Shown: in pieces, positions 1-32,184 of the stretch
How positions within the stretch are numbered: the stretch's first letter is position 1
Layout: every line of letters begins with the position of its first letter
Assembly (NCBI GenBank): GCA_003220055.1
Contig: QHRF01000096.1
Span: forward strand, 1 to 32,184
Origin: Verrucomicrobiota bacterium
GTDB taxonomy: Bacteria; Verrucomicrobiota; Verrucomicrobiia; Chthoniobacterales; UBA10450
Direction: 5' to 3'
Length of the DNA stretch: 32,184 nt
Notes under the pieces: generated by a model
Told to the model about the DNA's origin: nothing
The model's database searches: none
The model's input: only the letters and a program-made list of their open reading frames with translations
Translations under genes and position numbers: made by a program

Positions 1-235
1 GTTCGCGAAGAAAACTTTTGTCCTGGGCGAGTTCTTCCAGTCGCGCCTGTCGCGAGAGCTGAAGCATGCGCACCGGATTATGATTGGTCCGGTTCCATAG
101 ATCGGGATCGAGATGGCGGAAAAGCCGGCGGGCCGATGGTTCCCAGGTCCACCACAGATTGAAAGTCATTTCCCGAAGTGGCTCCAGCACCGCGGGAAGG
201 GTGGGGATTACGTTATAAATCTGAAAAGTCGGCAT
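1..235 (-). CDS. glgP: Alpha-glucan (glycogen) phosphorylase, N-terminal part only
   Basis: The minus strand reads an open frame from ATG at 235 to the window edge (about 78 codons). The product begins MPTFQIYNVIPTLPAVLEPL and continues with FNLWWTWEPSARRLFRHLDP and then LWNRTNHNPVRML. This matches the N-terminal DUF3417 segment of the long alpha-glucan phosphorylase family (usual pattern: NLWWSWNPEA...LFRxLDPxLWxxxxHNP). These enzymes remove glucose-1-phosphate from storage glucans in the cytoplasm. The catalytic and pyridoxal-phosphate parts lie outside the window, so activity cannot be judged. No strong ribosome binding site is seen. The next gene upstream on this strand is the rhomboid gene, about 100 bases away; nothing is recognised in that gap. 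Confidence 0.8.
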   Translation of the reverse strand, partial: MPTFQIYNVIPTLPAVLEPLREMTFNLWWTWEPSARRLFRHLDPDLWNRTNHNPVRMLQLSRQARLEELAQDKSFLRE

Positions 236-337
236 TAGCGGCACCGAAAATGGAAAGGTGGCGAAAAATTCTTGAGCGGCAAGTTTCTCAATGTCCAGGC
301 TGCATAAGCCGCGCCAAATTTTTCTTTAAAGCGATTA

Positions 338-1333
338 TCAAAACGCGGTTCTTTTTGGGGCGACGACCAGGCCAATCGCAAAACCGGTTAACAAACCGCA
401 TAAATGCGCTGACGTGCTGACTTGCGGCGTCGAAATATCGAACACGATTTGAATGGCGATGATAAGCAGAATGTTGAGAAGTCGTTGCCTCGCCTGCCAA
501 ACGTGGCGATGGCGAACAAGAAATCCGGCCCAGGCCCCGACAATTCCCATCACGCAACCAGACGCGCCAACAAGCTCAGCTGGCCGGACAATTTTTATGA
601 CCGTCAACAAAACAACGCCAGCCGTTGATCCGACTCCCGCGATCAGGTAGCACATTGCGAATCGGATTGTGCCGATGGTCCGTTCCAGAGGCGGACCGAG
701 CACATAGAGAGCGAAAAGATTAAAAACGAGATGAAGCAGGTTGTAGTGGAGAAAAAGCGCGGTAAAGAGTCGCCAAAATTCGCCTTTGCTGATAACGGCA
801 TAAAAGTCCACCGCGCCGAGTCGATGCAAGATAACCGGATTGATCAGTGCGCCTCGCCACAGTTCGATACAAAAAGCTCCGACATTAAGCAGAATGAAAG
901 CAATTACGGCCGGAGCACGTTGTAATCGACGTTCTCGATCTTGTGGCGGGCTCTGGCCTTGAATCTGGTCGCCCGAGCGCGCGCGTGATTCCAAGTTTCG
1001 AAAAAGTTGAAGCTGATCCCGCACCTGCGCAGTCGGATGCAGGAATTGCAGCATGGCAGTTAATCGTCTGGCCGACTGGTAGCGGCCATGCGCGGCCAGT
1101 TGCGATGCTTTTCGCAATCCGACGGCTGGGAGAAACAGAAGCGCGAACCAGGCGCCACCGCCCACATAACCGGCGTATTCACGAAAGAACAGCCAGGCGA
1201 CACCGGTGATGGCGAGCACAATTACCGCGGCGATTCGCCAGCCGCGAAAAATTCCTTCCGGCCGCCAGGCTCGGGCCAGGACAAGCAGGGGCGTAGTCAC
1301 CGCAATAAACAAGAAGATGTGATTTAAATCCAA
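338..1333 (-). CDS. Rhomboid-family intramembrane serine protease
   Basis: 331 residues. Rhomboids cut transmembrane segments of substrate proteins inside the membrane with a Ser-His dyad. Visible hallmarks: WRLFTALFLH near 187-196, the HLVFN motif with His201 and Asn205 (oxyanion-hole positions), GASG with the nucleophile Ser258, and SAH with the catalytic His310 followed by a glycine-rich last helix. Two hydrophobic segments come before an approximately 60-residue basic, probably cytosolic linker (about 80-140), so this is a rhomboid domain with an N-terminal membrane extension. The start is TTG at 1333, because an in-frame TAA lies three codons upstream and no ATG precedes the first membrane segment. 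The substrate is unknown. Confidence 0.85.
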   Translation of the reverse strand: MDLNHIFLFIAVTTPLLVLARAWRPEGIFRGWRIAAVIVLAITGVAWLFFREYAGYVGGGAWFALLFLPAVGLRKASQLAAHGRYQSARRLTAMLQFLHPTAQVRDQLQLFRNLESRARSGDQIQGQSPPQDRERRLQRAPAVIAFILLNVGAFCIELWRGALINPVILHRLGAVDFYAVISKGEFWRLFTALFLHYNLLHLVFNLFALYVLGPPLERTIGTIRFAMCYLIAGVGSTAGVVLLTVIKIVRPAELVGASGCVMGIVGAWAGFLVRHRHVWQARQRLLNILLIIAIQIVFDISTPQVSTSAHLCGLLTGFAIGLVVAPKRTAF

Positions 1334-1357
1334 TGTGCCGATTTAGCCGCCGCAGCC

Positions 1358-1448
1358 GTTGAGCGTTGAAAGTTGAATGTTGAGCGTTGAGCGTTGAGCT
1401 TGACTGGCAGCAAACGTCCAACGTCCAACGCTCAACGTCCAACGCTCA
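1358..1448. repeat. Mirrored heptad repeat (GTTGAGC units facing ACGCTCA/ACGTCCA units)
   Basis: Six consecutive 7-bp units of GTTGAGC type (1358-1399; two are GTTGAAA and GTTGAAT) are followed by a 14-bp centre and then five 7-bp units ACGTCCA/ACGCTCA (1414-1448). The right units are near reverse complements of the left ones, so the whole forms a long imperfect hairpin. It fills the gap between the divergent rhomboid and DsbA-fold genes and ends 9 bases before the latter's ATG. It is not a CRISPR: there are no unique spacers. It could affect promoter structure or transcript ends for either neighbour. Confidence 0.85.
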
Positions 1449-1457
1449 ATTCAGAAT

Positions 1458-2117
1458 ATGCGAATCACTGTGACTGATTATCTCGACGTTGTTTCTTCGT
1501 GGTGCTTCTGGTCGGAACCGACCTGGGCAGAACTGAAAAGGCACTACGACGGACGCGTTGAGTTTCAATGGAAGATCGCGCTGATGGATCCGACCGGCTT
1601 GCCGACTTCGCGTGAGCAGGAGCAGTGGTTTTATCGCCGCAGCGGAATGATGATGCGTTCGCCGTTTATGCTCCGGACCGATTGGTACGACCCGACTTTA
1701 AAGGAGTGGCTGGCTCCAAACGCGGTGGCTGAGGCCGCGAAGGAGTTCGGCATTACGGATGACCGCGTTCGGCTTGCGCTGGCCAGCGCAGCCTTGCGGG
1801 AGGGGAGAAAAGTGAGCGATTGGGACGTCGCCGCCGAAATTGGCGCGGCTGCAGGCAACCTGGAAAAAAAGAAATTGCTCGAGACGGCGCAATCCTCCGC
1901 GGTGGAAAAGCGGATCCGTGCAAGCACCGCAGAATTCCACGCGATGCAGATCACGCAGCGACCTTCTTTCGTTATCGACACCGAAATCGGAGATCGCGCG
2001 ATTTTTTCCGGAGTGGTGAAATTCGAGCCGCTGGCGGCGACGCTCGACAGCATGTTGGACGACGCGACCGCATATGCTGCGCATAAGGCGCATTTCGGTG
2101 GTCCGCCGCCAAAGTGA
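1458..2117 (+). CDS. DsbA-fold (thioredoxin-like) protein with atypical active site
   Basis: 219 residues. The first strand runs straight into the active-site loop (residues 14-17, S-S-W-C), where FrnE/DsbA proteins carry CPWC. The cis-proline segment is visible as RPSFVID near 170, and the middle is helical as in the DsbA/2-hydroxychromene-2-carboxylate isomerase superfamily. The first, nucleophilic Cys of CxxC is Ser here and only the second Cys remains, so classic dithiol oxidase activity is unlikely. A glutathione-dependent isomerase or transferase-like role (kappa-class and HCCA isomerases also lack CxxC), or a monothiol role, fits better. No signal peptide is seen, so it is probably cytoplasmic. 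It is transcribed alone, directly after the heptad repeat. Confidence 0.75.
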   Translation: MRITVTDYLDVVSSWCFWSEPTWAELKRHYDGRVEFQWKIALMDPTGLPTSREQEQWFYRRSGMMMRSPFMLRTDWYDPTLKEWLAPNAVAEAAKEFGITDDRVRLALASAALREGRKVSDWDVAAEIGAAAGNLEKKKLLETAQSSAVEKRIRASTAEFHAMQITQRPSFVIDTEIGDRAIFSGVVKFEPLAATLDSMLDDATAYAAHKAHFGGPPPK

Positions 2118-2371
2118 ATTCGTTTGTAGGCCCGCACCTTGCTTCTTTTAAATCGCAATAGGGAACGAGATTCATCTTGCCAGCATCGAAATGTTGCCTA
2201 CAACTTCCCTTCGGCTCGCGAATAATGATGCGGGCACTTCGTGGCGGTCATCGCAGCCGCGGCGAAGCAGAGTGCATCGGCGTTGTGCGAAAGTGAACGC
2301 TGATTATGCGATGAAAGAAATACCGGCGAAATGGCGCACTCCCGCTTCGCCGTCCAGGAGATCAGACTAAT
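2118..2371 (+). promoter_or_regulatory. infC upstream region with an 8-bp inverted repeat
   Basis: This 254-base gap carries no convincing gene. It holds an exact inverted repeat TTGTAGGC (2124-2131) / GCCTACAA (2196-2203), which could fold as a long-range stem just after the upstream stop codon. It could be a terminator for the DsbA-fold gene or part of an infC leader. No T-run follows the stem, so an intrinsic terminator is not supported. infC leaders are regulatory in other bacteria, but no known leader class is recognised here. Confidence 0.35.
2356..2360 (+). promoter_or_regulatory. Shine-Dalgarno AGGAG for infC
   Basis: AGGAG ends 11 bases before the in-frame CTG at 2372 and is the only good purine-rich site near the conserved IF-3 N-terminus. 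It supports a non-ATG start close to 2372. The spacing is slightly long. Confidence 0.5.
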
Positions 2372-2956
2372 CTGCAACCGCAATTTCGTGTAAACGGCCG
2401 CATTCGCGCTCGCGAAGTCCGGGTCATTTTGGGAGCGAGCGGCCAACAGCTCGGCGTCATGAAATTGTCCGATGCCTTGCGTGAAGCGCAAGGCCGCGGG
2501 CTCGACCTGGTCGAAGTGGCGCCCACTGCCAATCCGCCGGTCTGCAAAATCGTTTCGCTTGGAAAATTCCGTTACGATCTTTCCAAGCACGACAAAGATA
2601 AAAAAGCCGGCGGTGCGAAGCTGAAGGAGATCAAGTTTCGTGTCAATATCGACGAGCACGATTATCTGACCAAGGTTCGGCACGGCGAGGAATTTCTCGA
2701 GCGCGGCAATAAAGTCCGGGTCCAGCTTCAATTTCGCGGTCGCGAAATGGCGCACCAGGAATTCGGCATGCAGCTAGTTGAAAAAGTGCGTGACGATCTT
2801 TCCGGAATGTCTCAGGTGGAGATGGAGCCAAAAATTACCGGACGCAATATCACCATGACTTTGACGCCGCTGCCGGCGAACCGACGGAAGCGACGTTTCC
2901 TGCCTCCTCCGAAGGAGGAAGCGGCCGCCGATTCTCAGAACGGCAGCAAATCCTGA
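2372..2956 (+). CDS. infC: Translation initiation factor IF-3
   Basis: About 194 residues from the proposed CTG start. IF-3 binds the 30S subunit, prevents premature joining of 50S and proofreads the start codon. The N-domain signature FRVNGRIRAREVRVI is followed by GQQLGVMKLSDALREAQ, then VEVAPTANPPVCKI and the charged linker, and the C-domain ends in MTLTPLP plus a short basic/acidic tail. Starting at the first common start codon (TTG 2429) would remove the conserved RVNGRIRAREVRV block, so translation must begin further upstream. The frame is open back to 2315 without ATG, GTG or TTG; CTG 2372 behind AGGAG is the best candidate. Rare start codons on infC are well known and allow IF-3 autoregulation. 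The usual partners rpmI-rplT do not follow; a convergent gene begins 24 bases later. Confidence 0.93.
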   Translation: MQPQFRVNGRIRAREVRVILGASGQQLGVMKLSDALREAQGRGLDLVEVAPTANPPVCKIVSLGKFRYDLSKHDKDKKAGGAKLKEIKFRVNIDEHDYLTKVRHGEEFLERGNKVRVQLQFRGREMAHQEFGMQLVEKVRDDLSGMSQVEMEPKITGRNITMTLTPLPANRRKRRFLPPPKEEAAADSQNGSKS

Positions 2957-2980
2957 ACGGCCGCAATCTCGAAGTCGACT

Positions 2981-3592
2981 TTACGGTTTTTTCTTTGGCG
3001 GGGCCGCTACCGGAGTCGCATTTGCCGGAGGCGGGGCGGTTTGCGATTGGATCTTTTCCAAACGCTGTTTTCGTTCCACGGCTTCTTTGCTCTTCGGATT
3101 GATCTTCAACGCAGCATCGGTATCGGCCATCGCGTTTTGTAAGTCGCCCCGCAGTTCGTAAATGTAGCCCCGATAAAGATGGTATTTGATCTCGCCCGGA
3201 TTCGTCTTGATCGCCTCCCCGTAATCGGCCAGCGCTTTATCGTAATCGTTGATCTTCATTTCGATCGCCGCATGTTGTTCGTAAGCCCGCGCATCTCGCG
3301 GATTGACTTTTATCGATTCATTCAAGTCATTCAGCGCGTCCTGGAACCTTTGATCGGCGGCGTAGGAAAATGCACGCTGTTGATAAGCAATCGCCAGGTT
3401 CTGCGTGAATTTTCGATCGATCTCAGCGGCTTTGCGAAAACGCTCGATCGCTTTATTCCAATCCTGATCCTTGGCAGCTTGTGCTCCCTCCCGGGCAATT
3501 TTCGCCGCTTCCGGACTTCCCTCTTGCTGGGCCGATTTTGCCATTGAAAGTCCGAGCGTCGTTACGAGGCAGACAACAAACAGTGTTTTCAT
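2981..3592 (-). CDS. Secreted tetratricopeptide-repeat protein
   Basis: 203 residues with an N-terminal signal peptide (KT plus a hydrophobic stretch, likely cleaved after the Ala-Lys-Ser-Ala region near 18-21). About four TPR units follow between roughly 30 and 175, recognisable from repeats such as WNKAIERFRKAAEID, FQDALNDLNESIKVNP, YDKALADYGEAIKTNP and LQNAMADTDAALKINP. The C-terminus is a Pro/Ala-rich, lysine-ended tail. TPR arrays are protein-interaction scaffolds; the partner is unknown. Export suggests the periplasm. It is convergent with infC. Confidence 0.8.
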   Translation of the reverse strand: MKTLFVVCLVTTLGLSMAKSAQQEGSPEAAKIAREGAQAAKDQDWNKAIERFRKAAEIDRKFTQNLAIAYQQRAFSYAADQRFQDALNDLNESIKVNPRDARAYEQHAAIEMKINDYDKALADYGEAIKTNPGEIKYHLYRGYIYELRGDLQNAMADTDAALKINPKSKEAVERKQRLEKIQSQTAPPPANATPVAAPPKKKP

Positions 3593-3670
3593 GGTTAGCG
3601 ATTATTGACGATCAGCTTGCCCAAACAATTCGAAGTTGGCGATCATAATTCTTCGCTGAATCGCCCTGAG

Positions 3671-4522
3671 TCACGTCTGTTCCGGCATCGGCGACTGTTC
3701 GTTGTCGATCTTCGGCTCGGGCTCGGTGGCTGGTTGCGCCGGGCCGGGCTCGTCTATGCGCATAATCCGCGCAGCGCGGCCGCTTTTTTCGTCGATCGCG
3801 ACCAACGCGCCGTGCAAGCGAACTTCACCAGCGGCCACCGGAAACGAGGCCGGCATGTTCGAAACGAAGCGATTCATGATTGGTTCAATCGTCCGGCCAA
3901 GAATCGAATTCACCGGACCGCACATCCCGGCATCACACAAAAACGCAGTCCCGCCGGGGAGGATTTGTTCGTCCGCAGTTTGGACATGGGTATGCGTGCC
4001 AATCACGGCCGAGACTTTCCCATCTAGAAAACGTCCCATCGCGATTTTCTCGCTCGTTGTCTCACCGTGAACATCGACAATGATGTTTGCAGTTTCCTCC
4101 CGCATCTTGGCGACCGTTTCATCCATCGCGCGAAATGGATTCTCCAGAATCGGTTGCATGAACGTGCGACATTGCACGTCGATCACACCGATCTTTCCCT
4201 TCGTCGTCTCGAGGACGATCGATCCGCTTCCGGGCGCCCCCGGCGGATAATTTACCGGTCGGAGCAACCGCGGCTCCGTGTCGATAAACGACAAAATATC
4301 TTTCTGGTCCCAAACGTGGTCGCCTGTGGTCACGACTGAAACACCAGCTCGCAAAAGATCGATCGTGATTTTGCCGGTGATGCCACGGCCGCCGGCGGCG
4401 TTTTCGCCATTGACCACGATAAAATCGACGCCGTGCTGTTCCTTTAGTTCCGGCAACCGGGCGATGACGGCATTGCGTCCGGGCTCGCCCACGACGTCAC
4501 CGAGAAAAAGAACCGTTAGCAT
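3671..4522 (-). CDS. ymdB: YmdB-family metallophosphoesterase
   Basis: 283 residues, family-typical plus a C-terminal Pro/Glu-rich tail of about 25 residues. YmdB proteins are dinuclear metal phosphodiesterases; the Bacillus member hydrolyses 2',3'-cyclic nucleotides and affects mRNA decay and biofilm genes. Visible motifs in order: LGDVVGEPGR (metal Asp near 9), NGENAAGGRGIT, GDHVWD near 68-73, HGETTSEK, GTHTHVQTADE, and CDAGMCGP. At the third motif the usual metal-ligand Asn (GNH) is Asp (GDH); Asp can still bind metal. The common partner gene for RNase Y is not adjacent. The ATG start at 4522 leaves 46 bases to the divergent repeat and amidase region. Confidence 0.88.
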   Translation of the reverse strand: MLTVLFLGDVVGEPGRNAVIARLPELKEQHGVDFIVVNGENAAGGRGITGKITIDLLRAGVSVVTTGDHVWDQKDILSFIDTEPRLLRPVNYPPGAPGSGSIVLETTKGKIGVIDVQCRTFMQPILENPFRAMDETVAKMREETANIIVDVHGETTSEKIAMGRFLDGKVSAVIGTHTHVQTADEQILPGGTAFLCDAGMCGPVNSILGRTIEPIMNRFVSNMPASFPVAAGEVRLHGALVAIDEKSGRAARIMRIDEPGPAQPATEPEPKIDNEQSPMPEQT

Positions 4523-4566
4523 TGAACAAGATCGTATTGAAGAGGTTCAAAACGTCGATGCGAAAT

Positions 4567-4709
4567 AAATGACGAATGGCGAAGGAATGACGAATGAATA
4601 TTCAAGCCCGAATGACGAAAGCCTGTCTGGCGGTTTCGGCGCCGCCTCAGGTTTCGTCCTTCGTCATTTGTCATTAATTCGTAAGTCCGTCATTCGTCAT
4701 TCGTCATTT
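4567..4709. repeat. Mirrored ATGACGA/TCGTCAT repeat element
   Basis: The left half repeats ATGACGA-type units (4569, 4587, 4612); the right half repeats TCGTCAT-type units (4660, 4694, 4701). The outermost AAATGACGA at 4567 is the exact reverse complement of TCGTCATTT ending at 4709. The centre holds a shorter GC-rich imperfect palindrome near 4628-4650. The element has the same architecture as the heptad repeat at 1358 but a different unit. It lies between the ymdB and amidase starts and overlaps the predicted 5' end of the amidase gene. Confidence 0.8.
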
Positions 4710-5957
4710 CTCCTGTTGCTCTTTCCGCTGACGCTACATGGCGCGGACAACCTCGGAGTTCTCGGCAGCAAACCAAAGTGGGAGGTGCTCGAGCATTATC
4801 AGGAAACCATTACTCACGACGAATTCACGCATCTGATCAACGACGTCTATTGCACACACGGATTCGCGGCAGACTTGATCAAGATCGACAATGACGCCGC
4901 GCAGATTCTTGCCAACCGCGAATCGCACAACGTTTTCACTCTGCGTTTTGCGCCGGATGCGAATTCGGAGGCTCATACTCCGCGACTTTGGCGTCCTGCT
5001 AAGTCGCTGCCGTCGGCCAAGCCTGGAAAACCGCTCTTGGGATTGCGCGTCGCGCTCGATCCCGGTCATCTCGGCGGGAAATGGGCGAAGATGGAGGAGC
5101 GCTGGTTTCAAGTGGGCGACACAAAACCGGTGACGGAAGGCGATCTGACATTGCGGGTATCGCGGATGCTCGCTTCGCGATTGCGAAAACTGGGCGCCAC
5201 AGTTTTGTACGTTCGCAACAGCACCGACCCGATCACTCCGAAGCGGCCGGGGGATTTCAAAAAACTCGCCCGAAAAATCCTTATCAGAAACGGCCTGCCT
5301 CAGCCCCGCATGGGCGGGGACGTTCTCGATCCAAACGATCCCGAAAAAGAGCAAACAATCCGATGGCAAAGCGAAATGTTGTTTTACCGGTACAGCGAGA
5401 TCCGTCGCCGCGCCGTGCTCGTGAACACAAAGCTGCATCCGGATCTTGTGCTTTGCCTGCACTTCAATGCCGAAGGCTGGGGTGATCCGAGCAAGCCGAC
5501 CTTGATCGACAATAATCATCTCCATCTGCTCGTGAACGGATCGTATTTGCAAGAGGAGCTCGACCTCGATGACGAACGTTTTGAGATGATCCGCCGCTTG
5601 CTCAGCCGCGCTTACGACGAAGAGCTCCCGATTGCCGATACCGTGGCGACTTCAATGGCGAAAGCGACCGGCCTTCCGCCTTATCAATATCCGACCACGC
5701 TCACTACGACCAAGGTTGGTTCGAGTGGATACGTTTACGCGCGCAATTTGTTGGCCACGCGGCTTTATCGTTGCCCTGTCGTCTATTGCGAACCCTACGT
5801 TATGAATAGCAAGGATGGATTCGCGCGCATCCAAGCCGGCGACTACGACGGCATAAAGGAAATCAACGGCGTCGCACGCAAAAGTATTTTTCGCGAATAC
5901 GCGGACAGCGTGGCCGAAGGCCTGGCCGAATATTATCGCAACGCGCGAGGCCTATAA
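4569..5957 (+). CDS. Exported N-acetylmuramoyl-L-alanine amidase (Amidase_3 type)
   Basis: Up to 462 residues. Amidase_3 enzymes are zinc enzymes that cut the bond between MurNAc and the stem peptide in the periplasm. Zinc ligands are visible: LDPGHLGG (His near 168), TEGDLTL (Glu near 190), and CLHFNAEGW (His near 298). A late Glu in CEPYVMN fits the catalytic Glu. The segment between the second and third ligands is much longer than in AmiC-type enzymes (about 105 residues). The start is uncertain: ATG 4569 and ATG 4587 lie inside the palindromic repeat, and TTG 4668 would give a compact signal peptide with a basic n-region and the core FLLLLFPLTLHG. The signal peptide is partly repeat-encoded either way. 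The gene overlaps convergent aroB by 6 bases. Confidence 0.82.
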   Translation: MTNGEGMTNEYSSPNDESLSGGFGAASGFVLRHLSLIRKSVIRHSSFLLLLFPLTLHGADNLGVLGSKPKWEVLEHYQETITHDEFTHLINDVYCTHGFAADLIKIDNDAAQILANRESHNVFTLRFAPDANSEAHTPRLWRPAKSLPSAKPGKPLLGLRVALDPGHLGGKWAKMEERWFQVGDTKPVTEGDLTLRVSRMLASRLRKLGATVLYVRNSTDPITPKRPGDFKKLARKILIRNGLPQPRMGGDVLDPNDPEKEQTIRWQSEMLFYRYSEIRRRAVLVNTKLHPDLVLCLHFNAEGWGDPSKPTLIDNNHLHLLVNGSYLQEELDLDDERFEMIRRLLSRAYDEELPIADTVATSMAKATGLPPYQYPTTLTTTKVGSSGYVYARNLLATRLYRCPVVYCEPYVMNSKDGFARIQAGDYDGIKEINGVARKSIFREYADSVAEGLAEYYRNARGL

Positions 5958-7022
5958 CGCTCCCACCGCGGTGCGAATATCGTCCATCGTCACATCGCGC
6001 GATAAATTTGCCGAACCGATCTTCGACGTGACCACGAATCGGATCTCGCCGCGTTCAAATTTCTTGTCGAACTTGAGCGCGTCGAAAATTTTCTGCCGTG
6101 GAAAATTTGGCGGGAGTTTTGTCGGCAACTCGAACTTCTGCAAGAGATCGACAATCGCATTGCGCTGTTTCTCGGGAAGACCGGCTTTATTTATCGAGAC
6201 ATCGCACGCGGCAACCATTCCCAAGCTTACCGCCTCGCCGTGCGAAATTCCCTGGTAATTAGTCGCGCGCTCGACGCCATGCCCGACCGTGTGACCGAAG
6301 TTGAGCAAGGCGCGCTCACCGTTTCGGTCGCGCTCGTCATTCGCTACGATCCGCGCTTTGATTTCAACATTTCGGCGAATGAGCGAGGCAAAATCGACAT
6401 TGTTAAGATCGACATCTTGTAGCTGACGGAACATTTCTGCGTCGGCGATGATCGCATGCTTGATGATTTCGGCGAACCCCTGACTCAACTCGCGCGACGG
6501 CAACGTTTTCAAAATCTCGACGTCGTCGATGACGAGCATAGGCTGGTGAATGGCGCCGATTAGGTTTTTGCCAGCGCCGGCGTTAACGCCGGTTTTGCCG
6601 CCAATGGAACTATCCACCATCGCCAGAAGCGTGGTTGGAATCTGCACATTCGGAATACCGCGCTGAAAAATTGCCGCCACAAATCCGGAAAGATCGCCGA
6701 TCACGCCGCCGCCTAGTCCGATGACAATGGATTGTCGATCCAGGCTCTCTTGCAGCATTTGTTCGCAGACGGTGCCGGTTTGCTCCAGCGTCTTCGATTG
6801 CTCACCCGCTGGAACAGTGATCAATACCGAATCAAAACCCGCGGATGTTAAGCTTTTCTTAACTGGCTCAGCAAAAAGCGGCGCGACATTCGTGTCGGAT
6901 ACGATCGCGATCCGCGACGGCGCTAGTTTTTCTTTTATCGCCTCGCCGACGGTTTCCAACAAACCGGGGCCAATCAGGACAAGATAGGAATGCTGACCGG
7001 TGCGAAATTCTATCGAAATCAC
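5952..7022 (-). CDS. aroB: 3-dehydroquinate synthase
   Basis: 356 residues from GTG 7022. It converts DAHP to 3-dehydroquinate, the second shikimate-pathway step, using NAD and a divalent metal. Seen: GLGGGVIGDLSGFVAA (dinucleotide region), IPTTLLAMVDSSIGGKTGVN, and the metal ligands Glu in GFAEIIKHAI, His in LNFGHTVGHG and His in GISHGEAVSLGM. The family N-terminus (a beta strand, then IGPGLL) lines up with VISIEF...LVLIGPGLL, which favours the GTG start. ATG 7109 is an alternative that adds 29 unconserved residues. Longer starts would run through the divergent gene at 7126. It is convergent with the amidase. Confidence 0.93.
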   Translation of the reverse strand: MISIEFRTGQHSYLVLIGPGLLETVGEAIKEKLAPSRIAIVSDTNVAPLFAEPVKKSLTSAGFDSVLITVPAGEQSKTLEQTGTVCEQMLQESLDRQSIVIGLGGGVIGDLSGFVAAIFQRGIPNVQIPTTLLAMVDSSIGGKTGVNAGAGKNLIGAIHQPMLVIDDVEILKTLPSRELSQGFAEIIKHAIIADAEMFRQLQDVDLNNVDFASLIRRNVEIKARIVANDERDRNGERALLNFGHTVGHGVERATNYQGISHGEAVSLGMVAACDVSINKAGLPEKQRNAIVDLLQKFELPTKLPPNFPRQKIFDALKFDKKFERGEIRFVVTSKIGSANLSRDVTMDDIRTAVGAL

Positions 7023-7125
7023 AGCGAGACGGTATTGGTTTTTGCCGCTCCGAAAAGGAAAACCGTGGGACTCGCGAAAGCATTCGGAGTTGACAAAGCG
7101 GGCTTCCATCCTGTGTAAGTAGATC

Positions 7126-7533
7126 ATGCCTGACGAGCCGCCTCCGCCGCCACCGTCCGATGCCGGACCGAAATCAACCGGGCTCCCTTCCAATATCGCG
7201 GCGGCGCTTGCCTGTATTCCGCTCATTGGCGGCATCGTGTTTTTCATTTTGGAGAAACAGGACCCTTTTGTGCGTTTCTATTCGATGCAATCGATCGTCT
7301 TTGGTCTGGCCTGGTTCTTGTTCAACGTCGTTTCGGCGATCATCCATGTGATCTTTAGTGCCATCCCGGCAATCGGAGGGATCCTGGTGTTCTTTTGGGC
7401 GATCATCGCCGCGGTCATCCACGTCGCCTTTGTTGTTCTCTGGATCATCGCCACCTGGCGCGCATTCACTGGCGTGCGTTGGGAAATCCCATACATCGGT
7501 CCGATGGCGCGCAAACAAGTCGGCGAAAGTTAA
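7126..7533 (+). CDS. DUF4870/Tic20-like small membrane protein
   Basis: 135 residues. It has a Pro-rich cytosolic N-terminus (PPPPPP near 5-10), then about three to four hydrophobic helices between 22 and 115. The family-typical segment DPFVRFYSMQSIVFGLAWFL follows the first helix, and the C-terminus is WRAFTGVRWEIPYIGPMA. This pattern is shared by DUF4870 proteins, whose function is unknown. The ATG lies on a CATG palindrome facing the 5' region of aroB. Its TAA interlocks with the stop of convergent holA (4-base overlap). Confidence 0.75.
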   Translation: MPDEPPPPPPSDAGPKSTGLPSNIAAALACIPLIGGIVFFILEKQDPFVRFYSMQSIVFGLAWFLFNVVSAIIHVIFSAIPAIGGILVFFWAIIAAVIHVAFVVLWIIATWRAFTGVRWEIPYIGPMARKQVGES

Positions 7534-8660
7534 GCTTCGCCGAGCAGCTTCACGACCACTTCTGTCAAAATCAGTTCGTGATCGAGCTGCGTCGTGACCA
7601 ACTGCAGATTTGCAGCGAGACATGCCTGCATTCCGGCGATTAACTGCTCGGTCGAAAAGCGGTGCGCATTTTGCGCGGCAATTCCAAGCGCGTAGGCGTT
7701 GACCGTCCCGTCTTTTTTTCGCGGCAAATGCGCGATCGCATCGGCCGGGAGGCGGTTGATTGCCGAAATAAACGGAAAGGGCGCATGCGGCCGCGACAGG
7801 CGATGGCGCTCCATCAAATCTTTTGCGAGTAATAAATTCCGGACCGTTGGAAGAATCGCGGCGAGCAAAATCCCGATCGCACTTTCGCCTTGATCGAGTA
7901 ATTGCCTGAGCAATTCGAGCGCGCGCTCGAGATCGCGCTCGGCCAGGGCGTTGCTCAAATCGAAGATGACCCCCGCGCGGGTGAGCGGCACGAGCTCGCG
8001 AACGAGATCGACATTTACCTGGCGCTCTTTGCCGAGGAAGATGTCGATCTTTTCCAATTCGTTTTCGATCTCGCGGGTGTCGCCGCCGGTGAGAAGGACG
8101 AAGAGCTCGAGCGCATTGTCATCAAACTGTAGCTTTCGCTTTTTCGCGCGCGTCTTGACCATCTCGGTCGCTTCTTCTTCCCAACCACCGCGGCTCGAAT
8201 CGAGTTTCTCGAAAACCTGGAGCTCGGCGCGTTTGGCGAGCGCCTTGTAAAACGAGCGCCGCTTATCGACCTCGGTCGCACTCAACAGAAATGTGATTTC
8301 GGGTCCTAGCCCGGCATTCATGGTTGCAGTCAATTCTTCCAGCGCCGCTTGGACTGCCGCCGACCGCGCTTTCTGATCGTCGCCAAGAAAGTTGGCGTTT
8401 TTCAGCCAGATCAATTTTTCGCCGCCGAAAAATGGCAAAGTTCGCAGCGCGTCGATTGTCGATCTTATCCGCGTCGCAGCTTGGTCGGCGTTGTCCGCCG
8501 CGCCGTCGACTATTTCGAAGCCAAAGTCGCCCGCGTCTGCAGGTTTTAATTTCTCGGCCAGTTCCGCCGCGGTCTGTTTTACCTCGACGTCATCCGAACC
8601 GACGACGGCGTAGATTTTTGCGGCGGCAGATTTTGCTTTTGTTTTTGGCATCGGTGACAT
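7530..8660 (-). CDS. holA: DNA polymerase III delta subunit
   Basis: 376 residues (ATG 8660; ATG 8651 is also possible). Delta opens the sliding clamp within the clamp loader. The sequence has the HolA course: a short strand (IYAVVGSDDVEV), RTLPFFGGEKLIWLKNANF, the AAA-like small domain with LFVLLTGGDTREIENELEKIDIF, the INxDLVREL-like segment followed by VIFDLSNALAERDLERALELLRQLLDQGES, and the C-terminal collar domain. Like other delta subunits it lacks a true Walker A motif. The N-terminus carries a Lys/Ala-rich extension of about 13 residues. It is monocistronic, with a palindromic repeat just upstream. Confidence 0.88.
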   Translation of the reverse strand: MSPMPKTKAKSAAAKIYAVVGSDDVEVKQTAAELAEKLKPADAGDFGFEIVDGAADNADQAATRIRSTIDALRTLPFFGGEKLIWLKNANFLGDDQKARSAAVQAALEELTATMNAGLGPEITFLLSATEVDKRRSFYKALAKRAELQVFEKLDSSRGGWEEEATEMVKTRAKKRKLQFDDNALELFVLLTGGDTREIENELEKIDIFLGKERQVNVDLVRELVPLTRAGVIFDLSNALAERDLERALELLRQLLDQGESAIGILLAAILPTVRNLLLAKDLMERHRLSRPHAPFPFISAINRLPADAIAHLPRKKDGTVNAYALGIAAQNAHRFSTEQLIAGMQACLAANLQLVTTQLDHELILTEVVVKLLGEA

Positions 8661-8691
8661 TTTCTCGCATGCTCAACGAAGATCGACAAGG

Positions 8692-8777
8692 TGGATCGTC
8701 CGCTCCGTCGGGCGATGTTAAAATAAATCCGGCCGAAGGCCGCTTGAATAGCATCGAGCAAGGGACTGCTCGATCCA
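8692..8777. repeat. Nested palindromic repeat with three inner hairpins
   Basis: Outer arms TGGATCG (8692-8698) and CGATCCA (8771-8777) are exact reverse complements. Inside lie ATCGAGCA/TGCTCGAT (8753-8760 / 8767-8774, 6-base loop), CGGCC/GGCCG (8730-8734 / 8738-8742, loop GAA), and a weaker CGTCCG/CGGGCG stem (8697-8702 / 8709-8714). The element fills the gap between holA and the peptidase gene (both minus strand). It carries a small open frame that is judged spurious. Possible roles are transcript end protection or a non-autonomous mobile repeat. Confidence 0.75.
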
Positions 8778-8781
8778 GCCT

Positions 8782-9705
8782 CTAATTATTTACTTGTTGC
8801 AAAGAAGTTCCGAAATCTTTGGAGGCGTACTCGCGAAATTTTTCCTCCAGCGCCGCAATGTTTGGGAATCTTCCGGAATAAAGTCGCGGAAGAACTGTTT
8901 CGAGCGGTTGGTGCCGGGCGAGCGCATCGAGCAAGCTTAAAAAGTTCGGCTTGTCGGTGGCGGCCAGAAAGCGCACCAGGCGTTCCGATTCATCATAAAA
9001 AATGCGGACGCGATCGGAAGGTGGATGCGTTGTGGCGGTGAGGATACTGAGGGGAATCAAGTCTTGCGAGGGAATTGCTTCCGAGTGCGGCTTGGCCGCG
9101 TAACCGCGAGCGCGCTCATAACTGGCGCGCGCGTCTTTCGAAATGAATTGGGCAAAGCCTTCATCCAACCAACACGGGATACCATCCGTGTAAAAGCGAT
9201 GCAGGACGAGATGAACGATCTCGTGACCCAAAAGATTGTTGCTGAACTTATACGCTGGATTTCGCTGAACGAAGAGACTGCCGGCCGAATGAATTCCGCC
9301 ACTCCACGGCTCTAGTTTGCCGAAGGCTTGAAACTCCTGCCATTCTTCCGGACGCTCAAAAATATAAATGTGCGATTTGATGTCGCCGGCGGGTTGTGCG
9401 CGCTCCAGCTCTTTCGCGATGACGCGATAATGAAACTCGGCTTCGACTGAAACCGGCGTGGCAACGTAGCCGTGAACGAAATGATAAATGAAATGCTCGG
9501 TTTCGGCGTGTTTCCATTGCTCGGGATGAATTGCGAGCGCTTTCTCGCCGAGCGGATTCGGATCGCGCTGACTCAACTGCGAAAATTCAATTTCCGGCAA
9601 CGAGCTCGATTCATTGATTTGCGCGAGGGTTGAGATCGCGCCCAGGATCGACCCGCCTATGCCAAAGGCTACGGCGCGGCAACCAGAGATCGACAGCCAG
9701 CGCAT
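8782..9705 (-). CDS. Exported gluzincin-type peptidase (MA-like, DUF1570-related)
   Basis: 307 residues. A signal peptide or anchor occupies about 1-29 (hydrophobic, ending near TLAQ). The zinc site is clear: HEIVH at 161-165, preceded by LLG, and WLDEGFAQF with Glu182 as the likely third ligand, the spacing typical of MA-clan peptidases. An upstream beta-rich segment (HFIYHF...; SHIYIFERPEEW) is typical of DUF1570/peptidase-MA-like proteins. The substrate is unknown; export suggests periplasmic or surface proteolysis. It is followed on the same strand by the palindromic repeat and holA, and its start is 35 bases from the uvrB stop. Confidence 0.8.
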   Translation of the reverse strand: MRWLSISGCRAVAFGIGGSILGAISTLAQINESSSLPEIEFSQLSQRDPNPLGEKALAIHPEQWKHAETEHFIYHFVHGYVATPVSVEAEFHYRVIAKELERAQPAGDIKSHIYIFERPEEWQEFQAFGKLEPWSGGIHSAGSLFVQRNPAYKFSNNLLGHEIVHLVLHRFYTDGIPCWLDEGFAQFISKDARASYERARGYAAKPHSEAIPSQDLIPLSILTATTHPPSDRVRIFYDESERLVRFLAATDKPNFLSLLDALARHQPLETVLPRLYSGRFPNIAALEEKFREYASKDFGTSLQQVNN

Positions 9706-9740
9706 GGCTGCTGATGAAGCGAATTCCGTGCGAGCTGCAC

Positions 9741-11996
9741 CTAAACGCGCGAACGCCTGCGTCCGGAATTCCGGGTGTATTTCACTGGACGGCGTTTCGG
9801 CTCGATCTTGGTCAGCCCGGTGCCGCTTTTCACTTCCATGATTTGATCGCGCAAGAGCGCGGCCCGTTCGAACTCGAGATTCGCCGATGCGGTTTGCATT
9901 TCCTCTTCGAGTTCGCGCAACAATTCCGTGAGATCAAAATTGCCGCCGGCTTCTTGGATGACCGATGCGGCGATTTCGCGGCCGCGCAAGATCGTGTGCA
10001 AACTTTCCTGGACCGCGCGCCGGACTGTTTGCGGCGTGATCCCGTGCTTCTCGTTGTATTCCATCTGTTTCGTGCGGCGATATTCCGAGATCGAGATCAG
10101 TGCTTCCATGCTTTGCGTGATCTGGTCTGCGAAGAGCACGACCTCCCCATTGATATGGCGCGCGGCGCGGCCGGCAGTTTGGATCAACGAAGTCTGGCTG
10201 CGCAAAAAGCCTTCCTTGTCGGCGTCGAGAATGCAGACGAGCGAAACTTCGGGAAGATCGAGTCCTTCGCGGAGCAGATTGATGCCGACGAGAATATCGA
10301 AATCGGCCGCGCGCAGGCCGCGCAAGATTTCCACGCGCTCAATCGTGTCGATGTCGCTATGGAGATAGCGCACCTTTAATCCGACGTCGCGGAGATAATC
10401 GGCCAGATCTTCAGCGGTGCGCTTGGTCAACGTTGTGATCAGCACCCGCTCACCTTTCTCAACACGTTGCCGGCAAAGCTCGATCGTATCGTCGATCTGG
10501 TTCTTGAGCGGTTTGATCGTGATTTTTGGATCGAGCAGTCCGGTCGGACGAATGATTTGTTCGACAACCAGCGGCGCTCCGGGCTCGCGAACCTCGAATT
10601 TCGCGGCGGGCTCGTCTGTCCGCGAAATATGCACCTGAGATTGCTGGAGCGGCGCTCTCCGAGCGCCGTTTGCCCTGGATCGACGATCTGAGACCGCCGC
10701 CACAGTTTCACCTGGTAATACGAACGGAACCGGCTCGTCTTCGCCGATGCGCTGGCGCCGATGCGGGACGTAGCCTTTATTTCCAACAACGCTGTTTTGG
10801 ATTTCGAACTCAGCCGGTGTCGCGCTCACGTAAACGAGCTGGTTCGTAAGTTTCATGAACTCATCGAAATTCAGAGGCCGATTATCGAGCGCGCTCGGCA
10901 AACGGAAACCATAATTCACCAGCACGGTCTTGCGCGAACGATCACCTTCATACATCCCGCCAATTTGCGGAATGGTCGCGTGCGATTCGTCGATCACGAC
11001 CAGAAAATCCTTCGGGAAAAAGTCGACGATCGTGTACGGCTTCGAACCCGGAGGCCGACCGGAGAGATGTCGCGAATAATTTTCGATCCCGTTGCAGAAA
11101 CCCATCTCCTGCAACATCTCGAGATCGTATTCGGTGCGGATGCGGAGTCGTTGCGCTTCGAGCAATTTGTTTTGCGATTCCAGGACTTTGATTCGGTCTT
11201 CCAGCTCGGCCCGGATCGTTTGCAACGCGCGATTCAATTTGTCGGCCGGCGTCACGAATTGTTTCGCTGGAAAAAATGTGATCACACTGAGCGATTCATG
11301 GGCGTGACCAGTCAACGGATCGAAGCGGGTGATGGCATCGATTTCGTCGCCAAAAAATTCCAGGCGAACGGCCTCTTCGTCCGCCGTGGCGGGATAGACT
11401 TCGACCACGTCGCCGCGGACCCGAAATTTGCCGCGCGAGAAACTGATATCGTTGCGTTCGTAGAGCATATCGACCAGCCGACTGAGCACTGCTTCGCGCG
11501 AAGTATGCTGGCCGCGTTTTACCGTCAGCAGCATTCGCTCGTAATCTTCCGGCGACGTGACGCCGTAGATGCAGGAAACGCTCGCGACCACGATTGTGTC
11601 GCGCCGTGTGAGCAGTGCACTCGTTGCCGACAGGCGCAACCGCTCGATCTCTTCGTTAATCGATGAGTCCTTCTCGATGTACGTGTCGGTCCGCGGGATG
11701 TATGCTTCCGGTTGGTAGTAATCGAAGTAGCTGACGAAATATTCGACCGCGTTTTTTGGGAAAAATTGCTTGAACTCCGAATAAAGCTGGGCCGCCAGGG
11801 TTTTGTTGTGCGAAATCACCAGGGTCGGCCGGTTTAACTCGCGAATGACGTTGGCGATAGTGAATGTTTTGCCCGAGCCAGTAACGCCGAGCAGGGTCTG
11901 GTGCCGATTGCCCGCTTCGACCGACTTGATCAGCTTGGCGATGGCCTGCCCCTGGTCGCCACGAGGTTTATAGTCGGATTCGAGCTGAAACGGCAT
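9741..11996 (-). CDS. uvrB: Excinuclease ABC subunit B with a long internal insertion
   Basis: 751 residues from ATG 11996 (ATG 12011 is also possible), against about 670 for typical UvrB. It is the damage-verifying helicase-like subunit of nucleotide excision repair. Seen: Walker A GVTGSGKT (37-44), the [11 protein letters not shown] beta-hairpin, [12 protein letters not shown] (Walker B), [41 protein letters not shown], and a C-terminal UVR/UvrC-binding domain ([24 protein letters not shown] region). Between [12 protein letters not shown] and [14 protein letters not shown], where E. coli has about three residues, there are about 74 (residues 403-476; DNA 10569-10790). The reading frame is intact and all motifs are present, so the protein is probably functional. 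The insert contains a palindromic repeat. The N-terminal extension up to 12182 is rejected because it crosses the divergent gene start. Confidence 0.95.
10609..10740. repeat. 9-bp direct repeat flanking the uvrB palindrome
   Basis: GGCTCGTCT occurs at 10609-10617 and again at 10732-10740, exactly 123 bases (41 codons) apart, on either side of the palindrome. Both copies encode Asp-Glu-Pro in the same frame (SRTDEPAA and GEDEPVPF). This could be a target duplication left by an in-frame insertion, or a chance repeat of an acidic motif. Confidence 0.5.
10644..10705. repeat. Two-hairpin palindromic element inside uvrB coding sequence
   Basis: The first hairpin is a perfect 8-bp stem, CGGCGCTC (10650-10657) / GAGCGCCG (10661-10668), with loop TCC. 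The second is a 6-of-8 stem, CGACGATC (10681-10688) / GACCGCCG (10692-10699), with loop TGA. The ends CTGGAGC and GCCACAG are imperfect inverted repeats (5 of 7). This two-hairpin layout with CTG/CAG ends matches the intergenic element at 22564. It is translated as about 21 residues within the UvrB insertion, without a stop or frameshift. Confidence 0.75.
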
Positions 11997-12067
11997 CGGG
12001 CAATTTAGCATGCAAGAGACGTTGCGCTTGTGAAAGGCGGTTCCGAAAGTTAATTCAGCGAAACAGG

Positions 12068-14104
12068 GTGAATCTGCCGAAATTCTTTGCCGAGCTGAAG
12101 CGCCGCCACGTCTATCGCGCGGCCGTCGCTTATGGGATGGCGGCATGGCTCTTAACCCAGATCGCGACTCAAGTCTTCCCATTCTTCGACATTCCGAACT
12201 CGGCAGTTCGCTTTGTCATCGTCGTGCTACTTCTTGGATTTCCAATCGCGATGGCGCTGGCGTGGCTCTACGAATTCACAGGCGCAGGATTTGTTCGGGA
12301 CGAAGATGTCGATCCAGGTGTCCGAAAAAGCGCGGGGCGTCTCCTCGATTTTACAATCATCGGTGTTCTTCTGCTTCTGATCGCGGTGCTGATTTACGAG
12401 CGGCTTCCATCTTACAGCTCAAGCGGTGAACTGATCCCTGACAAGAGCATCGCGGTGTTACCGTTCGCCAATTTCAGCGACGACAAGCAGAACGCATTTT
12501 TCGCGGACGGCATCCAGGACGACATTCTGACGAGTCTGGCTAAGATCGCCGACTTGCGCGTGATCAGCCGTTCGTCGGTGATGCAATTTCGCGATCCGGC
12601 GGCGCACAATCTGCGCGAAATTGGCCGGCTTCTCGGAGTGGCCAACGTATTGGAAGGAAGCGTGCGGCGGGAAGGCGATCGGGTGGTGGTGAATGTGCAG
12701 TTGGTCGACGCTCTGAAAGATCGGCATCTCTGGGCCAATCGCTACGAACGGACGCTGGCAGACTCGTTAGGCCTGCAAGGCGAACTCGCGTCAGAGATCG
12801 CAGAGGCGTTGCGAGTGACGTTGAGCCCTAACGAAAAAGCGCGGATCGCAACCAAACCGACCGAAAATACCGATGCTTACCTGGTTTATCTCCAGGCGAA
12901 CCAGATTGAACGCAATCCGGACACGTTGCTTGAAGATTACAAAAAGGCAGAGCAGCTCTACCAGACCGCGATCGGGCTCGACCCAAAGTTCGCCCTCGCC
13001 CATGCGCGACTCGCTTCCACGCGTGCGGCGATTTTTCATTATTATGAGCCGCTTGATGCCTGGAAGACGAAAGCCCGCGTCGAAGCCGATGTTGCCCTTC
13101 AGTTGCAACCGAATCTGGCCGAGGCGCATCTCGCTCTCGGTCAATGCATTTACTGGATCGACCGGGATTACGATCGCGCGCTGGCCGAGTTCGATACCGC
13201 GTTGCGACTGTCGCCGAACAACAGCGAGACCGCAGTATTGATTGCCGCGATCAAGCGGCGTCAGGGAAAATGGCAGGAGTGTCTCGAAAGCTACGAGAAG
13301 ATCAGCAAACTCGATCCGCAAAATCCAAACGTCGTTCGAACGCTGTTGTTCACGAATACCGCGTTGCGGCGTTGGCCGGAAGCCGCGCGTCTGGTCGAGA
13401 GAATGCGCGCTCTCGCGCCGGCTTCGCTCGTGGCCAAGGCCCAGAGCGGTTACGTCGATTTTTGGTGGAAAGGCGACACCCGTTTATTGAAGTCGCTGAT
13501 CGCGGAAATCCCGGCGAATGTCGATCCGGACGGCGTGGTGACGACCTGCCGATGGGATGTCGCGATGATCGAGCGCGATTACGCGACCGCGAAGCGGGTG
13601 ATCGACGCATCGTCGCTCAATGAATTTTCCTACACCAACGCCGGCACCACCCCGAAAGATTTTTTTTACGGGTGCATCGCGCTCGCACAAGGCGACGTGA
13701 ATGGTGCCCGAAAATTTTTTGAGACTGCGCGTGCTCGTTACGAGGCGGCGGTCATGGAATCACCTGACAGCGCGGAGCGGCACGCGAATCTTGGATTGAC
13801 CTACGCATTGATGGGCCGGAAAGAGGACGCGATTCGCGAGGGCCGGCGGGCGGTCGAGCTCAAACCTGAATCTCTCGACGCGGTCGATGGCGTATTGATG
13901 AATTGCTATCTCGCCCTGATTTACGCGCGCTGCGGCGAAAATGATCTGGCCATCCCGTTGATCGAGCGTTTGCTGAAAACACCCGGCGCAGTCGACAGCG
14001 CGGATTACAGTGTCACGGTGAACGATTTGAAACATCGCTGGGAATGGGACCCGATCCGCAACGACTCGCGGTTTCAGCAATTGATCGCGCATTCGTCGCC
14101 GTGA
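12068..14104 (+). CDS. Membrane-anchored TolB-N-like / TPR protein (first of tandem pair)
   Basis: 678 residues from GTG 12068. Order: a conserved N-terminal cytosolic patch ([18 protein letters not shown]), two to three membrane segments to about 120, then a TolB-N/FlgO-like domain from about 127 ([14 protein letters not shown]...[17 protein letters not shown]...[10 protein letters not shown]...[22 protein letters not shown]...HLWANRYER), followed by many TPR units to the C-terminus. Such modules often sit behind adenylate cyclase, winged-helix or kinase domains in signalling proteins. Here no catalytic or DNA-binding domain is seen, so a scaffold or sensor role is inferred. It is divergent from uvrB with about 70 bases between starts, and its stop overlaps the next gene's GTG. 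Confidence 0.8.
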
Positions 14105-15771
14105 ACCTGAAGAAATTCTTCGCCGAGCTGAAGCGCAGAAAGGTCTACACCGTTGCAATCGCCTACGTTGTTGGTGGCTGGGCACTCGCCCAGGGCATCT
14201 CGCAGTTGTTGCCGGTCTTCGATATTCCGATCTGGGTCGTTCGGCTTGTTGTTCTCCTGATCGTGCTCGGGTTTCCGGTCGCGCTCGTACTCTCCTGGTT
14301 TTTCGATTTCACTCGCTACGGGATCGTGCGCACGCCTGACATGAAGGATAAGATCGACATCGGACCGGCTGTCTCTTCAAGCGAACCGTCGATTGCGGTC
14401 CTCCCGTTCACAGATTTGAGTCCCGGCGAAGAGCGCGATTATTTCGGCGAGGGAATCGCGGAAGAAATTCAGACAGCGCTGGCGAAAATTGACGGATTGC
14501 GCGTGGCCGCGCGCCGTTCTTCGTTTTGGTTCAAAGACAAAAAAGCGGACCTGAAGGAAATTGCAGACAAGTTGAATGTGGACCACGTGCTCGAAGGCAG
14601 TGTGCGTCGTGAAGGGAATCGCGTCCGCATCAGTGCCGAGCTGACGGATTGCTGCAATGGCTTCACGCTTTGGTCGGAAACATTCGAGCGCGAGATGCAG
14701 GGAATCTTTGCGCTTCAGGACGAGATTGCACGGGCCATTGTCGATGCGCTGAAATTGAAGCTGGATATCTCAGCGCCTTTGTCGTCGCGACTCGTACGGA
14801 GCACCGCTGCCTACGACGTTTATCTGCACGGCTTGTTTTATTCCGACAGGACAACCGAAGAAGATCTGCGCAAAAGCCTGGAATATTTCGAACGCGCTCT
14901 CGAAAAAGATCCGCAATTCGGTCGGGCCTGGACCGGGATGGCAAAGGCGTGGTTGTGGTTGGCGGATGCTTACGTCGCACCCCGCCAAGCTTATTCAAAA
15001 GTGCGCGAGGCCGCGATCAATGCCCTCAAGATCGACAATGACGATGCGGAGGCACATGTCTATCTGGCAGAAACAAAGCGCATTCTCGATTGGGACATGG
15101 ACGGAGCGGCCCGTGAATTTCGCCGCGCGGTCGAGCTCGATCCGAAGTCGACGTCTTCGAACTATTTTTCGGCCGCGTTTTGGGCTGCCCGCGGCGAGCG
15201 CGACGAAGCGCTAATCTATTTGGAGCGCACGTCCACCATCGATCCGGCATCGCTTTGGGTGAACAATTCGGCTTGTGAGCTGTACCGTTACTTCGGTTTA
15301 TACGATAAAGCGATGGCGGCCGGCGAACGAGCGTTGCAACTCGACCCCGCATTTGTCTATGGCGAGCCTTTGCTGGCCGCGCTTTATCGCGAGATGGGAC
15401 GTTTCGACGAAGCGATCGCGCTCTATCAAAAGGCGCAGAACATCGGCGGTCGACCGGCGTTCGGTTTGGCTATTACTTACGCGCGGATGAATCGGCCGGA
15501 TGAAGCGCATCAAGTTCTTGCCAAAACTATTGCGAGTCGCGGGAGTTATACGCCCGGCGACGCCATTGCGCATGTGTACGTAGCGCTCGGTACCCACGAC
15601 AATGCGATTCGCGAGCTCGAACGCGCGAGCGACGACCGGTCCTCATCGCTTCATTTCATCGGCATTGCGCCCGAATTCGCACCGCTTCGCGCTGACAGAC
15701 GTTTCTTGTCGATCCTGAAAAAGATCGGCCTCGAACCGGCGAAAGTCTTCGCCGCCGGCGCAGCGCCCTGA
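14101..15771 (+). CDS. Membrane-anchored TolB-N-like / TPR protein (second of tandem pair)
   Basis: 556 residues from GTG 14101, which overlaps the preceding stop (GTGA), so translation is probably coupled. It is a paralogue of the upstream gene: [20 protein letters not shown] at the N-terminus, then two to three membrane helices, then SIAVLPFTDLSPGEERDYFGEGIAEEIQ split by the same spacing, [21 protein letters not shown], and TPR units such as LEYFERALEKDPQFGRAWTGMAKA and GAAREFRRAVELDPKS. It is about 120 residues shorter than its partner in the TPR part. The homologous N-terminus fixes the start; an earlier in-frame start at 14044 would lie inside the previous gene. The two may form a hetero-complex (inference). 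It ends next to the convergent M50 gene. Confidence 0.82.
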   Translation: MNLKKFFAELKRRKVYTVAIAYVVGGWALAQGISQLLPVFDIPIWVVRLVVLLIVLGFPVALVLSWFFDFTRYGIVRTPDMKDKIDIGPAVSSSEPSIAVLPFTDLSPGEERDYFGEGIAEEIQTALAKIDGLRVAARRSSFWFKDKKADLKEIADKLNVDHVLEGSVRREGNRVRISAELTDCCNGFTLWSETFEREMQGIFALQDEIARAIVDALKLKLDISAPLSSRLVRSTAAYDVYLHGLFYSDRTTEEDLRKSLEYFERALEKDPQFGRAWTGMAKAWLWLADAYVAPRQAYSKVREAAINALKIDNDDAEAHVYLAETKRILDWDMDGAAREFRRAVELDPKSTSSNYFSAAFWAARGERDEALIYLERTSTIDPASLWVNNSACELYRYFGLYDKAMAAGERALQLDPAFVYGEPLLAALYREMGRFDEAIALYQKAQNIGGRPAFGLAITYARMNRPDEAHQVLAKTIASRGSYTPGDAIAHVYVALGTHDNAIRELERASDDRSSSLHFIGIAPEFAPLRADRRFLSILKKIGLEPAKVFAAGAAP

Positions 15772-16680
15772 TTACTGAAAAATCACATCCTGACCGTGAC
15801 CGTGCGAGCGGACGCCATAGTTATGCAAGTCGCGCGTGGCCAGGTGCATTCCGAAAATTAACACCGCGATCAAACCGAAATACAAGATCGACATCGTCCA
15901 GCGCTGGGCCGGTGTCACTTCATAATAACGTCGCTCTTCTTCGGTTCGTTTTCGGAAGAGCGAATAAACGCGCGGCAGCGACGCGATCACCATTAGCCAG
16001 ACAATAAAGTTCGGATACTTCCAGCCGAACCAAAGCAGCACCGCGAAACCCGGCAGCCAAAGCCAGCGCGATAATGCCGTAACGATTCGCCCGCCATCGA
16101 GCATGCCCACCGGCGTCAGATTAAACAGGTTCAAGAAATAACCGAACCAGGCAAGCGCGAAGAAAATTGGAATGTCGGTAAATTCACCGATCGAATTGCA
16201 GGCGAGCGCGCCGATCGAGCCGAGCATCGGTCCGCCAATTCCGACGCACGCCTCCATCCAGGCATTGCGCGGCGCTTCTTTCAAAGCGATGAACGCGCCC
16301 ATGAACGGAATGAAAACCGGCGCGCCGACTTTGAGTCCGAATTTTTTGGCGACAATGAGATGCCCACATTCGTGGATGAGCAAGAGCATCACAAACCCGA
16401 CCGCGAACTTCCAACCCCACATCATCGTATAAACCCAGATCATCAACAGCATCGTGCCGCCGGACTTGAGCAGGAGCGGCAGGAACTTGAGCGCGGGAAG
16501 GATGAAGAATTTCAGTTTCGCAAAAAACTTCGCGATCACGACGCCGACGACTGCGACCGGCCCGAGCGCTTTCTTCAGGCGGCTCCACCAATTGTCGCGC
16601 GACTCAGGCGTAGCTTCGATTGGCGCGCTTTCGGATGGAGGATTCATGAACTCGTATTTTGTCTGTTCGCGCAGATTCAT
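15772..16680 (-). CDS. Site-2 protease family (M50) membrane metalloprotease
   Basis: About 302 residues. The zinc site HECGH lies in a hydrophobic helix (near 103-107), and the second motif is NLTPVGMLDGGRI (zinc Asp near 195), as in S2P-type intramembrane proteases. Several other hydrophobic helices are seen (about 40-90, 95-110, 145-190, 205-235, 265-285), with a His-rich C-terminus (HGHG). There is no PDZ domain between the motifs, unlike RseP. Candidate roles are regulated intramembrane cleavage or signal-peptide clearance. ATG 16680 is chosen; ATG 16686 lies within the palindromic repeat that abuts the gene, and ATG 16647 is also possible. It is convergent with the TPR pair. Confidence 0.85.
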   Translation of the reverse strand: MNLREQTKYEFMNPPSESAPIEATPESRDNWWSRLKKALGPVAVVGVVIAKFFAKLKFFILPALKFLPLLLKSGGTMLLMIWVYTMMWGWKFAVGFVMLLLIHECGHLIVAKKFGLKVGAPVFIPFMGAFIALKEAPRNAWMEACVGIGGPMLGSIGALACNSIGEFTDIPIFFALAWFGYFLNLFNLTPVGMLDGGRIVTALSRWLWLPGFAVLLWFGWKYPNFIVWLMVIASLPRVYSLFRKRTEEERRYYEVTPAQRWTMSILYFGLIAVLIFGMHLATRDLHNYGVRSHGHGQDVIFQ

Positions 16681-16862
16681 TGTCATGTCGAGCGAAGTCG
16701 AGACATCTCAAGATATTTCCGATTCAGAAACAGTAAGAGATTGAACTCTTTCGTCTCCCGACTCTCTCGCCGCTGCCCTAGCGGCAACCGTCCATGTCGC
16801 TCGTCCCGCTCCATTCCTTTACGGAGCCTGTCCTGAGTGACGTCGAGGGGCTCGGAATGACA
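16681..16862. repeat. Intergenic element with inverted ends TGTCATGTCGAGC / GCTCGGAATGACA
   Basis: The left end begins TGTCATGTCGAGC and the right end, on the other strand, begins TGTCATTCCGAGC (11 of 13 identical). The left part carries a small palindrome (ATGTC...GACAT, 16685-16706). The interior has a GCCGCTGCCCTAGCGGC hairpin-like segment near 16769-16785. The element occupies the whole gap between the nnr stop and the M50 start and touches the M50 start codon. Sequences of this type recur in many bacterial genomes as MITE- or REP-like repeats; no transposase is present here. Confidence 0.65.
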
Positions 16863-16872
16863 AATGCGACAG

Positions 16873-18366
16873 TTAGACCGACGGATTGCGCAGTTCGTTG
16901 AATGCTGCGCCCAAATGAGCGAGCACGTCACTCGCCAGGAGCGATTCTTCGCTTGCGCCGTTTTGAAAGATCGATATCTCGGCGGCGCGGCCGCAGGTCC
17001 AGGCTCCGACCCGACCCGAGTCGTAGATCGACAATTCGCGTCCCGCCAAACCCGCGCACACGCCGGTCAAGACGTCGCCCATTCCGCCGCTGGCCATTCC
17101 CGGATTGCCGGTGGTGTTGTAACTGATCGGTTTCCCGCGCTCGCACACAATGCTGCGACTTCCTTTGAGCAGCAGCGTAATCGGAAATTGATCGCAAAAA
17201 TTTCGTGCAATTCCGGCGCGCGCCATTTTGCCGACTTCCATCAATCGTTTCATCTCGCCGGGATGAGGTGTAAGCAGCCGGGCACCGCGACAAACGCGCA
17301 GGATTTCGATCTTATCGGCAACAATGTTCAATCCATCCGCGTCCACAATCATCGGTTGTGGCGCGTTCTCGATTAAATTCAGAATTTCGGAGGCGCGTGC
17401 TTTTCCCAAACCGGGCCCGAGCGCCCAAACGTCGATTTCCTTTTCGTCGAGGAGATCGCGGTATCTACGAACGGGCTTCACCATCGCTTCCACCGGTGCC
17501 GCGCTGGCGGCGACCTCGTAGATTTCTTCGGGAACAAAAACCTCTACCAAGCCGGCGCCGGCGCGGAGCGCGCCTTCGGCCGTCATTAACGCTGCACCGA
17601 CGAAACCTTTCGAGCCGGCAACCACTCCGATGCGGCCGAATTCGTTCTTGTAGGCACTGAACTTCCGCCGAGGAAGAAGTGGACTTAACGAATACGGGCT
17701 GGCGGCCAGCTCGTTTGGCGCGCCGGCCTCCGTACAAAGCCCGGGAAGTGGAACAATTTGAATGCGCCCGACAAGATTGAGCGCTGAATCGACAATCAGG
17801 CCGTGTTTAGCAAAACCAATTGTGACAGTGAAATCGGCAATGACCGAATCTTCCGGATCGTTCTCGCCTGAATCCGCGTCGAGTCCGGTTGGTAGGTCGA
17901 CGGCGAAGACGAAGGCATTTTCTTCCCGCCGGAGGCGATTGATCTCGCGGGCGGCTGTCCGGAGCGGTTCCCGCAAAAATGATTTCGCGCCGGTGCCGAG
18001 TAAACCATCCAGAATGATGAGGTGCGTTCCGCGTTCGATCGTGTCAGCCGATTTGGTCGCGGCGTCGCGGAGCGTTTTCAGTTTTTTTTGAGTGAGGTCG
18101 CTGGAATTCTCCTCTGCGAACGGCAATCGGACATCGATCTTCCAGCCAATGCGTTGCAGCTGTTCGGCCGCGACCAAGGCGTCTCCGCCATTGTGGCCTT
18201 TGCCGGCGAAGACGAGGCATCTCGCAGGCTTTGGAAAAAATTGCCGGACGGCACGGGCCACTCCCGCCCCGGCCTGATCCATCAATGTTTCAATAGTCAC
18301 GCCGCGCGCGACCGCGGATTCCTCCGCGGCGCGCATTTGCGCCGAGCTCAACACGGGCGATTCCAA
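16873..18366 (-). CDS. nnr: Bifunctional NAD(P)H-hydrate epimerase / ADP- or ATP-dependent dehydratase
   Basis: 497 residues. It repairs hydrated NAD(P)H: the N-terminal YjeF_N domain epimerises R- to S-NAD(P)HX and the C-terminal ribokinase-like domain dehydrates it. Seen: AQMRAAEESAVARG, LMDQAGAGVA, VFAGKGHNGGDALVAA, LLGTGAKS, VDLPTGLDADSGE; then VVAGSKGFVGAALMTAEGALRAGAGLVEVFVP, ALGPGLGKA, MIVDADGLNI, LTPHPGEMKRLM, and NTTGNPGMASGGMGDVLTGVCAGL with the catalytic Asp. The domain border is near 215-230. The start TTG 18366 immediately follows the upstream amidase stop (TAA-TTG), suggesting an operon with translational coupling. Confidence 0.93.
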   Translation of the reverse strand: MESPVLSSAQMRAAEESAVARGVTIETLMDQAGAGVARAVRQFFPKPARCLVFAGKGHNGGDALVAAEQLQRIGWKIDVRLPFAEENSSDLTQKKLKTLRDAATKSADTIERGTHLIILDGLLGTGAKSFLREPLRTAAREINRLRREENAFVFAVDLPTGLDADSGENDPEDSVIADFTVTIGFAKHGLIVDSALNLVGRIQIVPLPGLCTEAGAPNELAASPYSLSPLLPRRKFSAYKNEFGRIGVVAGSKGFVGAALMTAEGALRAGAGLVEVFVPEEIYEVAASAAPVEAMVKPVRRYRDLLDEKEIDVWALGPGLGKARASEILNLIENAPQPMIVDADGLNIVADKIEILRVCRGARLLTPHPGEMKRLMEVGKMARAGIARNFCDQFPITLLLKGSRSIVCERGKPISYNTTGNPGMASGGMGDVLTGVCAGLAGRELSIYDSGRVGAWTCGRAAEISIFQNGASEESLLASDVLAHLGAAFNELRNPSV

Positions 18367-19305
18367 TTAATCCTCCGTTTGGGCGGGGGCCGATTTCCTT
18401 TTTGTCGTCTTTTTCTCCGAATCTGAATCGGAAGAATGCTTGCGCTTCGACGATGTCGATCGAGACGAACTCTTGGAGCTTCTTTTACCGCGCTTGGAAC
18501 GCGAAAGGTCCGGATCGCGATAATGGGTCTGATCGATGAACGGCTGGAGCGGGACGCCCGTATTGTTGGCCGCGAGCCGGTTCGCCGCCGACGTGCTGGC
18601 TACAAGCGAACGTTCACGAACGCCGCGCCCAATTTCTTCCGCGAGTTTCTGTCGATAGTCCGCGCTCTGTGCGTAATTCGCTTCGGCCGCGTTGGTAAGG
18701 AACCCGCATTCCACCAGCACCGACGGGATCGTCGTTCTTCGTAAGACGTAAAAGCCGCGGCGTCTGACCCCGCGATTCGCCGTGGGTGCGCCGCCGGCCA
18801 CATAATAATGAATCGCGGAAGCCAGCGGTAAACTTTGCGAACTGTAAAAGTAAGTCTCGATGCCGCTCGCGCTGCGGCGACGTGCGGCGTTGAAGTGAAT
18901 GCAAACGAAGATCGCGTCCCGATAAGAGTTGGCGATCGCAACGCGAGTCCCCAATGGCACGAAGACGTCGCTGTCTCTGGTCATCACGACTCGATACCCA
19001 TAGGCGGTGAGGACCGCTTTGAGCCGCTGCGCTACATCCAGATTCATGGTTTTTTCCGGAACAAGTTGACGAGGAATTCCGCCGCGATCGAATCCACCAT
19101 GGCCAGCGTCGATCACCACCACTGTGGAGGGACGGTCAGCTTCGGAGACGGCCACTGCCCTTCGTTGCGCTACGGGAGTGGGAGTTGCTCGCGGCGCGAC
19201 CGCGCGTTTTTCTCGCGAGGAGGGAGAGCTTGGAGCAGGTAAACCGTAAGCGGCCGTGGCGACGAACGGGGCGGCGACGACCAAACTCAAAAAATATTTT
19301 CGCAT
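18367..19305 (-). CDS. Exported N-acetylmuramoyl-L-alanine amidase (AmiC-like)
   Basis: 312 residues. A signal peptide occupies about 1-21 (FLSLVVAAPFVATAAYG). A Pro/Arg-rich linker precedes the Amidase_3 domain at about 60-240: VVVIDAGHGGFDRGG (zinc His), EKTMNLDVAQRL (zinc Glu), CIHFNAARR (zinc His), VLVECGFLTN (catalytic Glu). The zinc-ligand spacing is the standard compact form, unlike the other amidase in this window at 4569. The C-terminal 45 residues are Ser/Lys/Arg-rich and low-complexity, possibly binding the anionic cell wall. It is upstream of nnr with no gap and 3 bases downstream of the gene at 19309-20181. Confidence 0.9.
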   Translation of the reverse strand: MRKYFLSLVVAAPFVATAAYGLPAPSSPSSREKRAVAPRATPTPVAQRRAVAVSEADRPSTVVVIDAGHGGFDRGGIPRQLVPEKTMNLDVAQRLKAVLTAYGYRVVMTRDSDVFVPLGTRVAIANSYRDAIFVCIHFNAARRRSASGIETYFYSSQSLPLASAIHYYVAGGAPTANRGVRRRGFYVLRRTTIPSVLVECGFLTNAAEANYAQSADYRQKLAEEIGRGVRERSLVASTSAANRLAANNTGVPLQPFIDQTHYRDPDLSRSKRGKRSSKSSSRSTSSKRKHSSDSDSEKKTTKRKSAPAQTED

Positions 19306-19308
19306 TCG

Positions 19309-20181
19309 TCAATCGTCCTTCGGTGCGTTGGGCGGTCGCGCTGAAAGTTTTGGAGCGGTGTCGCGCGTTGCTTGCGTAACCGGTGTGTCCATCATGCCGC
19401 CGGAGATTTTTACCACGCCATCTTCAGAATGCACAAGCCGGGGCCTGGTCCTGGTCTCGGCGAAACTGGCGCGCGAAAGAAGCTCGCCATTCAAACCGAC
19501 GCGAGCGTACGACCAATTGCGCGGAGCGGCACAATAAAGAACATGGAGTTGATTGGACCGATCGAATTCCGCCTGCGGTTGATCGAACGCGATGACTTGG
19601 CCTAACGAATAAGTCGCGTAAACGATCCCGCTATCTTTGTCTTCAACCCGCACATAAAGCGAAGTGTGATCGGGAAAACGATTAGTCATGAGCGAATACG
19701 TCCGCACGTTTCCGGAAGCGCTCTCGCCCTCGGGCACGCCTACCGTTTTCTGCCAAATCGGCCGGGCATCGGTGACTTCGAAAACTTTGGTTTGGGAGTA
19801 AAAGAATCTGTTGAGATCGCCAAAATAGACATGAGCGCGAACCCGGTATGTCCCAAAATCGTGGACGGCAAACAGCGGGCTCAGATTAATTTTTCGAGTA
19901 ACACGTTTGCCGGCGGCAATGTTGAGCGGTTCGGTCCCCGCATTTGAGATCGGAGCGATGGAGCGGCCTTCATTTCCGGTCACTTCAAAACCAAACCATG
20001 ATTGACCATCGGCATCGCGAAGATCGACATCCCGGCCGGCGAGATTCGTGATCACGAGGTTGGCGACGACTGGCTCGTAGGCGATGTATTGCAGCCGCGG
20101 GAATTTCAGCTCGACCTGGATTTGGGCGAAGGCGGGGACCGCTGCGAAGCAAAGACAAACCAGCGTCCAACGCAACTTCAT
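19309..20181 (-). CDS. Exported protein of unknown function (beta-rich)
   Basis: 290 residues from ATG 20181. The signal peptide is clear (MKLRWTLVCLCFAAVPAFAQ, cleavage after AFA), which selects this start over 20286. The mature part alternates beta-strand-like segments (EPVVANLVITNLAGRDVDL; FGTYRVRAHVYFGDLNRFFYSQ; VFEVTDARPIWQKTVGVPEG), suggesting one or two immunoglobulin-like domains, then a region with SLYVRVEDKDSGIVYATYSLGQ and LHVLYCAAPRNWSYARVGLNGE, and ends in a Pro/Lys/Asp tail. No catalytic motif is recognised. It lies 3 bases before the amidase on the same strand, so a cell-envelope role is possible. Confidence 0.7.
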   Translation of the reverse strand: MKLRWTLVCLCFAAVPAFAQIQVELKFPRLQYIAYEPVVANLVITNLAGRDVDLRDADGQSWFGFEVTGNEGRSIAPISNAGTEPLNIAAGKRVTRKINLSPLFAVHDFGTYRVRAHVYFGDLNRFFYSQTKVFEVTDARPIWQKTVGVPEGESASGNVRTYSLMTNRFPDHTSLYVRVEDKDSGIVYATYSLGQVIAFDQPQAEFDRSNQLHVLYCAAPRNWSYARVGLNGELLSRASFAETRTRPRLVHSEDGVVKISGGMMDTPVTQATRDTAPKLSARPPNAPKDD

Positions 20182-20227
20182 CAAAACGTAAACTACCGCA
20201 AACCCGCGTAGTTGCATAGAAAAGTGG

Positions 20228-20911
20228 CTAGGCAGATCGGCGCTGCGATTTGATCGCGGTTTCTTGCTGCCGGCTTGCAATCGCATCGATCAGAATCTCG
20301 TGCCAAGCCACAGAGATCGTCTCGAGCGGCGGCCGGACACTGCGTTCGTAGGCGAATTCGACAAATTCCCAACTCACCATCTCGAGCAGTGCGTCGCTTC
20401 CGCGGGCAGCGGTTGTTTCGGCATGGACGATTTTTCCGTTCCGAAGAAATGCGAGTCCGCTCTTGGTTTCTTTGACCAATTGGAGCGCGCCACTGCGCCG
20501 GCTCAGACAACACATCTGCAAAACATCCGCGATGTGAAAAAGATCGGGTGCATGGGGCGGCGTGTTCTCAGCGCGCTCGATCGCCGCCAGCAGATCGTCA
20601 CCCTCGATTGGTTCCGGGAAGACTTTGGTGTCTGCAATTTCAAGTCGTTGTTCGGTCGCGGGATAATTTGGAAAAAACAAAACCTGAAGCGCCGGAAAAA
20701 TTTCGCTGAGCGACGAACCGAGCGCGAGCCCATCGATCCCCTCGGCTTCGAGTTGGGTCAGGAGAAGATTACATTGGTGATGACGACGCGCCCAATTCAG
20801 CGCCGCGACATCGCTGCCAACGAGCTCACACTGGTGCCGCGTGTACGTGTTCACCATTTGCACCAGCGCTTCCCCCATCTCAGAGTCGCGGTGCACGATG
20901 AGCAATTGCAT
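20228..20911 (-). CDS. Degenerate receiver domain plus DUF4388 (PATAN) protein
   Basis: 227 residues. Residues 1-115 have a CheY-like pattern (MQLLIVHRDSEMGEAL...; NLLLTQLEAEGIDGL; ALQVLFFPN; FPEPIEGDDLLAAIERA). However, the phospho-acceptor Asp position is Thr/Gln and the conserved Lys before Pro is Glu, so it is probably a pseudo-receiver. Residues 120-205 match DUF4388/PATAN (LFHIADVLQMCCLSRRSGALQL; GLAFLRNGKIVHAETTAARGSDALLEMVSWE), a domain of scaffold and gliding/chemotaxis-type signalling proteins. The start ATG overlaps the upstream stop (TAATG), giving tight coupling to the TPR membrane protein. Confidence 0.75.
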   Translation of the reverse strand: MQLLIVHRDSEMGEALVQMVNTYTRHQCELVGSDVAALNWARRHHQCNLLLTQLEAEGIDGLALGSSLSEIFPALQVLFFPNYPATEQRLEIADTKVFPEPIEGDDLLAAIERAENTPPHAPDLFHIADVLQMCCLSRRSGALQLVKETKSGLAFLRNGKIVHAETTAARGSDALLEMVSWEFVEFAYERSVRPPLETISVAWHEILIDAIASRQQETAIKSQRRSA

Positions 20912-22032
20912 TACTGCGGCGGAGCGGTGTTGGGCGCGGGGAAAATAGTTAAGAGTTTGGTCGGTTCGGCGCGTTTGTCTTGGAGCTGATCATTATAATA
21001 AACGCGCACGATGTAACCAAGATATTTACGCGAGCCGGCGTCGGAAGGCGGGCTCGTTTTCACCGGCTTACCTTTCTTGGCCGGATTAATTGCCGCCGCG
21101 GCCGCTGCCAGGTCGGACTCCGCCGATTTGGCCTTTAACTTGGGACGAATGTACGTCACCGCCAGGGTTTCGCTGTCGCTATTGGCCCAATCGTGATTTG
21201 GAGTGAGCCATTCGTAGCTGACGTCGGCGTCGGTCAGTTTGATCTCGTTGTCTCCCACGGTGTCGTAAAAGAAAACCTGGATCTTCACTTTGGTGTGGTC
21301 GATCACTGCATTCGGGCGCTTCTTGACCGCGATCCGCAACATCAGATTGGTTTCCGAATCCGGGTCGGGCGTTTCCGATGCAGTCACTTCGCTAATACCG
21401 AGCGTCGATCCGCCAGGAATTCCTTCCGCGGTGGTGCGAACACTCGAGGCATCAAGCGCGCTGGCCGGCTTTCCCGCATCCAGCGCTGAGCCGGTAGTCG
21501 GACCCGGAGCTGCTGGGACGCCGGTTTTTAATTTCATGTCCGCCAATTCGTAGAGCGGTCCGGCGGACGGACCGATTTCCTGCACTCTGCGCCAAGTGTC
21601 GGCGGATCGGTCGAAATTCTGGATCGATTCGTAAATCATCGCCATCTCCGCCAGGACCTCGGGGTTTTTCGGATCGCGTTGGGCAGCGTCGTTTAAACGA
21701 GCGAGCGCGCTCACCGTGTCGCCGCTTTCCCGGGCCGCGTCGGCTTGCTTCCGCAATCGGTCCGCCACTGAGATTGTCGATGTTGCCGGCGTGAGCGCCG
21801 CGGTCGGAGACGCGACCGCCAATGCAACCGGCGGCGCGGAAGGCGCGACGGAAGAGAGCGGCGCCGGGACCACGCGCGGAGCGGCGACGGCCGGCTGCGC
21901 CGGAGGCGTGCGGCCGATGTAATGAACGCTGGCTGCAAAAAATTCGACGACCGCAAAAAGAACGACCAGGATAAGCCCGACCTGAAAGCTCTTGTCGGAT
22001 CGCGACAAGGAAACAAAGGAGAGAGACGGCAT
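20911..22032 (-). CDS. Membrane-anchored TPR-containing protein of unknown function
   Basis: 373 residues from ATG 22032 (AGGA about 10 bases upstream). A short cytosolic start and one hydrophobic helix (about 18-36, VGLILVVLFAVVEFFAA) are followed by a long Ala/Pro/Val-rich periplasmic linker. About two TPR-like units follow near 90-160 (AARESGDTVSALARLNDAAQ; PEVLAEMAMIYESIQNF). A beta-rich domain then spans about 220-310 (TNLMLRIAVKKRPNAVIDH; KVKIQVFFYDTVGDNEIKL), and the C-terminus contains KYLGYIVRVYYNDQLQD. The family is not recognised. It lies between the ACT protein (46 bases) and the PATAN protein (overlapping), so the three probably form one unit. Confidence 0.7.
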   Translation of the reverse strand: MPSLSFVSLSRSDKSFQVGLILVVLFAVVEFFAASVHYIGRTPPAQPAVAAPRVVPAPLSSVAPSAPPVALAVASPTAALTPATSTISVADRLRKQADAARESGDTVSALARLNDAAQRDPKNPEVLAEMAMIYESIQNFDRSADTWRRVQEIGPSAGPLYELADMKLKTGVPAAPGPTTGSALDAGKPASALDASSVRTTAEGIPGGSTLGISEVTASETPDPDSETNLMLRIAVKKRPNAVIDHTKVKIQVFFYDTVGDNEIKLTDADVSYEWLTPNHDWANSDSETLAVTYIRPKLKAKSAESDLAAAAAAINPAKKGKPVKTSPPSDAGSRKYLGYIVRVYYNDQLQDKRAEPTKLLTIFPAPNTAPPQ

Positions 22033-22078
22033 GACAGTTGATTCCTGTAAACGGAGTAGCCGCTCTGTCAACTCAGCC

Positions 22079-22549
22079 CTAGCGAGAGATGTCGGACTGG
22101 CTCAGCAGCTGAAAACCTTCGCCCGTCAAAACAGAGATCGCGCAATCGTTATCGTCCACGTGGAGAGCGAGCGCGGCCTGTCCGCGCGGCCGCATAAGAA
22201 GGGGATAAGTGAAATGGACGTTCACTTCGGCCATGAACAAAGCGGCCAAGAGTTTGGCCAAATCGGTGGCAACCTCGCGCATTTCGACCACCAAGACCTC
22301 GCACACTCCGAAAGCGATATTGTTTTGCCGGAACAATTTTTCCACACCCGCCGGATCGCTCACAACTACGCGGGCAATCGCGGAGTCGGTTGATTCGGAA
22401 ACGCTCATGGCGACGACGTCACAGCTGTGTGCGTTCAGTAACTTCACGACATCGAGCATCGCGCCGACTTTGTTGGCCAGAAAAACGGAAAACTGTTTCA
22501 CCAGTGGCCCGTCGCGTTTTGAAGTCGTTTTGGGTAAATCGAGTGGCAT
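22079..22549 (-). CDS. Tandem ACT-domain protein
   Basis: 156 residues with two consecutive ACT-like units: about 15-75 (VKQFSVFLANKVGAMLDVVKLL...VVAMSVSESTDSAIARVVVSD) and about 82-150 (FGVCEVLVVEMREVATDLAKLLAALFMAEVNVHFTYPLL...AALALHVDDNDCAISVL). ACT units bind amino acids or other small ligands and usually control an enzyme or regulator; no enzyme domain is fused here. It is the first gene of the three-gene unit running down to 20228, with the palindromic repeat at 22564 just upstream. The ligand is unknown. Confidence 0.82.
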   Translation of the reverse strand: MPLDLPKTTSKRDGPLVKQFSVFLANKVGAMLDVVKLLNAHSCDVVAMSVSESTDSAIARVVVSDPAGVEKLFRQNNIAFGVCEVLVVEMREVATDLAKLLAALFMAEVNVHFTYPLLMRPRGQAALALHVDDNDCAISVLTGEGFQLLSQSDISR

Positions 22550-22563
22550 TTAAGAAAATCTAT

Positions 22564-22618
22564 CTGTAGGGGAAGCAGTCTGCTTCCCAAAGAGGGACGC
22601 TAACAGCGTCCCCTACAG
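22564..22618. repeat. Perfect nested palindrome (outer arms plus two hairpins)
   Basis: Outer arms CTGTAGGGG (22564-22572) and CCCCTACAG (22610-22618) are exact reverse complements. Within them, GGGAAGCAG/CTGCTTCCC (22570-22578 / 22580-22588) and GGGACGCT/AGCGTCCC (22594-22601 / 22605-22612) form two perfect hairpins with 1-3 base loops. The DNA can form a three-way, cruciform-like structure on either strand. It sits between the divergent ACT-protein and lysS genes. No T-run follows. It has the same design as the element inside uvrB. Confidence 0.9.
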
Positions 22619-22768
22619 GGCTTGCTCCACTGCCGAGTATCACATCGGCAATCTTCCATTGGCAAACCAATATTGGGGATGCGTTTGGTTAAAGCGTTAC
22701 ATCGTTGCAAAGGGGAACTAAAACAGGCACTTGGCACGAGGCCTCTCCACCATAATCATTCCAACAGC

Positions 22769-24226
22769 ATGGAGCCGGAAAACGAATTGATTGCGCAACG
22801 CCGGGAGAAACTCGAGGCGCTTCGTGCCCGCGGGGTGGAACCTTTTGGTCGCGCTTTCGAAGCATCGGGCTCAATCGCGGAAGTCCGGCACGCATTCAAG
22901 GAAGGCGAATCGCTTCGCGCCGCCGGGCGAATTACCGCACACCGCGACATGGGCAAAAGTCACTTTGTCGATCTTCGAGATGCGACCGGCCGCCTTCAGG
23001 CTTACTTCCACGAGAAAGAAATTGGCGCGGCCGCGATGGAAATTTTTGATCTGCTCGATCTCGGCGATTTCATCGGCGTCGAAGGCATCTGTTTCTTGAC
23101 CAAAACCGGTGAGCCGACGTTGAAAGTGCGCAAATTGGAAGTCCTGGCCAAGTCGCTCCGGCCGCCGCCGGAAAAATGGCACGGCCTGCAGGACGTCGAA
23201 GCACGCTATCGGCAGCGATACGTCGATCTGGTCGCGAACGAGCAATCGCGGGAGACATTTCAAAAACGGATCGCGATCGTGCGCGAAATTCGCCGATTCC
23301 TGGAAGATCGCGGTTTTGCGGAAGTGGAGACGCCAATTTTACAAACGGTCGCCGGCGGCGCGGCGGCGGCGCCGTTCAGCACGCACCACAAAGCGCTCGG
23401 GCTCGATCTTTATCTGCGGATCGCGCCGGAGCTTTACTTGAAACGCCTTTTGGTCGGCGGATTCATCAAAGTGTTCGAACTGAACCGGAATTTTCGGAAC
23501 GAAGGCATTTCACGGAAGCACAATCCGGAATTCACCATGCTTGAAGTTTACTGGGCCTACGTCGATTTCGAAAAAATGGCGGACTTGATCGAAGAACTAA
23601 TTTGTAATGTGGCCGAAAAGATTTGCGGCTCGCTCGAAATCGAGCACCGCGACGGGGAGGGAAAGGTGGTTCGCACGATCAACTTGAAGCGGCCGTGGCG
23701 TCGCGCGCGTTATGTCGATCTTGTCCGCGAAGTGGCGGGCAAGGATTGGTTCAACATTTCCAGCGAGCAACGGCGCGCCCGTGCGACCGGTGAGTTAAAG
23801 CTCGAAATCCTGCCGCAGCTGGCCGATTTCGAAGTAACCCAGCACGTTTTCGAAAAGTTGGTCGAAGAAAAAACATTCGATCCTCTGTTCGTGACCCATT
23901 GTCCGAAGGAGTTGGTGCCGTTGGCGAAGCAGAATGCGGCCGATTCGTCGCTGGTTGATGTTTACGAGTTGATCATTAACGGAGTGGAAATGTCTCCTGG
24001 TTATACCGAGCTCAATGATCCCGACGTGCAGCGGCAGCGGTTACTGGAACAGGCGGGCGAAGAGACGCAAAAAATCGACGAGGATTTTTTGCTGGCGCTC
24101 GAACACGGAATGCCGCCGGCCGGCGGATTTGGACTGGGGATCGACCGTTTGGCGATGTTGTTTACGGGCGCTGAATCTATCCGCGATGTGATCTTGTTCC
24201 CGCTTTTGAAACCAAAGCGCGACTAA
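22769..24226 (+). CDS. lysS: Lysyl-tRNA synthetase, class II
   Basis: 485 residues from ATG 22769. It charges tRNA-Lys. An N-terminal OB-fold anticodon-binding domain (about 45-145; AAGRITAHRDMGKSHFVDLRD...LQAYF) is followed by the class II core: motif 1 region EVETPILQTVAGGAA, LYLRIAPELYLKRLLVGGF, motif 2 FELNRNFRNEGISRKHNPEFT, ELIINGVEMSPGYTELNDP, and motif 3 GFGLGIDRLAMLFTG. Where many LysRS read GG(A/S)xARPF, this one reads GGAAAAPF, so the Arg is Ala; this may be lineage variation. The start agrees with the family N-terminus (ELIAQRREKLEALRARGVEPFG). Nothing is recognised in 22622-22768. It is convergent with the secreted-protein gene. Confidence 0.96.
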   Translation: MEPENELIAQRREKLEALRARGVEPFGRAFEASGSIAEVRHAFKEGESLRAAGRITAHRDMGKSHFVDLRDATGRLQAYFHEKEIGAAAMEIFDLLDLGDFIGVEGICFLTKTGEPTLKVRKLEVLAKSLRPPPEKWHGLQDVEARYRQRYVDLVANEQSRETFQKRIAIVREIRRFLEDRGFAEVETPILQTVAGGAAAAPFSTHHKALGLDLYLRIAPELYLKRLLVGGFIKVFELNRNFRNEGISRKHNPEFTMLEVYWAYVDFEKMADLIEELICNVAEKICGSLEIEHRDGEGKVVRTINLKRPWRRARYVDLVREVAGKDWFNISSEQRRARATGELKLEILPQLADFEVTQHVFEKLVEEKTFDPLFVTHCPKELVPLAKQNAADSSLVDVYELIINGVEMSPGYTELNDPDVQRQRLLEQAGEETQKIDEDFLLALEHGMPPAGGFGLGIDRLAMLFTGAESIRDVILFPLLKPKRD

Positions 24227-24250
24227 GGCCGGTTTTAGTGGACGACGAAG

Positions 24251-24892
24251 CTATTCCTTTGACCTGCTTGAATCCTTCGCGGTTGGTGAGGCAGTCGGCG
24301 AAGGAGTAGGCGAGGGGGTGGAATCCGCTTGGGCTTTCTTGGGTTGGTCGCTCTGAGCAGGCGTGAAAGTTAACCGCTTTGTCTTGAAACGTGGATCGAC
24401 CTCATCTGCTGCGTCGGCTTCATTTGCCGTTTCGCCCAGGCTCTCGATCGAAGATATGCCAGAATGGAGAAGGCTGCCTTTAAACTTCGGGTCGGTCCCG
24501 CTGCTCGGCAGCTTTTTCAGCGAATCAACTTCCTGAACTTTTTCCTTGGGTCGCGTCTTGAAGTGCAAGGGTCCTTCATCCCGCATCATGGGATTCTCCG
24601 TTTCGGACGTTTTGCCGCGATACAGTGTGTCGTCGCTTTCGTCAGTGTTACTTTCGTTGGGTGTGGCAGCGGACGTTGCGCTGCTCGATCCCGTCCCGCT
24701 GGAGTAAGCGCCGGTGCCGGGCGGTGTGATTCCACTGGTTGAATGATCCGAAGTCGATGACGTCGGGCTCGAGATAACTGGCTGTGTGGTTACTCCACCA
24801 GGGGCGCCACTCACCGGGCCCGGATCCGCGAATGCGTATGACATTATCCCAATCGCGAGGGCGAAGGTCGAAACGGCGATTGGCAATTTCAT
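24251..24892 (-). CDS. Secreted Ser/Thr/Pro-rich protein, paralogue A
   Basis: 213 residues from ATG 24892, chosen because it starts a normal signal peptide (cleavage near YAFA-DPGP, residue 22). The mature protein is mostly low-complexity (Ser/Thr/Gly-rich 25-90, Pro/Ser/Thr repeats at the C-terminus). It has a more conserved core near 130-150, PKFKGSLLHSGISSIESLGE, followed by an acidic stretch. The same arrangement occurs in the neighbouring gene at 24991 (DKTFKASLMDIGLKASES), so the two are diverged tandem paralogues. No function is recognised; a wall- or surface-associated disordered protein is possible. Confidence 0.65.
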   Translation of the reverse strand: MKLPIAVSTFALAIGIMSYAFADPGPVSGAPGGVTTQPVISSPTSSTSDHSTSGITPPGTGAYSSGTGSSSATSAATPNESNTDESDDTLYRGKTSETENPMMRDEGPLHFKTRPKEKVQEVDSLKKLPSSGTDPKFKGSLLHSGISSIESLGETANEADAADEVDPRFKTKRLTFTPAQSDQPKKAQADSTPSPTPSPTASPTAKDSSRSKE

Positions 24893-24936
24893 GAGGGGAG
24901 AGCAATTACAACGGCACAACGTCAAAATCAACGGAT

Positions 24937-24960
24937 TTTACCCGCCTTGGTTGCGGTAAA
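24937..24960. terminator. Hairpin between the two secreted-protein genes
   Basis: TTTACCCGC (24937-24945) pairs with GCGGTAAA (24953-24960) around a 7-base loop with one bulged base. A T-run (24961-24965) follows on the plus strand, but both neighbouring genes are on the minus strand, where no T-run follows the stem. It may be a weak terminator of the upstream minus-strand gene at 24991-25599 or simply an inverted repeat. Confidence 0.3.
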
Positions 24961-24990
24961 TTTTTCTAAACTGAAGATAAAAGACTGTCC

Positions 24991-25599
24991 TTAGGGCGTC
25001 GCTGTTGCTGTCGCACTCGCCGTCGCGCTGGCGGCGGCTGAGGCAGAGGGTGATGCCGAAGCAGCCGCGCTCGGAGAAGGGGAGCGATGAGGATTGTGCT
25101 TTCCTTTTTCCCAGCCCAAATGTTTTCCCGGCGGCGTGCCGGACGGCGGCTGCCCTGGCGTGCTGTGAGCAGACGGGCTTTCGCTCGCCTTAAGACCGAT
25201 GTCCATCAGGCTCGCCTTAAATGTTTTATCGGTTGCAGCGCCCTCGCTGCTTTCAGAGGTTTCTTTCTCGCGCAGGTCTCGATCACCGGTCTCGATTATC
25301 TTTTCGCCGCGATCAAGCGCGTTTGAATTCTGATGCGAACTTCCGTTGGAAGATCCGTCCTCCGCGGTGTCGCGTCCCCAGGCGCTGCCGCTTTTGCCAG
25401 GGTTGTCTTCCGAATTGAATCTTGTGCCGTCGCTGGCGGACTGTCCCTGTTGGCCGGGATTATTATCCTGATTGAATCCGGGTCCGCTCGAGCTGCCGCG
25501 GCCATGATCGCCGGATTGTCCCGGCCCGGCTACGACATAGGAAATGAGGCCGATGCTGCAGATGAATGCGAGAAATGTGCGAAAGCTGGATAGGTTCAT
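24991..25599 (-). CDS. Secreted Ser/Gly/Pro-rich protein, paralogue B
   Basis: 202 residues. The signal peptide is about 1-24 (FRTFLAFICSIGLISYVVAG). A Gly/Ser/Asn/Gln-rich segment (25-95) contains a partial repeat (FNQDNNPGQQG and FNSEDNPGKSG). A charged stretch (EKIIETGDRDLREKE) follows, then the core TFKASLMDIGLKASES shared with the next gene downstream, then a Pro/His/Lys segment, and finally an Ala-Ser/Ala-Thr tail of about 30 residues built on a repeated GCNGCNWCN-like codon pattern. The tail is prone to slippage. Function is unknown; it is probably extracellular or periplasmic and disordered. Confidence 0.65.
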   Translation of the reverse strand: MNLSSFRTFLAFICSIGLISYVVAGPGQSGDHGRGSSSGPGFNQDNNPGQQGQSASDGTRFNSEDNPGKSGSAWGRDTAEDGSSNGSSHQNSNALDRGEKIIETGDRDLREKETSESSEGAATDKTFKASLMDIGLKASESPSAHSTPGQPPSGTPPGKHLGWEKGKHNPHRSPSPSAAASASPSASAAASATASATATATP

Positions 25600-25685
25600 A
25601 AGCTTGCTGTTTTCGGCGCCATTTCAGAACAGAAATCGGCCTAAAATTCAACCCATTTTATAGAGAGATCGCATCCTAATCGGCG

Positions 25686-25702
25686 GTCGGTTTAAGTCCG
25701 AC
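25686..25702. repeat. Short hairpin in the gap downstream of the ZIP gene
   Basis: GTCGG (25686-25690) and CCGAC (25698-25702) pair around TTTAAGT. The neighbouring bases GCTGTAG on one side resemble the CTGTAG ends of the palindromic elements, so this may be a degenerate copy. The rest of the 165-base gap (25600-25764) is AT-richer and probably holds the promoter of the gene at 24991-25599; no clear boxes are identified. Confidence 0.35.
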
Positions 25703-25764
25703 GCACGCTGTAGCTGAAAGAAGACCCGCACAAGATCGACATCTCCGCCGCGAGATTTCAGGCA

Positions 25765-26532
25765 TTACGATGCTAAGGTTCTCAACAAAATATTGAGCCC
25801 GCCGATCAATCCGACGCCGAGCGAAAAGCTTTTCAGGACCAATCCTTTGCCGTGTTTCAACATTTCTCCGAGAACGGCGTGTGCGGCGAGATACAAAAAT
25901 CCGCCGCCGACGTGCGCCATGAACAAAGCCAACCAAAATGAGGATGTGTTCGCCAAAAAGAAAAAACCGATCATTCCCCCGAGTAGCGTTGTCGCCTCAA
26001 CGGCTGCGACCCAGCTGAGCGCGCGTGCCCTTGGCCATCCCGCGCCGATTAAGAGGCTGCCCAACGCGAGGCCTTCCGGAATTTTGTGAATACAAAGAGC
26101 GGAGAAGAGCGACCACTGACCGGCTGTGGTCGATTGTGCTTCCTGTCCAATTCCGAGCGCCAACCCGTCGGTCGTACTGTGGATTGCCAGTGCGACAATC
26201 AGCGCCGAAGCGATCTCGCTAAAATGTTTTGTCGCGTCAGCGTCAAAATGACTGGCCGCGCAAGCGGGACAAACGTGATGAACATACGTGCTGAGGAAGA
26301 AAAAAAGCGCGTAGCCGGTCGCAGCCGCCAATGCCACCGCCCACCACGGGCAATCAGTTAAGCTTTCCGGTAAAATCGCAAAGAGGGTCACCCCGAGCAG
26401 CGTGCCGGCGGCGAAACTGATCAATGCGCAAAGCGGCCTGTGAGTTAAACGCAACAAGGTGCTGATCGATCCGCCGACAAGCGCGAATACATAAGCAGCC
26501 ACGACCTGCCAGAAGGTGATTTGCCCGTTCAA
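25765..26532 (-). CDS. ZIP-family divalent metal permease
   Basis: 255 residues, about eight hydrophobic segments. ZIP proteins move Zn(II) or related metals toward the cytoplasm. The binuclear-site helices are clear: ALAIHSTTDGLALG (His118, Asp122) and CIHKIPEGLALG (His149, Glu153). The central loop (about 83-105) holds HHVCPACAASH, with a CxxC pair and several His, a plausible metal-binding loop. The start is TTG 26532, overlapping the stop of the upstream efflux gene (TTGA), so translation is coupled. It is the last gene of the metal cluster. A bacterial GufA-like exporter direction cannot be excluded. Confidence 0.88.
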   Translation of the reverse strand: MNGQITFWQVVAAYVFALVGGSISTLLRLTHRPLCALISFAAGTLLGVTLFAILPESLTDCPWWAVALAAATGYALFFFLSTYVHHVCPACAASHFDADATKHFSEIASALIVALAIHSTTDGLALGIGQEAQSTTAGQWSLFSALCIHKIPEGLALGSLLIGAGWPRARALSWVAAVEATTLLGGMIGFFFLANTSSFWLALFMAHVGGGFLYLAAHAVLGEMLKHGKGLVLKSFSLGVGLIGGLNILLRTLAS

Positions 26533-27488
26533 GAGCTTGTCACCGTTTCGTGGGCTTCTTGGCAGTGCTGCGTCTCGATCGTGACGTGCACCAGTTCGTC
26601 GTGGTCGCGGAAAAGCGCTCGATAATAATCCGACGGCCTCGGCTCGTGGGCGACGATCGAAACAATGGCGGCAAATTTTCCGGCGCCCACTTGCCAGACG
26701 TGGAGATCGGTCACGATCGAATCGCCGTCGCTTTCTACCGCGCGCCGTATCTCGTCAGGCAAATCGGAGGAAAGCGGTGTTCGATCGACCAAAATACCGC
26801 TCGTGTCTCGCAACAATTGGTAAGCCCATGAAAAAACAACGCCGCTTCCGACCAAACCCACGACTGGATCAAGCCAGCCCCAACCGAAAAACTTGCCGGA
26901 AGTTAGTGCGATAATCGCCAGCAACGTTGTGAACGCGTCGGCCAGCACGTGCAAGTAAGCTGCCTGCAAATTCAAATCGCGTTGATGCGAATGATGTCGA
27001 TCCTGTCCACCGTGGTCGTGCCCTGAATCGTGGTGAGCGTCTTTGAGAATGAGAGCGCAGACGACGTTCACCGTCAGCGCGACGAAGGCAATACCAATCG
27101 CCTCATTAAAATGAATCGCCAAAGGAACAAAGAGGCGGTGGACGGATTCGCCGGCCATCAACAGCGCAACGACTGAGAGCACAACCGCGCTGGCGAATCC
27201 TCCGAGGACGCCGATTTTGCCCGTTCCAAAGCTGTATCGCTCGCTCGATGAATGTCGGCGCATGAAATAATAGGCGATCGCCGTGATCAGGAACGCCGTC
27301 ACATGCGTGCTCATGTGCCAGCCATCGGCCAGCAGCGCCATGGAATGAGAGAGAAGACCAGTGGTAATTTCGACGACCATCATCACGCCGGTAATGGCAA
27401 TGACGATACGCGTTCGGCGTTCGCCTTTGGTGAAGTCGCTCACGAAATCGTGCGAATGGCGGAAACGGGAATGCTCGGCCCGGTTCAT
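26529..27488 (-). CDS. dmeF: Cation diffusion facilitator, DmeF-like
   Basis: 319 residues. CDF proteins export divalent metals by proton exchange; DmeF members handle Co(II), Ni(II) or similar. Six helices are visible. The DmeF-type motif SHSMALLADGWHMSTH lies at about 47-62 (Asp55, His58, His62), and the TM5 motif AAYLHVLADAFT carries His180 and Asp184. The loop between TM4 and TM5 is His/Asp-rich (about 150-170), as usual for zinc or cobalt binding. A cytosolic C-terminal domain follows (IVTDLHVWQVGAGKFAAIVSI), ending in a His/Glu/Cys cluster. It lies 60 bases after znuB and overlaps the ZIP gene. Confidence 0.88.
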   Translation of the reverse strand: MNRAEHSRFRHSHDFVSDFTKGERRTRIVIAITGVMMVVEITTGLLSHSMALLADGWHMSTHVTAFLITAIAYYFMRRHSSSERYSFGTGKIGVLGGFASAVVLSVVALLMAGESVHRLFVPLAIHFNEAIGIAFVALTVNVVCALILKDAHHDSGHDHGGQDRHHSHQRDLNLQAAYLHVLADAFTTLLAIIALTSGKFFGWGWLDPVVGLVGSGVVFSWAYQLLRDTSGILVDRTPLSSDLPDEIRRAVESDGDSIVTDLHVWQVGAGKFAAIVSIVAHEPRPSDYYRALFRDHDELVHVTIETQHCQEAHETVTSS

Positions 27489-27548
27489 CTTCCCGAAGAT
27501 AGCGCGATTATCGCGACGTCAGCAAAAAACCTCGCAATTGGTCGACGA

Positions 27549-28370
27549 TTAATTTGGACGAAGCCGAGCGCGAATTAGTGCATAGCCCGCCACGGCGATC
27601 AGTAGCGCTCCGAAGGTGCAAACAATCGCCGCGCCGGAGGGCAAGTCCCACCAATAGGAGAGAAACAGTCCAGCGACCCCGCCGACAAGTGCGATGATCC
27701 AGCCGATGAGCAAGCGGATTCCGATTCGCTGCGCAAGATTGATCCCACAAACGGCCGGCACAATCAGGTAACTAAAAACCAGGAGCACGCCGGCGATGCG
27801 CACAAAGCTGGTCACGACCAGACCAAAGACGGCGTAAAAAAGAAAATCCCACCAGCGGACGCGCAAACCTTTTTGATAAGCACCATTGCGATCGAACGAA
27901 ACGAGCAGAAAATTTCTGCGGAAACCGAAATGAAAAATCCCGACCGCGGCGAAAAGCGCGAACCTTTCCCAAACTTCGCGCGGTGTTACCAGGAGAATAT
28001 TGCCGATCAACATGTTTTTGATTTCTTCATCGCCTTCCGCGGCGCGACTCAGTAACAACACCGCCGCGGCGGCTGCTACGACGTAAGAAATTCCGATGAC
28101 CGCTTCCTGTGGAATCTGACTCGCGCGTTTTCCGGTTACAGAAAAGATGGCCGCGCCAACTAAAGTGAAACCGAGCGCGATACCGAATGTCGTCCAGCTC
28201 TCAAGATCGAGATGCAACAAAACGGCCAGACAGATTCCGAGCGACGCCATTTGTGCCATCGCGATGTCGATGAAGATGATGCCGCGTTGGACGACATGCA
28301 GGCCGAGATAAACCAGCAGCCACGGCAAAAGAACGCAGGCCACGATCGGCCACAACATTACTTCCCACAT
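27549..28370 (-). CDS. znuB: Zinc/manganese-type ABC transporter permease
   Basis: 273 residues from ATG 28370, one base after the znuA stop (TAATATG); TTG 28385 is an alternative. About eight membrane helices. The family signatures include LGLHVVQRGIIFIDIAMAQMASLG (the usual G-V-F-x-x-x-A-x-A-H/Q region), QEAVIGISYVVAAAAAVLLLS, and GVLLVFSYLIVPAV near the C-terminal coupling region. It would form the membrane channel for metal delivered by the neighbouring ZnuA-like protein. No ATP-binding subunit gene lies between or after these genes in the window. Confidence 0.87.
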   Translation of the reverse strand: MWEVMLWPIVACVLLPWLLVYLGLHVVQRGIIFIDIAMAQMASLGICLAVLLHLDLESWTTFGIALGFTLVGAAIFSVTGKRASQIPQEAVIGISYVVAAAAAVLLLSRAAEGDEEIKNMLIGNILLVTPREVWERFALFAAVGIFHFGFRRNFLLVSFDRNGAYQKGLRVRWWDFLFYAVFGLVVTSFVRIAGVLLVFSYLIVPAVCGINLAQRIGIRLLIGWIIALVGGVAGLFLSYWWDLPSGAAIVCTFGALLIAVAGYALIRARLRPN

Positions 28371-28371
28371 A

Positions 28372-29271
28372 TTATTTGAGCGCAACCGCTAGCCGCGAAA
28401 CGAGCGTATCGATCAATTTCACATAGCTGTCCGTTCCCGGAATTCCTCCGGGAAATTGCGAGAACTCCACCACTTTCGCTCCGGTCGCGCTCGCGACCTT
28501 TTCGGCAATGCGCCGGTCATGATACGGTTCGACAATCACCGCTTTCACATGCTGTGCTTTCATTTGCGCGATCACTTCAGTCAAATGCGAGGGCGAAGGC
28601 GGGATCCCAGGTTTGGGTTCGAGGAAGATGTCGATGTTAATGCCGAATCGATGCGCGAAGTACGGCCACGAATCGTGATAAGCAACGATATGCTGGTCCT
28701 TGAACGGCAAAATGGCCGCGCCCCATTCTTGCAGTTTCGCGTTAATGGTCGCTTCGAACTTTTTGTAATTGCCGTCGTAAAATGCCGCGTTCGGCGGATC
28801 GAGCGCGGCGAAGGATTGCGCGATATGTTGCGCTATCGCTTTGGCAATAATCGGATCGACCGTGAAGTGCGGATTACCAAGCGCGTGCACGTCGCCGGCA
28901 GCGCGGGTCGCGTTTGTCGGGACATTCATCAGACGAATTCCTTGCGACGCCTGGATACGTCCGGGTTTACCAACCTCGATTTTCGGATTACGTGCGTTTT
29001 GCAAGAGCGGCGGCAGCCAGCCCAGCTCGAGTTCCGCGCCGCCGTCGATCAACACATCGGCATTGCGCAATGAAACGACGAAACTCGGACGTGCATCGAC
29101 AAAGTGCGGATCTTCGGTCGCCTTGGCGAGAACGACGATGTCGATCTTGTCTCCGCCGACTTCGCGCGCGAGCGAGCCGAAATCGGGAAGGGTGGCAACG
29201 ACATTCAACTTTGCTTGCGCGGCGAAAGCACAGGCAATCGTTGTGAACAGGATTAAGACGAGTTTTTTCAT
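28372..29271 (-). CDS. znuA: Metal ABC transporter periplasmic binding protein (ZnuA/TroA type)
   Basis: 299 residues with a signal peptide (about 1-20, ending AAQA). Cluster A-I metal-binding proteins deliver Zn(II) or Mn(II). Ligand positions are visible: His56 in EDPHFVDARPS, His135 in GNPHFTVDP, His199 in AYHDSWPYFAHRFG, and an acidic fourth ligand, probably Asp281 in PGTDSYV. The His-rich loop of many ZnuA proteins is absent, so the metal could be Zn or Mn. It starts 3 bases after the stop of the porin-like gene and ends one base before the znuB start, a compact operon. Confidence 0.88.
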   Translation of the reverse strand: MKKLVLILFTTIACAFAAQAKLNVVATLPDFGSLAREVGGDKIDIVVLAKATEDPHFVDARPSFVVSLRNADVLIDGGAELELGWLPPLLQNARNPKIEVGKPGRIQASQGIRLMNVPTNATRAAGDVHALGNPHFTVDPIIAKAIAQHIAQSFAALDPPNAAFYDGNYKKFEATINAKLQEWGAAILPFKDQHIVAYHDSWPYFAHRFGINIDIFLEPKPGIPPSPSHLTEVIAQMKAQHVKAVIVEPYHDRRIAEKVASATGAKVVEFSQFPGGIPGTDSYVKLIDTLVSRLAVALK

Positions 29272-29274
29272 GAT

Positions 29275-30882
29275 CTAAAATTTGTGAGCTCCGTGAGCGC
29301 CAAGGATGAATTCGAACTGGAGGAAAACAGAATCGACGTCGCGATCGGCTAGAAAAAAGTTTTCGTAGAGAAAATCATGATTGTATTGCAAACGGATCTT
29401 GGAAAATTCGGTCGGATACCAGGTCAGGTTCGCACTGATCCGCGAGCGCGATTGCCGTTCGAAATCGTCCGTAAACCTGGAATCCTCCATGTCGAGATAA
29501 TCGCCGCGAATTCCAGCGACCCATCCTTTTTTGAATCCCCAAAGAACCTGTGAATAGAGTCCCCAGTCATGAAACGTTTCCGCGACCGGAAATGATTCGT
29601 TTATGCCGCGGCCGGCTTCAAAACGGCGATACATGAACTCGGTTTGCCATTTCACGAATGGAAAGCCGCCTTCCGCATTTGCGCTTTTCCATTTGTAGAG
29701 AAGATCGGCGCCGTAAATCTGCGTCCGCGAATCCGCACCAGTCTCATTCGAGCCAAAGGCGCCGGAAACTCCAGCGAGTACCACTTGGGTTGGACTAAGG
29801 TCGACCGAATTTTCCCAGCGCGGAATCCAAACAAAATCCTGCAGCCCGCGCAGCTCGCGATCGGTTGTTCGCCGATCGAAAAACATTCCGTCGTCCCCTG
29901 GATTACGAAACGAATAACCGGTGGCACCGCGACCGTTTTGGACGCCGAAAATCAATTGCGAGTACCATGGCACGGGCACGATCCAGGAAATTTGGGCGCC
30001 AACGCCGCGCAAACCGTCCGGCCCAAGCAAACGGCCGTGGACAATTGGCGCGTCCGCAAAATCCCAGGTATGCGGATGGGTCGGATTAATTCGGCCGAAT
30101 GCGGCGAAGAATTGTCCGGCTTTCAATTGCAGATTGAACGGCAAACTGGTCGTTTGCAGGAACGCTTCCTCGACTTCGACTTCGGTCTCGTTGTCGTTGT
30201 TGAGCTTGAAAACAATGTTGGCGAAACCTTCGAAGTAAGGATCGACCGCGCCGTCGAAGGCGAGCTCAATGTTGCGCGCGTTGAATCCACGCTGCTGCGG
30301 ATCGTGGTCGCCGACTTCGATGTGATCGAGATCGCGCGCGCTCGAACCGGCGAGCGCGAACAACCCATCGAACGAGATGTTCATGTAATTTTTCCCACCG
30401 CCGCCGATCGAGATCGGTTGGGTCAATGAAGCGCCAGCTCCCGTGCTGGAAATTGTTTCCGGCGTCGATGAAACAACTGAAGTGTCGGTGGTAGGAAATG
30501 ATCCGGACGTTGCGGTTCCATTTGCGTTCACGCCCGGACTGGACGAAGCGGGCGGAGAGGTTGTTGTCGATGAAACAACGGAGGCATCTTCCGTTGCGAA
30601 ATGCGCCGCTACGCGCGCGGGCGGCGATGGCGAAGTTGCTGCGGCAACAGATGACCCTTCCGGATTTGGCGACGACGCAGGCGCGGTTCCATTCGTTTTC
30701 TCAATCGCAGCTTGCTGATCTTTCATTTGTTGCTGCAACTCCTTCACCGTTTCGGTCAGCGCTTGCACTTGCTGACGCAGACTTTCGACATCCGACGACG
30801 CAGCCGGTTTAGAGGCGTCGTCCTGCGCGCGCGCGCTTGTGAGCGCGGCGGCCGCTACTCCAATCAAAATAAATTTGTTCAT
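29275..30882 (-). CDS. Outer-membrane porin-like beta-barrel, metal-operon associated
   Basis: 535 residues. The signal peptide ends near ARA-Q (residue 20). A coiled-coil segment (about 33-65, heptads of Leu/Val/Met with Gln) is followed by a low-complexity Ser/Thr/Pro/Ala linker to about 150. The remainder is a barrel with alternating strands such as NIELAFDGAVDPYFEGFANIV, EVEVEEAFLQTTSLPFNLQLKAGQFF and ANLTWYPTEFSKIRLQYNHDF, and the protein ends in Phe as BAM substrates do. The coiled coil plus barrel layout resembles anchored porins. Being the first gene of porin-znuA-znuB suggests metal uptake across the outer membrane (inference). A strong AGGAG lies 5 bases before the ATG. Confidence 0.78.
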   Translation of the reverse strand: MNKFILIGVAAAALTSARAQDDASKPAASSDVESLRQQVQALTETVKELQQQMKDQQAAIEKTNGTAPASSPNPEGSSVAAATSPSPPARVAAHFATEDASVVSSTTTSPPASSSPGVNANGTATSGSFPTTDTSVVSSTPETISSTGAGASLTQPISIGGGGKNYMNISFDGLFALAGSSARDLDHIEVGDHDPQQRGFNARNIELAFDGAVDPYFEGFANIVFKLNNDNETEVEVEEAFLQTTSLPFNLQLKAGQFFAAFGRINPTHPHTWDFADAPIVHGRLLGPDGLRGVGAQISWIVPVPWYSQLIFGVQNGRGATGYSFRNPGDDGMFFDRRTTDRELRGLQDFVWIPRWENSVDLSPTQVVLAGVSGAFGSNETGADSRTQIYGADLLYKWKSANAEGGFPFVKWQTEFMYRRFEAGRGINESFPVAETFHDWGLYSQVLWGFKKGWVAGIRGDYLDMEDSRFTDDFERQSRSRISANLTWYPTEFSKIRLQYNHDFLYENFFLADRDVDSVFLQFEFILGAHGAHKF

Positions 30883-30887
30883 TAAAA

Positions 30888-30892
30888 CTCCT
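30888..30892 (-). promoter_or_regulatory. Strong ribosome binding site AGGAG of the porin-like gene
   Basis: On the minus strand AGGAG is followed by TTTTA and then the ATG at 30882, a 5-base spacing. It is the clearest Shine-Dalgarno site in the window and fixes this start. Confidence 0.8.
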
Positions 30893-30902
30893 GATTAAAA
30901 AC

Positions 30903-30920
30903 TTGGGCCAAATCGCCCAA
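30903..30920. promoter_or_regulatory. Candidate operator: TTGGGC-N6-GCCCAA
   Basis: An exact 6-bp inverted repeat with a 6-base spacer lies 21 bases upstream of the porin-like ATG. It could bind a dimeric regulator such as a Fur/Zur-type protein. However, it does not resemble the AT-rich Zur boxes known from other phyla. Confidence 0.3.
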
Positions 30921-30978
30921 CGAATTTGCGTTCGCGCACGTTAAACTGGCGACGCAATGAACGCGCGAGGCGCCGCCA

Positions 30979-30994
30979 TCCCGCGGAGGCGGGA
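30979..30994. repeat. GC-rich hairpin TCCCGC-GGAG-GCGGGA
   Basis: A perfect 6-bp stem with a 4-base loop, flanked by GCCGCCA and CAGTTA, lies just after the stop of the small His/Cys protein and ahead of the porin-like gene on the minus strand. No T-run follows. It may be another short palindromic repeat or an attenuating/processing stem between two genes of the cluster. Confidence 0.55.
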
Positions 30995-31004
30995 CAGTTA
31001 ACGG

Positions 31005-31316
31005 TCAGGAGTGCGCGGGCGGCGCGTGCTCGAAAATGCGAGCGAGAAGAAACGGCGACTCAACCCACTGCGGAGTCAACGCCGGAATCGAAGAAGATTG
31101 ATCGACGAGGGCCGGAACGCTGCCGAGCGGAACGTTTGGAGAATGATCGTAGTTGCCGGAGGCAACCATCGTGACCGCGCACACGTGATCCCCTCGATTT
31201 GCGTCGCGATGAATCCGCTGGTGCAGTTGCGGCGAAGCACTCAGCGCCAGCGTCCAAAGAAAAGCCAGGCAAAGGAAAATAGCGCCAACGGCACGGTCGC
31301 TCCGGCTGTTTCTCAT
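31005..31316 (-). CDS. Small exported His/Cys-containing protein
   Basis: 103 residues from ATG 31316; a longer start at 31436 would overlap the next gene and is not needed. A basic start and hydrophobic helix (about 9-27, AVGAIFLCLAFLWTLALSA) form a signal peptide or anchor. It is followed by SPQLHQRIHRDANRGDHVCAV, in which three His and one Cys are spaced as in small metal-binding or DUF2946-like proteins. The rest is unremarkable. It lies between two outer-membrane-type genes at the head of a metal-transport cluster, so periplasmic metal binding or sensing is a reasonable guess, not shown. Confidence 0.6.
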   Translation of the reverse strand: MRNSRSDRAVGAIFLCLAFLWTLALSASPQLHQRIHRDANRGDHVCAVTMVASGNYDHSPNVPLGSVPALVDQSSSIPALTPQWVESPFLLARIFEHAPPAHS

Positions 31317-31368
31317 TGGAGGCGAGTTTCTGTCCGGTTGGCCAGTCCCGCAACATCTTTTTGTGCGG

Positions 31369-32067
31369 TCACTTCGGAGCTGGAGCGCCGGTCTCGGATT
31401 TCTTACCCCACAAATGAAAGGTGTAGGTGAAGACAATATATCCCATCAATCGATCCGGGTGATAATTCGCGAAATAGAGCGCGGGATTAACTTGAAAGTC
31501 CGGCGTGATGTTCCAAGTGAATCCAATCGTCGAGGAATTCTCCCTCCCGCTCTGGAAATCGACCTGCACCCGCCATTGCTTATTAAAATCATAAGCGTAA
31601 CCGAGAATCGCTTCGTTTTTGTAACCGGCATGGATCGCACCGGCGAAGACTTTGTGATGCTCGGTGCAGTAGCCCGCTTCGATATACGGCTGCGGGTCGA
31701 CGTTCAGATGAGGCGACCAATTCACGAAGCCGACCGAAAGAAGATAAGGTTCCTTTGTCAGCAGTCCGAATTCGGTCGCGAAAATCCAATCGTCCGGATC
31801 GAAACCGCGAAACACCGCTACTTCCGCCCATTTGGTCAGGCCCATCTCCGCTTGCAGTTCGTATGGGTTTGCAATCCGCTTGTCTTGAATCTGGAGACTC
31901 AAAGACAAGTCGCCCTCCTCCTCTAACTCCGGCGTCACGATCTGGCTCAGACCTTTGGTGGTCGCGAATGATGAAGCGCAGATGAAAATGGCGGCGAAAG
32001 CAACGAGGAGATTCTTCGCCGCGGCGAACCCGTCCTTTGGCGAATCGACCTTCGCATGAGTGCGCAT
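31369..32067 (-). CDS. Predicted outer-membrane beta-barrel protein
   Basis: 232 residues with a signal peptide ending near SSFA (about 35). The mature protein shows alternating aromatic/hydrophobic strands: DLSLSLQIQDKRIANPYELQ, AEVAVFRGFD, WIFATEFGLLTKEPYLLSVGF, QPYIEAGYCTEHHKVFAGAIHAGY, WRVQVDFQSGRENSSTIGFTW, RLMGYIVFTYTFHLWG. This fits a small barrel of eight or more strands. No family is assigned. It is upstream of, and on the same strand as, the His/Cys protein and the porin-znuA-znuB genes, 52 bases before the former, so it may belong to the metal regulon. Confidence 0.68.
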   Translation of the reverse strand: MRTHAKVDSPKDGFAAAKNLLVAFAAIFICASSFATTKGLSQIVTPELEEEGDLSLSLQIQDKRIANPYELQAEMGLTKWAEVAVFRGFDPDDWIFATEFGLLTKEPYLLSVGFVNWSPHLNVDPQPYIEAGYCTEHHKVFAGAIHAGYKNEAILGYAYDFNKQWRVQVDFQSGRENSSTIGFTWNITPDFQVNPALYFANYHPDRLMGYIVFTYTFHLWGKKSETGAPAPK

Positions 32068-32117
32068 GGCTCAACGATTATCGCCGCCAGTGCGGGAGTC
32101 GAGCGCAGATGTTTCGA

Positions 32118-32184
32118 TTACACCGCGCGTTGACCGAGCCATTGCACCGCCAGCCGTGTAACCTGCCGCGCGTTTTTGAGCTTC
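32118..32184 (-). CDS. C-terminal end of an unidentified protein (partial)
   Basis: On the minus strand a frame open from the window edge reads KLKNARQVTRLAVQWLGQ followed by RAV and a TAA at 32118-32120. Its amphipathic, Arg-rich helix is plausible as a real protein end, but 21 residues are too few to identify. It may be non-coding. Confidence 0.3.
   Translation of the reverse strand, partial: KLKNARQVTRLAVQWLGQRAV

Follow-up and report, generated by a model that had tools for sequence, protein, structure and literature searches.

To our knowledge, protein-coding palindromes have so far been discussed mainly for Rickettsia and for a few enterobacterial elements. The Rickettsia palindromic repeats (RPE), of ~100–150 nt, occur in many unrelated genes (Ogata et al., 2000, 2002; PMC10969869), and some of them lie in frame and are translated as an extra peptide, core metabolic genes included (PMC10969869). 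In the enterobacterial RU-1/RU-2/RU-3 group, RU-2 forms residues 1–30 of the predicted signal peptide of YPO1552, and orthologues elsewhere have unrelated signal peptides (Delihas, 2007; PMC2759123). REP sequences are stem–loops of 20–40 nt, most of them with a GTAG or CGTC tag (PMC3733652; PMC2817692), and tandem heptanucleotide repeats have been recorded in Calothrix as well as in Xanthomonas and Nostoc (PMC4692102).

We have analysed a palindromic heptamer repeat, here called the cassette, at the 5' end of an amidase gene in a stretch of 32 184 nt (the window) from an uncultured member of the Chthoniobacterales close to ‘Candidatus Udaeobacter’. We consider it probable that the repeat displaced the old amidase start and now supplies a new start together with the basic n-region of the signal peptide, export being kept. 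By analogy, the cassette works like an RPE, the likeness being one of mode: it is a many-copy palindromic repeat with in-frame inserts in unrelated genes, namely LeuRS and IspG, for both of which there are empty-site orthologues, and an aldo/keto reductase. Unlike RPE, it belongs to another phylum and is built of 7-nt units, most copies lie outside genes and several supply starts. RU-2 is the direct precedent for a repeat that supplies part of an export signal, but it is not described as a heptamer palindrome. The cassette resembles REP and BIME in being dispersed, palindromic, mostly intergenic and sometimes inside genes, and differs from REP/RAYT in forming arrays of 7-nt units ~125 nt long; identity with REP/RAYT was ruled out by this heptamer array with arms of ~50–60 nt and by the failure to find a transposase flanked by two copies among 30 Y1_Tnp loci. 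The tandem heptanucleotide repeats share the 7-nt unit and the mostly intergenic location, but they are described as tandem, whereas the cassette has inverted arms in a fixed order and some of its copies are predicted to be translated. The literature searched, which took in few subscription papers, contained no account of the cassette DNA or its peptide, and its novelty is provisional.

The palindrome and its dispersed copies

A reading of the window made earlier from sequence only had assigned a mirrored repeat to positions 4567–4709. An imperfect inverted repeat is found at exactly these coordinates (Table 1), ‘mirrored’ being understood as reverse-complementary, i.e. palindromic. The arms of this ~143 nt cassette, at 4567–4599 and 4677–4709, are 79% complementary, with 77 nt between them and a GC-rich loop separating them. 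Matches to the heptamer pair TTCGTCATTCGTCATT with up to two mismatches number five at 4568–4708 and one elsewhere, as against 0.04 expected in shuffles of the window. A second heptamer palindrome, of the GTTGAGC/GCTCAAC type, lies at 1357–1449 of the window, just upstream of a rhomboid-like ORF (338–1333, minus strand).

Table 1. Positions of the cassette, the amidase gene and neighbouring features in the window
Feature	Positions	Strand	Remarks
Cassette, a heptamer palindrome with a loop between its ATGACGA (left) and TCGTCAT (right) arms	4567–4709	.	Consensus from 91 cassettes
Left arm, ATGACGA orientation	4567–4599	+	Candidate starts ATG 4569, 4576 and 4587
Right half, TCGTCAT orientation	4653–4709	+	Stop-free in amidase frame; encodes VLRHLSLIRKSVIRHSSF
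Displaced ancestral start ATG 4558	4558–4572	+	Reads MRNK, then TGA (4570–4572) overlapping ATG 4569 (ATGA)
Alternative TTG start inside right half	4668–4670	+	Would give MSLIRKSVIRHSSFLLLLFPLTLHG
Hydrophobic core and c-region LLLLFPLTLHG	4710–4742	+	Ancestral; putative cleavage before ADN (4743); from alignment with repeat-free orthologues
Amidase_3 (N-acetylmuramoyl-L-alanine amidase-like) ORF, 462 aa	4569–5957	+	Residues 1–47 cassette-encoded
YmdB-like metallophosphoesterase	3671–4522	−	Divergent neighbour, kept in nearly all relatives examined
aroB (3-dehydroquinate synthase)	5952–7247	−	Downstream of amidase

The repeat is dispersed. The window's own genome carries 24 sites of the heptamer-pair unit at one mismatch and none of a reversed control pattern, TTACTGCTTACTGCTT, and exact heptamer-pair sites range from 0 to 96 per relative genome; the control pattern itself has 207 matches in one relative (G056), which would thus have an abundant heptamer repeat of its own. 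The DNA examined holds 123 distinct two-armed cassettes, in all of which the ATGACGA arm precedes the TCGTCAT arm; their median length is 125 nt. The consensus of 91 cassettes runs AATGACGAAnnnCGAATGACGAATGACGAAgGAATGACGAA...TTTCGTCATTCGgcnTTCGTCATTCcTTCGTCATTCGTCATTCGTccTTCGTCATT, a heptamer array with arms of ~50–60 nt. Most copies lie outside genes and only 5 of 99 are clearly internal to them; because codon scoring proved too weak to call genes, internal insertions were confirmed by homology. Cassettes exceed their shuffled versions in stop-free length (89% vs 64%) and in positive tails (69% vs 36%). Genes beside cassettes show no enrichment in exported proteins (16 of 98, against a base rate of 20.5%). 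Their presence is patchy and recurrent on the tree, none having been seen inserted between near-identical strains. An assembly artefact is unlikely, since the same arrangement recurs in many independent assemblies, mostly metagenome-assembled and all from uncultured organisms.

A link to a transposase was considered and rejected, Y1 transposases occurring in cassette-rich and in cassette-poor genomes alike. Among 30 Y1_Tnp loci (L395–L424) a cassette lay near two only, and on both sides in none. In one of these pairings (L415, genome G021) ~110 nt separate the cassette, at 1198–1290, from the gene for a strong IS200-like Y1 transposase; in the only other (L401) the cassette is inside IspG.

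The amidase start codon and signal peptide

Repeat-free orthologues of the amidase start at a conserved ATG of the ...GTCGATG type, from which the frame leads at once into a normal signal peptide, as in MFHFEKVRSQLGLLALSLSILSGNSQT with ADNLGILG after it. This ATG is in frame and open in all 10 repeat-free orthologues of the clade; of the 12 cassette-bearing ones, 11 have it out of frame, the window's included (one-sided Fisher test, P ~2×10−5, calculated by hand with relatedness ignored). The exception is the nearest relative (L010/L039, 93% identity), and because the old ATG is still in frame there, the displaced state in the window may be young. The sequence-only reading had named as evidence against itself relatives without the repeat that have an upstream start and a conserved signal peptide. 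Such relatives do exist, yet in the window their start codon no longer shares the amidase frame, and the objection half holds.

We propose that a copy of the dispersed heptamer palindrome came to separate the old amidase start codon from the core of the signal peptide, leaving the old ATG (4558) out of frame, where it would open only a mini-frame. Translation of the amidase would now begin within the repeat, most likely at ATG 4569 and alternatively at ATG 4587 or TTG 4668, and the overlap of ATG 4569 with the stop codon of the displaced mini-frame would permit ribosomes to restart. The right arm, with no stops in the amidase frame, would supply the basic n-region VIRHSSF, and export would be kept through retention of the old hydrophobic core and cleavage site.

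The position of the available start codons argues for translation of the repeat. In seven of the 12 repeat-bearing orthologues (L044, L050, L053, L057, L060, L065 and L085) the last ATG, GTG or TTG before the mature domain is 30–57 codons away from it, within the repeat or at its edge, and the one after that is 13–40 codons inside the mature protein. Since these seven have no start between the left part of the repeat and the mature domain, they can keep a signal peptide only by translating the repeat. The stop of the displaced frame overlaps a start of the amidase frame by NTGA (ATGA or GTGA) in 7 of the 11 out-of-frame cases; five of the seven share one junction and probably represent one lineage, making perhaps three events overall. 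These overlaps hint at restart by coupling, but are only suggestive. No clear Shine–Dalgarno sequence precedes ATG 4569. As to the idea that ATG units of the repeat can act as start codons, the window does offer plausible in-frame candidates, but across cassettes such starts are no commoner than in shuffled cassettes (62% vs 60%).

The repeat was also said to encode the amidase N-terminus and the basic n-region, and here the reading of the frame agrees: residues 1–47 come from the cassette, and its stop-free right arm gives VIRHSSF. The frame begins MTNGEGMTNEYSSPNDESLSGGFGAASGFVLRHLSLIRKSVIRHSSF, continues with LLLLFPLTLHG and then ADN, and its repeat-encoded peptide includes MTNGEGMTNEYSSPNDESLSGGFGAASGFVLR. 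The codon for F47 ends at 4709, the exact end of the repeat, and the hydrophobic core begins at the very next base. A basic n-region, a hydrophobic core and a small residue before the cleavage position together make this a predicted Sec signal peptide. By measures of our own, as distinct from a trained predictor, the n-region charge is +1.9 in cassette-bearers and +2.6 in repeat-free orthologues, and the core hydropathy 2.56 and 2.76, respectively. The further suggestion that such repeats could create export signals has to be given up for this gene: repeat-free orthologues already have the signal peptide, which rules out its arising from nothing, and export was not created by the repeat because the ancestor had the hydrophobic core and the cleavage site before it.

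As RNA, the palindrome is predicted to form a hairpin of −70 kcal/mol (z −5.3), whose stem takes in the left-arm starts and stops just short of ATG 4558. So strong a hairpin could block initiation at the left-arm starts; with ATG 4558 outside the stem it fits a leader-dependent restart, yet it is also the best argument for poor initiation there. The 5' regions of relatives' amidase genes hold cassettes, a TTCAACGATT-type family, a TTCGGAT heptamer and a CGCCTGCCACGCCGTAG-type repeat, and the amidase frame is open through the 3' parts of all four kinds; a fifth repeat, GTCATCCCGAGCCGCGAAG..., occupies the same spacer in L052, L059 and L068, upstream of an intact start and outside the coding frame. 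On the tree of the mature enzyme ~8 changes are needed for the cassette label, at least three of them forced by supported branches. The amidase n-region, in its divergent spacer, looks like an insertion hotspot that is tolerant of repeats. It is conceivable, though we doubt it, that the repeat serves mainly as RNA or DNA structure, a hairpin in the ymdB–amidase spacer that tunes transcription or translation, with coding as a tolerated by-product. The hairpin with starts in its stem, the divergent spacer with different repeat families at one place, and the fifth repeat kept upstream of an intact start would all suit such a role. Relatives without any repeat, however, keep the gene order and a spacer of ~120 nt, the copies in LeuRS and IspG lie within the genes and so cannot have a spacer role, and a structural function is compatible with coding rather than excluding it.

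Copies in other genes

The cassette lies in frame inside LeuRS in three genera (G035, G017 and G008; L330, L335 and L336), at a loop that is a short GGxKPGG in most other relatives and that maps between residues 530 and 532 in the solved structure of LeuRS 1h3n. The insert is of 33 residues and its peptide is NDEARMTNDERMTKPESTGSSSFVIR. Other heptamer-like inserts occur in this loop in two further relatives, with one more of another family. In L338, L339, L341 and L363 the LeuRS loop carries other, unrelated-looking short repeats, which makes it an insertion hotspot in an essential enzyme. A cassette is likewise in frame inside IspG in three genera (G035, G017 and G026; L315, L203 and L401) and inside an aldo/keto reductase of G017 (L199). 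Synonymous divergence (pS) is 0.23–0.31 between the LeuRS inserts and 0.62–0.65 between their flanks, and because the inserts are the more alike at synonymous sites, the comparison points to younger independent insertion or conversion and not to one old event.

The same LeuRS values would also be expected if the arrays had grown in place through heptamer slippage and gene conversion, without insertion of an element, an origin that head-to-tail heptamers would favour and with which the lack of a transposase having cassettes on both sides, or of any established target duplication, is in keeping. We nevertheless judge it rather unlikely, as the 123 two-armed copies, of median length 125 nt, share one arm order and a consensus that covers the non-heptamer spacers too, and slippage alone leaves the dispersal of the palindrome unexplained.

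The proposal that the repeat could provide start sites upstream of genes extends beyond the amidase. The only possible start codons lie within the cassette for a prepilin in G035 (with a counterpart, G000 C98, in the window's genome) and, again in G035, for what we take, from reading the sequence, to be a PstA-like permease and an exported protein. The leader peptide of this T2SS-G-like prepilin is cassette-encoded at matching positions in two genera (L207, 2468–2592, in G000 C98; L318, 2581–2661, in G035 C42). Two similar lipoproteins, L205 (G017) and L313 (G035), have a cassette that enters the signal peptide immediately ahead of the lipobox; the L205 protein is a GH26-type hydrolase.

The heptamer palindrome may tentatively be seen as a frame-tolerant insertion module. 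It would then be a mobile repeat compatible with coding, in a soil lineage of very high abundance. Because seven is no multiple of three, the TCGTCAT arm reads VIRHSSF stop-free in every frame, and each ATGACGA unit carries an ATGA stop–start overlap. An insertion that destroys a start or shifts a frame would thus supply both a site for restart and a linker that is neutral and basic, and essential genes (LeuRS, IspG and the amidase) would survive it. The true peculiarity of the repeat is this tolerance: one arm yields the same heptapeptide, free of stops, whichever frame is read, and the other arm offers ATGA overlaps. Coding palindromes are now found in Verrucomicrobiota of the Udaeobacter type, which rank among the most common bacteria of soil, and with matched filled and empty sites within the same genes. 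These make the long-standing question of how proteins gain segments from repeats testable, and with it the survival of genes after loss of a start codon. They also carry a warning for annotation, as automatic start calls in these genomes may make proteins too short or too long where heptamer repeats occur.

Constraint on the repeat frame and on the enzyme

Across five related copies the repeat has no stop in the amidase frame and a pN/pS of 0.52, whereas the shifted frames give 1.02 and 0.81 with 2–5 stops each, which shows weak purifying selection on the amidase frame of the repeat. This bears on the possibility that the repeat is 5' untranslated DNA and that the amidase starts at TTG 4716 or in the mature domain, export through this signal being lost. 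The left-arm starts do lie within a strong hairpin and TTG 4716 is available in frame; that codon, however, sits in the hydrophobic core, so that the protein would lack an n-region, and such a start is at odds both with the seven orthologues that lack one between repeat and mature domain and with the stop-free, weakly constrained repeat frame. We regard this as improbable.

The mature amidase is, judged from the same related copies, under clear constraint (pN/pS 0.20). The nearest named relative of the window's genome is Verrucomicrobia bacterium AV56, with 93% amidase identity. That the gene is a decaying pseudogene with a meaningless N-terminus, as the out-of-frame old start might suggest, is very improbable given an intact frame of 462 codons 93% identical to the nearest relative, the catalytic-type motifs DPGH, EGD and LHFNAE kept across 19 orthologues, the low pN/pS of the mature part and a predicted structure that matches solved amidases.

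The protein is a member of Amidase_3 by both sequence profile and predicted fold, the Pfam PF01520 score of 27.2 bits being barely above the cut-off of 27. A fold search with its AlphaFold model gave matches to Ami1 of mycobacteria, to AmiA and AmiC of E. coli, and to LytH; a profile search of PDB sequences gave no match. H120, E143 and H251 are invariant in the 19 orthologues and, by motif, are the putative zinc ligands. Elsewhere in the window, positions 12068–12132 and 14101–14165 share a 65-nt sequence (75% identical), apparently the starts of paralogous ORFs.
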